From positions 6,140,001 to 6,204,000 of the forward strand of contig NZ_AP023189.1 of the NCBI RefSeq assembly GCF_012767755.2: a stretch of DNA of 64,000 bases, in the 5' to 3' direction. Below are positions 1 through 64,000 of the stretch, in pieces. Made by a program: the position numbers and the translations under genes. Below the pieces are notes generated by a model. It had not been told where the DNA came from and searched no databases. It saw only the letters and a program-made list of their open reading frames with translations. The DNA comes from Pseudomonas tohonis. Lineage in GTDB: Bacteria > Pseudomonadota > Gammaproteobacteria > Pseudomonadales > Pseudomonadaceae. The first letter of the stretch is position 1; each line of letters begins with the position of its first letter.

Positions 1-1782
<1,782 letters not shown>

Positions 1783-1802
1783 AGGGAACTCTCACCAGGA
1801 AC

Positions 1803-1820
1803 TGCCTTGGTAAAAAGGCA
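1803..1820. other. Small inverted repeat in the gltB leader
   Basis: TGCCTT (1803-1808) and AAGGCA (1815-1820) form a perfect 6-bp inverted repeat with a 6-nt loop, 20-40 nt upstream of the gltB start codon. It could be a leader hairpin or a protein-binding palindrome. No function can be assigned from sequence; the rest of 1821-1975 shows no clear element. Confidence 0.3.
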
Positions 1821-1975
1821 AAATTGCTTTGTAGTTCAACCACTTACCACACGCGCAGGACTAGGCGCCAGCTTTGCGCAGGCAAAAGGGAGGTCATTGT
1901 ACATATCCACTTGGTCCGTCACAAATCTTCGCGACGATTAAGTGAAAGTTTATGTCGCCAAACCGAAGGATTAGA

Positions 1976-2003
1976 CCGGAAGGTCGTGCTAACGACCCTC
2001 CGG
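1976..2003 (-). terminator. Hairpin after damX, probable terminator of the pil-aro-damX operon
   Basis: CCGGA-A-GGTCGT, loop GCTA, ACGACC-C-TCCGG: an 11-bp stem with one internal mismatch, 33 nt beyond the damX stop. The run after the hairpin on the minus strand is only weakly T-rich, so termination strength is uncertain. It separates damX from gltB. Confidence 0.55.
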
Positions 2004-2035
2004 TCACGGAGGCGGGAGGGAGATGGCGCCCGCTC

Positions 2036-3709
2036 TCAGCGGGCGATTTCCTGCTGGATGCTGGCGAAGCTCTTGGGCCAGGGCTTGCCGGCCTGGACCT
2101 TGGCGGGTAGCCCCTTGATCGCGGCCTGGGCGGCATTGCGGCTGGGGAAATTGCCATAGGTGACGACGTACAGCGGCTTGCCCTGGTGGACTTTCTTGAA
2201 GTAGCGGTACTCGCCGCCGTTCTGCTGGACGAATGCCTTGGCACTGCCTTCGGAGCTGGTTCCGAGAATCTGCACGGCGTAATGACCGCCGGCCTGGGCG
2301 CGATACCAGCCATCACCGGCACCGGCGGACGCAGTGCCGGCAGCGGCCACGGCCGGTGCGGCAGCGGGCTTGGCAGCAGGCTTCTCGGCCGGCTTGGCCG
2401 GAGTCGTGGCCGCAACGGCGGGCTTGGCGGGCGCCGTGGGCACGGCAGCCGGGGCGGACGCGGCGGAAGTCGGCGCAGTGGCGATCGGCTGGATCGGCTT
2501 GACCGCCGGCTGCTGGGTGATCACCGGAGCGGGCGGCACGGCCGGAGCGGTGCCAGCGACAGCGCCCACAGGCGGTGCGACGGTGGTGACGGTCGGCGGA
2601 ATGGCCGCCTGGGAGCCAGGCTGGGCACCACCATCATCGAGATCGTCCTGGCCTGCCGCCTGCGCCAGCGGCTCGCGGATCACCGGCTGGGCTTCGCCCA
2701 CCAGGGGCAGCGGCAGGGGCTGCGAGGAGCCGGCGAACTCTACGGCGGGCGCTTCGGCCGGTGCCTGGGGCTGGCCAGCGGGCGCTTCACCGGCAGGCGT
2801 CGGCTGCTGGCCCATGGGCAGCTGTGCGGTCGTGGGCTGCGTGGAAGCCGGGCTGTCCGAACGGTTCTGCATCAACAGGGCTGCGACGACGCCAATGGCG
2901 ACGACCCCCAGTGCCAGCAGGTGCTTCTTCGGTAGATTCAAGCTGAACCCTCCTTTGCGCGAGGCCCCCCGCTCGGCGAGCATGGCCTCGACCAACAGTT
3001 CACGAGCGGACTGATTGATGCCGCCGGGCCAACCACCGGATTGCAGATGGATGTCCTCGATCTGCTCCTCGGTCAGCAGCTCAATCCCCTGTCCGGCGCC
3101 TTCGAGCCGCTGCGCCAGATATTCGCGGGTTTCGTCCTCGCTGTAGGGCAGAAGTTCAATGGCGTGGAAACGTTCTTCGCCATCGGCGAGCAGTTCCAGG
3201 CGCGGCAGCAGGTTGGAGTCGGCGAAGAGGAAGACATGCGGGCGAGCCTCGCTGTTGCCAGCGGCCAGGGTCAGCAGGTTGTCGAGGCCGGCGTCGTCGA
3301 GGTCTTCGGCATCGTCCACCAGCAGGTAGACCTCCTGGCCGGTCAGCGCGAGCTGGCCGACCTGGGCGAGGACCGAGCGCGCGTCGCCCTGGGCAACGCC
3401 CAGCGCCTGGGCGACCAGGCGCATCAGACCACCCGCCTCGGCCGCGCCGCGCGCGGAAACCACCACGCTTTGCACCGCCTGCTTGTTGGTGCTGGCGACC
3501 AGCGCCTGGCGCAGCAGCGTCTTGCCGCTGCCCTGGGGACCGGTCACCACCAGCAGCAGCTGGCTGTAGCGGGCCAGGTGGTGCAACTGCCCAAGCACCG
3601 GCTTGCGCTGGGCGGGATAGAACTTGAAGCCGGGTACCCGCGCGGCGAAGGGGTCGTGGGTGAACTGGTAGTGGGCCAGGAAGGCCTCGTCGGCGTGCAG
3701 GCTGGTCAT
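2036..3709 (-). CDS. damX: DamX-like cell-division protein: AAA-type ATPase, membrane segment and SPOR domain
   Basis: Probable septal-ring protein whose C-terminal SPOR domain binds denuded septal peptidoglycan. The 557-residue product has a Walker A motif GPQGSGKT (57-64) and Walker B-like LLVDDAED (about 129-136), one transmembrane segment (about 263-281), a long Ala/Pro-rich linker (about 285-470), and a C-terminal SPOR domain (about the last 85 residues, HYAVQILG to the end). The ATG at 3709 was chosen over an upstream TTG at 3730 because MTSLHADEAF matches the family start. It follows aroB by 10 nt in the pil-aro operon. Enterobacterial DamX shares the aroK-aroB-damX position. The name is by context and architecture; the ATPase part could equally earn an ExeA-like label. 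Confidence 0.85.
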   Translation of the reverse strand: MTSLHADEAFLAHYQFTHDPFAARVPGFKFYPAQRKPVLGQLHHLARYSQLLLVVTGPQGSGKTLLRQALVASTNKQAVQSVVVSARGAAEAGGLMRLVAQALGVAQGDARSVLAQVGQLALTGQEVYLLVDDAEDLDDAGLDNLLTLAAGNSEARPHVFLFADSNLLPRLELLADGEERFHAIELLPYSEDETREYLAQRLEGAGQGIELLTEEQIEDIHLQSGGWPGGINQSARELLVEAMLAERGASRKGGFSLNLPKKHLLALGVVAIGVVAALLMQNRSDSPASTQPTTAQLPMGQQPTPAGEAPAGQPQAPAEAPAVEFAGSSQPLPLPLVGEAQPVIREPLAQAAGQDDLDDGGAQPGSQAAIPPTVTTVAPPVGAVAGTAPAVPPAPVITQQPAVKPIQPIATAPTSAASAPAAVPTAPAKPAVAATTPAKPAEKPAAKPAAAPAVAAAGTASAGAGDGWYRAQAGGHYAVQILGTSSEGSAKAFVQQNGGEYRYFKKVHQGKPLYVVTYGNFPSRNAAQAAIKGLPAKVQAGKPWPKSFASIQQEIAR

Positions 3710-3719
3710 GGGACTCTTT

Positions 3720-4823
3720 TTACTCTCCAAGCTGGTCAGCCAGGGCGCGATAGTCCGCGCTCAGGGTGTCGTCCAGAATATTTCGCGGGTAATCCGCAGT
3801 GACAACGGCCTCGCCGATCGCGCGCAACAGCACCAGGCGCAGCTGTCCGTCGAGGACCTTCTTGTCCACTGCCATGTGTTCGAGGAACTGCTCGGGCGTC
3901 ATCTCTTCCGGCGGCACGATGGGCAAGCCGGCATCGCGCAGCAGGCGGATCGAACGATCACGCTCCTCTTCTTTGATCCAGCCCAGGCGCCGGGACATCT
4001 CCAGTGCCATGACGGTGCCGGCGGAAACCGCCTCGCCATGCAACCAGACGCCATAGCCCATGTGGGTCTCGATGGCATGGCCGAAGGTGTGGCCGAGGTT
4101 GAGGGTGGCGCGTACGCCGGACTCGCGCTCGTCGGCCCCGACGACCCGGGCTTTCGCCGCACAGGAGCGCTCGATGGCTTCGGTCAGGGGCTCCTGTTCG
4201 AGGCTGCGCAGGGCGGCCATATGCTCTTCCAGCCAGGGCAGTAAGGGCTCGTCGCAGATCAGGCCGTATTTGATCACTTCGGCGAGGCCGGCGGAGAGCT
4301 CGCGCGGCGCAAGCGTGCGCAGCGTCGCAGTATCGATGATCACGGCCCGGGGCTGGTAGAACGCACCGACCATGTTCTTGCCCAGCGGGTGGTTGATGCC
4401 GGTCTTGCCACCCACGGAGGAGTCCACCTGGGACAGCAGGGTGGTGGGCACCTGGATGAAATCGACACCACGCTGGTAGCAGGCCGCCGCGAAGCCGGCC
4501 ATGTCACCGATCACGCCGCCGCCCAGGGCGATGACGGTGGTGCGGCGATCGTGACGGGCGGTGAGCAGGCCGTCGAAGATCAGTTGCAGGGTTTCCCAGT
4601 TCTTGAAGGCTTCGCCGTCGGGCAGGACGATCGGCTGCACCTTGTAGGCGGAAAGCGTGCGGGTCAGCTGTTCGAGATAGAGAGGGGCGACGGTCTCGTT
4701 GGTGACGATGGCCACCTGCTTGCCGGCGATATGGGGCGCGAAAAGCTCGACCTGCGTCAGCAGGCCAGCGCCGATATGGATGGGATAACTACGCTCGCCA
4801 AGATCGACCTGAAGTGTCCGCAT
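3720..4823 (-). CDS. aroB: 3-dehydroquinate synthase
   Basis: Second step of the shikimate pathway: DAHP to 3-dehydroquinate, using NAD and a divalent metal. The product has 367 residues, normal for the family. Visible motifs are [13 protein letters not shown] (NAD-binding loop), [19 protein letters not shown] (substrate loop) and GHTFGHAIE (metal ligand histidines). The start is the ATG at 4823 ([15 protein letters not shown]). The gene lies between aroK (51 nt upstream) and damX, an order kept across gammaproteobacteria, and is presumably transcribed with pilMNOPQ. Confidence 0.97.
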
Positions 4824-4874
4824 GGGGCCCCCACTATGAAAAGGGCACTAGGATAGCGCAGTTCGGCCCCTGCT

Positions 4875-5393
4875 TTAACGGGGTGGCAGCGCCTGCAATC
4901 GTTCGAGGATTTCCTGGACCACCAGACGCGGAGGCCGCTCATCGGTCTCGATGATGATGTCGGCGATCTCCCGGTAAAGCGGGTCGCGGATGGCCATGAG
5001 GTCACGCAGCACACGCCCCGGGTCAGCGGTGCGCAGCAGTGGCCGGTTACGGTCGCGGGAGGTGCGGTCGATCTGCTGCTCAACCGAGGTGTGCAGATAG
5101 ACGACCCGGCCTCCCCCCCTGAGCGCTTCGCGGTTGGCAGGCCGCAAGACAGCTCCGCCCCCCGTCGCAACCACGACGCCATCGGCGAGGCAGAGCTCCT
5201 GAAGCATCGACTGCTCGCGATCACGAAAACCCTGCTCGCCTTCGACATCGAATATCCAAGGGATGTCCGCACCCGTCCGCTGCTCGATTTCCTTGTCGGA
5301 ATCCTTGAAGGGCAGGCGCAGTTCTTTGGCAAGCAAACGCCCGATGGTGCTCTTTCCAGCTCCCATCGGGCCAACGAGGATCAAATTACGCAC
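4875..5393 (-). CDS. aroK: Shikimate kinase
   Basis: Phosphorylates shikimate with ATP to shikimate 3-phosphate. At 172 residues it is a standard single-domain kinase. The P-loop GPMGAGKST lies at residues 8-16; FKDSDKEIE holds the shikimate/Mg-binding Asp, and the lid region contains RNRPLL. Translation starts at a GTG (5393), only 5 nt after the pilQ stop codon, so it is translated from the pilQ message. The next gene is aroB. Confidence 0.97.
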
Positions 5394-5398
5394 TGATG

Positions 5399-7516
5399 TC
5401 AGCGACTCACCGCAATAGCCTGGTTGTTCATGATACGCGGGGTGAGGAAGACCAGCAGCTCGGATTTCTTGTCCTGGACCACATCACGCTTGAACATGCG
5501 GCCGAGGAACGGCAGGTCGCCGAGGAAGGGAACCTTGTCGGTCGCCTTGGTCTGGGTGTTGGAGAACACACCGCCGATCACGATGGTCTCGCCATCGCTG
5601 ACCAGAACCTTGGCATTGACCTCGTTTTTGTTGATCGGCGGTACGCCGTTCAGCGCGTTGGAGAAGTCCGGGGCATCCTTGGTTACCTTGACTTCCATGA
5701 TGATGCGGTTGTCAGGCGTGATCTGCGGAGTCACTTCAAGGGACAGGGCCGCTTCCTTGAAGGATGTGGTACTGGCACCGCTGGAGCTGGCTTCCTGATA
5801 GGGAATCTCGGCGCCCTTAAGGATCTTCGCGGTTTCCTTGTCCGAAGTTACGACCTTCGGCTGGGATACGATCTCGCCGTTGCCGGTCTTCTCCATGGCG
5901 GAGAGTTCGAGGTCGAGGATGGTGTTGTCGGTTACGAACCCAATGCCAATGGAGGAAGTAGCACCTGTAGCACCCATATCAACAAAGGTACCGAGAGCCG
6001 CGTTGGGGCTGGTGCCACCACCACCGGTACGAGTGCCACCTTCCCCGCCGATGACGAAGTTGTTGTCACCCACACGCGCACCGCGCCAGTTCACACCCAG
6101 CGATTTGTCGTAGTCGACGTTCGCCTCGACGATACGAGCCTCGATCATCACCTGACGGACCGGGATATCGAGCTGGGCCACGATGCGGCGCAGTTCGTCC
6201 AGCTTGTCCTGGGTCTGGTAGGCGATGATGCTGTTGGTGCGGTCATCCACAGTGATCGAACCACGCTCATCCGACGACTCGTTGCCACTGGTCACGGACT
6301 GGAACAGCTTGGCGATATCGGCAGCCTTGGCGTAGTTCACCTGGATCAGCTCACGACGCAGCGGAGCCAACTCGGCGATCTGCTTCTGGGACTCCAGCTC
6401 TTGACGCTCACGAGCAGCAATTTCGTCTGCCGGTGCAACCAGCAGCACGTTGCCAACCTTGCGCTTGTCGAGCCCCTTGGTTTTCAGCACCAGGTCCAAC
6501 GCCTGGTCCCAGGGCACGTTCTGCAGGCGCAGGGTGATGTTGCCCTGCACGGTGTCCGAGGCCACCAGGTTGAGGTCGGTGAAGTCAGCAATCAGCTGAA
6601 GCACCGAACGCACATCGATGTCCTGGAAGTTCAAAGAGAGCTTTTCACCCGAGTAGGCAAAACGCTCGGACTTGCGCTTCTCGACATCTTCTTGCGTCAG
6701 CGGCTTGATGCTGACAGTCAACTTGTTATCGGTTTGATAGGCCAGGTAATCGTAGAAGCCGGTCGGCTCGATGGTGATGCTGGCGTTACCTGAAGAGCCC
6801 GCTGCGCTGACGAACTGAACCGGCGTAGCGAAATCCTTCACATCCAGGCGTACGCGCAACGACTCGGGCAATTGGGTCTTGGCGAAATCAAGGCGAATCT
6901 TGCCACCCTGTTCCTGAATATCCGGGCTTACAGTGGGATCGGAAAGCGTGATTACAACATTGCCTTCACCCTGGTCACCGCGCTGAAAATCAATGTTGCT
7001 GATGGCCTTGCCTGCCGCAGCAAAAGTCTTGACGGGGGCTGCGGGGGCTGCCGGAGCGGCAACAGGAGAAGTACGGGTCGCTTGCTGCGTGGCACCGCCC
7101 GCCTCACCCACCACGACATAGAGATTGTTACCCTCGACACGCGTGCTGTAGGGCACGAGTGTCGCCAGGTTGATAATCATCCGGGTGCGATCCTTGGCCT
7201 CGACTATGGTGACGCTCCGCGCGTTGCCCACACCCAGCTCACGATTCTTGCTGCCCAGCTTGTTGGTTACCCCGGGCAGGTCCAAGGCAATACGCGCAGG
7301 CTGCTCGATGGTATAGCCCCGAGGCGCGACAACCGGCTCGTCGAAGGCAAGTTTCAGTTCAACCTTACCGCCAGGCAAGGCTGCCACATCGAGACCCTGC
7401 AGGTCGGCAGCCAGCAATACTGGCGACAACATGGCGGCCAATAGGGTAAGGCCGAAGCGCGAAAGCGAGCTGTTCATCATCTGGTTCCGTTGTGCAGACC
7501 GGTGTTTGTTTTTCAT
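5399..7516 (-). CDS. pilQ: Type IV pilus outer-membrane secretin PilQ
   Basis: Forms the outer-membrane channel through which the type IV pilus passes. The product is up to 705 residues: a signal peptide (hydrophobic core [17 protein letters not shown]), two AMIN-type peptidoglycan-binding regions (about 40-270), a secretin N domain, and the C-terminal secretin beta-barrel with [11 protein letters not shown] and [10 protein letters not shown] near the end. Start choice is open. The ATG at 7516 has a good GGGG Shine-Dalgarno 14 nt after pilP. The tandem ATGs at 7480 and 7477 ([10 protein letters not shown]) give a more normal signal peptide and match the usual Pseudomonas start. It is the last pil gene of the operon; aroK follows after 5 nt. 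Confidence 0.95.
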
Positions 7517-7530
7517 AAGTCACCCCGCCC

Positions 7531-8064
7531 TTAAGAGCGCTCCTTGAGCGTGAGACTGCGCGGGCGCTCGAGCCAGCCACCCTCGCCATCCGGGACTATC
7601 TCTACGACGTCGATCTTGGATTCGTTTATCGCGACGACCTTGCCGTCATTGCGCCCAAGGAAGTCACCCACCCTGATTCGATGCACCCCTCCAGCGCCTC
7701 GAACCAGAGCGAACATGCCTCCCTCATTGGAAAGCGTGCCAACCATCTCGAAGGACTCGATGTTGAACCCTTCAAGGAATTGTTTTACCCGCGTCTCATC
7801 CGGGTGCACGTCCTTGCTGCCCTTGATTTTGTTCGCCAGGTCGATCTTCACCGGCGGCTGGAACGGGCTGCGCAAGGCGGCTGCGCTGTATGTAAAGGCC
7901 TCATAGGGCTGGAACTTCGGGAGCGGTTCGATCGTGCCTTTCGGGCGGGCACGAACTTCATCCATGTAAGCCTGGAGATCGGCGAAATCACCGCCACCTC
8001 CGCATCCGGACAGGCTAGCCAGCAGAAGACCACTGAGAATCAGACGGGAGCTGGTACGAATCAT
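7531..8064 (-). CDS. pilP: Type IV pilus inner-membrane-anchored lipoprotein PilP
   Basis: Lipoprotein that links the PilN/PilO inner-membrane complex to the PilQ secretin. The 177-residue product has a lipobox LSGC at about 18-21 followed by GGGGDF, a flexible Pro-rich stretch with the PFQPP motif, and a C-terminal beta-rich HR domain (EMVGTL to IRVGDFLG). The ATG at 8064 overlaps the pilO stop by 4 nt (ATGA), implying coupled translation. Confidence 0.96.
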   Translation of the reverse strand: MIRTSSRLILSGLLLASLSGCGGGGDFADLQAYMDEVRARPKGTIEPLPKFQPYEAFTYSAAALRSPFQPPVKIDLANKIKGSKDVHPDETRVKQFLEGFNIESFEMVGTLSNEGGMFALVRGAGGVHRIRVGDFLGRNDGKVVAINESKIDVVEIVPDGEGGWLERPRSLTLKERS

Positions 8065-8684
8065 TTCTGCAGCCCCTTGTCGTTGTAGCGATAGGTCTTC
8101 GCCAGGATACTCATGCGCAACTGCGTGGTGCTTCCAGCATTGGCAGGAGCAATGGTGAAATCATGCAGCGTCACGATGCGGGGAAGGCTTGCAACTCCGC
8201 TCACAAAGGTGGCCAGGTCGTGGTACGTCCCCACCACCGATATCTGGATCGGCAGCTCGATATAGAACTGCTGGGCGACTTCCGGAAGGAGCTTGATCTC
8301 CTCGAACTCCAACCCGCTTCCAAGACCAGTGCGGGTGATGTCCTCCAGCAAGCCGGGGACTTCGGTATCACTGGGCAGCTGCCGAAGAAGGGCACCAAAG
8401 GAAGTTTCCATTTCCTTCATTTGATCTTTATAGGCTTCTAGGTTGGCCGCCTGGAAAGCCTTGGTGGTGAACTGCTGCTTGAGCGTTTCTTCTTCGGCGC
8501 GCTGCTGATCGAGCTGAAGTTCCAGATCCTTGAGATGGAAGTTGTAACCCAGCGCAAGGACAGCTGCGATCAGCAAGACGCAAGCGATTACCTTTACCGC
8601 CGCCGGCCAGGAACCAACGTTGTTGAAGTCGAGGTCGTTCAGATCGACCTTGCGTAGACTTTCGAGCGAATCAGCCAAGCTCAT
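8061..8684 (-). CDS. pilO: Type IV pilus assembly protein PilO
   Basis: Bitopic inner-membrane protein that heterodimerises with PilN in the pilus alignment complex. The 207-residue product has a short cytoplasmic start (MSLADSLESLRKVDLNDLDF), one transmembrane helix (about 30-50), a periplasmic coiled coil rich in Gln/Glu/Lys (about 52-95) and a ferredoxin-like C-terminal domain. The ATG at 8684 overlaps pilN by 4 nt. The frame stays open upstream to 8810, but that extension lies inside pilN and is not a start. Confidence 0.95.
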   Translation of the reverse strand: MSLADSLESLRKVDLNDLDFNNVGSWPAAVKVIACVLLIAAVLALGYNFHLKDLELQLDQQRAEEETLKQQFTTKAFQAANLEAYKDQMKEMETSFGALLRQLPSDTEVPGLLEDITRTGLGSGLEFEEIKLLPEVAQQFYIELPIQISVVGTYHDLATFVSGVASLPRIVTLHDFTIAPANAGSTTQLRMSILAKTYRYNDKGLQK

Positions 8685-9252
8685 TTCTTGGCTCCTTCTG
8701 CGTCGGCAGCAGGCTGGGTCTGCTGCACGGTCAACTGGAAGACATTTGCCTGGTCGACCGCGCCAGCGGTAATCGCCCGGACCTCGGTAAGGTTCGGAGC
8801 GGTCAACCATTCGGAGGCATCGAGATTACGCATCAGGTTGGAAACCCTGTTGTTGGACTCGGCAGCGCCAACGATGGCGATGCTTTGCCCTTTCATCGCT
8901 ACGTTCGTGAAGAAGACCCCATCCGGCAACGTGCGCACCAACTGGTCGAAAACGCGACCAATGATGGGGCGGTTGCCCTGCAGGTCCTGAATGATCTTCA
9001 TCCGCTCGAGCAGTTGCTGGCGGCGCGTCTTGAGCTCGCTGATCTCTTTGATCCGAGTGTCCAGCACCGCGATTTCCTTGCGCACGAACTCGTTACGCGC
9101 CTGCTGGTTCTCGATCTCGCCGTTCAGGTACTGATCGCCGAGGAAAACCAGGCCGGCCGAGATCACCAGCACACCCGCAAGGGCCACGAGGAATCGCTGT
9201 TTGCGTTCCTCGCGCAGCTGCTCCCGCCAGGGGAGTAGGTTGATGCGTGCCA

Positions 9253-9253
<1 letters not shown>
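8681..9253 (-). CDS. pilN: Type IV pilus assembly protein PilN
   Basis: Inner-membrane partner of PilO. Its cytoplasmic N-terminal motif INLLPWR (residues 4-10) binds PilM. The 190-residue product then has a transmembrane segment (about 22-40), a periplasmic coiled coil (about 45-90) and a PilN-type fold. The ATG at 9253 shares one base with the pilM stop codon (TGATG) and its own stop overlaps pilO by 4 nt. Confidence 0.96.
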
Positions 9254-10498
<1,245 letters not shown>

Positions 10499-12922
10499 TT
10501 GATACGCCTGCTGAAGTTTTTCTGGTGGTCCTGCGTCGCCGTTTTTTGTGGGCTGTTGCTCAGTTTCAGCGGCGCTTACCTCTACCTTAGCCCGACTCTT
10601 CCTTCTGTCGATTCCCTGCGCAGCATCCAGCTGCAGATCCCGCTGCGCGTGTACAGCAGCGACGGCAAGCTCATCGCCGAGTTCGGCGAAATGCGCCGTG
10701 CGCCCATCCGTTTCGCGGACATACCACCGGAATTCATCCAGGCATTATTGGCTGCGGAGGATGACAACTTCGCCAACCATTATGGCGTCGACCTCACCAG
10801 CCTGGTGCGCGCTGCCACGCAATTATTGAAGAGCGGTCATATTCAGAGCGGCGGCAGCACCATCACCATGCAGGTGGCGAAGAACTACTTCCTCACCAGC
10901 GAGAGAAGTTTCTCCAGAAAGATCAATGAAATACTTCTCGCCCTGCAGATCGAGCGAGAGCTCAGCAAGGATGAAATCCTCGAGCTCTACGTGAACAAGA
11001 TCTACCTGGGCAACCGTGCCTACGGCATCGAAGCCGCCGCCCAGGTCTACTATGGAAAGTCCATCCGCGACGTCAGCCTGGCGCAGATGGCGATGATCGC
11101 CGGCCTGCCCAAGGCACCTTCGCGCTTCAACCCCCTGGTCAACCCGACCCGCAGCAAGGAGCGTCGCGACTGGATCCTCGGCCGCATGTACAAGCTCGGC
11201 CGCATCGACCAGGCCCGCTACGACCAGGCGATAGCCGAGCCGATCGACGCCAGCTACCACGTGCCGACGCCGGAAGTGAACGCCCCCTACGTCGCCGAGA
11301 TGGCCCGCGCCGAAATGGTCGGCCGCTATGGCAGCGATGCCTACACCGAAGGCTTCCGCGTCACCACCACGGTACCGAGCGACCTGCAGGAAGCAGCCAA
11401 CAATGCACTGCGCAGCGGCCTGATCGAATACGACCAGCGCCACGGCTACCGAGGCCCGGAATCGCGCTTCCCCGGCATGACCCGCGAGAGCTGGGCCCAG
11501 GAGCTGGCCAAGCAGAAGTTCATCGGAGGCCTGGAGCCTGCGATCGTCACTCAGGTAGAAAAGAGCGGCATCCTCGTGCTCACCCGTAGCGGCAAGGAGG
11601 AAGCCGTGGGCTGGGACAGCATGAAATGGGCCCGCCCCTTCCTCAACACCAACAGCCTCGGTCCGCGCCCCCAGCAGCCCGCCGATGTCGCACAGGTCGG
11701 CGACCTGATCCGCGTCCAGCGCCAGGCGGACGGCACGCTGCTGTTCGTCCAGCAACCGGCGGCGCAAAGCGCCCTGGTATCACTGGACCCGCAGAACGGC
11801 GCAATCCGCTCCCTGGTCGGCGGCTTCTCGTTCGAGCAGAGCAACTACAACCGCGCCGTCCAGGCCAAGCGCCAGCCGGGTTCCAGCTTCAAGCCGTTCC
11901 TCTACAGCGCAGCACTGGATAACGGCTTCACCGCCGCCAGCCTGGTGAACGACGCCCCGATCGTCTTCGTCGACGAATACCTGGACAAGGTCTGGCGCCC
12001 GAAGAACGACAACAACACCTTCCTCGGCCCGATCCGCCTGCGCGAAGCGCTGTACAAGTCGCGCAACTTGGTATCGATCCGCCTGCTCCAGGCGGTGGGC
12101 ATCGAGTACGCGCTGAACTACATGAGCCGCTTCGGCTTCAACAAGCAGGAGTTGCCGCGCAACCTGTCCCTGGCCCTGGGCACCGCGACCCTGACGCCGA
12201 TGGAGATCGCCAGCGGCTGGAGCACCTTCGCCAACGGTGGATACAAGATCCAGCCCTACCTGATCGAACGCATCGAGAGCCGCGACGGCAAGGTCATCTT
12301 CACCGCCAACCCGCCGACCGTGCCGAAGAACGACGCCCCTGACACGCAGGTCGCCCAGGCCGTCGCCGCGCCGGATACCCGCCTTCCCGGCGCCGAGCAG
12401 CAGGAACCCGCAGTCGCCGAGCGCATCGTCGATGCACGTACCACCTACATCCTCACCAGCATGCTGCAGGATGTGATCAAGCGCGGAACCGGCCGGCGCG
12501 CCCTGGCCATGGGGCGCGGCGACATAGCCGGCAAGACCGGCACCACCAACGAATCCAAGGACAGCTGGTTCTCCGGTTACAACGCGGACTATGTGACCAC
12601 CGTCTGGGTCGGCTTCGACCAGCCGGAAAGCCTGGGCCGCCACGAATACGGCGGCACCGTGGCCCTACCCATCTGGATGACCTACATGAGCGCTGCCCTG
12701 AAGGACAAGCCGGAGCACGTGCTGCACGAGCCCGAAGGCCTGCTCACCCTGCGCATCGACCCGCTCAGCGGGCGCGCTGCGGCCCCGGGGACGCCCAACG
12801 CCTTCTTCGAACTGTTCAAGAGCGAAGATTCGCCGCCGCCCATGAGCGAATTCGATCCGGGCATGAGTGCACCGGGCAGCCCGTTGCCCGCCGACGAGGC
12901 TGCCCCCATCGATCTGTTCTGA
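10499..12922 (+). CDS. ponA: Penicillin-binding protein 1A, bifunctional class A PBP
   Basis: Polymerises lipid II (GT51 glycosyltransferase) and cross-links peptidoglycan (transpeptidase). The 807-residue product has an N-terminal membrane anchor (about 8-30), the GT51 domain with AAEDDNF (catalytic Glu87) and GGSTITMQVAKN, an intervening ODD/OB-like insert (about 300-420), and the transpeptidase with SSFK (Ser462 nucleophile), SRN, and KTGT followed by TNESKDSWF. The start is a TTG (10499) with a weak upstream GGAA. No later start preserves the membrane anchor well. It has its own terminator directly downstream. Confidence 0.96.
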   Translation: MIRLLKFFWWSCVAVFCGLLLSFSGAYLYLSPTLPSVDSLRSIQLQIPLRVYSSDGKLIAEFGEMRRAPIRFADIPPEFIQALLAAEDDNFANHYGVDLTSLVRAATQLLKSGHIQSGGSTITMQVAKNYFLTSERSFSRKINEILLALQIERELSKDEILELYVNKIYLGNRAYGIEAAAQVYYGKSIRDVSLAQMAMIAGLPKAPSRFNPLVNPTRSKERRDWILGRMYKLGRIDQARYDQAIAEPIDASYHVPTPEVNAPYVAEMARAEMVGRYGSDAYTEGFRVTTTVPSDLQEAANNALRSGLIEYDQRHGYRGPESRFPGMTRESWAQELAKQKFIGGLEPAIVTQVEKSGILVLTRSGKEEAVGWDSMKWARPFLNTNSLGPRPQQPADVAQVGDLIRVQRQADGTLLFVQQPAAQSALVSLDPQNGAIRSLVGGFSFEQSNYNRAVQAKRQPGSSFKPFLYSAALDNGFTAASLVNDAPIVFVDEYLDKVWRPKNDNNTFLGPIRLREALYKSRNLVSIRLLQAVGIEYALNYMSRFGFNKQELPRNLSLALGTATLTPMEIASGWSTFANGGYKIQPYLIERIESRDGKVIFTANPPTVPKNDAPDTQVAQAVAAPDTRLPGAEQQEPAVAERIVDARTTYILTSMLQDVIKRGTGRRALAMGRGDIAGKTGTTNESKDSWFSGYNADYVTTVWVGFDQPESLGRHEYGGTVALPIWMTYMSAALKDKPEHVLHEPEGLLTLRIDPLSGRAAAPGTPNAFFELFKSEDSPPPMSEFDPGMSAPGSPLPADEAAPIDLF

Positions 12923-12941
12923 TCGCCTCGACGACAACAAG

Positions 12942-12967
12942 AAGCCCGCCTCGACAGCGGGCTTTTT
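12942..12967 (+). terminator. Rho-independent terminator of ponA
   Basis: AAGCCCGC (12942-12949), 7-nt loop, GCGGGCTT (12957-12964) followed by TTTGTT; an 8-bp perfect stem with a T tract, 20 nt after the ponA stop. Confidence 0.9.
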
Positions 12968-12991
12968 GTTGCCCGAAGGAAATCGCGCCCA

Positions 12992-13017
12992 ATAAAAAAC
13001 CCGCCGTGAGGCGGGTT
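12992..13017 (-). terminator. Rho-independent terminator of the malic enzyme gene
   Basis: Read on the minus strand: AACCCGCC, loop TCAC, GGCGGGTT then TTTTATT. An 8-bp perfect stem with a T tract, 18 nt past the maeB stop. It is placed back to back with the ponA terminator between two convergent genes. Confidence 0.9.
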
Positions 13018-13035
13018 CTTCATCGACCAGGCCGA

Positions 13036-14304
13036 TCAGCCGTTGAACACGTCTTCCACCGACTTCAGCGGATAGTGTTTCGGGTAGGGCAGGGTCGCGA
13101 CACCGGACTCGATGGCTGCCTTGGCCACGGCATCGGAAACCACGGTGATCAGGCGCTTGTCCATGGGCTTCGGAATGATGTACTCACGGCCGAACTCGAG
13201 GGACGCGACGCCGTATGCATCGCATACATCCTTGGGCACCGGCTCCTTGGCCAGGTCGCGAAGGGCCAGGGCAGCAGCGATCTTCATCTCTTCGTTGATG
13301 CGGGTGGCGCGAACGTCCAGGGCACCACGGAAGATGAAGGGGAAGCCCAGCACGTTGTTGACCTGGTTCGGATAGTCCGAGCGGCCGGTGGCCATGATCA
13401 CGTCATTGCGGGTCGCGTGTGCCAGTTCCGGCTGGATTTCCGGGTCCGGGTTGGAGCAGGCGAAGACGATCGGGTTCGGCGCCATGCGCTTCAGGTCTTC
13501 GGCGCTCAGCAGGTTGGCGCCCGACAGGCCGACGAACACGTCCGCGCCATCCAGTGCATCCGACAGGGTGCGCTTGGAGGTTTCGTGGGCGAAGACCGCC
13601 TTGTACTGGTTCAGATCATCGCGGCCGGCATGGATGACGCCCTTGCGGTCGATCATGAAGATGTTCTCGACCTTCGCACCCATGCTCACCAGCAGCTTCA
13701 TGCAGGAGATGGCCGCAGCGCCGGCGCCCAGGCAGACGATCTTGGCTTCCGGCAGGCTCTTGCCGGCGATTTCCAGGGCGTTGAGCATGCCGGCAGCGGT
13801 CACGATGGCGGTGCCGTGCTGGTCATCGTGGAAAACCGGGATGTCGCACTGTTCGATCAGGGTGCGCTCGATCTCGAAGCACTCGGGCGCCTTGATGTCT
13901 TCAAGGTTGATGCCACCGAAGGTGATGGAGATGCGCTTGACGGTATCGATGAAGGCCTGAGGGCTCTCGGCGTCGACCTCGATGTCGAACACGTCGACAC
14001 CGGCGAAGCGCTTGAACAGCACGCCCTTGCCCTCCATGACCGGCTTGGAGGCCAGCGGGCCGAGGTTGCCGAGGCCGAGAATCGCGGTGCCATCGGAGAT
14101 CACTGCCACCAGGTTGCCCTTGCCGGTGTACTTGAAGGCCAGCTCCGGATCGCGGGCGATCTCGCGGACGGGCTCGGCCACACCCGGGCTGTAGGCCAGC
14201 GACAGGTCGCGGGCGGTGGCGGTCGGCTTGGTCAGCTCGACGCTGAGTTTCCCGGGACGGGGCTGGGCGTGGTACTCGAGAGCGGCAGTTTTCAGATCAG
14301 ACAT
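13036..14304 (-). CDS. maeB: NADP-type malic enzyme (short form)
   Basis: Oxidative decarboxylation of malate to pyruvate with reduction of NAD(P). The 422-residue product is the malic domain plus NAD(P)-binding domain only, without the C-terminal phosphotransacetylase-like domain of E. coli MaeB. Motifs: SLAYSPGVAEPVREIA, catalytic Lys region YTGKGNLVAVISDGTAILG, metal-binding HDDQHGTAIV, and dinucleotide loop GAGAAAISC. The start is the ATG at 14304 (MSDLKTAALEYHAQPRPGKL). It is a monocistronic-looking gene with its own terminator. Cofactor preference is inferred from family assignment only. Confidence 0.93.
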   Translation of the reverse strand: MSDLKTAALEYHAQPRPGKLSVELTKPTATARDLSLAYSPGVAEPVREIARDPELAFKYTGKGNLVAVISDGTAILGLGNLGPLASKPVMEGKGVLFKRFAGVDVFDIEVDAESPQAFIDTVKRISITFGGINLEDIKAPECFEIERTLIEQCDIPVFHDDQHGTAIVTAAGMLNALEIAGKSLPEAKIVCLGAGAAAISCMKLLVSMGAKVENIFMIDRKGVIHAGRDDLNQYKAVFAHETSKRTLSDALDGADVFVGLSGANLLSAEDLKRMAPNPIVFACSNPDPEIQPELAHATRNDVIMATGRSDYPNQVNNVLGFPFIFRGALDVRATRINEEMKIAAALALRDLAKEPVPKDVCDAYGVASLEFGREYIIPKPMDKRLITVVSDAVAKAAIESGVATLPYPKHYPLKSVEDVFNG

Positions 14305-14403
14305 TTTGGCATTCCGCTTTTACTGTTGTGACAGACGGACGGGCGAGGATACGCAAGATACCGGGGGCCTACAAGACTGTTCAGTCACGCCACGTCAAGC
14401 CCT

Positions 14404-15858
14404 CTAACGTACGACTTTAAGCCAATCCCCGGCCTTGGGCTCGCCGATTGGATACAAATTATTGATCAATCGGATACGATTTTCCAGCTCCGCCTGATCC
14501 CCTGCCGACCCACTGGCGCGAACGATGCCGGCTACGGTTTCCGCGGCCTTCACCTGGACCAGATGCAACCTCGGCGGCTGTGCCAGGGCCCTCTCCTCGG
14601 GCTTGAGGGCACGGAAGCTGTGAATGACGGAAAGGAACCGGGCATCTTCGGTTTCCAGGGATGCCCTGCCCTTCATGCCGGCGATAAACAGATACGCCTG
14701 ATCCCCTTTGAAGACGACAGCCACACGTCGGGCGGAATTGCCGGGGACCACCGCCGTCACACCGACGATGCCGTCCTGGCTGAAGGTCTCCTCCATCACC
14801 AGGCGCTGGCGTCCGGCGCGCTGATGCAGCAACTCGGAGGGCGTCAGCCCCGGTGTGCGCTCCGCCAGCTGCATGGCGATGAAGGCCTGCTCATCACGAG
14901 GATGGCCGATCAGCACGTCGGGGCGGTTCACCAGCTCCCAGCCGTCGGGGTAACGCAGGGTGAAGTCCAGTCCGACGTGATAGAACTGCTGCCCCCGGCG
15001 GATGCCCGTATCGGCCGAATCACCGAAGGGCATGCCGTCGATGGCCTTCAGGTAAGCCTCGCGATTGACCTCCTGCTGCCCGCCGGCCAGGGCGCGTGCC
15101 GGCCCGACCACCTGCTGCAGGCGCGTGTCGTTGTCCGGGTGGGTATCGAAGACGCCGTGATAGCTGCCCGCCTCGGGCACCTCCTGCCCCTTGCGCTTCG
15201 CTTCGTCGCGCGCGAATGCCTCCTGGTTCTTCAGCACCTTGACCACCTCGATCATCGCCTGGGGGTCATAGCCACTGCGGGCCAGGTACTGCGCGCCGAG
15301 TCCGTCGGCCTGCAGCTCCATGTCGCGGCCATAGCCCCGAACCATCGCGCCACCCAGCACGTTGGTCAGGTCGCCCGCCGCACTGACGCCGGTACCGATG
15401 GCGACCGCCTGCCCGAGTATGTTCCAGGCCTGCGACTGGCTCTGCTGCTGCACGCTGTGCCGAGCCGTGACGTGCCCCACCTCGTGTGCCAGCACGGCCG
15501 CCAGCTCCGCTTCGGAGTTCAGGTAGGCCATCAGGCCGCGATGTATATAGATGTAGCCACCCGGCAGGGCGAAGGCGTTGATGTCCGGCGAATCGACCAC
15601 CGTGAAGATGTAGTTGAGGTTGGCACGATGACTGTGCCGCGCCACGCGCTCGCCCACCCGCTGCACATAGGCTTGCAGCCGATCATCGGCGTAGCGGGGG
15701 AATTCCTTCTGGATCTGCTGGTTGTAGCGGCTGCCGAGGTCGAGCTCCTGGCTTTCGCTCATCATCACGAAATTGCGATCCCCGGTAGCCGGGTTGACGG
15801 CACAGCCGGTGAGAAGGGACAGCAGCAGGCACAACAGCAGAATCGGCAAAGCGGGCAT
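14404..15858 (-). CDS. Periplasmic M48-family zinc metalloprotease lipoprotein
   Basis: A 484-residue M48 peptidase of the BepA/YfgC type, which degrades or assists misfolded outer-membrane proteins in the periplasm. It has a signal sequence with lipobox LTGC (16-19), the zinc motif HEVGH (125-129), a third-ligand region MELQADGLG, and a C-terminal part ending in a LysM-like segment (ENRIRLINNLYPIGEPKAGD). Start ATG at 15858. No TPR repeats are obvious, unlike E. coli BepA, so substrate and partner are unknown. It stands alone between maeB and rpmE. Confidence 0.85.
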   Translation of the reverse strand: MPALPILLLCLLLSLLTGCAVNPATGDRNFVMMSESQELDLGSRYNQQIQKEFPRYADDRLQAYVQRVGERVARHSHRANLNYIFTVVDSPDINAFALPGGYIYIHRGLMAYLNSEAELAAVLAHEVGHVTARHSVQQQSQSQAWNILGQAVAIGTGVSAAGDLTNVLGGAMVRGYGRDMELQADGLGAQYLARSGYDPQAMIEVVKVLKNQEAFARDEAKRKGQEVPEAGSYHGVFDTHPDNDTRLQQVVGPARALAGGQQEVNREAYLKAIDGMPFGDSADTGIRRGQQFYHVGLDFTLRYPDGWELVNRPDVLIGHPRDEQAFIAMQLAERTPGLTPSELLHQRAGRQRLVMEETFSQDGIVGVTAVVPGNSARRVAVVFKGDQAYLFIAGMKGRASLETEDARFLSVIHSFRALKPEERALAQPPRLHLVQVKAAETVAGIVRASGSAGDQAELENRIRLINNLYPIGEPKAGDWLKVVR

Positions 15859-15980
15859 GGATCACCTCGGCGACCGCTCGCGCAACCACTGCGTCCTGCG
15901 GGGCTATGCGGCTTTTTACGCCGCCCCGGCTAGCCGGTCAATCGCCATCCCGGACGCGCCAGGACTGAACGCCAGAAACG

Positions 15981-16005
15981 AAAAAGGCGCCCATTGGGCG
16001 CCTTT
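15981..16005 (-). terminator. Rho-independent terminator of rpmE
   Basis: On the minus strand: AAAGGCGCCC, loop AAT, GGGCGCCTTT then TTCG; a 10-bp perfect stem about 50 nt after the rpmE stop. Confidence 0.9.
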
Positions 16006-16056
16006 CTCTGTACAGCTGGAAGGGCTTCGTGGAAGCCTTCCCGGTCACTCGGTCGC

Positions 16057-16269
16057 TTACTTGGCGCCGAATACACCGAAACGCTGCTTGAAGCGATCGA
16101 TACGGCCGCCGGTGTCCAGGACCTTCTGCTTGCCGGTGTAGAACGGGTGGCACTCGGAGCACACGTCGAGGCTGATGTTCTTGGCCAGGGTGGAGCGGGT
16201 CTTGATGACGTTACCGCAGCTGCAGGTAGCTTCGATCGCTACGTATTCGGGATGGATTTCCGGTTTCAT
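16057..16269 (-). CDS. rpmE: 50S ribosomal protein L31, zinc-binding (C+) form
   Basis: Small ribosomal protein bridging the large and small subunits. The 70-residue product keeps all four zinc ligands: Cys16, Cys18 (CSC), Cys37 and Cys40 (CSEC), so it is the zinc-containing form that is replaced by a C- paralogue under zinc starvation. The ATG at 16269 ([10 protein letters not shown]) is the family start; the frame extends upstream but without support. It is divergent from priA across 162 bp. Confidence 0.97.
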
Positions 16270-16431
16270 GGCTTGATCCTCAGGTCTGGCGTGCCGCCAC
16301 CCGACCCTATGTCGAGCACCGCACGGAAACAGGCGCAGGATCATACCAGAGCCGCGCCATCACGCAAGTCGGCTGCCGAGCCCGGCGACGTGCGGCCGTG
16401 CTAGGATCGCCCCGCCCGATCGGAGACCCCC

Positions 16432-18651
16432 GTGCCCAACGCCATCCTGCGCCTTGCCCTGCCCTCGCCCCTGCGCCGCCTGTTCGACTACCGCGCGCCC
16501 GCCGGCGTCCCGGCCAGGCAACTGCAGCCCGGCTTGCGCCTGCGCGTGCCCTTCGGCCGCCGCGAGGTGATCGGCGTACTGGTGGAAGTGGCCGAGCATA
16601 GCGAGGTGCCGGACGACAAGCTGCGCCCCGCCCTGGAGCTGCTCGACCAGAAGCCCCCGCTGCCCGCCGAGCTGTTCAAGCTCTGCCTGTGGACCGCCCA
16701 GTACTACCAGCACAGCCTCGGCGACACCCTCAGCTGGGCGCTGCCCGTGCTGCTGCGCCAGGGCGAGCCCGCCGAAGCCCGCCAGGAGCGTTTCTGGCAC
16801 GCCAGCGAAGGGGCTCGCGCCGACGATCCGCGCCTGGCCCGCGCGCCGCGCCAGCGCCAGGCGCTGACCACCCTCGCCCAGCACCCCCATGGCGTTGCCC
16901 ACCAGTTGCTCAGCCAGTTGCAGCTGAACAAGGACAGTCTCGACCTGCTGCTGGAAAAGGGCCTGGTCTACATCGAGACCCGCCGTGGAACGGCCGCGCC
17001 GCGCCACGAGCACTGGCTGGCGCAGGCCGAGCTGCCGCTCAACGCCGAGCAGCGCGCCGCCTACGACGCCGTGTTCTCGACCTTCGGCCAGTTCAATGCC
17101 TTCCTCCTGGCCGGCGTCACCGGCAGCGGCAAGACCGAGGTCTACCTGCAGCTGATCCGCGAAACCCTCGCCGCCGGCAAGCAGGCCCTGGTGCTGATCC
17201 CGGAGATCAACCTCGGCCCGCAGACGCTCGAACGCTTCTCCCGGCGCTTCAACGCCCGCATCGCCCTGCTGCACTCCGCCGTCAACGACCGCGAGCGCCT
17301 GGACGCCTGGCTCGCCGCCCGCGACGGCGAGGCCGACATCATCATCGGCACGCGTTCCGCGCTGTTCACGCCGATGAAGAACCCCGGCCTGATCATCATC
17401 GACGAAGAACACGACGCCTCCTACAAGCAGCAGGAAGGCCTGCGCTACCACGCCCGCGACCTGGCCCTGGTGCGGGCGCGGCAGGAGAACATCCCCATCC
17501 TCCTCGGCTCCGCCACGCCGTCGCTGGAAAGCCTGCAGAACGCCCACGCCGGCCGCTACGGCCTGTTGCGCCTGACCCAGCGCGCCGGCGGTGCCCGCCA
17601 GCCGCGCTTCCTGCGCCTGGACATCAAGAGCCGGCCGCTCGACTCCGGCATTTCCGGGCCGCTGCAACAGGCCATCGAGCAGACCCTCAAGGCCGGCCAG
17701 CAGGTGCTGGTGTTCCTCAATCGCCGCGGCTTCGCCCCGACCCTGCTGTGCCACGACTGCGGCTGGATCAGCCAGTGCCCGCGCTGCGACGCGCGCATGA
17801 CCCTGCACCAGCGCTCCGGCGAACTGCGCTGCCACCATTGCGGCCACGCCCAGCGCCAGCCCCGCGCCTGCCCGGACTGCGCCAAGGTCGATCTGCGTCC
17901 CGTCGGCGCCGGCACCGAGCGCGCGGAAGAGCGCCTGAACATCCTCTTCCCAGACGTCCCCGTGCTGCGCATCGATCGCGACAGCACCGCGCGCAAGGAC
18001 GCCATGAACAAGCTCTTCGCCACCATCAACAAGGGCGAACCCTGCATCCTCGTGGGCACCCAGATGCTCGCCAAGGGGCACCACTTCCCCCGCGTCACCC
18101 TGGTCGCGATCCTCGATGCGGACGGCGGTCTGTTCTCCGCCGACTTCCGCGCCAGCGAGCGCATGGCCCAGCTCATCGTGCAGGTGGCGGGCCGCGCGGG
18201 CCGGGCGGAAGAGCCGGGCCGGGTGATCATCCAGACCCACCTCGCCGACCACCCGCTGCTGGTGCAGCTCACCGAAGAGGGCTACTTCGCCTTCGCCGAG
18301 CAGGCTCTCTCCGAGCGCCGCGCGGCCGGCCTGCCGCCCTTCGCCCACCTGGCCCTGCTGCGCGCCGAGGCGCACAAGCCGGGGCAGGCCGAGGAATTTC
18401 TCGATGCCGCCTGCGCCGAAGCGGAACATTTGCTCGCAGAACAGGGTCTGTCCGGCATCGAGTTGCTCGGCCCGGTGCCTGCCCCCATGGAGCGCCGCGC
18501 CGGCAAGCACCGCGCGCAATTGCTGATCCAGGCCAACGCCCGCGCGAGCCTGCACCGCCTGCTGACGCCCTGGAGCCTGACCCTGGAGCAACTGCCCGGC
18601 GGGCGCACCGTGCGCTGGTCACTGGATATCGACCCGATCGACCTTTTCTAG
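16432..18651 (+). CDS. priA: Primosomal replication restart helicase PriA
   Basis: 3'-to-5' DNA helicase that recognises stalled forks and reloads the replisome. The 739-residue product has an N-terminal 3'-OH binding domain (about 1-105), helicase core with Walker A GVTGSGKT (228-235) and DEEH box (324-327), and a complete set of eight zinc cysteines (440, 443, 449, 452, 467, 470, 480, 483). The start is a GTG (16432) with GGAG 7 nt upstream. It is followed at 147 nt by argS, an adjacency conserved in pseudomonads. Confidence 0.97.
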   Translation: MPNAILRLALPSPLRRLFDYRAPAGVPARQLQPGLRLRVPFGRREVIGVLVEVAEHSEVPDDKLRPALELLDQKPPLPAELFKLCLWTAQYYQHSLGDTLSWALPVLLRQGEPAEARQERFWHASEGARADDPRLARAPRQRQALTTLAQHPHGVAHQLLSQLQLNKDSLDLLLEKGLVYIETRRGTAAPRHEHWLAQAELPLNAEQRAAYDAVFSTFGQFNAFLLAGVTGSGKTEVYLQLIRETLAAGKQALVLIPEINLGPQTLERFSRRFNARIALLHSAVNDRERLDAWLAARDGEADIIIGTRSALFTPMKNPGLIIIDEEHDASYKQQEGLRYHARDLALVRARQENIPILLGSATPSLESLQNAHAGRYGLLRLTQRAGGARQPRFLRLDIKSRPLDSGISGPLQQAIEQTLKAGQQVLVFLNRRGFAPTLLCHDCGWISQCPRCDARMTLHQRSGELRCHHCGHAQRQPRACPDCAKVDLRPVGAGTERAEERLNILFPDVPVLRIDRDSTARKDAMNKLFATINKGEPCILVGTQMLAKGHHFPRVTLVAILDADGGLFSADFRASERMAQLIVQVAGRAGRAEEPGRVIIQTHLADHPLLVQLTEEGYFAFAEQALSERRAAGLPPFAHLALLRAEAHKPGQAEEFLDAACAEAEHLLAEQGLSGIELLGPVPAPMERRAGKHRAQLLIQANARASLHRLLTPWSLTLEQLPGGRTVRWSLDIDPIDLF

Positions 18652-18702
18652 CGACGGGTCGCGCCCCAGGGCCTCCAACAGGGGGGTTCCAGCACGCGGC
18701 CT

Positions 18703-18722
18703 GGCGCTTGGCGCTTGAAGCT
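18703..18722. repeat. Short intergenic repeat related to the larger one after hslU
   Basis: The priA-argS gap contains a GCGCTTG tandem ending in GCTTGAAGCT (18713-18722). The same 10-mer recurs at 23285-23294 inside the palindromic element downstream of hslU, so this looks like a partial copy of the same intergenic repeat family. Confidence 0.45.
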
Positions 18723-18798
18723 GCGGGCTCAGCCCGCCGATAATGCCCAGTTTTCAACCAGCGCCCAGGCGCCGCCGCACACCGGCCGAGAGCAGAAC

Positions 18799-20538
18799 AT
18801 GAAAGACACCATTCGCCAGCTGATCCAGCAAGCCCTGACCCGTCTCGCCAGCGAAGGCGTGCTGCCCGAAGGCCTGGCTCCCACCATCCAGGTGGAGAAC
18901 ACCAAGGACAAGACCCACGGCGACTTCGCCAGCAACATCGCCATGATGCTGGCCAAGCCGGCCGGCCTGAAGCCGCGCGACCTGGCCGAGAAGCTGATCG
19001 CCGCCCTGCCCCAGGACGACCAGGTGAGCAAGGTGGAGATCGCCGGCCCCGGCTTCCTCAACTTCTTCCAGAACACCCAGGCCCTGGCCCAGCGCCTCGA
19101 CGCCGCCCTGGCCGACGCCCGGCTGAACGTGCGCAAGGCCGGCCCGGCCCAGCGCGTGGTGGTCGACCTCTCCGCCCCCAACCTGGCCAAGGAGATGCAC
19201 GTCGGCCACCTGCGCTCCACCATCATCGGTGACGGCGTGGCCCGCGTGCTGGAGTTCCTCGGCGACGAGGTGATCCGCCAGAACCACGTGGGCGACTGGG
19301 GCACCCAGTTCGGCATGCTGCTGGCCTACATGCAGGAGCAGCCGGTGGGCAGCGACGCCGAGCTGGCCGACCTGGAAGGCTTCTACCGTGCCGCCAAGAA
19401 GCGCTTCGACGAGTCCAGCGAGTTCGCCGACCGCGCCCGCGAGCTGGTGGTCAAGCTGCAGGCCGGCGACGAAGAGTGCCTGCGCCTGTGGAACCGCTTC
19501 AACGACATCTCCCTCAGCCACTGTCAGGCCGTCTACGACCGCCTCGGCGTGAAGCTGACCATGGCCGACGTGAAGGGCGAGAGCGCCTACAACGACGACC
19601 TCGCCAACGTGGTCGCCGACCTGCGCGCCAAGGGCCTGCTCACCGAGAGCGACGGCGCCCTCTGCGTGTTCATGGACGAGTTCAAGAACGCCGAAGGCGA
19701 TCCGCTGCCGCTGATCGTGCAGAAGGCCGGCGGCGGCTACCTCTACGCCACCACCGACCTCGCCGCCACCCGCTACCGCAGCGGCGTGCTCAAGGCCGAC
19801 CGCGCCCTCTACTTCGTCGACCAGCGCCAGGCCCTGCACTTCCAGATGGTCTTCGCCGCCGCGCGCCTGGCCGGCTTCGTGCGTCCCGAATTCGAGATGG
19901 AGCACATGGGCTTCGGCACCATGAACGGCGCCGACGGCAAGCCCTTCAAGACCCGCGACGGCGGCACCATCAAGCTGATCGACCTGCTCGACGAGGCCGA
20001 GGAACGTGCCTACGCCCTGGTCAAGGAGAAGAACCCGGAGCTGGACGAGGCCGAGCTGCGCCAGATCGGCCGCGCCGTCGGCATCGGTGCCGTCAAGTAC
20101 GCCGACCTCTCCAAGCACCGCACCAGCGACTACAGCTTCAACTTCGAGCAGATGCTGAGCTTCGAGGGCAACACCGCGCCTTACCTGCTCTATGCCTACA
20201 CCCGTACCGCCAGCGTATTCCGCAAGCTGGGCAAGGGCATCGACGAGATCGGCGGGCAGATCGTCCTCGCCGCCGAGCAGGAGCAGGCCCTGGCGGCCAA
20301 GCTGGCGCAGTTCGCCGACATCCTCAACAACGTCGCCGCCAAGGGCGTGCCGCACATCCTCTGCACCTACCTCTACGACCTGGCCGGCCTGTTCTCCAGC
20401 TTCTACGAGAACTGCCCGATCCTCGCCGCCGAGGACGAAGCCACCCAGCAGAGCCGCCTGCGCCTCGCCGCGCTGACCGGCCGCACCCTCAAGCAGGGCC
20501 TGGAGCTGCTCGGCCTGCAAACCCTGGAACGCATGTAA
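18799..20538 (+). CDS. argS: Arginyl-tRNA synthetase
   Basis: Class I aminoacyl-tRNA synthetase charging tRNA-Arg. The 579-residue product shows the N-terminal Add1 domain ([10 protein letters not shown]), the HIGH-type signature as HVGH (134-137, in [11 protein letters not shown]), the MSK-like loop around GKPFKTRDG, and the C-terminal DALR anticodon-binding domain ([12 protein letters not shown] onward). The ATG at 18799 ([10 protein letters not shown]) is preferred over an in-frame upstream start at 18715, which lies in the repeat-like priA-argS gap. A SPOR-domain gene follows 6 nt later. Confidence 0.97.
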
Positions 20539-20544
20539 CGGACT

Positions 20545-21243
20545 ATGGCGAAGAAGAAAGCAGCACCCAAGCGCGGGGCCAGCCGCTACCAGGCACCGCC
20601 GAAGAAGCCGGTGCCGGGCTGGGTCTGGCTGGTGATGGGCCTGGTCATCGGCGGCTTCGTGGTCATGCTGATGAAGCTCGAGCCGGGTCGCGACGACATC
20701 CGCCGCACCAAGCCGGAGCAGCAGGCGGCGAACGGCAAGCCGACGCCGCGCCCGCAAACGGGTGGCCAGCCGCAAACCCAGACGACACCGGAACCGGCCA
20801 AGCCCAAGTACGACTTCTACACGCTGCTGCCGGAGTCCGAGGTCATCGTGCCGCCGGACGCCCTGCCCAAGGACCCGCCGCCGACGCCCCCCACCCAGCC
20901 GGTGACGCCCGAGGAGGCGGCGAAGATCGACGCCGCCCGCGCCGAGGCCGCCCTCGCCGGCCAGGTGCCGCCACCACCGCCCACCGTGGCCAAGGCGCCG
21001 GTGACCCAGTTCTTCCTGCAGGCCGGCTCCTTCCGCAAGAAGGACGACGCCGACCGCGTGCGCGCGCAGATCATCCTGCTGGGCCAGAACGTCCAGGTGG
21101 AATCCGGCACCGTGCGCGAGGAAACCTGGTACCGCGTGCTCGTCGGCCCCTTCGCCAGCCGCGAGCAACTCGCCGGCGCGCAGAAACAGCTGGCCGGCAG
21201 CGGCTTCGGTAATCTCCTGTTGCAACAACGGCAGGTACGCTGA
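20545..21243 (+). CDS. SPOR-domain membrane protein, FtsN-like
   Basis: A 232-residue bitopic protein: short basic cytoplasmic start (MAKKKAAPKRGASRYQ), one transmembrane helix (about 25-43), a Pro/Gln/Thr-rich linker (about 50-150) and a C-terminal SPOR domain (about 152-232, FFLQAGSFRKKDDADRVRAQ). This is the layout of the divisome activator FtsN, but short Pseudomonas proteins of this type are only FtsN-like by architecture, so I leave the symbol blank. Starts 6 nt after argS and precedes hslVU; cotranscription with argS is likely. Confidence 0.82.
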   Translation: MAKKKAAPKRGASRYQAPPKKPVPGWVWLVMGLVIGGFVVMLMKLEPGRDDIRRTKPEQQAANGKPTPRPQTGGQPQTQTTPEPAKPKYDFYTLLPESEVIVPPDALPKDPPPTPPTQPVTPEEAAKIDAARAEAALAGQVPPPPPTVAKAPVTQFFLQAGSFRKKDDADRVRAQIILLGQNVQVESGTVREETWYRVLVGPFASREQLAGAQKQLAGSGFGNLLLQQRQVR

Positions 21244-21339
21244 TCGGCTAATCGCAGGGGCGCGGTTGAAAAGCCGCGCCGCCTCCCCCATCTGGGTTTC
21301 CATTCGGGCAATTCGCCCCGCTGCGTGGAGACTCCCCCC

Positions 21340-21870
21340 TTGACCACCATCGTTTCAGTCCGCCGCAACGGCAAAGTCGTCATGGGCGGCGACGGCCAGG
21401 TTTCCCTCGGCAATACCGTGATGAAGGGCAACGCCAAGAAGGTGCGCCGCCTCTATCACGGCCAGGTCCTGGCCGGCTTCGCCGGCGCCACCGCAGATGC
21501 CTTCACCCTGTTCGAACGCTTCGAAGGCCAGCTGGAAAAACACCAGGGCCACCTCGTCCGTGCCGCCGTCGAGCTGGCCAAGGACTGGCGCACCGACCGC
21601 TCCCTCAGCCGCCTGGAGGCCATGCTCGCCGTGGCCAACAAGGACGCCTCGCTGATCATCACCGGCAACGGCGACGTGGTCGAACCCGAGCACGGCCTGA
21701 TCGCCATGGGCTCCGGCGGCGGCTTCGCTCAGGCCGCGGCCACCGCGCTGCTGCAGCGCACCGACCTGTCCGCCCGCGAGATCACCGAGACCGCCCTGAA
21801 CATTGCCGGATCGATCTGCGTGTTCACCAACCAGAACCTCACCATCGAGGAGCTGGACGCCGCCGAGTGA
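21340..21870 (+). CDS. hslV: ATP-dependent protease proteolytic subunit HslV
   Basis: Threonine peptidase that forms the two-ring core of the HslUV protease. The 176-residue product (E. coli length) must start at the TTG at 21340, because maturation removes the initiator and exposes the catalytic Thr: the next codons give [19 protein letters not shown]. An in-frame GTG 15 nt upstream would add METPP and bury that Thr, and it lacks a suitably spaced ribosome site, whereas GGAG (21327-21330) suits the TTG. hslU starts 26 nt downstream. Confidence 0.96.
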
Positions 21871-21896
21871 GGCCGTCCAGACCGGAGTTTCCGTAC

Positions 21897-23234
21897 ATGT
21901 CCATGACCCCCCGCGAGATCGTCCACGAACTCAACCGCCACATCATCGGCCAGGACGACGCCAAGCGCGCCGTGGCCATCGCCCTGCGCAACCGCTGGCG
22001 GCGCATGCAGCTGCCGGTCGAGCTGCGCGCCGAGGTGACGCCGAAGAACATCCTGATGATCGGCCCGACCGGCGTCGGCAAGACCGAGATCGCCCGCCGC
22101 CTGGCCAAGCTGGCCAACGCGCCCTTCCTCAAGGTCGAGGCCACCAAGTTCACCGAGGTGGGTTATGTGGGCCGAGACGTCGAATCGATCATCCGCGACC
22201 TGGCCGACGCCGCCGTGAAGATGATGCGCGAGCAGGAGATGCACAAGGTGCGCTTCCGCGCCGAGGACGCCGCCGAGGACCGCATCCTCGACGCCCTGCT
22301 GCCGCCGGCCCGCAACGGCTTCGGCGACGAGCCGCAGCGCGAGGACTCCAACACCCGGCAGCTGTTCCGCAAGCGCCTGCGCGAAGGCCAGCTGGACGAC
22401 AAGGAGATCGACATCGAAGTGGCCGAAAGCCCCGCCGGCGTCGAGATCATGGCCCCGCCCGGCATGGAGGAGATGACCAGCCAACTGCAGAATCTGTTCT
22501 CTAACATGGGCAAGGGCAAGCGCAAGAGCCGCAAGCTCAAGGTCAAGGAAGCGCTGAAACTGGTGCGCGACGAGGAAGCCGCGCGCCTGGTCAACGAAGA
22601 GGAACTCAAGGCCCGCGCCCTGGAAGCGGTGGAGCAGAACGGCATCGTCTTCATCGACGAGATCGACAAGGTCGCCAAGCGCGGCAACGTCGGCGGCGCC
22701 GATGTCTCCCGCGAGGGCGTGCAGCGCGACCTGCTGCCGCTGATCGAAGGCTGCACCGTCAACACCAAGCTGGGCATGGTCAAGACCGACCACATCCTGT
22801 TCATCGCCTCCGGCGCCTTCCACCTGTCCAAGCCCAGCGACCTGGTGCCGGAACTGCAGGGCCGTCTGCCGATCCGCGTCGAGCTCAAGGCACTCTCGCC
22901 CGAGGACTTCGAACGCATCCTCACCGAGCCGCATGCCTCGCTGACCGAGCAGTACAGCGCGCTGCTGAAGACCGAAGGCCTGAACATCGAGTTCGCGCCC
23001 GAAGGCATCAAGCGCCTGGCCGAGATCGCCTGGCAGGTCAACGAGAAGACCGAGAACATCGGTGCCCGCCGCCTGCACACGCTGCTGGAGCGCCTGCTGG
23101 AGGAAGTCTCCTTCAGCGCCGGCGACCTGGCCGCCCAGCACGACGAGAAACCGATCCTGATCGACGCCGCCTACGTCAACAGCCACCTCGGCGAGCTGGC
23201 GAAGGACGAAGACCTGTCGCGGTACATTCTCTGA
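21897..23234 (+). CDS. hslU: ATP-dependent protease ATPase subunit HslU
   Basis: AAA+ unfoldase that feeds substrates to HslV. The 445-residue product has Walker A GPTGVGKT, the inserted I domain (about 110-240, rich in charged residues), Walker B IVFIDEID, sensor regions, and the C-terminal tail EDLSRYIL that inserts between HslV subunits. The ATG at 21897 ([19 protein letters not shown]) with GGAG upstream is the family start. HslUV is a heat-shock protease in most bacteria; no sigma-32 promoter was recognised here. Confidence 0.97.
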
Positions 23235-23250
23235 CCGCAGCCTCAAGCCC

Positions 23251-23304
23251 CAAGCTGCAAGCGGCAAGCACCACGCCTCTTGCAGCTTGAAGCTTGCCGC
23301 TTGG
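23251..23304. repeat. Palindromic intergenic repeat after hslU
   Basis: Two nested perfect inverted repeats: CAAGCGGCAAGC (23258-23269) with GCTTGCCGCTTG (23292-23303), and AAGCTGCAAG (23252-23261) with CTTGCAGCTT (23279-23288). They would form alternative strong hairpins. This is the look of a REP-type element; a partial relative sits before argS. Its right arm contains the GGAG that serves as ribosome site for the next gene. Confidence 0.7.
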
Positions 23305-23314
23305 AGCTATCGCT

Positions 23315-23686
23315 ATGCGCCTCCCCACTTCGATCGAATTGCACAAAGCCTCCCGCACCCTGGTGCTGGGCTATGGCGATGCGCGCTACAGCCTGCCCGC
23401 CGAATTCCTGCGGGTGCATTCGCCGTCGGCCGAGGTGCAGGGCCACGGCAAGCCGATCCTGCAGTACGGCAAGTCGCGGGTCGCGCTCACCGGTGTCGAA
23501 CCGGCGGGCAACTATGCCCTGAAACTGGTCTTCGACGATGGCCACGACAGCGGCCTCTTCACCTGGGATTACCTCTTCGAGCTCGCCACCCGCCAGGACG
23601 AACTCTGGAAGGACTACCTGGAGCAGCTTGCAGCCGCCGGCCGCTCACGCGATCCCGACGAAAGCGTCGTCCGCCTGATGCTCTGA
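23315..23686 (+). CDS. DUF971 family protein (gamma-butyrobetaine hydroxylase-like N-terminal domain)
   Basis: A 123-residue stand-alone DUF971 protein, recognised by LVLGYGDARYSLPAEFLRVHSPSAEV and FDDGHDSGLFTWDYLFEL. The fold is found fused to gamma-butyrobetaine hydroxylases, but the stand-alone form has no dioxygenase domain and its role is unknown to me. The ATG at 23315 has GGAG at 23303-23306, inside the upstream palindromic repeat. It sits between hslU and the PHA cluster, a position conserved in Pseudomonas. Confidence 0.85.
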   Translation: MRLPTSIELHKASRTLVLGYGDARYSLPAEFLRVHSPSAEVQGHGKPILQYGKSRVALTGVEPAGNYALKLVFDDGHDSGLFTWDYLFELATRQDELWKDYLEQLAAAGRSRDPDESVVRLML

Positions 23687-23734
23687 TCCGGTGCACCGGC
23701 CAGCCCCCTTCTGGCCAGGCCGCACAAGGTTAGA

Positions 23735-23756
23735 GCGCATTTTCTAGAACCCCGCG
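23735..23756. promoter_or_regulatory. Palindrome upstream of phaC1, candidate regulator site
   Basis: GCG-N4-TTTCTAGAAC-containing palindrome with perfect core TTCTAGAA (23742-23749) flanked by GCG on both sides. It resembles GCG-N14-CCGC at 30542-30562 upstream of phaI. PhaD is known to activate both promoters in P. putida; assigning this palindrome to PhaD is inference. Confidence 0.35.
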
Positions 23757-23827
23757 ACATACTCCCTCCGCGCGCGCCCGTCCCCGGGCCAGCTTGCGCA
23801 AATCCACAAACTCGGGTAACCAAGAAC

Positions 23828-23843
23828 TGGCAGGTTCCATGCA
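23828..23843 (+). promoter_or_regulatory. Possible sigma-54 promoter of phaC1
   Basis: TGGCAGGTTCCATGCA has GG and GC separated by the required 10 nt, with two departures from the TGGCACG-N4-TTGC consensus. It would start transcription near 23854, about 120 nt before phaC1. A -24/-12 element before phaC1 is known from P. aeruginosa. Moderate match only. The remaining gap 23687-23977 holds nothing else I can name. Confidence 0.45.
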
Positions 23844-23977
23844 TTTGGCAACCACAGGTTCATAGAAATCGGCGAAGTTCTCTTCGCACCCCCGGTAACC
23901 CGAGCAGTACCAGGCACGCTTAACTGTCCCGTACAGCAGTCACCCGGTATCCGCCTCTGGACAATGGAGCGTCGTAG

Positions 23978-25519
23978 ATGAGCAACAAGAACAATGAAGA
24001 CCTGCAGCGACAAGCCTCGGAGAACACCCTGGGCCTGAACCCGGTGATCGGCATCCGTGGTAAGGATCTGCTGACCTCCGCGCGCATGGTCATGCTGCAG
24101 GCCATCAAGCAGCCCTTCCACAGTGCCAAGCACGTCGCCCATTTCGGGGTCGAGCTGAAGAACGTCCTGCTCGGCTCCTCCGCCTTGCAACCCGAAGCCG
24201 ACGACCGTCGCTTCGCTGACCCGGCCTGGAGCCAGAACCCCCTCTACAAGCGCTACCTGCAGACCTACCTCGCCTGGCGCAAGGAACTGCACCAGTGGAT
24301 CGAGCACAGCGACCTGTCCGCATCCGACACCAGCCGCGGCCACTTCGTGATCAACCTGATGACCGAAGCCATGGACGCCTTCGAGGTCGGCAAGAACCTC
24401 GCCACCACCGAAGGGGCGGTGGTGTTCCGCAACGACGTGCTGGAACTGATCCAGTACAAGCCCATCACCGAGCAGGTGCACGAGCGCCCACTGCTGGTGG
24501 TGCCACCGCAGATCAACAAGTTCTACGTCTTCGACCTGTCCCAGGAGAAGAGCCTGGCGCGCTTCAACCTGCGCAACGGCATCCAGACCTTCATCGTCAG
24601 CTGGCGCAACCCGACCAAGGCCCAGCGCGAGTGGGGCCTGTCGACCTACATCGAAGCGCTCAAGGAAACCATCGAGGTGGTGCTGAAGATCACCGGCGCC
24701 AAGGACCTCAACATGCTCGGTGCCTGCTCCGGCGGCATCACCACCGTCGCCCTCCTGGGCCACTACCAGGCGATCGGCGAGCACAAGGTGCACGCCTTCA
24801 CCCAACTGGTCAGCGTGCTCGACTTCAACCTCGACACCCAGGTCGCGCTGTTCGCCGACGAAACCACCCTGGAAGCCGCCAAGCGCCGCTCGTACCAGTC
24901 CGGCGTGCTCGAAGGCAAGGACATGGCCAAGGTCTTCGCCTGGATGCGCCCCAACGACCTGATCTGGAACTACTGGGTGAACAACTACCTGCTCGGCAAC
25001 GAGCCGCCGGTGTTCGACATCCTCTACTGGAACAACGACACCACGCGCCTGCCCGCCGCCTTCCACGGCGAGCTGGTGGAGATGTTCAAGACCAACCCGC
25101 TGACCCGCCCCGATGCACTGGAGGTCTGTGGCACCCCGATCGACCTGAAGAAGGTCACCTGCGACTTCTTCTGCGTAGCCGGCACCACCGACCACATCAC
25201 CCCCTGGGAAGCCTGCTACCGCTCCGCCCGCCTGCTGGGCGGCAAATGCGAGTTCGTGCTGTCCAACAGCGGGCACATCCAGAGCATCCTCAACCCCCCG
25301 GGCAACCCCAAGGCGCGCTTCTCGACCAACAGCGAAATGCCGGTGGACCCGAAGGAATGGCAGGAGAACGCCACCAAGCACGCCGATTCCTGGTGGCTGT
25401 ACTGGCAGACCTGGCTGGCGGAGCGCTCGGGCAAGACCAAGAAGGCCAGCTTCACCCTCGGCAACAAGGCGTACCCGGCCGGCGAGGCATCGCCCGGGAC
25501 CTATGTCCACGAACGTTGA
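23978..25519 (+). CDS. phaC1: Class II PHA synthase 1 with a 46-residue internal deletion
   Basis: Polymerises (R)-3-hydroxyacyl-CoA (C6-C14) into medium-chain-length polyester at the granule surface. The reading frame is open and intact but gives 513 residues instead of the usual 559. After Met132 (NLMTEAM) the sequence jumps straight to DAFEVGKNLATTEG; the conserved segment that normally begins SPTNS or APSNS is missing. The triad remains: Cys250 in GACSGG, Asp405 in TTDHITPW and His433 in NSGHIQS. These are offset by exactly 46 from the usual positions and from Cys296 of PhaC2 in this cluster. Start ATG at 23978 (MSNKNNEDLQ). Whether the enzyme folds or works cannot be told; it may be a non-functional or altered synthase. 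Confidence 0.93.
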   Translation: MSNKNNEDLQRQASENTLGLNPVIGIRGKDLLTSARMVMLQAIKQPFHSAKHVAHFGVELKNVLLGSSALQPEADDRRFADPAWSQNPLYKRYLQTYLAWRKELHQWIEHSDLSASDTSRGHFVINLMTEAMDAFEVGKNLATTEGAVVFRNDVLELIQYKPITEQVHERPLLVVPPQINKFYVFDLSQEKSLARFNLRNGIQTFIVSWRNPTKAQREWGLSTYIEALKETIEVVLKITGAKDLNMLGACSGGITTVALLGHYQAIGEHKVHAFTQLVSVLDFNLDTQVALFADETTLEAAKRRSYQSGVLEGKDMAKVFAWMRPNDLIWNYWVNNYLLGNEPPVFDILYWNNDTTRLPAAFHGELVEMFKTNPLTRPDALEVCGTPIDLKKVTCDFFCVAGTTDHITPWEACYRSARLLGGKCEFVLSNSGHIQSILNPPGNPKARFSTNSEMPVDPKEWQENATKHADSWWLYWQTWLAERSGKTKKASFTLGNKAYPAGEASPGTYVHER

Positions 25520-25619
25520 TCGCGCGGCTCGCGCATTGCTGCCCTGGCACCCGGACGTGCCGACCAGGCCCACCGCCAAGACCGGCGGCGGCCTGAACCA
25601 GGCTTGGCCTGGCGCTACA

Positions 25620-25644
25620 GGGAGGCCCCTCGCGGGCGCCTCCC
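25620..25644 (+). terminator. Hairpin between phaC1 and phaZ
   Basis: GGGAGGC (25620-25626) pairs with GCCTCCC (25638-25644), with an inner CCC/GGG stem, followed by GTCGTTTC. A strong hairpin with a poor T tract, so partial termination or mRNA end protection is more likely than full stop. Confidence 0.5.
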
Positions 25645-25671
25645 GTCGTTTCAATCCATAGGGGCCAGCGC

Positions 25672-26529
25672 ATGCCGCAACCTTTCGTCTTCCGCACCAT
25701 CGACCTCGATGGCCAGACCATCCGCACCGCCGTCAGGCCCGGCAAGGACCACCTGACGCCGCTGCTGATCTTCAACGGCATCGGTGCCAACCTCGAACTG
25801 GTGTTCCCCTTCGTCCAGGCGCTCGACCCGGACCAGGAGGTGATCGCCTTCGACGTCCCCGGTGTCGGCGGCTCGTCCACCCCGAGCAAGCCCTATCGCT
25901 TCCCCGGCCTGGCCAAGCTCGCCGCACGCATGCTCGACTACCTGAACTACGGCCAGGTCAACGCCATCGGCGTGTCCTGGGGCGGCGCCCTGGCGCAGCA
26001 GTTCGCGCACGACTACCCCGAGCGCTGCAAGAAGCTGATCCTCGCCGCCACCTCGGCCGGCGCGATCATGGTGCCCGGCAAGCCCAAGGTGCTCTGGCGC
26101 ATGGCCAGCCCGCGACGCTACATCCAGCCGTCCTACGGCGTGCACATCGCCCCGGACATCTACGGCGGCGCCTTCCGGCGCGACCCGACCCTGGCCATGG
26201 CCCACGCCAGCAAGGTGCGCTCCTCGGGCAAGCTCGGGTACTACTGGCAGCTGTTCGCCGGCCTCGGCTGGACCAGCATCCACTGGCTGCATCGCATCCG
26301 CCAACCGACCCTGGTCCTGGCCGGCGACGACGACCCGATCATCCCGCTGGTGAACATGCGCATGCTCGCCTGGCGCATCCCCAACTCGGAACTCCATGTC
26401 ATCGACGACGGCCACCTGTTCCTCGTGACCCGCGCGGAGACGGTGGCGCCGATCATCATGAAGTTCCTCGCCCAAGAGCGTCAGCGGGCAGTCATCCATC
26501 CGCAGCCCATGCAACTGCGCACCCCCTGA
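25672..26529 (+). CDS. phaZ: Intracellular mcl-PHA depolymerase
   Basis: Alpha/beta hydrolase that releases 3-hydroxyalkanoic acids from stored granules. The 285-residue product has the lipase box GVSWGG with Ser102, acid residue region AGDDDPIIP and His in DDGHLFLVTR. Start ATG at 25672 (MPQPFVFRTIDLDGQTI) with GGGG 7 nt upstream. It lies between the two synthase genes as in all mcl-PHA Pseudomonas, and a long hairpin follows. Confidence 0.96.
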   Translation: MPQPFVFRTIDLDGQTIRTAVRPGKDHLTPLLIFNGIGANLELVFPFVQALDPDQEVIAFDVPGVGGSSTPSKPYRFPGLAKLAARMLDYLNYGQVNAIGVSWGGALAQQFAHDYPERCKKLILAATSAGAIMVPGKPKVLWRMASPRRYIQPSYGVHIAPDIYGGAFRRDPTLAMAHASKVRSSGKLGYYWQLFAGLGWTSIHWLHRIRQPTLVLAGDDDPIIPLVNMRMLAWRIPNSELHVIDDGHLFLVTRAETVAPIIMKFLAQERQRAVIHPQPMQLRTP

Positions 26530-26542
26530 AGCCCAGGCGCGC

Positions 26543-26577
26543 CGGTGGCTCCGCTCCATGATGGGGCGGAGGCACCG
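26543..26577 (+). terminator. Long hairpin after phaZ
   Basis: CGGTG-G-CTCCGC-T-CC, loop ATGAT, GG-G-GCGGAG-G-CACCG: a 13-14 bp stem with one mismatch and one G.T pair, 13 nt after the phaZ stop. No T tract follows. Together with the promoter before phaC2 it suggests that phaC2 starts a separate transcription unit. Confidence 0.5.
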
Positions 26578-26654
26578 CATTCGCCCCTCCGGGAGCGCGT
26601 TGTAACGAACTTGAATTTCCAGCGCAGTAGTCTGGAATGCACCTATTGCGCTCA

Positions 26655-26671
26655 GTGGTACGAGCCTTGCC
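26655..26671 (+). promoter_or_regulatory. Strong sigma-54 (RpoN) promoter candidate for phaC2
   Basis: TGGTACGAGCCTTGC: GG at 26657-26658 and GC at 26669-26670 with exactly 10 nt between, and only one departure from TGGCACG-N4-TTGC. Predicted start near 26682, 32 nt before the phaC2 ATG. RpoN dependence of mcl-PHA formation is known in P. aeruginosa; this exact site is inferred. Confidence 0.65.
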
Positions 26672-26713
26672 TAACCCTCCTTGACGACGGATTGATTACG
26701 GAGTGTTGCCCCC

Positions 26714-28396
26714 ATGCGAGAGAAACAGGTGTCGGGTGCCTTGCCGGTCCCCGCTAACTACATGAACGCGCAGAGCGCGATCGTCGGCTTGCGAGGCAAG
26801 GACCTGGCCTCCACCGTCCGCACCCTGGCCCTGCAGGGGCTCAAGCACCCCGTGCACAGCGCCCGGCACGTGCTCGCCTTCGGCGGGCAGCTCGGCCGCG
26901 TGCTGATGGGCGACACCCCGCACAAGCCCAATCCCCAGGACGCACGCTTCGCCGATCCCTCCTGGAGCCACAACCCGTTCTACCGTCGCGGCCTGCAGGC
27001 CTACCTGGCCTGGCAGAAACAGCTCTACGCCTGGGTCGAGGACAGTGACCTCAGCGACGACGACCGTGCCCGCGCGCGCTTCGTCCTGGCACTGGTCAGC
27101 GACGCCATGGCGCCGTCCAACAGCCTGCTCAATCCTCTGGCGGTCAAGGAGCTGTTCAACACCGGCGGCCTGAGCCTGATCAACGGCGTGCGCCACCTGT
27201 TCGACGACCTGCTGAACAACAACGCCATGCCCAGCCAGGTCAGCAAGCACGCCTTCGAGATCGGTCGCAACCTGGCCACCACCTCCGGCTCGGTGATCTA
27301 CCGCAACGAGCTGCTGGAGCTGATCCAGTACAAGCCGATGAGCGAGAAGCAGTACCTCAAGCCCCTGCTGATCGTTCCCCCGCAGATCAACAAGTTCTAC
27401 ATCTTCGACCTCTCGCCGGAGAAGAGCTTCGTCCAGTACGCGCTGAAGAACGGCCTGCAGGTGTTCATGGTCAGCTGGCGCAACCCCGATGCCCGCCACC
27501 GCGAATGGGGCCTGTCCACTTACGTGCAAGCGCTGGAGCAGGCGGTCGACGTGGCCCGCGCCATAACCGGCAGCAAGGACGTCAACCTGATGGGGGCCTG
27601 TGCCGGGGGCCTGACCATCGCCGCCCTGCAGGGCCACCTCCAGGCCAAGCGCCAGCTGCGCAAGGTCAGCAGCGCCAGCTACCTGGTGAGCCTGCTGGAC
27701 AGCCAGGTCGACAGCCCCGCCGCACTCTTCGCCGACGAGCAGACCCTGGAAGCGGCCAAGCGCCGCTCCTACCAGCACGGCGTGCTGGATGGCCGCGACA
27801 TGGCCAAGATCTTCGCCTGGATGCGTCCCAACGACCTGGTGTGGAACTACTTCGTCAACAACTACCTGCTGGGCCGCCAGCCACCGGCCTTCGACATCCT
27901 CTACTGGAACAACGACAACACCCGCCTGCCCGCCGCGCTGCATGGCGACCTGCTGGACTTCTTCAAGCACAACCCGCTCACCCGGGGCGGTGCGCTGGAA
28001 ATCTGCGGCACCCCGATCGACCTGCAGAAGGTCACGGTGGACAGCTTCAGCGTCGCCGGCATCAACGACCACATCACCCCCTGGGACGCGGTCTATCGCT
28101 CCGCGCGCCTGCTCGGTGGCGAGAGCCGCTTCGTGCTGTCCAACAGCGGGCACATCCAGAGCATCCTCAACCCGCCGGGCAACCCCAAGGCCAACTACCT
28201 GGAGAACGGCAAGCTCAGCTCCGACCACCGCGCCTGGTACTACGACGCGAAGAACGTCCAGGGCAGCTGGTGGCCCGAGTGGCTGAGCTGGATACAGGCG
28301 CGCTCGGGGGAGCAGCGCGAGACCCTGGTCGCCCTCGGCAACCAGGCCCACCCACCCATGGAGGCAGCACCCGGCACATACGTGCACGTGCGCTGA
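26714..28396 (+). CDS. phaC2: Class II PHA synthase 2
   Basis: Second medium-chain-length PHA synthase. The 560-residue product has full family length. The segment lost from PhaC1 is present here (residues 133-178, beginning APSNSLLNPLAVKELF). The nucleophile is Cys296 in GACAGG, the acid region INDHITPW and His in NSGHIQS. The ATG at 26714 has GGAG 10 nt upstream. It may be the only fully competent synthase of this cluster. phaD follows after 61 nt. Confidence 0.96.
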   Translation: MREKQVSGALPVPANYMNAQSAIVGLRGKDLASTVRTLALQGLKHPVHSARHVLAFGGQLGRVLMGDTPHKPNPQDARFADPSWSHNPFYRRGLQAYLAWQKQLYAWVEDSDLSDDDRARARFVLALVSDAMAPSNSLLNPLAVKELFNTGGLSLINGVRHLFDDLLNNNAMPSQVSKHAFEIGRNLATTSGSVIYRNELLELIQYKPMSEKQYLKPLLIVPPQINKFYIFDLSPEKSFVQYALKNGLQVFMVSWRNPDARHREWGLSTYVQALEQAVDVARAITGSKDVNLMGACAGGLTIAALQGHLQAKRQLRKVSSASYLVSLLDSQVDSPAALFADEQTLEAAKRRSYQHGVLDGRDMAKIFAWMRPNDLVWNYFVNNYLLGRQPPAFDILYWNNDNTRLPAALHGDLLDFFKHNPLTRGGALEICGTPIDLQKVTVDSFSVAGINDHITPWDAVYRSARLLGGESRFVLSNSGHIQSILNPPGNPKANYLENGKLSSDHRAWYYDAKNVQGSWWPEWLSWIQARSGEQRETLVALGNQAHPPMEAAPGTYVHVR

Positions 28397-28457
28397 AGAC
28401 GTTCGGCAGGCCGGGGCGCACCCGGCCGGCCGCATGCAACGACGACAAGAAGACTGG

Positions 28458-29072
28458 ATGAAGACCCGAGACCGGATACTCGAATGCGCCCTGATGCTGT
28501 TCAACCGCGAGGGCGAGCCCAACGTCACCACCCTTGAAATCGCCACCGAACTGGGCATCAGCCCGGGCAACCTCTACTACCACTTCCACGGCAAGGAACC
28601 CCTGGTGATGGCGCTGCTGGAGCGCTTCCAGGATGAGCTCGCGCCCCTGCTCGACCCACCCGAGGACGTGGAGCTCGGCGTCGAGGACTACTGGCTGTTC
28701 CTGCACCTGATCGTCGAGCGCCTGGCGCAGTACCGCTTCCTCTTCCAGGACCTGTCCAACCTCGCCGGGCGGCTGCCCAAGCTGGCCCGTGGCATGCGCA
28801 GCTGGCTGAATGCCCTCAAGCGCACCCTGGCCTCGCTGCTGGCACGGCTCAAGGCGCGGGAACGACTGGTCAGCGATACCGAATCCCTCGGCCAGCTGGT
28901 CGAGCAGATCACCCTGACCCTGCTGTTCTCACTCGACTACCAGCGCATCCTCGGCAACGAAGGGGAAGTACGCCTGGTGGTGTACCAGATCATGATGCTG
29001 GTGGCCCCGCACCTGCAGGACGAATCACGCCAGGCCGCCGAACGCATGGCACGGCGCTACCTGGAAGCCTGA
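28458..29072 (+). CDS. phaD: TetR-family PHA regulator PhaD
   Basis: Activator of the phaC1 and phaI promoters in P. putida, thought to sense an intermediate of PHA metabolism. The 204-residue product has an N-terminal helix-turn-helix (MKTRDRILECALMLF, then ATELGISPGNLYYHFHGKE, about residues 10-50) and an alpha-helical ligand domain. The ATG at 28458 matches the family start; an upstream in-frame ATG at 28434 is less likely. Convergent with phaF across a shared hairpin. Confidence 0.95.
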   Translation: MKTRDRILECALMLFNREGEPNVTTLEIATELGISPGNLYYHFHGKEPLVMALLERFQDELAPLLDPPEDVELGVEDYWLFLHLIVERLAQYRFLFQDLSNLAGRLPKLARGMRSWLNALKRTLASLLARLKARERLVSDTESLGQLVEQITLTLLFSLDYQRILGNEGEVRLVVYQIMMLVAPHLQDESRQAAERMARRYLEA

Positions 29073-29079
29073 AACGCAA

Positions 29080-29102
29080 ACGCCCGGCGCAAGGCCGGGC
29101 GT
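29080..29102. terminator. Bidirectional terminator between phaD and phaF
   Basis: ACGCCCGGC (29080-29088), loop GCAAG, GCCGGGCGT (29094-29102): a perfect 9-bp stem lying 8 nt after the phaD stop and 17 nt before the phaF stop on the other strand, so it can end both convergent transcripts. Confidence 0.75.
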
Positions 29103-29118
29103 CTGTGGTCCCTGGAGA

Positions 29119-30030
29119 TCAGGACTGGCTTGGCGTGCTCGCCGGAGCGGCCGGTGCCGGAGTGGCGGCCGGGGTGCTCGGTGCAGCGGCCGGAGCCGGG
29201 GTCGCGGCCGGGGTCGCCGGCTTGGCGGCTGCCGGTTTCGGCGCAGCGGCTTTCTTCACCGCAGGCTTCTTCGCAGCAGGTTTGGCAGCGGGCTTCGCCG
29301 CAGGCTTGGCCGCAGCTGCAGGCTTGGCAGCGGCTGCGGGCTTGGCCGCCGCCGGCTTCGCCGCAGGTTTGGCTGCTGCCTTCGCAGCGGGTTTCGCGGC
29401 CGGCTTCGCAGCAGGCTTGGCGGCGGCCTTGGCTGCCGGTTTGGCGGCGGCGGTCTTCGCTGCAGGCTTCGCAGCGGCCTTCGCGGCCGGCTTGGCTGCC
29501 GGTTTGGCGGCGGGCTTGGCAGCCGGTTTGGCCGCAGCGGTCTTCGCAGCCGGCTTGGCGGCGGGTTTCGCTGCTGCCTTGGCGGCAGGCTTGACCGACT
29601 TGGCGGAGACGCCGGTGAGCTTCTCGATCTGACGGGTCAGGCTGTCGACCTTGCTGTTCAGGTCCTTCACTTCGTTACGGCTGGGTACGCCGAGACGGGA
29701 GATGGCACTGTTCAGGCGCTTGTCGAACGCCTCTTCCAGCTCGCTCCACTTGCCGATCGCCTTGTCCTTGACCTCATCGACCTTGGACTTGGCGGAGCCG
29801 ACGCGTGAACCAACGCGGGACTTGACCGCATCGACCTGCTTGTCGACTTCGGTCTTGGCCTGTTTTTCAGCCTTCTCACCGTCCTTGACCAGCGCATCGA
29901 ACAGCTTGGTGCCGTCGTTGCTGACCTTCGAGTAGGCCCCCAAGCCAGCCAGCCAGATCTGGCGCGAGTATTTCTCGATCTCGCCGATCCAGGAGTTGGT
30001 TTCTTTCGTGGTTTTTTTCTTACCAGCCAT
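29119..30030 (-). CDS. phaF: PHA granule-associated phasin and nucleoid-binding protein PhaF
   Basis: Coats PHA granules and ties them to DNA so that they are shared between daughter cells. The 303-residue product has an amphipathic N-terminal phasin domain (about 10-110, shared with PhaI), a short leucine-zipper-like coiled coil (about 123-143, VKDLNSKVDSLTRQIEKLTG), and a long histone H1-like C-terminal tail of KPAA/AKPA repeats (about 150-275) ending in a Thr/Pro/Ala segment. The ATG at 30030 has AAGGAG upstream. It is 10 nt after phaI and in one unit with it. The repeats are low complexity and their number is expected to vary. Confidence 0.96.
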   Translation of the reverse strand: MAGKKKTTKETNSWIGEIEKYSRQIWLAGLGAYSKVSNDGTKLFDALVKDGEKAEKQAKTEVDKQVDAVKSRVGSRVGSAKSKVDEVKDKAIGKWSELEEAFDKRLNSAISRLGVPSRNEVKDLNSKVDSLTRQIEKLTGVSAKSVKPAAKAAAKPAAKPAAKTAAAKPAAKPAAKPAAKPAAKAAAKPAAKTAAAKPAAKAAAKPAAKPAAKPAAKAAAKPAAKPAAAKPAAAAKPAAAAKPAAKPAAKPAAKKPAVKKAAAPKPAAAKPATPAATPAPAAAPSTPAATPAPAAPASTPSQS

Positions 30031-30040
30031 CCTGCTCTCC

Positions 30041-30481
30041 TTATTTGGTTCGCGCGACGTGCTCGAGCAACGCGCTCAGCTCATCAAGCTTAGCAGAGAG
30101 TGCCTCAACGTCCTGTCGCGAGGGAATACCCAGGCGATTGAGGGCGACGGCGACACGGTTGTCGAACGCCTTTTCGATCTTGTCGAGCTGCACTTCGACC
30201 TTTTCCTTCACGCCGGTGACCGAGCCCTTCACGCTGCCCTTCACCGAATCGATCTGGCTGTTGGCGGCTTCGACGCGCGCATCGACGGCCTTGCGGCCCT
30301 GCTTCTCGACACCCTCGCCGGCCTTCACCAGGTCACGCAGGTAGTCGGCGCCCTCCTGCCCGGCCTTGGCGTAGGCACCCAGGCCGGCCAGCCAGATCTT
30401 GCGGGCATAGAGACGGACATCGGAAAGGACGGTGGTCTTGCTTGCTTCGACTTTCTTCTTGACGACGGCTGCTTTGGCCAT
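30041..30481 (-). CDS. phaI: PHA granule-associated phasin PhaI
   Basis: Small phasin of the PHA granule surface. The 146-residue product is collinear with the N-terminal domain of PhaF (KIWLAGLGAYAKAGQEG against QIWLAGLGAYSKVSNDG) but lacks the KPAA tail. It ends in a leucine-rich zipper (VEALSAKLDELSALLEHV). The ATG at 30481 has GAGGTG 4 nt upstream; an ATG at 30493 is rejected as too far from it. Confidence 0.95.
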   Translation of the reverse strand: MAKAAVVKKKVEASKTTVLSDVRLYARKIWLAGLGAYAKAGQEGADYLRDLVKAGEGVEKQGRKAVDARVEAANSQIDSVKGSVKGSVTGVKEKVEVQLDKIEKAFDNRVAVALNRLGIPSRQDVEALSAKLDELSALLEHVARTK

Positions 30482-30644
30482 GGTGCACCTCACTCGGATA
30501 ATGGAGGACTCGCCCTTTCTCAGGGCTTGGGGTGCACGTTAGCGAGGAAAATTAGAAACCGCATACTAGCCGCGGGTAGGGTCCGGTCGGCCGGGGCGCC
30601 CCGTGGAGCCCGTCATGGCGAAGCCGTTGCGGCCCCGCCGGAAC
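30482..30644 (-). promoter_or_regulatory. phaI promoter region with candidate regulator site
   Basis: The upstream gap carries GCG-AGGAAAATTAGAA-ACCGC (30542-30562), similar in layout to the palindrome before phaC1, and two GGTGCAC boxes (30483-30489 and 30531-30537), the first forming the palindrome GGTGCACC next to the ribosome site. Binding by PhaD is plausible but unproven; a -35/-10 pair could not be fixed. Confidence 0.4.
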
Positions 30645-30672
30645 CGGCATCCCCGACGGAGCGGGGATGCCG
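30645..30672 (-). terminator. Hairpin after the PHA-associated small gene
   Basis: CGGCATCCCC (30645-30654), 8-nt loop, GGGGATGCCG (30663-30672): a perfect 10-bp stem 9 nt past the stop at 30682. No T tract on either strand, so it could act as a 3' end stabiliser. Confidence 0.55.
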
Positions 30673-30681
30673 CTGGACCAC

Positions 30682-30957
30682 TCAGACCAGGTACTCGTCC
30701 AGCGCCTTCTCGATCTCGCGCTTGATGCTGCCGCTCATGGTCGAGAGCAACAGGCCCAGCTTCACCTCGACGTTGACCTTGTCGTCGCTGACCTCGATCT
30801 GCCCGTCGGCACCGCTGCGCTTGAACTCCAGGGTGTCGCCACGCCACTGGTAGCGCACGTCGTACTCGCGGGCGAGGCGCTCGGCGAGCTGCTCGGCCTT
30901 GGCCCTGACAGCGGTGCGACCCAGGCTGTGGGAACGTTCGACATTGATGCGGGCCAT
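30682..30957 (-). CDS. Polyhydroxyalkanoic acid system family protein
   Basis: A 91-residue protein of the PHA-associated family (PHA_gran_rgn type), recognised by its start [15 protein letters not shown] and the core [19 protein letters not shown]. It is always found next to PHA genes in pseudomonads, but its biochemical role is not known to me. No signal peptide or membrane segment; predicted alpha/beta and cytoplasmic. It is encoded upstream of phaI on the same strand, 200 bp away, and divergent from ubiE. Confidence 0.82.
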
Positions 30958-31099
30958 GGGCCAACTCCTGACTGCGACTTATGGTCGCGCGACTATAGCA
31001 GGCCGGCCCTGGGCCCTGGCGAACCGGCACCGTTCGGGGCCAAGACAAAGCAGGGCAACCGCGCCTAAAATGGCCGCCAATTTCTTCCGGGGCAGCGAC

Positions 31100-31870
31100 A
31101 TGAACGATCCGCGCAAAGGCAGCGATGCCGAACCCACCACCCACTTCGGCTACCAGAGCGTTCCCGAGAGCCAGAAGGCCGACAAGGTCGCCGAGGTGTT
31201 CCATTCCGTGGCCGCCAAGTACGACCTGATGAACGACCTGATGTCCGGCGGCGTCCATCGGCTGTGGAAGCGCTTCACCATCGAGCTCTCCGGCGTGCGT
31301 CCGGGCAACCGCGTGCTCGACATCGCCGGCGGCACGGGCGATCTCACCCGCCAGTTCTCGCGCCTGGTCGGCCCGACCGGCGAGGTGGTACTGGCCGACA
31401 TCAACGCCTCGATGCTCAAGGTCGGCCGCGACAAGCTGCTGGACAGCGGCGTCGCCGGCAACGTCAGCTTCGTCCAGGCCGACGCCGAGCAGCTGCCCTT
31501 CCCCGACAACCATTTCGATGTCGTCACCATCGCCTTCGGCCTGCGCAACGTCACCCACAAGGACGCCGCCCTGCGCTCCATGCTGCGCGTGCTCAAGCCC
31601 GGTGGCCGCCTGCTGGTACTGGAGTTCTCCAAGCCCACCAGCGGCCTGCTGTCCAAGGCCTATGACGCCTACTCCTTCAGCCTCTTGCCGCTGATGGGCA
31701 AGCTGATCACCAACGACTCCGAGAGCTACCGCTACCTGGCCGAGTCGATCCGCATGCACCCCGACCAGGAAACCCTCAAGGCCATGATGGTGGAGGCCGG
31801 CTTCGAACGCGCCACCTACCACAACATGACCGGCGGCATCGTCGCCCTGCACCGCGGCATCAAGCCCTGA
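31100..31870 (+). CDS. ubiE: Ubiquinone/menaquinone biosynthesis C-methyltransferase UbiE
   Basis: SAM-dependent C-methylation of the benzoquinone ring in ubiquinone synthesis. The 256-residue product has the SAM motif [13 protein letters not shown], post-[15 protein letters not shown] and the UbiE signature [14 protein letters not shown]. The ATG at 31100 ([17 protein letters not shown]) with GGGG upstream is the family start. Its stop shares a base with the ubiJ start (TGATG). Confidence 0.97.
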
Positions 31871-32487
31871 TGCTAACCCAGGCCCTGCTCGCCGGCGTCG
31901 AACACGGCATCAACCGCGTCCTCAGGCTCGACGGCACCGCGTTGCCACGCCTGTCGCGCCTCGAAGGCAAGGTGATCGAGATCGACTGCCTGGCCCCCGC
32001 CCTGCAGCTGTTCATCCTCCCCGGGGGCGACGGCCTGCAACTGGCCGCGAACTGGGCCGCCCCGGCCGATTGCCGCCTGCGCGCGCCGGCCGCCAGCCTC
32101 CTGCGCCTGGCCCTCAGCCGCGAGAAGACCGCCGTCCTGCACCGCCCGGAAGTCGAGCTGGACGGCGACAGCGCCGCGCTCATGGAGCTCGCCGGCATCC
32201 TCCAGGACCTCGAACTGGACTGGGAGTACGAACTGTCCCGCTGGCTCGGCCCGGTCGCCAGCCAACTGCTCGGCGCGCACGTCCGCAGCCGGGTCGACTG
32301 GACCGCACAGAGCCTCGACAGCCTGCGCCTGAACCTCGCCGACTACCTGGCGGAGGAGTCGCGCACACTGGTCGGCCAACGTGAGGCGGATGCCCGCTTC
32401 GCCGAACTGGACCGCCTCAAGGTCGACCTCGACCGCCTCGACGCCCGCATCGGGCGCCTGACCCAGAAAAGCAAACCCAACGCATGA
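31870..32487 (+). CDS. ubiJ: Ubiquinone biosynthesis accessory factor UbiJ
   Basis: Accessory protein of the soluble Ubi metabolon; its SCP2-type domain is thought to hold the lipid intermediates. The 205-residue product has an N-terminal SCP2 fold (about 15-115) and a charged C-terminal coiled coil (about 160-200, [19 protein letters not shown]). Start ATG at 31870 overlaps ubiE by one base and the stop overlaps ubiB by 4 nt, so the three genes are translationally coupled. Confidence 0.92.
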
Positions 32488-34079
32488 AGCTGCTCGCCGT
32501 CCGCCGTCTGCTGCGCATCCAGAGTGTGGTCATCCGCTACCGCCTCGATGACCTGGTCTTCGACCTGCCGCTGCCCTGGTGGCTGCGCGCCCTGAGCTAC
32601 CTGCTGCCCTGGCGCTGGCTCCCGCGCAAGCGCCTGGAGCTCTCCCGCGGCGCGCGCCTGCGCCTGGCGCTGGAAGGCCTCGGCCCGATCTTCATCAAGT
32701 TCGGCCAGTTGCTGTCCACCCGCCGCGACCTGCTGCCGCCGGACATCGCCGACGAGCTGGCACGCCTGCAGGACCAGGTCCCGCCCTTCGACCCCGCGCA
32801 GGCCGTGGCACGCATCGAGGAGCAGCTCGGCGCCCGCGTCAGCGAGGTCTTCGCCCGCTTCGACGTCGCCCCGCTGGCCTCCGCCTCGGTGGCCCAGGTC
32901 CACGCCGCGCAGCTGAAAAGCGGCGAGGAAGTCGTGGTCAAGGTGATCCGCCCCAACCTGCGGCCGATCATCCGCCAGGACCTCGCCTGGCTGTTCATCC
33001 TCGCCCGCGTCGCCGAGCGCCTGTCCAGCGACGCCCGCCGCCTGCGCCCGGTGGAGGTGGTCAGCGACTACGAGAAGACCATCTACGACGAACTCGACCT
33101 GCTCCGCGAGGCGGCCAACGCCAGCCAGCTGCGCCGCAACTTCGAAGGCTCGCCCCTGCTCTACGTGCCCCAGGTGTACTGGGACTGGTGCCGCCCCAAG
33201 GTGCTGGTGATGGAGCGCATCTACGGCGTCCCGGTCACCGACCTGGCGACCCTCGCCGACCAGCGCACCGACCTCAAGCTGCTGGCCGAACGCGGCGTGG
33301 AGATCTTCTTCACCCAGGTGTTCCGCGACAGCTTCTTCCACGCCGACATGCACCCCGGCAACATCTTCGTCAGCAACCGCCAGCCCTGGAACCCGCAGTA
33401 CATCGCCATCGACTGCGGCATCATCGGCAGCCTCACCCCAGAGGACCAGGACTACCTGGCACGCAACCTGATCGCCTTCTTCAAGCGCGACTACCGCCGC
33501 GTCGCCCAGCTGCACATCGACTCCGGCTGGGTGCCCGCCGAGACCCGGGTCAACGATTTCGAGGCGGCCATCCGCACCGTCTGCGAGCCGATCTTCGAGA
33601 AGCCGCTCAAGGACATCTCATTCGGCCAGCTGCTGCTGCGCCTGTTCCAGACCGCGCGCCGCTTCAACATGGAAGTGCAGCCGCAACTGGTGCTGCTGCA
33701 AAAGACCCTGCTCAACATCGAAGGCCTCGGTCGCCAGCTGTACCCGGACCTCGACCTCTGGAGCACCGCCCAGCCCTACCTGGAGCGCTGGATGCGCGAG
33801 CGCATCAGTCCCAGGAGCCTGCTGCACAACCTGCAATCCCAGGTCGAGCAGGTGCCGCACCTGGCCAACATGACCCGCGACCTGCTGGAACGCATGAGCC
33901 AGCCCCATGCCGCCGATCCGCCGCCACCCTGGCACAAGCCCCGCGACGGCCTGGCCCTGCGCCTGATCGGCGCCGCCCTGCTGGTGGGCGCCGCCACCCT
34001 CGGCCTGGAGCAGCATGCGGCGGCCTGGCCCGCCTGGCTGATGCTGGCCGGTGGTCTGTATCTGGTATTGCGCCGATAG
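32484..34079 (+). CDS. ubiB: Atypical kinase/ATPase UbiB of ubiquinone synthesis
   Basis: Member of the ABC1/ADCK/UbiB family needed for ubiquinone synthesis, probably extracting lipid intermediates from the membrane at the cost of ATP. The 531-residue product shows the invariant KxGQ motif as KFGQ (in [12 protein letters not shown]), an ALA-rich loop [11 protein letters not shown], catalytic HADMHPGN and the DCG metal motif. Two transmembrane segments close the C-terminus. Start ATG at 32484 overlaps ubiJ by 4 nt. Confidence 0.96.
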
Positions 34080-34159
34080 CCAAGCCTGCGCCGGCGCTGG
34101 CACACTAACCGCCCCGGTCAGGCCACGCATGGGCGCCTGACCCGCTCGTGGAAGTACAA

Positions 34160-34561
34160 ATGAACGACTGGCTTGAACAGATCCACTGGAATGCGGACGG
34201 CCTGGTCCCGGCGATCGCCCAGGACCACAAGACCGGGCGCATCCTGATGATGGCCTGGATGAACCGCGAATCCCTGACCCTGACCGTCGCCGAGAACCGT
34301 GCCATCTACTGGTCACGCTCGCGCGGCAAACTGTGGCGCAAGGGCGAGGAATCCGGCCATGTGCAACGCCTGCACGAGCTGCGCCTGGACTGCGATGCCG
34401 ACGTGGTGGTGCTGATGGTCGAGCAACTCGGCGGCATCGCCTGCCACACCGGCCGTGAAAGCTGCTTCTACCGCGTCTTCGAAAATGGCGACTGGAAGAC
34501 CGTCGACGCGGTCATCAAGGACCCCGATGCGATCTACCACGCAGGACATACGCATGAGTGA
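34160..34561 (+). CDS. hisI: Phosphoribosyl-AMP cyclohydrolase
   Basis: Third step of histidine synthesis: hydrolytic ring opening of PR-AMP. The 133-residue single-domain enzyme keeps the zinc/magnesium ligands in LDCDADVVV and [11 protein letters not shown]. The ATG at 34160 ([14 protein letters not shown]) has GGAAG 5 nt upstream; an in-frame GTG at 34148 would add four residues and is less likely. Its 3' end overlaps hisE by 8 nt; pseudomonads encode HisI and HisE separately. Confidence 0.96.
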
Positions 34562-34889
34562 CACCCTCACCCGCCTCGCCGAGGTCCTGGAGGCGCGCAA
34601 GGGCGCCGCTGCGGACTCCTCGTACGTGGCCAGCCTGTACCACAAGGGGCTGAACAAGATTCTCGAGAAGGTCGGCGAGGAATCGGTGGAAACCATCCTG
34701 GCCGCCAAGGACGCCGCCACCAGCGGCGACTGCAGCGATCTGATCTACGAAACCGCCGACCTCTGGTTCCACAGCCTGGTCATGCTCGCCGCCCTCGGCC
34801 AGCACCCCCAGGCCGTTCTGGACGAACTGGATCGTCGCTTCGGCCTGTCCGGGCACGCTGAAAAAGCCGCCCGCCAGCCTTCCGCATAA
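34554..34889 (+). CDS. hisE: Phosphoribosyl-ATP pyrophosphatase
   Basis: Second step of histidine synthesis: removes pyrophosphate from PR-ATP. The 111-residue all-alpha MazG-like enzyme has [15 protein letters not shown] and [13 protein letters not shown], carrying the acidic magnesium ligands. Start ATG at 34554 lies inside the end of hisI (8-nt overlap), giving tight coupling. tatA begins 23 nt downstream, the his-tat adjacency usual in Pseudomonas. Confidence 0.96.
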
Positions 34890-34912
34890 CGCATTAGCCT
34901 CAGGAGCAAACC

Positions 34913-35179
34913 ATGGGTATTTTCGACTGGAAACACTGGCTGGTCATTCTGATCGTCGTCGTCCTGGTGTTCGGCACCAAACGCCTGAAGAACCTCGGCT
35001 CCGACGTCGGCGAAGCCATCAAGGGCTTCCGCAAGGCGATGAACACCGAGGAAGACCAGAAGGCCGAGCAGGCCGCCGCCCAGCCGCAGGCACAGCAGCC
35101 CGGCGCCCCGCTGAACCAGCCGCACACCATCGACGGCCAGGCGCAGAAGGTCGAAGAGCCGGTAGTGCGCAAGGACTGA
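34913..35179 (+). CDS. tatA: Sec-independent protein translocase subunit TatA
   Basis: Pore-forming subunit of the twin-arginine translocon that exports folded proteins. The 88-residue product has a single N-terminal transmembrane helix (about 5-21), the [12 protein letters not shown] hinge, an amphipathic helix ([12 protein letters not shown]) and a Gln/Ala/Pro-rich acidic tail. The ATG at 34913 is preceded by AGGAG. First gene of tatABC. Confidence 0.96.
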
Positions 35180-35185
35180 CCCAGC

Positions 35186-35596
35186 ATGTTCGGTATCAGC
35201 TTTGGTGAACTGCTGCTGATCGGCCTGGTGGCGCTGCTGGTGCTCGGCCCCGAGCGCCTGCCCGGTGCCGCCCGCACCGCCGGCCTGTGGATCGGGCGCC
35301 TCAAGCGCAGCTTCAACGCCATCAAGCAGGAAGTGGAACGCGAGATCGGCGCCGACGAGATCCGTCGCCAGCTGCATAACGAACAGATCATGGCGCTGGA
35401 GAAGCAGATCAAGGAGAGCATCGTGCCTCCCGCTGCGGAACCCGTGCCCACGCCGGCCGCCCCGCAGCCGGCGCCCGAGGCCGCGCCAGCAGTGGCGGCC
35501 GAGGCGAGCCCCGCCGTACCGGCCGCTGACGCCGTAGCGGCCAGCGCACCCGCCGTCGCGCCCATCGAACAGCCACAGCCGCCACGCCCCCTATGA
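35186..35596 (+). CDS. tatB: Sec-independent protein translocase subunit TatB
   Basis: With TatC it forms the receptor for twin-arginine signal peptides. The 136-residue product begins [20 protein letters not shown] with a transmembrane helix, then [20 protein letters not shown] and a long amphipathic helix up to about residue 75. The C-terminal third is Pro/Ala-rich and probably unstructured. The stop overlaps tatC by 4 nt. Confidence 0.96.
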
Positions 35597-36387
35597 GCGA
35601 CCAGAAGCCGGAACTGGACCAGGAAATGCCCCTGGTCTCGCACCTCACCGAACTGCGTACCCGCCTGCTGCGCTGCGTGGCCGCGATCTTCCTGATCTTC
35701 GCCGGGCTGTTCTACTTCGCCCAGAAGATCTACACCCTGGTCTCCGCCCCGCTGCGCCAGTACCTGCCCGAAGGCGCGACCATGATCGCCACCGACGTGG
35801 CCTCGCCCTTCCTCACGCCCTTCAAGCTGACCATGGTGGTGGCGCTGTTCCTCGCCATGCCGGTGATCCTGCACCAGGTCTGGGGCTTCATCGCGCCCGG
35901 CCTGTACAAGCACGAGAAGCGCATCGCCATGCCGCTGCTGGTGTCCAGCATCGTGCTGTTCTACGCCGGCATGGCCTTCGCCTACTTCCTGGTGTTCCCG
36001 CTGATCTTCCACTTCTTCGCCAGCGTCACCCCCGAGGGCGTGTCGATGATGACGGACATCAGCAGCTACCTCGATTTCGTCATGACCCTGTTCTTCGCCT
36101 TCGGCGTCGCCTTCGAGATCCCGGTGGCCGTGGTGCTGCTGATCTGGATAGGCGTGGTCGACGTCAGCTACCTGAAGAAGATCCGCCCCTACGTGATCAT
36201 CGGGTGCTTCGTGGTGGGCATGGTCCTCACCCCGCCGGACATCTTCTCCCAGACCCTCCTGGCCATCCCCATGTGGCTGCTGTTCGAAGTCGGCGTGTTC
36301 TTCGGCGGGTTGATCCGCAAGCGTGGCGACCATCCCGAGGACAGCACCGACGAGCCCGGCGACCAGCCGCCCGCCACCCAGCCGTGA
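35593..36387 (+). CDS. tatC: Sec-independent protein translocase subunit TatC
   Basis: Six-helix membrane core of the Tat receptor that binds the signal peptide. The 264-residue product has the N-terminal signature [16 protein letters not shown], the conserved first loop with FLTPFKL, and [21 protein letters not shown] before the last helices. The cytoplasmic C-terminus is acidic. GTGA overlap (4 nt) with rsmE follows. Confidence 0.97.
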
Positions 36388-37091
36388 ACCTGCTGCTGCT
36401 CGAAGAGGGCGACCTGATCGCCCCTGATCGTGCCCTGCTGCAGGGCCGCCGCCTCAGGCACCTGCACGAGGTGCACCGCGCCGAGGCCGGTGACAGCCTG
36501 CGCGTCGGCCTGCTCGGCGGCGCCATGGGCGAAGGCCGCCTGCTGAGCCTGGAGGCCGACCGCGCCGAGCTGCAGTTCAGCCTGGAGCAGGCCCCGCCGG
36601 CCAAGCTGCCGATCACCCTGCTGCTGGCCCTGCCGCGCCCGAAGATGCTCCGCCGCGTGCTGCAGACCGTCGCCGCCATGGGCGTACCGCGCCTGGTGCT
36701 GCTCAACAGCTACCGCGTGGAGAAGAGCTTCTGGCAGACCCCCTTCCTCGAGCCCGCCGCCATCCGCGAGCAGCTCGTCCTCGGCCTGGAACAAGCCCGC
36801 GACACCGTGCTGCCCGAGGTGGTGATCGAGAAGCGCTTCAAACCCTTCGTCGAAGACCGCCTTCCTGCCCTCGCCGCCGGCACCCTCGGCCTGGTCGGCC
36901 ACCCCGGCCCCTGGCCCGCCTGCCCACGCGCAGTGGACGGCCCCCTCACCCTGGCCATCGGCCCGGAAGGTGGCTGGATTCCCTACGAAGTGGAAAAGCT
37001 CCAGGAAGCCGGCCTCGACCCGGTGCAGCTGGGCGAGCGCATCCTGCGCGTGGAAACCGCCGTCACCGCCCTGCTCGCCCGCCTGTTCTGA
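36384..37091 (+). CDS. rsmE: 16S rRNA (uracil-1498-N3)-methyltransferase RsmE
   Basis: Methylates U1498 of 16S rRNA. The 235-residue SPOUT-class enzyme has an N-terminal PUA-like part ([16 protein letters not shown]) and the C-terminal knot with [17 protein letters not shown] and [17 protein letters not shown]. The start is the GTG at 36384, which overlaps the tatC stop (GTGA). The open frame extends far upstream inside tatC but without start support. Confidence 0.95.
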
Positions 37092-37163
37092 CATCGCAGC
37101 CTTCAAGCCGCGCCCGCGCCTGCCGATAACCACGGAACTGCCTCGTTCGCTGGAGAAGTCCTC

Positions 37164-39080
37164 ATGTTCCGCTGGTTCGGCAATATCAGTGTCAACCTCA
37201 AGCTGACCCTCGGCTTCGGCCTGGTACTGCTGCTCACGGTGCTCATCACCCTCACCGGCTGGCTGGCCCTCGACGCCACCCTGGAGCGCGGCGACAAGCT
37301 CGGCGCCAGCGCCAAGCTCAGCGAGATGACCAAGGACCTGCGCATCGCCCGCCAGGAGTACCAGATCAAGCAGGAGCCGGCGACGGCCGACAGGGTCGAC
37401 GCCGCACTCAAGGCGATCGAGGCCTTCGCCCAGGAGCTCGACAAGCAACTCAGCGATCCCAGGGACCACGACCTCATCGATCAGGAGGAAGCCGCGCTCG
37501 GCGCCTACCGGCAGGCCTTCGGCCAGCTCGGCCAGGCCTACCAGGCCCGTGAGGCTTCACGCGCGCAGCTCGGCGCCAGCGCCGATGCCGCCGTGCTGGC
37601 GATCGGCGAGATCGAGCAGCGCATCCTCTCCGACATCGCCCTGGACGAAGCCTCGCGCCTCGACCAGTACCGCCAGATCAACGAACTGCGCCTCGCCGTG
37701 CAACAGGCCCGCTTCCAGGTGCGCGGCTACACCTACAGCAACGACCCCAGCCTGGAACAGGCCGCCCTCACCGCCGTGGATACCGCCCTGGCCGGCCAGG
37801 CCAAGCTCGGCGAGACGCTGGGTGAGGACGAAGACCTGGCCAAGGTCGCCGCCGGCCTCAAGGCCTACCGCGCCGCCATCGGCGCCTTCCGCAGCGCCAC
37901 CGACGCCACCCTGGTGCACGCCCAGGCCATGACCACGCAGCGCGACAAGCTGTTGCAGATCAGCAACCAGCTGTTCGAGAGCCAGTCCGCCAAGCGCGAG
38001 AGCGAATCCGCCCAGACCCGCACCCTGCTGCTGACGGCCATCGCCATCGCCCTGGCCATCGGCATCGCCGCCGCCGTGATCATCACCCGGCAGATCGTCC
38101 TGCCGCTGCAGCGCACCCTGGCCGTGGCCGAACGCATCGCCTCGGGCGACCTGAGCGAAGACCTCAAGGTCGATCGCGGCGACGAACTCGGCCAACTGCA
38201 GAAGAGCATGCAGCGCATGACCCTGAGCCTGCGCGAACTGATCGGCCATATCCGTGACGGCGTCACCCAGATCGCCAGCGCCGCCGAGCAGCTTTCCGCC
38301 GTCACCGGGCAGACCAGCGCGGGGGTCAACAACCAGAAGGTCGAGACCGACCAGGTCGCCACCGCCATGAACGAGATGGCCGCCACCGTGCAGGAAGTCG
38401 CGCGCAACGCCGAGCAGGCTTCCGAGGCCGCCAGTTCCGCCGACCGCCTGTCCCGCGAGGGCGAGGTGGCGGTGAACGAGGCGGTCGAGCAGATGGATCG
38501 CCTGGCCACCGAAGTGGGCCGCTCCAACGAGGCCGTCGGCCGCCTCAAGCAGGAGAGCGAGAAGATCGGCAGCGTGCTCGACGTGATCAAGTCGGTGGCC
38601 GAGCAGACCAACCTGCTGGCCCTCAACGCCGCCATCGAAGCCGCCCGCGCGGGCGACGCCGGGCGTGGGTTCGCCGTGGTGGCGGACGAGGTGCGCGGCC
38701 TGGCCCAGCGCACGCAGAAATCCACCGAGGAGATCGAGGAACTGATCGCCGGCCTGCAGAGCGGCACCCAGCAGGCCGCCAGCCTGATGGACACCAGCCG
38801 CAGCCTGACCGAAAACACCGTCGAGCTGACCCGCCGTGCCGGCCGCCGCCTGGGCACCATCGCCCAGGCCGTTTCCACCATCCAGCAGATGAACCAGCAG
38901 ATCGCCGCGGCCGCCGAGCAGCAGGGCGCGGTGGCCGAGGAGATCAACCGCAGCGTCATCAACGTGCGCGACATCTCCGAGCAGACCGCCTCGGCCAGCG
39001 AGGAAACCGCCGCTTCCAGCATCGAGCTGGCGCGCCTGGGCAATGAACTGCAATCGATGGTCTCGCGCTTCCGCGTCTGA
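37164..39080 (+). CDS. Methyl-accepting chemotaxis protein with large helical sensor domain
   Basis: Transmembrane chemoreceptor that signals to CheA/CheW. The 638-residue product has TM1 (about 12-34), a periplasmic all-helical domain of about 250 residues (size and helix pattern of the HBM bimodular class), TM2 (about 287-308), HAMP (about 309-362) and the signalling hairpin with [20 protein letters not shown]. In P. aeruginosa the receptor at this locus is McpK, which senses 2-oxoglutarate; using that ligand here is inference. The ATG at 37164 has GGAG 8 nt upstream. Confidence 0.93.
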
Positions 39081-39139
39081 CAAAACGGCGCCCCGGGGGT
39101 AGGATCACGCAGTCGCCCTTCCCCCCCAAAGGCCCCGTC

Positions 39140-39562
39140 ATGCGCCCACTGACCATCGACCTCGACGAACTGGCCTTCGCCCTCAACACCGAAGGCCTCG
39201 ACCACTACCTCGACCTGCTCAGCGGCAAGCTGCTGCTGATCCCCGAGGAAGACCCCGACCCGGAACTGGACGCCCTGCTGCGTGCCGAGCCCGAACGCTT
39301 CCTCCTGGTGGAGCCGCTGACACCCGGCGAGAGCCTGCGGCTGATGCAGGAATTCCTCCACGAGGTGTCCCATCCCCACGCCTACACGGCCCTCGAGCAG
39401 GCCCTGGCCGGGCGCAAGCCGGTGCGCACCTTCAACCACGTGCTGATGGAGTACCCGGTGCTGCTGCAAGCCTGGCAGGCCTTCGAAGCCGCGCGCCTGC
39501 GCGAGCTGGCCCAGGACTGGCTCGAAGAGAACGAGCTGCGACCGGCCACGCCGCTGCACTGA
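39140..39562 (+). CDS. UPF0158 family protein
   Basis: A 140-residue soluble acidic protein of the UPF0158 family, recognised by its start MRPLTIDLDELAFALNTEG and the FLHEVSHPHAYTALEQALAG and FNHVLMEYPVLLQAWQAFE segments. Function unknown. No signal peptide or membrane segment. It is 59 nt downstream of the chemoreceptor and convergent with the ABC transporter operon. Confidence 0.78.
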   Translation: MRPLTIDLDELAFALNTEGLDHYLDLLSGKLLLIPEEDPDPELDALLRAEPERFLLVEPLTPGESLRLMQEFLHEVSHPHAYTALEQALAGRKPVRTFNHVLMEYPVLLQAWQAFEAARLRELAQDWLEENELRPATPLH

Positions 39563-39629
39563 ACGGGAACCGCGCGCCGCCACTCGCCACCCGGGTCCTG
39601 CCCGCCCTGCGGCACGGCGATCGAAAATG

Positions 39630-39654
39630 AAAAAGGGCCGCATCGCGGCCCTTT
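39630..39654 (-). terminator. Terminator of the amino-acid ABC transporter operon
   Basis: AAAGGGCCGC (39632-39641), loop ATC, GCGGCCCTTT (39645-39654). On the minus strand it is followed by TTCATTTT, directly after the ATPase gene stop. It may also stop the convergent UPF0158 transcript. Confidence 0.88.
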
Positions 39655-39657
39655 CCG

Positions 39658-40384
<727 letters not shown>

Positions 40385-40392
<8 letters not shown>

Positions 40393-41347
40393 TTTGCGCA
40401 AGCCTCCGTTCCAGGCGGTTGGCGATCTGCGACAGGGGCAGGTTGATCACGAGATAGAGCGCGGCGACGCAGAACCAGATCTCGAATGTGGAGAAGGAAG
40501 TGGTGATCGCCTCGCGGCCACTCTTGGTCAGTTCGGTGATGGCGATGACCGACACCAGCGAGGTGTCCTTGACCAGACTGATGAACTGCCCGGCCAGGGG
40601 CGGCAGCACACGCTTGAAGGCCTGGGGCAGGATCACGTGGCGCATCGACTGCCCGGCGGAGAGGCCGAGCGAGCGCGCCGCCTCGTTCTGCCCACGGGCG
40701 ATGGACTGCACGCCGGCACGGACGATCTCGCCGACATAGGCGCCGGTGAACAGCGCCAGCGCCGCCACCCCGGCGAACTCGCGGGACAGGTTGAGCACGG
40801 TGCCGATGAAGAAATAGAAGATGAAGATCTGCACCAGCAGCGGCGTACCGCGCACCAGCTCGACGTACACGGTGGAGAGGTCGCGCAGGGTGGGGTTCGG
40901 CGACAGCCGGCAGAGCCCGGTGAACAGGCCGATGGCCAGGCCGAAGGCGCCGGACAGCACGGAGATCCACAGGGTGGTCCAGAGGCCCCAGAGCAGCGGG
41001 CCGGCGGCCCAGTGGCGGGTCACCCCGACGACGTCGCCCTCGGCCACGTCATCACCCTGGGAGACCTGCAGGCTGTCCCTGGCGATCACCAGCTGCTGCT
41101 CCTCGCCCGCCTCGTTGACCAGCGTCACCCGGGCGTTGGCGCCCTCCTCGGCGATGGCGTCGACCCGCGCGTACTCGGCGGCGCGCTGGGCTTCTTCGGC
41201 GTGGTAGGCGAAGTACTGGGGCACCCGGTTCCAGCGCCACTCGTAGGAGATCAGGGAGGTTGAGTACCAGAGGCCGTAGGCGACCACGACCAGGATCAGG
41301 CCGGTCAGTACGTGCCAGGGCCAGGTGCGACGTTGTTTTCTAGTCAC
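40385..41347 (-). CDS. Polar amino-acid ABC transporter permease with periplasmic insertion
   Basis: HisM/GlnP-type permease. The 320-residue product has a first membrane helix (about 11-28), an unusual hydrophilic insert of about 85 residues (30-115, with an acidic Glu/Ala-rich stretch), then the normal core from about 118 on, containing the EAA loop ([21 protein letters not shown]). It starts with a GTG (41347). It may homodimerise, since only one permease gene is present. Substrate unknown; the binding protein is of the general amino-acid type. Confidence 0.9.
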
Positions 41348-41382
41348 GGGCTATCTCTTGCATGGCGGGAGGCCATAGAAGG

Positions 41383-41420
41383 CAAAAAGGCAGGCCCGGC
41401 CTCGTGAGCCGGAACCTGCC
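41383..41420 (-). terminator. Intercistronic terminator between binding protein and permease genes
   Basis: Minus strand: GGCAGG-TT-CCGGC, loop, GCCGG-G-CCTGCC followed at once by TTTTT (complement of 41384-41388). It has every sign of a Rho-independent terminator but lies inside the operon, so it probably lets only a fraction of transcripts reach the permease and ATPase genes, keeping binding protein in excess. Confidence 0.75.
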
Positions 41421-41424
41421 GTCT

Positions 41425-41455
41425 GCAGCGTGAAGCGTCGGGGCTTCGCGGCTGC
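41425..41455 (-). other. Second hairpin directly after the binding-protein gene
   Basis: GCAGC-GT-GAAGC (41425-41436) pairs with GCTTC-GCG-GCTGC (41443-41455); starts 3 nt after the stop codon at 41458. Likely protects the 3' end of the monocistronic binding-protein mRNA in tandem with the terminator. Confidence 0.55.
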
Positions 41456-41457
41456 GG

Positions 41458-42249
41458 TTACTCCATATCCTTCAGCCAGGCGGTGTTCTTGAACCACTTG
41501 GCATGGATGCGATCGTAGGTGCCGTCCTTCTGGATCTGGTGCAGCCAGTTGTTGATCCAGTTGATGCTGTCGTAGTCACCCTTCTTCAGGCCGAAGGCCA
41601 GGGGCTCGTAGGTGAAGGGCTCCTCCAGGTACACCAGCTTGCCGGCGCCGGCCTTGTTCACCGCGACCACGTTGTAGGGCGCGTCGTAGATGAAGGCGTC
41701 GGCCTTGCCGTTGACCACGTCCATCACCGCTTCCTGCTCGTTGTCGAAGCCGTTGTACTTGGCCTTGGCGATCAGCTTCTTGGCGACCATCTCGCCAGTG
41801 GTGCCGATCTTCGAGGTGATGCGGTACTGGGCGTCGTTCAGGTCCTTGTAGGACTTGATCTTGCCTTCCAGCTCCTTGCGGATCAGCAGCGTCTGGCCGA
41901 CCACGATGAAGGGCTCGGAGAAGTTGACGCGCAGGTTGCGCTCCTGGGTCAGGGTCATGCCGGAGCCGATCATGTCGAACTTGTCGGTCAGCAGGGCCGG
42001 GATGATGCCGTCGTAGCTGGTGGAGACCAGTTCCAGCTTCACGCCCATCGCCTTGGACATGGCCTTGAGCAGGTCGACTTCGAAGCCGACGATCTCGCCG
42101 CGCTTGTTGGTCATCTCGAAGGGCATGTAGGTGGGGTCCATGCCGACGCGCAGGGTGCCGCGCTTGACCGCATCATCGACGACGCCAGCGTGGGCCAGGC
42201 CGGTGACGGCGCAGGCGGAGAGCAACAGGGATGCGAGAAGCTTCTTCAT
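41458..42249 (-). CDS. Periplasmic amino-acid-binding protein of the ABC transporter
   Basis: Solute-binding protein family 3. The 263-residue product has a signal peptide (MKKLLASLLLSACAVTGLAHA, cleavage after AHA), the SBP3 signature GFEVDLLKAMSKAMGVKLEL and ligand-site region DMIGSGMTLTQER with NFSEPFIV. The ATG at 42249 has AGGAG 5 nt upstream. First gene of the three-gene importer. Ligand not predictable; polar or acidic amino acids are possible. Confidence 0.92.
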   Translation of the reverse strand: MKKLLASLLLSACAVTGLAHAGVVDDAVKRGTLRVGMDPTYMPFEMTNKRGEIVGFEVDLLKAMSKAMGVKLELVSTSYDGIIPALLTDKFDMIGSGMTLTQERNLRVNFSEPFIVVGQTLLIRKELEGKIKSYKDLNDAQYRITSKIGTTGEMVAKKLIAKAKYNGFDNEQEAVMDVVNGKADAFIYDAPYNVVAVNKAGAGKLVYLEEPFTYEPLAFGLKKGDYDSINWINNWLHQIQKDGTYDRIHAKWFKNTAWLKDME

Positions 42250-42387
42250 TCTTACTCCTGGTTGGGCAGATCGTTATTGTGTGCAGCCCACGGACGTCGG
42301 GCAGGCGCAGAATGCTAACCGCCCGGATCGTGGATGGCGAGTCAGAGGCAAGAAGTACGCCAGAATCGGACGGGTGGCGGGTGAAGC

Positions 42388-42825
42388 CTAGCTCTCCAGG
42401 AGGAAGGTGACCGGCCCGTCATTGACCAGGTGCACCTGCATGTCGGCACCGAAGCGCCCGGTGGCCACCTGCGGGTGCTTGAGGCGCGCCTGCTGCACCA
42501 GGTAGTCGAAGAGCTCCTCGCCCAGGGCGGGCGGCGCCGCGCTGGAGAAGCTCGGGCGCAGGCCGCTGCGGGTATCGGCGGCGAGGGTGAACTGGGAGAC
42601 CAGCAACAGGCCGCCGCCGACCGCGCCGAGCGAGAGGTTCATCTTGCCCTCGGCGTCGCTGAACACCCGGTAGTTGAGCAGCTTGTGCAAGAGCTTGTCG
42701 GCGCTGGCCCGGCTGTCCTGGGGCTCGACGCCCACCAGCACCAGCAGGCCCCGGTCGATGGCGCCGACGGTTTCGCCGGCGACGTCCACGCGGGCCGCGG
42801 AGACCCGCTGCAGGAGGCCCTTCAT
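42388..42825 (-). CDS. dtd: D-aminoacyl-tRNA deacylase
   Basis: Removes D-amino acids (and glycine from tRNA-Ala) from mischarged tRNA. The 145-residue product has the [17 protein letters not shown] motif with the catalytic-site Ser-Gln-Phe-Thr, and the cross-subunit Gly-cisPro motif in NDGPVTF at the C-terminus. The ATG at 42825 shares a base with the pip stop codon, so the two are coupled. Confidence 0.96.
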
Positions 42826-43799
42826 CAGGCCTCGTCTTCCGGCGGCAGGTCGAGCAGGCGGCGGGCGATCTGGTCGGTGGCGCGCACCAGCGCATCGGTG
42901 ATGCCCGGCTCGGATGCGGCATGGCCGGCGTCACGGACGATCTGCAGCTCGCTGTTGGGCCAGGCCTGGTGCAGGGCCCAGGCGTTGTCCAGCGGGCAGA
43001 TCACGTCGTAGCGGCCATGCACGATGATCCCCGGCAGGTGGGCGATCCTGTGCATGTCGCGCAGCAGCTGGTTGGGCTCGAGGAAGGCATCGTTGACGAA
43101 GTAGTGGCATTCGATGCGGGCGATGGACAGGGCGCGCATCGGCTCGCTGAAACGCTCCACCACCGGGCCGCTGGGGCGCAGCGTGGCGGTGCGGCCTTCC
43201 CAGGTGGACCAGGCCTTGGCCGCGTGCATCTGGGCGATCTGGTCGCTGCCGGTCAGGCGCTTGTGGAAGGCGTGCAGCAGATCGCCCTGCTCGTCGGCCG
43301 GGATCGGTGCGACGTAGTCCTCCCAGTAGTCGGGGAACAGGCGGCTCGCGCCCTCCTGGTAGAACCAGGTGATCTCCTGCGGACGGCAGAGGAAGATGCC
43401 GCGCAGGATCAGCGCATGAACGCGCTCGGGGTGCTTCTGCGCATAGGCCAGGGACAGGGTCGATCCCCAGGAGCCGCCGAACAGCACCCACTTGTCGATG
43501 CCCAGGTGCTCGCGGATCAGCTCGAGGTCGGCGACCAGGTCCCAGGTGGTGTTGTTCTCCAGGCTGGCATGGGGCGTCGAACGGCCGCAGCCCCGCTGGT
43601 CGAAGGTGACGATGCGGTAGAGGTTGGGATCGAAGAACCGGCGGCTCATGGCATCACACCCGGCACCCGGTCCGCCGTGGATGAACACCACCGGCAGGCC
43701 GTCGGGCGAACCGCTCTCGTCGACATACAGCACATGCGGTTCGTCCACCGCCAGCTCATGGCGGGCGTAGGGCTTAATCTCCGGATACAAAGTCTGCAT
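42825..43799 (-). CDS. pip: Proline iminopeptidase
   Basis: Alpha/beta hydrolase (peptidase S33) that removes N-terminal proline from peptides. The 324-residue product has oxyanion motif [20 protein letters not shown], nucleophile [12 protein letters not shown], catalytic Asp in GRYDVICPL and His in DAGHAASEP. The ATG at 43799 ([16 protein letters not shown]) matches the family; the frame is open upstream to 43850 with no support. Operon with dtd. Confidence 0.94.
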
Positions 43800-43891
43800 T
43801 CTGGGCTCCGATACTGTGCGTAAGCTCGACCCCTTGCGGGTCTGCGCCACCTGTCCTGCCGGGCATCATAACGAGGAAAAGGGAGTTAGGC

Positions 43892-44323
43892 ATGTCACCT
43901 GGGAAGATGATTTTCGCGCTCGCGCTGATTCTGCTCACGCTCACCGGTTGCGGCCGGGACGATCCCGCCGCCGCGCTGGATGCCGCCGTGCAGCAACTGC
44001 AGGACAACCTCGAGGCGAAGAAGACCGGCGCGGTGCTCGACCAGTTGCACCCGCAGTTCACCGCCCAGAAGGAATTCGACCGCGAATGGGCCAAGCGCAC
44101 CATGACCCTGCTGTTCCTGCGTCACAACAACGTGCGCATCCTGGCCCTGGGCAAGGCCAACCGCATCGACCCGACCTACAGCACCAAGGGCTACACCGAG
44201 GCCCAGGTGGGGCTTGCCGGCGCCGAGGGGTTGATCCCCGACGCCGCGCGGCACTATGCCGTGAAGCTGGAATGGTGGCTGGAGGACGGCGAATGGAAAC
44301 TGGCACGGCTCGACTGGGAATGA
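43892..44323 (+). CDS. Small lipoprotein, NTF2/SnoaL-like fold possible
   Basis: A 143-residue predicted lipoprotein: signal sequence with lipobox LTGC (about 17-20) and no Asp at +2, so probably outer-membrane directed. The mature part (LDAAVQQLQDNLEAKKTGAV to WWLEDGEWKLARLDWE) has the helix-then-sheet layout and closing W-x-D-G-x-W-K strand typical of NTF2-like lipoproteins. Function unknown. The ATG at 43892 has GGGAG upstream. It overlaps the Nudix gene. Confidence 0.75.
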   Translation: MSPGKMIFALALILLTLTGCGRDDPAAALDAAVQQLQDNLEAKKTGAVLDQLHPQFTAQKEFDREWAKRTMTLLFLRHNNVRILALGKANRIDPTYSTKGYTEAQVGLAGAEGLIPDAARHYAVKLEWWLEDGEWKLARLDWE

Positions 44324-44793
44324 CGCCCAAGCTGCAACACCGCATCCGTGCCGCCGGCCTGCTGGTGGAGGCCGGCCGCATCCTGCTGGTCAAGCACGTG
44401 GTTGGCGACGACACCTACTGGATACCGCCGGGCGGAGGCTTCGAGTCCGACACCGACGCCTCCACCCGCGATACGGTGAGGCGCGAGTTCTTCGAGGAGA
44501 CCGGGCTGGAGGTGGACGTCGGCCCGCTGGTCTACGTCCGCGAGTTCGCCGAGCCGGCGATGGGCCGCTTCCACATGGAGCTGTTCTACCGCATCGATGC
44601 CCGCCGCGGTGAGCCCACCCTGGCCAACCTCAAAGGCCTGGGCGGCGACGAGTTCGACATCCGCGAACTGGCCTGGATCAGCCGCGAGGAACTGGCCGCC
44701 CTGCCCTTCTATCCCGCCGAACTGCTGGACGACGCCTGGGATCGCCTCGCCCCTGCCCTGCCGACCATCCGCCATCTCGGCCTGCAGACCTAG
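44320..44793 (+). CDS. Nudix hydrolase with an atypical Nudix box
   Basis: A 157-residue Nudix-fold protein that would hydrolyse a nucleoside diphosphate linked to some group X. The box is GGFESDTDASTRDTVRREFF then EETGLEV: the RE-x2-EE-x-GL half is standard, but the first Glu is replaced by Asp and one extra residue lies before RE. The ATG at 44320 overlaps the lipoprotein stop (ATGA). An in-frame ATG at 44293 with a perfect GGAGG 7 nt upstream would add nine residues and could be the true start. Substrate unknown. Confidence 0.82.
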   Translation: MTPKLQHRIRAAGLLVEAGRILLVKHVVGDDTYWIPPGGGFESDTDASTRDTVRREFFEETGLEVDVGPLVYVREFAEPAMGRFHMELFYRIDARRGEPTLANLKGLGGDEFDIRELAWISREELAALPFYPAELLDDAWDRLAPALPTIRHLGLQT

Positions 44794-44806
44794 CCCGACA
44801 CCGCTC

Positions 44807-44835
44807 TTGTGGGAGCGAATTCATTCGCGAAAGGC
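44807..44835. repeat. Pseudomonas REP-type palindrome, copy 1
   Basis: Contains GTGGGAGCGAATTCATTCGC; the palindromic core GCGAATTCATTCGC lies at 44815-44828. This is the classic intergenic REP type of pseudomonads. It is placed after the Nudix gene stop. Confidence 0.8.
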
Positions 44836-44904
44836 CGGGTACCGGTGGGATCGATGGGATTCGCTGCGCTCTTCCCATCCTACGAAAGCCCTTCACCGCA
44901 CGGC

Positions 44905-44933
44905 CCTGTAGGGGCGAATTCATTCGCCCATGG
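44905..44933. repeat. Pseudomonas REP-type palindrome, copy 2
   Basis: Second copy of the core GCGAATTCATTCGC (44914-44927) in the same orientation as copy 1, 99 bp further on, with GTAGGGGC before it. The copies bracket the convergent Nudix-hutG gap. Confidence 0.8.
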
Positions 44934-44956
44934 CCGCAACGCGGCCCCAGGCCGTC

Positions 44957-45760
44957 TCAACGCCCGTACCGCTCCCGCCCCCAGGCGAGCATCGCCAGCA
45001 GCAGCTGGCGGATGACCTTGCGGGTGGGCACGGCGAGGTCTTCGCGGAAGGCGAAGGGCTCCACTTCGTTCATGTAGGTGCGCTGGGCCAGTTCCAGCTG
45101 CACGGCGTGGATGTGCTGGTCGGGCTGGCCGTAATGGCGGGTGATGTGGCCGCCCTTGAAACGCCCGTTGAGCACATGGCTGTAGCCCTCGGCGCGGGCG
45201 CAGACGCTGACCAGCGCATCGGCCAGGCCCGGGTCGCAGCTGGCGCCGGCGTGGGTGCCGAGGTTGAAGTCCGGCAGGTGGCCGTCGAACAGGCGCGGGA
45301 TGAAGGCGCGGATGGAGTGGGCGTCGAACAGCAGCGCATAGCCGAACTCGCGCTTCAGCCGCGCCAGCTCCTCGACGATGCGCCCGTGGTACGGCGCCCA
45401 GATGCCGTCCAGGTAACCGGCGCGCTCCTCGGCCGAAGGCTCGCACCCCGCCCGGAACAGCGGCTGGCCGTCGAACATCACGTCGGGGAACAGGCCGGTG
45501 GTGGCGGTGGCGTAGAGCGGCGTGTCGTCAGCCGGGCGGTTGAGGTCGATGACGTAGCGCGAGTAGTTGGCCGCCAGCAGCCCGGCGCCCAGCTCGGCGG
45601 CGAAATCGTAGAGCAGCGGGATGTGCCAGTCGGTGTCGATCAGCGAGCGCGCGCCGTCCACCAGGCCGGCCTCCACCGCCGGGGTCAGGCGGGTGCCGGG
45701 GTGCGGCATGCTGATCAGCAGCGGCACGCGGCCGGGGGTGAAGTCGAGGACGTTATCCAA
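44957..45760 (-). CDS. hutG: N-formylglutamate amidohydrolase
   Basis: Last step of the five-step histidine pathway: N-formyl-L-glutamate to glutamate and formate. The 267-residue product has [21 protein letters not shown], and [10 protein letters not shown], as in the family. The start is the TTG at 45760 ([15 protein letters not shown]): AGGAG lies 7 nt upstream and the N-terminus then matches the family. An in-frame ATG at 45778 has no spaced ribosome site. It overlaps hutI by 8 nt and is the last gene of the hut operon. Confidence 0.94.
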
Positions 45761-46961
45761 GGTCGATCTCCTGTCCATGGCGCACCACCCGCTTGGGCAG
45801 GTCGCCGCCGAGCCAATAGGCCAGTTGTGCCGGGCGCTCGATGTCCCAGGCGACGAAGTCGGCGAGCTTGCCCGCCTCCAGGCTGCCGCAGCGCCCGGCC
45901 AGGCCCAGGGCACGGGCGGCGTTGAGGGTGACGCCGGCCAGGGCCTCTTCGGGGGTCAGGCGGAACGAGGTGCAGGCCATGTTCAGCATCAGCCGCAGCG
46001 ACAGCGCCGGCGAGGTGCCGGGGTTGAGATCGCTGGCCACCGCCATGGCCACGCCGTGGCGGCGCAGGGCCTCGATGGGCGGCAGCCGGGTTTCGCGCAG
46101 CAGGTAGAAGGCGCCGGGCAACAGCACGGCGACCGTGCCGGCATCCGCCATGGCGATGGCGTCGTCCTCGGTCATGTACTCCAGGTGGTCGGCCGACAGC
46201 GCGCCATAGCGCGCCGCCAGGCTGGAACCGTGCAAGGACGACAGCTGCTCGGCGTGCAGCTTGACCGGCAGCCCCAGCCCGCGCGCGGCCTGGAACACCC
46301 GCTCGACCTGGGCCGGGGAGAAGGCCAGGTGCTCGCAGAAGGCGTCCACCGCATCCACCAGGCCTTCAGCGGCCAGTTGCGGCAGGATCTCGGTGCACAC
46401 CCGCTCGATGTAGTCGTCGGCGCGCCCGGCGTATTCCGGTGGCAGCGCATGGGCGGCCAGGCAGGTGGTGGTGACCGTCAGCGGCAGCACCTCGCCCAGG
46501 CGCCGGGCGACCCGCAGCATCTTGCGCTCGCTGGCCAGGTCCAGCCCGTAGCCGGACTTCACCTCCAGGGTGGTGACGCCGTCGCGCAGCAGGTGCCTGG
46601 CGCGCGTCACCGCACTGGCCAGCAGTTCGTCCTCGCCGGCTTCGCGGGTGGCGCGCACGGTGCTGGCGATGCCGCCGCCCCGGGCGGCGATCTCGGCGTA
46701 GCTGACGCCCTCCAGGCGCTGCTCGAATTCGGCGCTGCGGTCACCGCCGAACACCAGGTGGGTGTGGCAGTCGATCAGCCCCGGGGTGACCCAGGCGCCG
46801 CCCAGGTCGATGCGCTCGGCGCCGGTGGTGTCGGGCGCCTGGTCGAGCGGCCCGACCCAGCGGATCAGCTCGCCCTCGGTGAGCAGGGCGCCGTCCTCGA
46901 TGATCGAGTAGCGCCCGCCCTGCAGGGTGGCGAGACGGCAGCCGTGCCAGAACCTCTTCAT
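45753..46961 (-). CDS. hutI: Imidazolonepropionase
   Basis: Hydrolyses imidazolone-5-propionate to N-formimino-L-glutamate. The 402-residue metal-dependent amidohydrolase has the [19 protein letters not shown] motif with metal His pair, the [10 protein letters not shown] loop, HAEQ ligand region and [10 protein letters not shown] with the metal Asp. The start ATG at 46961 overlaps hutH1 by 4 nt. Confidence 0.97.
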
Positions 46962-48511
46962 TGCAATCCTCCTGTCCGTGCGGAAATCGTCTCCAGGGCC
47001 GGCACCTCGCGCAGCAACGCCACGGCGGCGCCGATATCGGGGGCCAGCCAGCGGTCCTCCTCGTAGGCCGGCACCCGCTCACGCAGCAGGGTGCGGGCCG
47101 CTGCGGTGCCAACGCCGGTGGCCAGCTCGCCGAGAAACTCCTGGGCCTGCGCCGCCAGCAGGTACTCGATGGCCAGTATCTGCCGGCAATTGCCCAGCGC
47201 GCGGCCGAGCTTGAGCGCGGCACTGGTGCCCAGGCTCAGGTGGTCTTCCTGCAACCCGGAGGTGACGAAGTTGTCCACCACCGCCGGTTGCGCCAGGTGG
47301 CGGTTCTCGCCGGCCAGGGCCGCCGCCACGTACTGCACGATCATCATTCCCGAGTTGACCCCCGGGCGGCTGACGAGGAAGGCCGGCAGGCCGCTGACCA
47401 GCGGGTTGACCAGGCGATCCAGGCGGCGCTCGGCGATGCCACCCAGCTCGGCGACGGCTATGGCCAGGAGGTCGGCGGCCATGGCCACTGACTCGCCGTG
47501 GGGGTTGGCCTGGGAGATCACCCGGTAGTGGTCCGGCGTGCCCAGCACCAGCGGGTTGTCGTTGGCGGAATTGAGCTCGGTCTCCACCTGGCGCGCGGCG
47601 TGGTCGAACTGGTCGCGGCAGGCGCCGTGCACCTGCGGGATCGAGCGGATGCTCAGGGCATCCTGGGTACGCAGACCCTGGCTGGCGGCGATCACCTCGC
47701 TACCGGCGAGCAGCGCGCGCAGGTTGCTGCCGACCCGCTGCATGCCCGGGTGCGGCTTGAGTTCGAGGATCGCCGGGTCGAAGGCGGCGAGCTGGCCGCG
47801 CAGGGCCTCGAAGCTCATGGCGCCGATCACGTCGGCCCAGCGCAGCAGGTGCTCCAGGTCGGCCAGCGCCAGGCAGGCGAGGCCGGTCATGCAGGGCAGG
47901 CCGTTGACCAGGCACAGCCCGTCCTTGGCACCCAGCTGCAGCACCTGCAGCCCCTCGGCCGCCAGCGCCTCGGCAGCGGGTACCACGGCACCGCGATAGC
48001 TCACCTCGCCGACGCCGAGCAAGGCAATGCCGACATGGGCCATGTGGGTGAGGTAGCCCACCGAGCCCTGGGACGGCACGCGCGGGGTGATGCCGCGGTT
48101 GAGCAGGTTGAGCAGCCCTTCCACCACCTGTGGCTGCAGGCCGGACTTGCCCTGGCTGTAGTTGGCGATGGCGCAGCAGATGATGGCGCGGGTCTGCTCG
48201 TCCTCCAGCACCGGGCCGACGCCGCAGGCGTGGCTGAGCAGGGTGTTGCGCGACAGCGCGGCGAGCTGCTCGCCCTCCAGCAGGATGTCGCTCAGGGCGC
48301 CCAGGCCGGTGCTGATGCCGTAGGCACGTTCGCCGCGCTCGACGATGCGGCGGACGATGGCGTGGGCGTTGTCGATGCGCGCCCAGGCAGCCGGCGACAA
48401 CTCCAGGCGGTGGCCGCCTCGGGCCACGGCCACCACGTCTCGCCAGCGCAGCGCGCCGTCGCCGAAGACAGTGGTTCCGAGGGTGGTGGGGTTGGTCTTC
48501 ACGATGTCCAT
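46958..48511 (-). CDS. hutH1: HutH-like aromatic ammonia-lyase homologue lacking the MIO tripeptide
   Basis: A 517-residue member of the HAL/PAL superfamily inside the hut operon. The MIO electrophile normally forms from Ala-Ser-Gly in [15 protein letters not shown]. Here the sequence is GSVG (149-152) followed directly by [14 protein letters not shown], so exactly those three residues are gone. Other active-site regions remain: [32 protein letters not shown] and GLQEDHLS. Without MIO, classic deamination is not expected. It may be a structural or regulatory subunit, may have another reaction, or may be inactive. Start ATG at 48511, 7 nt after hutV. The symbol is by position. Confidence 0.9.
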
Positions 48512-48518
48512 GCCGTCC

Positions 48519-49334
48519 TCACAGGTTGGCCACGCGGCGCTGGACGAAACGGTCGACGTAGTCGTCAGCGGGCTGGTGGAGGATTTCCTTCGGCGCGCCG
48601 ACCTGGATCAGCTGGCCGTCCTTGAGGATGGCGATGCGGTTGCCGATGCGCACCGCCTCGTCGAGGTCGTGGGTGATGAACACGATGGTCTTGTTCAGGC
48701 CCTTCTGCAGCTCCAGCAACTGGTCCTGCATGTCGGCGCGGATCAGAGGGTCGAGGGCGCTGAAGGCCTCGTCCATGAGGATGATGTCGGTGTCCGCCGC
48801 CAGGGCACGGGCCAGGCCCACGCGCTGGCGCATGCCGCCGGAAAGCTGGTGCGGGTAGGACTTCTCGTAGCCCGCCAGGCCCACGGTGGTGATCCAGTGC
48901 TGGGCGCGCTCCTGGCACTGCGCCTTGCTCTCGCCGCGCACCTTGAGGCCGTAGGCGACGTTGTCGAGCACGCTCTTGTGCGGCAGCAGGCCGAAGCTCT
49001 GGAACACCATGCTGATCTTGCGTCGACGGAAGTCGCGCAGGGCCTGCATGTCGTAGCGCAGGATGTCCTCGTCATCCACCAGGATCTCGCCGCTGGTGGG
49101 GTCGATCAGGCGGTTGAAGTGGCGCACCAGGGTGGACTTGCCCGAGCCGGACAGCCCCATGATGACGAAGATCTCCCCCGCCTCGATGGACAGCGACAGG
49201 TCGTTGACCCCCACCACGCAGCCGGTGGCGGCCAGCACCTCGGCCTTGCTGCGCCCCTGGCGGATCAGCGCCATGGCCTCCTCGGCGCGCGGGCCGAAGA
49301 TCTTGTAGACGTTCTTCACCTGGATCTTGCTCAT
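48519..49334 (-). CDS. hutV: Histidine ABC transporter ATP-binding protein
   Basis: ATPase of the glycine-betaine/proline (OpuA/ProV) family, here serving the hut importer. The 271-residue product has the ProV-like N-terminal helix [17 protein letters not shown], Walker [10 protein letters not shown], signature LSGGMRQR, Walker [14 protein letters not shown] and switch THDLDEA. It lacks C-terminal CBS domains. The ATG at 49334 overlaps hutW by 4 nt. The substrate is inferred from the operon. Confidence 0.92.
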
Positions 49335-50182
49335 TGGCTGGCCTCGTGGCGGGAGCGGCCGTAGGCCTGGGTGATGCGGTCGAAGACCACGGCGAGGATG
49401 ACGATGGCCAGGCCGGCCTCCAGGCCCTTGCCGACGTTGAGCGTCTGGATGCCGATGAGCACGTCCTCGCCCAGGCCACGGGCCCCGATCATGGAGGCGA
49501 TCACCACCATCGACAGCGCCATCATGGTGGTCTGGTTGACCCCGGCCATGATGCTCGGCAGCGCCAGCGGCAACTGCACGCCGAACAGCTGCTGCCAGCG
49601 GTTGGCGCCGAAGGCGTTGACCGCCTCCATCACCTCGCCGTCCACCTGGCGTATCCCCAGGTCGGTGAGGCGGATCAGCGGCGGCGCGGCGTAGATCACC
49701 GTGGCGAAGATGGCCGGCACCTTGCCCAGGCCGAAGAGCATCAGCACCGGGATCAGGTACACGAAGCTGGGCATGGTCTGCATGATGTCCAGCAGCGGCA
49801 TCAGCAGCGCCCGCAGGCGATTGCTGCGCGCCGAGAGGATGCCCAGCGGGATGCCGATCAGCACCGAGATGAAGGTGGCCACCAGCATCAGCGCCAGGGT
49901 CTGCATGAGCTTGTCCCACAGCCCCACCGCGCCCACCAGGAACAGCAGGCCGGTGATCACCAGGGTCGGCAGGACGCGGCGGGTGGCGTGCCAGGCGATG
50001 GCCGCCACCAGCGCCAGCATCAGCCACCAGGGCGTGGCGCGCAGCAGCCACTCCAGGTTGACGATGGCCCACAGCAGGGTGTCGGAGATGTGCCGGAACA
50101 CATCCCCGTAGTTGGTCACCAGCGCATCGACCCAGCCATTGACCCAGTCGGCGATGGAAAATGTGAAGCGTTCGGGAAACAT
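49331..50182 (-). CDS. hutW: Histidine ABC transporter permease
   Basis: ProW-type permease. The 283-residue product has an N-terminal amphipathic region ([20 protein letters not shown]), about six to seven membrane helices, and the EAA loop [20 protein letters not shown] with [20 protein letters not shown], the family signature. It overlaps hutV by 4 nt and follows hutX after 43 nt. Confidence 0.92.
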
Positions 50183-50225
50183 CGGGAGCTCTCCGGGTGA
50201 GTGGATGCGCGGGTGCCGTCAGGCG

Positions 50226-51194
50226 TCAAAGCGATGCGTCGACCTTCTTCGCCGCGTCCTCGCTGACCCAGGCGTGCCAAACCTCCGGGTGCTCCTTGAG
50301 GAAGGCCTTGGCCAGCTTGTCCGAGGCGATCTTCTCCTTGGCCATGCGCGCCAGGTTCTGGTTCAGCAGGTCGATGGGCAGGTTGACCTTCTTGAGCATC
50401 TCCACCAGCTCCGGCGCCTCGTCGTGGAAGGTCTTGGACAGACCCACCTGGATGGTCACGCGCTTGTCGACGCCGGGCTTCTCGTCGAGCTTCACCAGGT
50501 CGGCCTGGCCCATCAGCGGCGTCGGCGACCAGTAGTAGAAGAGGATAGGCTCGCCACGGCGGTAGCTGGACAGCACTGCGGCATCCAGCGCCGGGCCGGT
50601 GCCGGGGCGGAAGTTGGTGAATTTGTCCTCGAGGCCGTAGTCCTTGAGCATCTCGCTGTTCTCCAGCTCGCAGGTCCAGCCGGCCGGGCAGTTGTAGAAG
50701 CGGCCCTTGGACGGCTCCTCCGGGTCACGGAACAGCTCGGCGTACTGGCCCAGGTCGGCGATGGCCTTGAGCTTCGGCGCCTTGGCCTCCAGCCCGCGCT
50801 TGGCGTCGCCTTCGACCAGGTAGCGCGGCACGTACCAACCCTCCACCGCGCCGACGATCGGCGCGCCCACGCCCACCACCTTGCCGGCCTTCTCGGCCTT
50901 GTTCCAGGCGTCGCTGCGGCCGATCCACTCCTCGGCGAAGATCTGGATGTCGTTGTTGCCCAGGGCCTGCTCCATGGTGATGGAGTTGCCCGGCAGGCTG
51001 TCGGTCTCGCAGCCGTAGCCTTGCTTGAGGATGACCTGCAGCAGGTCGGTGAGCAGCATGCCGCTCTCCCAGTTGAGGCCGGCGAACTTCACCGGCTTGC
51101 CGGCTCCGCACCAGCTTTCGGCCTGGGCGGTCCCATGGCCCGCCAGCAGTCCCACGGCACACACCAGGCCCAGCACTTTCTTGTTGAATCGCAT
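50226..51194 (-). CDS. hutX: Periplasmic substrate-binding protein of the Hut ABC transporter
   Basis: OpuAC/ProX-type binding protein. The 322-residue product has a signal peptide (about 1-25, ending GTAQA before ESWCGAG) and the NWESGMLLTDLLQVILKQGY and IQIFAEEWIGRSDAW regions of the fold. Several Cys (WCGAG, GYGCET, FYNCPAGWTC) may pair. The ATG at 51194 with GGAG 9 nt upstream is chosen; the frame is open upstream. Histidine as ligand is inferred from operon context. Confidence 0.92.
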   Translation of the reverse strand: MRFNKKVLGLVCAVGLLAGHGTAQAESWCGAGKPVKFAGLNWESGMLLTDLLQVILKQGYGCETDSLPGNSITMEQALGNNDIQIFAEEWIGRSDAWNKAEKAGKVVGVGAPIVGAVEGWYVPRYLVEGDAKRGLEAKAPKLKAIADLGQYAELFRDPEEPSKGRFYNCPAGWTCELENSEMLKDYGLEDKFTNFRPGTGPALDAAVLSSYRRGEPILFYYWSPTPLMGQADLVKLDEKPGVDKRVTIQVGLSKTFHDEAPELVEMLKKVNLPIDLLNQNLARMAKEKIASDKLAKAFLKEHPEVWHAWVSEDAAKKVDASL

Positions 51195-51238
51195 GTTCCG
51201 ACGCTCCTTGAACTTGGTAAGGGTTAAGGCAGAGCAAA

Positions 51239-51291
51239 TGCCCGGAGGGCAGGCCATCGGCTTCCGGGCAGGAAACCGGCCAGAGCCGGTT
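51239..51291 (-). other. Two tandem hairpins between hutT and hutX
   Basis: TGCCCGGA (51239-51246) with TCCGGGCA (51263-51270), and AACCGGC (51274-51280) with GCCGGTT (51285-51291), both perfect stems in the 173-nt gap upstream of hutX. No T tract, so RNA processing or 5' stabilisation of the binding-protein message is more likely than termination. Confidence 0.5.
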
Positions 51292-51367
51292 CCCGTACGT
51301 CGGCGACGACGAATTCTCGTGAATGGCGGGTGCGCCCAGGCGCCCCGCTCATCCCGCGTACGACCAC

Positions 51368-52774
51368 TCAGTCATCCAGACTCAACACGGACGGCATCTC
51401 CTGCCGCCCCTCACCAGCGCCCGGCCGCACCCAGATGAACCAGGCGATGACCAGCAGGGCGATCCACACCGCGCCGACCAGCAGCGCGGCCTGGGTCTTC
51501 GGGAACCAGCCGAGCACCCCGAAGATGAACAGCATGAAGGCGATGGCGCAGGCCGGGCCCACCGGCCAGAACGGCACCGGGAAGGCCAGCGCCGCCACTT
51601 CTTCGCGGCCGAGGCGACGGCGCAGGCCGACCTGGGCCAGGAGGATCATCAGCCACACCCAGACGGTGGCGAAGGTGGCGATGGAGGCCACCAGCAGGAA
51701 CACGTTCTCCGGGATCAGGTAGTTCAGCAGCACGCCCAGCAGCAGCGCACCGGCCATCACCAGCACCGTCATCCAGGGCACGCCATGGCGCGAGACCCTG
51801 GCGAAGCCCGAGGGCGCCTGGCCTTGCTGGGCCATGCCGAAGAGCATGCGGCCGGCGCCGAAGATGTCGCTGTTGATCGCCGAGACGGCTGCCGAGATCA
51901 CCACCAGGTTGAGCAGGGTGGCGGCCGAGCCGATGCCCAGGCTGTCGAAGATCTGCACGAAGGGGCTGCCCTGGGTGCCGATCTGCGGCCAGGGGAAGAT
52001 CGCCATCAGCACGAACAGGGTCAGCACGTAGAACAGCAGGATGCGCAGCGGTACCGCGTTGATCGCCTTGGGGATGGTGCGACGCGGGTCCTGCGCCTCG
52101 CCGGCGGTGATGCCGATGATCTCGATGCCGCCGAAGGCGAACACCACCACCGCGAAGGAGGCGATCAGCCCGCCCAGGCCGTTGGGCATGAAGCCGCCGT
52201 GGCTCCAGAGGTTGGCGACGCTGGCGGCATGGGTCGCGTCGGCCATGCCGAAACCAAACAGGAGGATGCCGAAGCCGCCGAGGATCATGGCGACGATGGC
52301 CGAGACCTTGAGCAGCGACAGCCAGAATTCCAGTTCGCCGAACACCCGCACGCTGCACAGGTTGAGGGCGCCGATGAAGAAGATGATCGACAGCACCCAG
52401 ATCCAGCGCGGCACCTCGGGGAACCAGAAGCTCATGTAGATGCCGAAGGCGGTCACGTCGGCCAGGCAGACGATGATCATCTCGAAGGCGTAGGTCCAGC
52501 CGGTGAGGAAGCCCGCCAGCGGGCCGATGTAGCTGCTCGCGTACTGGCCGAACGAGCCCGCCACCGGTTCGCGCACCGCCATCTCCCCGAGGGCGCGCAT
52601 CACCATGTAAACCGCCGCCCCGGCCATCAGGTAGGCCATGAGCACCGCCGGCCCGGCCATCTGGATGGCCGACGCCGAACCATAGAACAGGCCCGTGCCG
52701 ATGGCCGAACCCAGTGCCATGAAACGTATGTGCCGGGCGTTGAGGCCCCGGCGCAGGCTGGTCTGTACAGTCAT
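51368..52774 (-). CDS. hutT: Histidine permease, APC superfamily
   Basis: A 468-residue amino-acid permease with 12 predicted membrane helices and the AAT-family N-terminal signature [20 protein letters not shown], followed by [17 protein letters not shown]. It imports histidine by proton symport in related pseudomonads; specificity here comes from operon position. The ATG at 52774 ([12 protein letters not shown]) is the family start. A hairpin lies between it and hutH. Confidence 0.92.
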
Positions 52775-52813
52775 TCCCTTGTTCTCCTTGTTCTTGGGGT
52801 GGTGGGCGGCTCC

Positions 52814-52834
52814 GGCGCCTCCATCGCAGGCGCC
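52814..52834 (-). other. Hairpin between hutH and hutT
   Basis: GGCGCCT (52814-52820) pairs with AGGCGCC (52828-52834), with GC-rich flanks that extend the stem. It lies 33 nt past the hutH stop on the minus strand; no T tract. Confidence 0.45.
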
Positions 52835-52866
52835 GCCCGGCATGGCGGGTAGTCGGGGTGCCGGCC

Positions 52867-54399
52867 TCAGAGGCTCGGCAGCAGGCCCTCCGGCATCAGC
52901 GCGTTGAGGCAACCGCTGGCCAGCAGCGCGCTGGCGGCCTCGATGTCAGGGGCGAAGAAACGGTCCTCCTGGTAGTAGGGCACCTGGCCGCGCAGCAGGG
53001 CGCGGGCCTCCTCCAGCTTCGGCGAGCTCTTCAGCCCTTCGCGGAAGTCCAGGCCCTGACAGGCGCCCAGCCACTCCACGGCGAGGATGCCGCGCACGTT
53101 CTCGGCCATGGCCCAGAGGCGCTTGCCGGCGTTCGGCGCCATGGAGACGTGGTCTTCCTGGTTGGCCGAGGTGGGCAGGCTGTCGACGCTGTGCGGATGG
53201 GCCAGCGCCTTGTTGTCGCTGGCCAGGGCGGCAGCGGTGACCTGGGCGATCATGAAGCCGGAGTTGACCCCGCCATTGGCCACCAGGAAGGGCGGCAGCT
53301 GCGACATGTGCTTGTCCATCATCAGCGAGATGCGCCGCTCGGAGAGCGAGCCGATCTCGGCGATGGCCAGGGCCAGGTTGTCGGCGACCAGGGCCACGGG
53401 CTCGGCGTGGAAGTTGCCACCGGAGACCACGTCACCCTGCTCGGCGAACACCAGCGGGTTGTCGGAGACGGCGTTGGCCTCGACCTCCAGCACCTCGGCG
53501 GCCTGGCGCATCTGGGTCAGGCAGGCGCCCATCACCTGGGGCTGGCAGCGCAGGGAGTACGGGTCCTGCACCTTGTCGCACTGGGCATGGGAGCGCGCCA
53601 CCTCGCTGCTCTCGGTGAGCAGCGAGCGGTAGGCGGCGGCGACGTCGATCTGCCCGCGCTGGCCCCGGGCGGCGTGGATGCGCGCATCGAAGGGCGCCCG
53701 CGAGCCGAGCATGGCCTCGACGCTGAGCCCGCCGCAGACGGTGGCGGCGGCGAACAGGTCCTCGGCCTCGAACAGCCCGCGCAGGGCATAGGCGGTGGAA
53801 GCCTGGGTGCCGTTGAGCAGGGCCAGGCCCTCCTTGGCGGCCAGGGTCAGCGGCTCCAGCCCGGCGATGGCCAGGGCCTCGGTGGCCGGCAGCCACTGGC
53901 CCTTGTGGCGGGCGCGGCTCTCGCCGAGCAGCAGCAGGGACATGTGCGCCAGGGGCGCGAGGTCACCGGAGGCGCCCACCGAGCCCTTGAGCGGGATGTG
54001 CGGGTAGACCTCGGCGTTGATCAGGGCGATCAGCGCGTCGATCACCTTGCGGCGGATGCCGGAGAAGCCACGGGCCAGGCTGTTGACCTTGAGCAGCATG
54101 ATCATCCGCACCAGGGCGTCGTCCAGCGGCTCGCCGACACCGGCGGCATGGGACAGCACCAGGGAGCGCTGCAGCTTCTCCAGGTCCTCGCGGGCGATGC
54201 GGGTGGAGGCCAGCAGGCCGAAGCCGGTGTTGATGCCGTAGGCGGTGCGGTCCTCGGCGATGATGCGTTCCACACAGGCGACGCTGGCCTCGATGGGCGC
54301 GTCGGCGCTGGCGTCCAGGCTCACGCGCACCGGCCCGAGATGAACCTTGCGCAGCTGGGCCAGGGTCAGTCGACCGGGCAGAAGATGGAGGTCGAACAT
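52867..54399 (-). CDS. hutH: Histidine ammonia-lyase
   Basis: First step of histidine breakdown: L-histidine to urocanate and ammonia. The 510-residue product keeps the MIO-forming Ala-Ser-Gly in [16 protein letters not shown] (about 139-154) and [23 protein letters not shown] and [11 protein letters not shown]. The ATG at 54399 ([11 protein letters not shown]) is preferred over the ATG at 54405, since GGGGG lies 7 nt from the former and 1 nt from the latter. It follows hutU by 2 nt. This is the competent lyase of the locus, unlike the homologue at 46958-48511. Confidence 0.96.
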
Positions 54400-54401
54400 G
54401 C

Positions 54402-56072
54402 TCATTCCCCCTTGCCGATCATCGGCAGGTTGAGGCCCTGCTCGCGGGCGCAGTCGATGGCGATCGGGTAGCCGGCGTCGGCATGGCGCATCACGCCGGT
54501 GCCCGGGTCGTTGGTCAGCACGCGGGCGATGCGCGCGGCGGCCTCGTCGGTGCCGTCGCAGACGACGACCATCCCCGAGTGCTGGGAGAAGCCCATGCCC
54601 ACGCCACCGCCGTGGTGCAGCGACACCCAGGTGGCGCCGCTGGCGGTGTTCAGCAGGGCGTTGAGCAGCGGCCAGTCGGAGACGGCGTCGGAGCCATCCT
54701 GCATGGCTTCGGTCTCGCGGTTGGGGCTTGCGACCGAGCCGGAGTCGAGGTGGTCGCGGCCGATGACGATGGGCGCCGACAGCTCGCCGCTGCGCACCAT
54801 CTCGTTGAACGCCAGGCCGAGCTTGGCGCGCTGGCCCAGGCCGACCCAGCAGATGCGCGCCGGCAGGCCCTGGAAGGCGATGCGCTCGCGGGCCATGTCC
54901 AGCCAGCGGTGCAGGTGGGCATCGTCGGGGATCAGCTCCTTCACCTTGGCGTCGGTCTTGTAGATGTCCTGCGGGTCACCGGACAGCACCGCCCAGCGGA
55001 ACGGGCCGACGCCGCGGCAGAACAGCGGGCGGATGTAGGCCGGGACGAAGCCGGGGAAATCGAAGGCATTGGCGACGCCTTCTTCCTTGGCCATCTGGCG
55101 GATGTTGTTGCCGTAGTCGAAGGTGGGGATGCCCTGCTTCTGGAAGTCGAGCATGGCCTGCACGTGCACGGCCATGGACTGCTTGGCGGCCTTAACCACG
55201 GCAGCCGGGTCGCTCTGTGCGCGGTCGCGGTACTGCTCCCAGGTCCAGCCGGCCGGCAGGTAGCCGTTGAGCGGGTCGTGGGCGCTGGTCTGGTCGGTGA
55301 CCATGTCCGGACGCACGCCACGGCGTACCAGCTCGGGGAGGATCTCGGCGGCGTTGCCGTGCAGGGCGATGGAGATGGCGCGGCCTTCGGCGGTGTAGGT
55401 GGCGATGCGCGCCAGGGCGTCATCCAGGTCCCTGGCCTGCTCGTCGACGTAGCGGGTCTTGAGGCGGAAATCGATGCGGCTCTGCTGGCACTCGATGTTC
55501 AGCGAGCAAGCGCCCGCCAGGGTCGCGGCCAGGGGCTGGGCGCCCCCCATGCCGCCGAGGCCGGCGGTGAGCACCCAGCGGCCGGCGAGCTTGCCGTCGT
55601 AGTGCTGGCGGCCGGCCTCGACGAAGGTCTCGTAGGTGCCCTGGACGATGCCCTGGCTGCCGATGTAGATCCAGCTGCCGGCGGTCATCTGGCCGTACAT
55701 GGCCAGGCCCTTGGCATCCAGTTCGTTGAAGTGTTCCCAGGTCGCCCAGTGCGGCACCAGGTTGGAGTTGGCGATCAGAACGCGCGGGGCGTTGGCGTGG
55801 GTCTTGAACACGCCGACCGGCTTGCCGGACTGCACCAGCAGGGTCTCGTCCTCGTTCAGCTCCTTGAGGGTGCGGACGATGGCGTCATAGCACTCCCAGT
55901 TGCGCGCGGCACGGCCGATGCCGCCGTACACCACCAGCTCCTTGGGGTTCTCGGCCACTTCCGGGTCCAGGTTGTTCATCAGCATGCGCAGCGGCGCTTC
56001 GGTCAGCCAGCTCTTGGCGTTGAGCTGGGTACCGCGCGGGGCGCGGATCTCGACATCACGGAATTTGGTCAT
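54402..56072 (-). CDS. hutU: Urocanate hydratase
   Basis: Converts urocanate to imidazolone-5-propionate with tightly bound NAD as electrophile. The 556-residue product has [16 protein letters not shown], the NAD-binding [18 protein letters not shown], and [15 protein letters not shown] with [20 protein letters not shown]. First gene of the long operon (hutU-H-T-X-W-V-H1-I-G); a sigma-54 type promoter and a HutC-like operator lie upstream. Start ATG at 56072. Confidence 0.97.
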
Positions 56073-56141
56073 GGCAGGCTCCTGGGAGGCGTGGGGTGTA
56101 GAGGGACGGGAATCGAGCCCGGATATCTACACACATATGAA

Positions 56142-56155
56142 CTTGTACATACAAG
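56142..56155. promoter_or_regulatory. HutC-type operator at the hutU promoter
   Basis: CTTGTACATACAAG, with CTTGTA/TACAAG as perfect arms around CA. HutC of pseudomonads binds palindromes of the form CTTGTAT-n-TACAAG and is released by urocanate. The site covers the predicted start point (about 56150) of the hutU promoter. Confidence 0.75.
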
Positions 56156-56160
56156 CATAT

Positions 56161-56175
56161 GCAAGTGAAAGGCCA
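56161..56175 (-). promoter_or_regulatory. Sigma-54 promoter candidate of the hutU operon
   Basis: Minus strand TGGCCTTTCACTTGC: GG and GC with exact 10-nt spacing and perfect TGGC and TTGC halves. Histidine operons of pseudomonads are activated by CbrB or NtrC with sigma-54, which fits. Predicted start about 56150, 77 nt before hutU. Confidence 0.65.
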
Positions 56176-56456
56176 GTTCGGCGAGGCAGGCTTCAACAGC
56201 TCGCGCAGAACCCCGGGAAGCAGCGGATTACCTGGGCCCCGGCACTGGGCGAAGAATCGATGACGAGCAGGAGGGAAAGTAGCCGACCTGTTACCGGGGT
56301 GCGCTTGTGGGGCGAAGCGCAGCGTTTCATGCACGGTAATGGGGCGTTCGGTAACGCAGCGGGGAATCAGGAGGAGGGAAACGCAGGTTGGGCCGGGAGG
56401 CGTTTCGCTGGGGCACGCAGCCGCCACAGCAGAGCCGAGCCAAATCAGGCGATGCA
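56176..56456. other. hutD-hutU intergenic stretch without a gene
   Basis: About 280 bp between the sigma-54 element and the hutD-proximal repeat. It would hold enhancer sites for an activator such as CbrB or NtrC and possibly an IHF site, but I cannot identify any reliably. Short eroded repeat-like pieces occur (GTGCGC near 56300, GCAGGTTGGGCC near 56383). No open frame here has the codon pattern of its neighbours. Confidence 0.4.
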
Positions 56457-56512
56457 CCGTTGGGCCTCGCCACGCTCGGCGCCAACCTACGGTGTCATGT
56501 ACAACCCAACGG
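56457..56512. repeat. Palindromic intergenic repeat next to hutD
   Basis: CCGTTGGG (56457-56464) is the exact inverse of CCCAACGG (56505-56512), and inside it GTTGG-GCC pairs with GGC-GCCAAC and runs into CCTACGG. The GTTGGG...GAGCG...CCAACCTACG design is a common intergenic repeat of pseudomonads. It begins 3 nt past the hutD stop and may end the hutCD transcript. Confidence 0.55.
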
Positions 56513-56514
56513 GA

Positions 56515-57102
56515 TCAGCGCGGCTGCAGCTCGATCAGGCAGCAATCCACCACGGTCAGCGCATCGAGCACCAGCTCGCGCAGCGCGCCGTCACCTTCCA
56601 GGTGCAGGCAGTCATGGCGGCCGAGGTGCAGCGCCTCGCCGCCCACCTGCACATCCAGCCCCTCACCGGCACTGAACAGCACCAGGGTGCGGGCGGAGCT
56701 GAACAGGCGCAGCGGCCCGTTGACGCGCTGCCATTGCAGGCGAGCGCCGAAGCGTTGCGGGGCGTAGATCAGGTTGAAGTCGCGGATGGGGCCACCCAGC
56801 AGCTCGCACTGCACGCAGCTGCCGCCATCGAAGGCGAAGGCATCGCCGGGCTTCAGCTCGCGGGAGGGCCTGCCATCCACCACGAGGCGCATGCCGTCAC
56901 CCTCCAGTACGGTGATGACGCGCTGGTAGCCGGTGAAGGCGGAAAAGGGTCCGGGCTGGCCGACATCGGCGATGGACAGGCGCCAGCCGAAACCCTCGAG
57001 GTCGGCACCGCCGTCACGGAGGATTTCCTGGGTGGAGCCGGCGCCGTTCTTCCACGGCATGCGCGGATAGTCGACCGCGCGCAGGACCTGGGGCGCACTC
57101 AT
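56515..57102 (-). CDS. hutD: HutD family protein
   Basis: A 195-residue cupin-like protein (two-domain beta barrel) of the HutD family, thought to limit hut activity, perhaps by binding an intermediate such as formylglutamate. Recognised by MPWKNGAGSTQEILRD near the start and SIADVGQPGPFSAFTGYQR. The ATG at 57102 overlaps hutC by 4 nt. It is cotranscribed with the repressor; no catalytic motif is evident. Confidence 0.92.
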   Translation of the reverse strand: MSAPQVLRAVDYPRMPWKNGAGSTQEILRDGGADLEGFGWRLSIADVGQPGPFSAFTGYQRVITVLEGDGMRLVVDGRPSRELKPGDAFAFDGGSCVQCELLGGPIRDFNLIYAPQRFGARLQWQRVNGPLRLFSSARTLVLFSAGEGLDVQVGGEALHLGRHDCLHLEGDGALRELVLDALTVVDCCLIELQPR

Positions 57103-57851
57103 GAGCCGAACCGCCCTTCGAGGCGGTAGCGCGAGCCGGGGTAGAGCAGGCGCGCGCTGGTCACGGTATTGCGGCCCGACCAGGTACGGCGGCGGATCAG
57201 CAGGCAGGGTTCGCCGCGCTCGATCTGCAGCAGCCGGCATTCGTCGGCCTCGGCGAGGATGGCCTCGACCACGTGCTCGCCCTCGGTGAGCGGCGCGACC
57301 TGGGACAGGTAGGCGTGGGGCGTCTGCTGGGTGAAATCCTGCTTGAGGTAGTCCGGCGCCACCGAGGCGTTGACGTAGCGGTCCTCGATCTGCACCGGCA
57401 CGCCGTTCTCGAAATGCACGATGACCGAGTGGAACACCCGCTGGCCCTCACGCACATTCAGCGCCAGGGCGCGCTCGGAGCCGGCCAGTTCCTCGCCCAG
57501 GGCGATCACCTCGCAGCGGTGCGCATGGCCCCGCGCGGTGATTTCCTCGGCGATGTTGTGCACCTCGAACAGCGCGGCCTGGCCCTTGGGCTCGGCGACG
57601 AAGGTGCCGACGCCCTGCATGCGCACCAGGTAGCCCTCGGCGGTCAGCTCGCGCAGCGCGCGGTTGACGGTCATGCGGCTGACGCCCAGTTCGTTGACCA
57701 GCTCGCTCTCGGACGGCACGCGGTGGTGCGGCGGCCAGGTGCCGTCGTCGATCTGCCGGCAGATCATCTGCTTGACGCGGGCGTACAGCGGCGCGGGCGC
57801 CTCGCCGGGCTGGACGGCGAAGGACGGGATGTCGACGGACGGGTTGGGCAC
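57099..57851 (-). CDS. hutC: GntR-family histidine utilisation repressor HutC
   Basis: Represses the hut promoters; urocanate releases it. The 250-residue product has an N-terminal winged helix (about 25-85, LYARVKQMICRQIDDGTWPP and VPSESELVNELGVSRMTVNR) and a C-terminal UTRA ligand domain (about 100-245, FHSVIVHFENGVPVQIEDRY). The start is the GTG at 57851 with AAGGAG 8 nt upstream; a GTG at 57860 abuts that ribosome site. Divergent from hutF, sharing an operator. Confidence 0.94.
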   Translation of the reverse strand: MPNPSVDIPSFAVQPGEAPAPLYARVKQMICRQIDDGTWPPHHRVPSESELVNELGVSRMTVNRALRELTAEGYLVRMQGVGTFVAEPKGQAALFEVHNIAEEITARGHAHRCEVIALGEELAGSERALALNVREGQRVFHSVIVHFENGVPVQIEDRYVNASVAPDYLKQDFTQQTPHAYLSQVAPLTEGEHVVEAILAEADECRLLQIERGEPCLLIRRRTWSGRNTVTSARLLYPGSRYRLEGRFGS

Positions 57852-57925
57852 GGGGATCACTCCTTGGCGGCGCGCCCGGCGGGTAGGCCGGGGGTCTGGT
57901 CGAGTTTACGGTCTCGATATACGTC

Positions 57926-57941
57926 TGTATATGTATATACA
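57926..57941. promoter_or_regulatory. HutC-type operator between hutC and hutF
   Basis: TGTATATGTATATACA, perfect arms TGTATAT/ATATACA around GT, 27 nt before the hutF start. It overlaps a possible -10 (TATATG with TTTACG at 57905-57910, 17-nt spacing) for hutF and can also block hutC itself. Confidence 0.65.
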
Positions 57942-57968
57942 AATAACAACCTTCACAGGTCGCCAATC

Positions 57969-59327
57969 ATGCCAGCCTTCTTCACCGAACGAGCCCTGCT
58001 TCCCCAGGGTTGGGCCAGGGACGTCCGTTTCGAGGTAGCCGCGGACGGCCGCCTGGGCCGCGTCGAGCCGGGCGCCACGGCCGATGGCGCCGAACTCCTG
58101 AAAGGCCCGGTCGTGCCGGGCATGCCCAACCTGCACTCCCACGCCTTCCAGCGCGCCATGGCGGGGCTGGCCGAAGTGGCGGGCGACCCCAATGACAGCT
58201 TCTGGACCTGGCGCGACCTGATGTACCGCCTGGTCGGCCGCATGCAGCCGGAGCAGGTGGAAGTGATCGCCCGCCAGCTCTATATCGAGATGCTCAAAGC
58301 GGGCTTCACCGGCGTCGCCGAATTCCACTACCTGCACCACGACCGCGATGGCCGCCCCTACGCCGACCCGGCGGAGCTGGCCTTGCGCATCAGCCAGGCC
58401 GCCCGTCGCACCGGTATCGGCCTCACCCTGCTGCCGGTGCTCTACAGCCACTCCGGCTTCGGTGGCCAGGCCCCCAATGAAGGCCAGCGCCGCTTCATCA
58501 ACGGCACCGACGGCTACCTCGCCCTGCTGCAACGCCTGCGCGAGGCACTGCCGGCCGACCAGGTCCTGGGCACCTGCTTCCACTCCCTGCGAGCTGTCAC
58601 GCCGGAGCAGATCGACGCCGTGCTGGCGGCGGATGCGGGCGAGGCACCGATCCACATCCACATCGCCGAGCAGCGCAAGGAAGTCGACGACTGCCTGGCC
58701 TGGAGCGGCCGCCGCCCGTTGCAGTGGCTGTACGAGAACATCGACGTGGATGCGCGCTGGTGCCTGGTCCACGCCACCCACGCGGAAGCCGACGAGGTCG
58801 AGGCGATGGCCCAGAGCGGCGCGGTGGCCGGCCTGTGCCTGACCACCGAGGCCAACCTGGGCGACGGCATCTTCCCGGCGGTGGATTACCTGGCCCGGGG
58901 TGGGCGCTTCGGCATCGGCTCGGACAGCCACGTCTCGGTCAGCCCGGTGGAGGAACTGCGCTGGCTGGAATACGGCCAGCGCCTGCGCGACCAACGCCGC
59001 AACCGCCTGCACCAGCCCGGCCAGCCGCGCGTGGGCGACGCCCTCTACCAGGCTGCCCTGGCCGGTGGCGCCCAGGCGCTGGGGCAGCCCAGTGGCGCCC
59101 TGGCGGTCGGCGAGCGCGCGGACTGGCTGGTGCTGGACGGCAGCGACCCCTACCTCGCCACCGCCGCGGACGATGCACTGCTCAACCGCTGGCTGTTCGC
59201 CGGCGGTGATCGTCAGGTACGCGATGTGATGGTGGCGGGACGCTGGGTGGTGCAGGACGGCCGTCACCCCGAGGAAGAGGCGACGACGCGGGAGTTCGCC
59301 GACACGCTGCGCGCGCTGCTGGGGTGA
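57969..59327 (+). CDS. hutF: Formimidoylglutamate deiminase
   Basis: Converts N-formimino-L-glutamate to N-formyl-L-glutamate and ammonia, the branch that feeds HutG. The 452-residue amidohydrolase has PGMPNLHSHAFQRAMAG with metal histidines, HIAEQRKEVDD, VHATHAEADEV and GSDSHVSVSPVEELRWLEYG. The ATG at 57969 lies after the operator. It is divergent from hutCD and apart from the main operon, as in other pseudomonads. Confidence 0.97.
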   Translation: MPAFFTERALLPQGWARDVRFEVAADGRLGRVEPGATADGAELLKGPVVPGMPNLHSHAFQRAMAGLAEVAGDPNDSFWTWRDLMYRLVGRMQPEQVEVIARQLYIEMLKAGFTGVAEFHYLHHDRDGRPYADPAELALRISQAARRTGIGLTLLPVLYSHSGFGGQAPNEGQRRFINGTDGYLALLQRLREALPADQVLGTCFHSLRAVTPEQIDAVLAADAGEAPIHIHIAEQRKEVDDCLAWSGRRPLQWLYENIDVDARWCLVHATHAEADEVEAMAQSGAVAGLCLTTEANLGDGIFPAVDYLARGGRFGIGSDSHVSVSPVEELRWLEYGQRLRDQRRNRLHQPGQPRVGDALYQAALAGGAQALGQPSGALAVGERADWLVLDGSDPYLATAADDALLNRWLFAGGDRQVRDVMVAGRWVVQDGRHPEEEATTREFADTLRALLG

Positions 59328-59330
59328 CCC

Positions 59331-59888
59331 TCAGCGCGGCATCTTGTCGTCCGGCGTACGCCAGATCAGGGCATCGGTGTCGTAGCCCTGCTGCCGTGCC
59401 AGCTCCAGCAGGTGCGTGCGGGTGTGCTCCGGCACCTCAGGCGTGCGCGAGAGCATCCACAGGTAGGTGCGATCCGGATGCCCCACCAGCGCCGTCTGGT
59501 AGTTCTCGTCCAGGTAGAGCACCCAGTACTGGCCCTTGGTGAGATCAGGCGCCAGGCGGCTGAACCAGTTGTCGAAGCGCACCCAGAGCTTGTCGGTATG
59601 CCCGGCGACCTGGGGCACGGCCTGCCCCTGGGCCTCCTGCCATTCGCCCTCGGCGGTACGGCAGCGGTTGAGCACGCCGACCGCGCCATCCGGCTGCAGG
59701 CTGTAGTGGGCTTCGGATTGCGCGCAGTGGCGCTGGAAGAACATCGGCAGCCGAGCCAGCTCGTACCAGGTGCCCTGGTAGCGCTCCAGGTCCACCGCGC
59801 CCACGGTACGGGGCGGCGCGGCGGGCTCGCCGGAGCCGGCACAGCCCGCCAGCAGCAACGCGCCGAGCAGCAGTGACAGGCGGGTCAT
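59331..59888 (-). CDS. blc: Outer-membrane lipocalin (Blc-like lipoprotein)
   Basis: Bacterial lipocalin that binds fatty acids or lysophospholipids at the outer membrane. The 185-residue product has lipobox LAGC (about 13-16) with no Asp at +2, the lipocalin motif RYQGTWYELARLP, and FDNWFSRLAPDLTKGQYWVL with the third conserved region DRTYLWMLSRTP. Start ATG at 59888, overlapping the next upstream gene by 4 nt. Confidence 0.93.
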   Translation of the reverse strand: MTRLSLLLGALLLAGCAGSGEPAAPPRTVGAVDLERYQGTWYELARLPMFFQRHCAQSEAHYSLQPDGAVGVLNRCRTAEGEWQEAQGQAVPQVAGHTDKLWVRFDNWFSRLAPDLTKGQYWVLYLDENYQTALVGHPDRTYLWMLSRTPEVPEHTRTHLLELARQQGYDTDALIWRTPDDKMPR

Positions 59889-60139
59889 TTCAGGCCCTGC
59901 CCCTGGTACATCATCACCTTGTCACCCGCGAACTGGATGCTGATGTAGGCCTTCTGGTCGCCCCAAGTGCAGCTGGTCAGGCCCACGGCCCCCGAGCATT
60001 CGGTCGGCTCGCCGATGATCTGCTCGACCTCGGCCTTGGCCATGCCGGCCTTGATCTTCGAATAGTTCTCCTGGTTGATCTTGTTGCAGGCGGCGAGCGC
60101 GACGCAGACGGACAGCAGGGCAAGGATGCGCAGTTGCAT
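59885..60139 (-). CDS. Small lipoprotein of the DUF3862/SmpA-like type
   Basis: An 84-residue predicted lipoprotein: lipobox LAAC (about 15-18), then NKINQENYSKIKAGMAKAEV and a short beta-sheet part with CSGAVGLTSCTWGD, whose two Cys could bond. The KxGM-x3-EV pattern is that of small SmpA/OmlA-like folds. Function unknown. The ATG at 60139 is chosen; upstream codons lack lipoprotein features. It overlaps the lipocalin gene, so both are probably expressed together. Confidence 0.78.
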   Translation of the reverse strand: MQLRILALLSVCVALAACNKINQENYSKIKAGMAKAEVEQIIGEPTECSGAVGLTSCTWGDQKAYISIQFAGDKVMMYQGQGLK

Positions 60140-60207
60140 GGATGACTCCGTGATGGGTGGGATGCCGCGCAAGCTTGGCACAGCGTTGCGCGCAATGCCC
60201 ATTGGAG

Positions 60208-60807
60208 TCAGAAGCGCGAGCCGGGTTCCTCGAGGAAGGCGGCTTCCTCCGCGCTGGAGAGTCGACCGAGGATGGCGTTGCGATGGGGGAAACGGCCGAA
60301 GCGGGCGATCACCGCGTGGTGGCGCACGGCGTAGTCGAGGAAGCCGTCGAACAGCTCGCGCTCGGCGGGGCTGACGGCGTCGCGCAGGGCGGTGTAGCGC
60401 TGCACGGCGAGCTCCTGGACGGCCAGGTCCTCGGCGTGCTCGAAGACGATCTCGATGAAGACGCGGCGGATCGGCGCGAGCTGCGCATCCAGGCCCCGGG
60501 CGATGCCGTCGCGCACCAGCGCCTGGGCGCGGGTGTCGCCGGCGAAGGCGCGCGGCTGGTCACGGAAGAGCATGCGCGGCAGCTGGTCGAGCAGCAGGAC
60601 CAGCGCCAGCCAGCCCTCGGGCTGCCCGGCCCAGTCCCCGAGGCCGCCGGCCAGGGCCTGCTCCACCTGGGTGGCGAAGCGCTGGCGGGCGTCCTCGTCC
60701 TGGCTGTCGCGCTTGCCGAACCACAGCCCCTGGCGCGAGGCCGCCACCTCGACGGCACCGGCCTCGGGGCCGAACCACCAGTCGAGCAGCGGCTGCCAGG
60801 GTGCCAT
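60208..60807 (-). CDS. DUF924 family protein
   Basis: A 199-residue soluble protein of the DUF924 family (TPR-like helical), recognised by its start LLDWWFGPEA, the LLLDQLPRMLFRDQPRAFAGD core, and the C-terminal RFGRFPHRNAILGR motif. Biochemical role unknown. The ATG at 60807 lies 3 nt after the fbp stop, so it is in an operon with fbp. Confidence 0.87.
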   Translation of the reverse strand: MAPWQPLLDWWFGPEAGAVEVAASRQGLWFGKRDSQDEDARQRFATQVEQALAGGLGDWAGQPEGWLALVLLLDQLPRMLFRDQPRAFAGDTRAQALVRDGIARGLDAQLAPIRRVFIEIVFEHAEDLAVQELAVQRYTALRDAVSPAERELFDGFLDYAVRHHAVIARFGRFPHRNAILGRLSSAEEAAFLEEPGSRF

Positions 60808-60810
60808 CGG

Positions 60811-61821
60811 TTATTCCTGGTGGTAGCCGGTGACGCGCTCGACTTCCTGCTTGGAGCCGAGGAACACCGGTACGCGCTGGTGCAGCGACGTCGGCTTGAT
60901 ATCGAGGATGCGCTGGCGACCGTCGGTGGCGGCGCCACCGGCCTGCTCGATGATGAAGGACATCGGGTTGGCCTCGTACATCAGGCGCAGCTTGCCGGGC
61001 TTCTCCGGCTCGCGGGCGTCCCAGGGGTACATGAACAGGCCGCCGCGGGTGAGGATGCGATGCACGTCGGCCACCATGGAGGCGATCCAGCGCATGTTGT
61101 AGTTCTTGCCCAGCGGGCCTTCCTTGCCGGCCAGCAGCTCGTCCACGTAGCGTTTCACCGGGGCTTCCCAATGGCGCTGGTTGGACATGTTGATGGCGAA
61201 CTCGGCGGTGGCCTCCGGCACGCGGATGTCGTCGTGGGTCAGCACGAAGCTGCCCAGCTCGCGGTCCAGGGTGAAGCCCTTGACGCCGTCGCCCAGGGTC
61301 AGCAGCAGCATGGTCTGCGGCCCGTAGATGGCGTAGCCGGCGGCGACCTGCTTGGTGCCCGGCTGGAGGAAGGCCTGCTCGTTGAGGCTGTCGTTCTGGG
61401 AGAGGTACTCGTCCGGGCAGCGCAGCACCGAGAAGATGGTGCCGACCGAGACGTTGACGTCGATGTTGGAGGAGCCGTCCAGCGGGTCGAACACCAGCAG
61501 GTACGCGCCCTTGGGGTACTTGCCGGGGATCTGGTAGGCGTTGTCCATCTCTTCGGAGGCCATGCCCGCCAGGTGGCCGCCCCATTCGTTGGCTTCCAGG
61601 AGGATCTCGTTGGACAGCACGTCGAGCTTCTTCTGCACCTCGCCCTGCACGTTCTCGGTGCCCATGCTGCCGAGCACGCCACCGAGGGCGCCCTTGGATA
61701 CGGCGTGGCTGATTTCCTTGCACGCGCGCGCGACGATCTCGATGAGGAAGCGCAGATCGGCAGGGGTGTTGTGGCTGCGGGTCTGCTCGATCAGATAGCG
61801 GCTCAGGGTTACGCGGGACAT
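60811..61821 (-). CDS. fbp: Fructose-1,6-bisphosphatase class I
   Basis: Gluconeogenic phosphatase: fructose 1,6-bisphosphate to fructose 6-phosphate. The 336-residue product has the metal-site motif [36 protein letters not shown] and the active-site [20 protein letters not shown]. Essential in pseudomonads for growth on organic acids and amino acids such as histidine. The ATG at 61821 ([15 protein letters not shown]) is the family start. Confidence 0.97.
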
Positions 61822-61994
61822 GGAAGAGGCTCCGGAGGGGAAGGAAAAACGCGCGCAGTTTAGCGCGACTCGCGCCGCAATGCTGCACGCCGCTCGGCAG
61901 CCCTCGGCAACGCCCGGATCAGAGGCGCCGAAGGCCGTCGGGGCGGCACGCAGAATCATCTGACGCGGCAAACGCCAACTGGTTCAGCGCAGGC

Positions 61995-63644
61995 TCAGAG
62001 CTCCACCCGGGCCAGGGCGCAGACCTGGTTGCGGCCGCTGCGCTTGGCCTCGTAGAGCGCGGCGTCGGCCACCTGCAGCAGCTCGTCGAGGCTCTGCCCC
62101 TGGTCGGGCCAGACGGCCAGGCCGGCGGACAGGGTGACGCGCAGCTCGCCGATGCGGGTGGCCAGGGCCGTATCCGCCAGCTCGCGACGGATCGCTTCCA
62201 GGCGCAGCCGTGCCTCGTCGCTGTCGGCGCCGGGGAGGATCAGCAGGAACTCCTCGCCGCCGATGCGGAACACCGCGTCGGTGCTGCGCAGGCTGCATTC
62301 GAGGAAGCCGGCGACGCCCTTGAGCATGTCGTCGCCCACCAGGTGGCCATGGCGGTCGTTGAGCTGCTTGAAGTGGTCCAGATCGATCAGCGCCAGGGCG
62401 ATGGGGGTTTCCTCACGCAGGCTGCGGGCCTGCTCGCGGGCGAAGAATTCGTTGAGGTAGCGCCGGTTGTAGAGGCCCGTGAGCGGGTCGCAGAGCGCCT
62501 GCTCCTGCAACTGCTCGTGCAGGCTGGAGATGGTCCGCAGGCGTTCTTCGCTGAGGGCCAGGGCCTCGGCCAGCTGCAACTCGCTGCGGTGGCGCTCGGT
62601 CACCTCGCGCAGGTAGACCATCCGCCCCAGCATGTGGCTGCCACTGCGGGTGATGCGCTCGATGGCACGCGCACGCACCTCGAAGTAGCGCGGCGGCTCG
62701 CCCAGGGTCAGCATCGGCTCGCCGCCGGCCTGCGCCTGCAACAGGGTGTGCAGCTCGACGCCGAACACCGGCCAGCCCAGCAGCGCCCTGCCCTGCCAGC
62801 CGCCGCGCAGGCCGGCGAGGCGCAGCGCCGCGGGGTTGGCTTCGATGACCCGGCCCTTGGCGTCGATCACCAGCACCGGGTCGGGCAGCTCCTCCAGCAG
62901 CAGGTGGCGCGCCACCGGCAGCAGGTCGAACAGGCGCACGCCGAGGATCAGCCAGGCGAAGGCCAGCAGGGTGAAGGCGAAACTGAAGGGCGTCGGATCG
63001 AAACCGAACAGCGTCCAGCCGAACACCACGTAGCTGATGTTGGCGGCCCAGGGCACGCAGGTGACCACCCCGAACGCCAGGTAGTGGCGACGGTGCAGGC
63101 CATGGCTGGTGATCACTGCGCGGCTCACCACCGCCAGGCAGAACAGCATCATCACGTAGACGTAGACGGCCGCACCGTGGAACAGCACGCCATGCTCGTA
63201 CACGACCGGCGCACCGGGCAGGTCCGATGCCGGACCCGTCGCCGGCCCGTAGAACGCCTGGTGCCAGGGGTTGCTCAGGGCCATCGCCCAGACCAGCAGC
63301 GGCGCCACCGCCAGCGGCAGGTAGCGATGCACGGGCAGGGGTTCACGGATGCTGTTGACGTACTGCCAGAGGAACACCGCCCAGAGCGTGGGCACGGCGA
63401 CGATTCCCGGCCAGGCCATGCTGGCCCAGAACACCTTGCACTCGGCGCCGGTGGCGGCGAGTTCGAGGCCGGCGGTGGACAGCCACCAGAGGATGCACAG
63501 GTGCAGGATGACGAAGCTGGCGCGCCCGGGGAAATAGCGCTGCCGGCCGATCCAGCGGGCGAGGAACATGATGCCGACGCTCAGCATGCAGGTGAACAGG
63601 ACGGGGCTGGTCAGGGCCCAGCCGGAAGCACCGCACAGGCTCAT
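61995..63644 (-). CDS. Membrane-bound diguanylate cyclase (7TM-PAS-GGDEF)
   Basis: Predicted to make c-di-GMP. The 549-residue product has seven to eight N-terminal membrane helices (about 12-240) of the 7TM histidine-kinase/cyclase sensor type, a PAS domain (about 250-350, VLVIDAKGRVIEANPAALRL), a short coiled coil and a C-terminal GGDEF domain. The active site is GGEEF (462-466), and an intact inhibitory RxxD (RSTD, 453-456) lies five residues before it, so product inhibition is expected. Start ATG at 63644. Signal unknown; no phosphodiesterase domain. Confidence 0.92.
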   Translation of the reverse strand: MSLCGASGWALTSPVLFTCMLSVGIMFLARWIGRQRYFPGRASFVILHLCILWWLSTAGLELAATGAECKVFWASMAWPGIVAVPTLWAVFLWQYVNSIREPLPVHRYLPLAVAPLLVWAMALSNPWHQAFYGPATGPASDLPGAPVVYEHGVLFHGAAVYVYVMMLFCLAVVSRAVITSHGLHRRHYLAFGVVTCVPWAANISYVVFGWTLFGFDPTPFSFAFTLLAFAWLILGVRLFDLLPVARHLLLEELPDPVLVIDAKGRVIEANPAALRLAGLRGGWQGRALLGWPVFGVELHTLLQAQAGGEPMLTLGEPPRYFEVRARAIERITRSGSHMLGRMVYLREVTERHRSELQLAEALALSEERLRTISSLHEQLQEQALCDPLTGLYNRRYLNEFFAREQARSLREETPIALALIDLDHFKQLNDRHGHLVGDDMLKGVAGFLECSLRSTDAVFRIGGEEFLLILPGADSDEARLRLEAIRRELADTALATRIGELRVTLSAGLAVWPDQGQSLDELLQVADAALYEAKRSGRNQVCALARVEL

Positions 63645-63762
63645 GGTCGGTCACCAGGGCCGGGCCGGAGGGGAACCGGGCGCCCGGAAGAGTACTGGCC
63701 GAAAAGGCGGGCAGCGAGCAGCTGCGGAATGTTGTCGAGCACCGGCCTTCCTGACCTGACGC

Positions 63763-63801
63763 AAAAAAGAGCGGCGCGTGACCCCTGTCACGCGCCGCTC
63801 T
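63763..63801 (-). terminator. Strong terminator at the right end
   Basis: AGAGCGGCGCGTGAC (63768-63782), loop CCCT, GTCACGCGCCGCTCT (63787-63801): a perfect 15-bp stem followed on the minus strand by TTTTT. It ends the gene whose C-terminus lies at 63858-64000 and insulates the cyclase gene. Confidence 0.92.
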
Positions 63802-63857
63802 AGAAGATACAGCAAAAAGCCACCATTGAAGTGACAACTTCGCGCAACGTCGGGGTC

Positions 63858-64000
63858 TCAGGCGCCCTTGCCCTGCCCCTTCAGCAGGCTCAGCGCCATC
63901 AGCACCAGCAGCCCCACGCCGAGCAGCAGCACCGCCCACAGGCCGATGCGTTTCCAGGCCAGCGCCGAGTCCTTCTCCGCAGCGACCACCACGGCCTTCT
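63858..64000 (-). CDS. C-terminus of a membrane protein, possibly DUF3999 family
   Basis: The last 47 codons of a gene entering from the right. The visible tail is EKDSALAWKRIGLWAVLLLG, a membrane helix (about 20 residues, WAVLLLGVGLLVLMALSLL) and a short basic end (KGQGKGA). A single C-terminal helix in this setting resembles DUF3999 proteins, but too little is present to be sure. Its stop (63858-63860) is followed by the strong terminator. Confidence 0.55.
   Translation of the reverse strand, partial: KAVVVAAEKDSALAWKRIGLWAVLLLGVGLLVLMALSLLKGQGKGA

Follow-up and report, generated by a model that had tools for sequence, protein, structure and literature searches.

A 138-nt in-frame deletion in phaC1 of Pseudomonas tohonis, beside an intact phaC2

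The phaC1 gene in the window (the whole 64-kb stretch of DNA analyzed here) encodes a class II PHA synthase that is shorter than its counterparts in other genomes of the genus. The locus raises the question of what this gene has lost, how the loss arose, and whether the shortened PhaC1 is still a working enzyme. The gene lies in the operon phaC1-phaZ-phaC2-phaD, which is present in the window together with divergent phasin genes (Table 1). The names phaZ and phaD are presumed from operon position, and we take the two phasin genes to be phaF and phaI.

Table 1. Features of the pha region, in window coordinates.
Feature	Position	Strand	Remarks
phaC1, class II PHA synthase gene with 138-nt in-frame deletion	23978..25519	+	513 aa
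Deletion junction, one CATGG remaining	24370..24374	+	nearest relative (G009) has two copies 138 nt apart
phaC1 catalytic (alpha/beta hydrolase) domain, residues 133-513	24374..25516	+	boundary inferred from solved constructs
phaZ-type depolymerase, alpha/beta hydrolase	25672..26529	+	285 aa
phaC2, intact class II PHA synthase	26714..28396	+	560 aa; only other PhaC found in the genome
phaC2 stretch matching the piece lost from phaC1 (residues 133-178)	27110..27247	+	
phaD-type TetR regulator	28458..29072	+	ATG start chosen; longer frame from 28434
phaF-type phasin, AAKPA-rich tail	29119..30030	-	
phaI-type phasin	30041..30493	-	

The phaC1 reading frame was uninterrupted through 513 codons and lacked exactly 138 nt that are kept in all 17 other genomes of the genus. 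PhaC1 was 559 aa long in 15 of these genus mates and 560 aa in one (L019), and was listed as 585 aa in another (L020). Aligned as DNA, the 18 genes showed a single 138-nt gap, in the window phaC1. When the window PhaC1 was aligned with the proteins of 16 genus mates (L020, the 17th, was omitted because of a frameshift), one 46-residue gap appeared in the window protein, corresponding to residues 133–178 of the 559-aa relatives, and no other indel save one extra residue in L019. These results bore out the original prediction, which had described an intact frame of 513 residues instead of 559 and had attributed the difference to one deletion rather than to divergence. The later landmarks were offset by 46 as it had said: Cys250, Asp405, and His433 of the window protein matched residues 296, 451, and 479 of the relatives. 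A lipase-like box, GACSGG, was present at residue 248 (with Cys250), and the catalytic Cys, Asp, and His were invariant across the 52 aligned sequences.

Against the NCBIfam class II profile (TIGR01839), the window PhaC1 scored 931.6 bits and passed the cut-off of 855.4, in two stretches. The match to PF07167 (PhaC_N) was interrupted, with pieces at profile positions 1–59 and 109–172 and positions 60–108 absent. The gene showed no stops, no frameshifts, and no excess of amino-acid changes, such that it did not resemble a pseudogene formed by decay. We classed the gene by descent, as a deletion allele of phaC1, rather than by function as an active class II synthase.

The original prediction had proposed an alignment with PhaC1 of relatives, and the segment proved to be present in all 17 genus mates. 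That is, in a search of 18 genomes that included the window’s own (G000), phaC1 of each of the other 17 matched in pieces flanking a 46-residue insert. One of these genes, in P. alcaligenes MRY13-0052 (G008; L020/L053), contained the segment but had one C too many in a C-run close to its 3' end, which shifts the frame. We did not count it as a second phaC1 loss among the relatives, because this is a draft genome and the change, in a homopolymer, could be a sequencing error. The segment was likewise found in 80 of the 80 loci retained from a wider genome scan; these ranked as the best 80 of 586 relatives confirmed in the scan, a selection that favors close and complete ones, and six of them (L033–L037 and L053) repeated genus mates already counted, leaving about 74 independent of the 17. 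The motif (E/D/Q/N)AM(A/S)P(S/T)N occurred in 70 of the 80 loci, and the other 10 had a close variant, as judged by eye.

Searches for the junction itself gave few matches. A 65-aa query at E ≤ 1e-20, a threshold that neither half of an intact gene attained, found the contiguous junction only in the window’s genome among 298 family genomes. A degenerate pattern, with at most one mismatch allowed, occurred in 2 of 398 family genomes, namely the window’s own and one place in G211 (L113); both searches could miss deletions that end elsewhere or that lie in a PhaC of much greater divergence. The match in G211 was rejected as a second carrier, as it was non-PhaC-like in the one frame translated. 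In the literature, judged mostly by titles and the openings of abstracts, we found no natural internal phaC1 deletion. From these comparisons the phaC1 deletion is apparently unique to the window’s genome.

In the nearest relative (G009), the missing DNA starts with CATGG and is followed directly by another CATGG, whereas the window keeps one copy. Because CATGG is common to both ends, the exact break is ambiguous within these five bases, and BLAST alignments of the window to the nearest relative overlapped by exactly the same five. The original prediction had called recombination at a tiny direct repeat plausible, given ATG codons next to both ends of the segment in relatives. Such a repeat is plausible as the cause, but it is the 5-nt CATGG and not just ATG; moreover, the right-hand context given as VDM is VNM in the 17 genus mates. 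In the gene of the nearest relative, junction homology of at least 5 nt was found for 24 of 1542 possible 138-nt deletions, and for 710 of 77,621 sampled deletions with lengths of 30–399 nt. These counts favor slippage or another microhomology event, short of proof. We suggest that the two CATGG copies may have mispaired during replication, through this 5-nt microhomology, and that 138 nt were thereby lost in frame, an outcome expected 1 time in 3 by chance.

The original prediction located the loss in the conserved synthase core, at the start of the catalytic core. We rejected a catalytic-core deletion because the catalytic domains of known structure lie wholly beyond the gap: the constructs 5xav, 6k3c, 5hz2, and 5t6o matched the window protein only from residue 134 or 135, just past the junction. 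Full-length A. caviae PhaC (9knj/9knk/9knl, released 2025) includes the segment. In Chromobacterium PhaC, the catalytic construct comprises residues 175–567, and the full-length protein is described as having a protease-sensitive, seemingly flexible region ahead of that construct (PMC5509742). Judged by where these constructs begin, the lost piece consists of the last part of the N-terminal domain and the linker; the window PhaC1 retains 132 N-terminal residues and the complete catalytic domain.

Conservation of the segment was high, though not extreme. In an alignment of 51 sequences, drawn from 9 of the 17 genus mates and 41 of the 80 loci together with the window PhaC2, mean column identity was 0.926 for the segment, compared to 0.858 for residues 1–132 and 0.881 for residues 179–559. 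Eighteen of the 46 segment columns were invariant, and the segment’s mean conservation ranked 89th among 514 windows of 46 residues.

The segment also touches positions associated with monomer choice. In the A. caviae PhaC chain, residue 151 is Asn and residue 173 is Asp; the native protein presumably has 594 residues and the chain has 596, and with the resulting two-residue offset in numbering these would correspond to N149 and D171. Substitutions at N149 and D171 in A. caviae PhaC raise 3-hydroxyhexanoate incorporation (PMC7966705). With the numbering inferred in this way, N149 would align to E130 of the window protein, which is retained as the third residue before the break, whereas the counterpart of D171 would fall inside the lost segment. 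E130 is an engineering site as well, since an engineered Pseudomonas synthase carries E130D (PMC6403647).

The window PhaC1 therefore invites comparison with several kinds of synthase. It resembles the Pseudomonas PhaC1 described by TIGR01839 in operon place, start, N-terminal helices, catalytic domain, and C-terminus, and it differs from this type in being without residues 133–178 (513 versus 559 aa). Its catalytic half starts where the class I constructs named above start; unlike those constructs, it still bears 132 N-terminal residues, fused directly to the catalytic domain. In the class I PhaC BP-M-CPF4, truncation likewise removed part of the N-domain and kept the catalytic domain; those were laboratory truncations from the N-terminus, whereas the deletion in the window is natural, internal, and in an enzyme of class II (PMC10867992).

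We consider it most probable, at roughly two chances in three, that the window gene is a recent strain- or species-level loss- or reduction-of-function allele of phaC1 beside an intact PhaC2. The product would run from its N-terminal helices straight into the start of the catalytic domain. This arrangement could disturb docking of the N-domain and dimerization, such that PhaC1 activity would be lost or strongly reduced and the intact PhaC2 would be left as the maker of medium-chain-length PHA.

By analogy with the class I truncations, which cut PHA content, loss of the joint between the N-domain and the catalytic domain should impair PhaC1. When the first 103 residues of BP-M-CPF4 were removed, PHA on fructose fell from 78.0 to 0.5 wt% and PHA on palm kernel oil from 75.8 to 10.3 wt%, although this truncation was confounded by a drop in mRNA of more than 80% (PMC10867992). 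The authors tie loss of the N-domain to weaker dimers and altered monomer choice (PMC10867992). The comparison is between a class I enzyme truncated at one end of the N-domain and the window PhaC1, whose gap is at the opposite end.

Structure prediction gave poor models for both the shortened and the intact protein, which do not tell a folded chain from a misfolded one. Mean AlphaFold2 pLDDT was 61.8 for the window PhaC1 (52 alignment rows) and 62.7 for the intact protein of the nearest relative (51 rows), with close relatives only in both alignments, which is probably why the models are weak. In the intact model, residues 135–156 and 158–190 were below 50 pLDDT, in a model equally poor overall. 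Foldseek searches with these low-pLDDT models ranked known PhaC structures first, and below them mostly other alpha/beta hydrolases.

The original prediction had suggested that PhaC2 could be left as the working synthase. PhaC2 is the remaining full-length synthase: its frame was intact, and it was the sole other PhaC found. The PhaC2 stretch that matches the lost piece was also located where it had been placed (Table 1). A protein search of the window’s genome found phaC1 and phaC2 alone, and a PF07167 search found the same two genes. When the 138 nt of a relative were searched against this genome, 41 matches were obtained at E ≤ 10, of which the sole long one was phaC2 (73%, 137 nt). A second full-length phaC1 in the genome, or the lost segment at another place in it, was rejected on these three negative searches. 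If the phaC1 allele is dead, the event would be a commonplace small deletion affecting one of a pair of related genes, and the main point would be that the shortened PhaC1 passes the class II profile cut-off like a normal synthase.

We examined codon changes on the window’s branch, taking G009 and G008 for sister genomes, with G004 as the outgroup, and counting only codons where the window alone differed; this strict count skips codons where the other genomes differ among themselves. Window-only changes numbered 20 synonymous and 0 non-synonymous in phaC1, and 25 synonymous and 1 non-synonymous in phaC2. Under free drift, about 2.4 to 3.2 non-synonymous changes would be expected per synonymous change, so that the ratio on this branch looks like that of a gene under normal constraint. 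The pairwise dN/dS of phaC1 to the nearest relative was 0.0034/0.1603. Outside the gap the two PhaC1 proteins differed at four amino acids (columns 115, 318, 427, and 503). At column 503 the window had a residue that none of the compared genus mates shared, and column 115 was a possible second window change; by the outgroup, columns 318 and 427 were not window changes.

As a rough estimate, free drift after the deletion could occupy at most about a tenth of the branch (2 events observed, with ~6 as their upper limit, divided by 20 × 2.7). The scarcity of amino-acid changes on this branch suggests either that the deletion, and with it any inactivation, is recent, or that the shortened PhaC1 is still under selection.

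The second of these options leads to a different reading, in which PhaC1 tolerates the loss and stays active, possibly with a changed monomer range, oligomer state, or granule behavior, and selection still acts on the frame. We regard this as unlikely, even though the deletion is in frame, the catalytic residues are kept, and amino-acid changes are few (20 synonymous to 0 in the strict count, with one or two at the protein level). The selection signal spans the whole branch since the split and gives no date for the deletion. None of the 17 genus mates and none of the 80 retained loci (the best 80 of 586) is without the segment, which exceeds the remainder of the N-domain in conservation and forms the junction between domains. 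On the other side, the gap would take the position matching D171 and lie close to the kept E130 (which would match N149), and changes at D171 and N149 alter monomer incorporation (PMC7966705).

Class III PhaC subunits do without this region, although they act together with a partner. Their profile (TIGR01836) has no counterpart to the stretch and matched window residues 140–434 only, at 102.4 bits, which fails its cut-off of 365.3; unlike the window PhaC1, class III PhaC requires the partner subunit PhaE (PMC6403647).

A more specific form of the same idea, a naturally minimized class II synthase whose N-terminal helices are joined directly to the catalytic domain with changed dimerization and monomer choice, seems slightly more doubtful still. 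If it were true, the region in which specificity mutations such as D171G fall would be dispensable for catalysis. A working protein of this kind would be a natural experiment on the role of the N-domain end and linker in PHA synthases, for which the catalytic-domain structures are without the segment and full-length structures date only from 2025.

The weakest alternative, that a sequencing, assembly, or culture artefact conceals a full-length phaC1 in wild cells, is improbable, although the deletion is known from a single genome and no other searched genome has it. The genome is one contig of 6,826,062 bp, in which the window spans 6140001–6204000. Assembly collapse is unlikely because the 5-nt repeat is too short and the 138 nt have no good match in the rest of the genome other than phaC2 (73%); both junction flanks are phaC1’s own, which argues against a phaC1/phaC2 chimera. 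A mutation that arose in culture is possible. The loss of 138 nt in phaC1 beside an intact phaC2 is best read as a recent allele of the strain or species.

The 64-kb window was collinear with the nearest relative save for three larger breaks, none in the pha genes, at about 38–39 kb, 44.9 kb, and 51.5–52.9 kb. Within alignments of at least 300 columns, the largest gap was at most 19 nt. Window positions 51492–52867 had no alignment of at least 300 columns to the nearest relative, and this stretch may be replaced or highly diverged. At 37164–39080, the window contained one chemotaxis receptor gene (638 aa, with HBM sensor, HAMP, and MCP signalling domain), whereas the nearest relative had two in tandem at this site (L120/L121; 638 and 646 aa), the second judged by a C-terminal match only. 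Lastly, the tail of the phaF-type phasin gene showed five gaps relative to the nearest relative, all of them multiples of three bases, as expected of a repeat tract.
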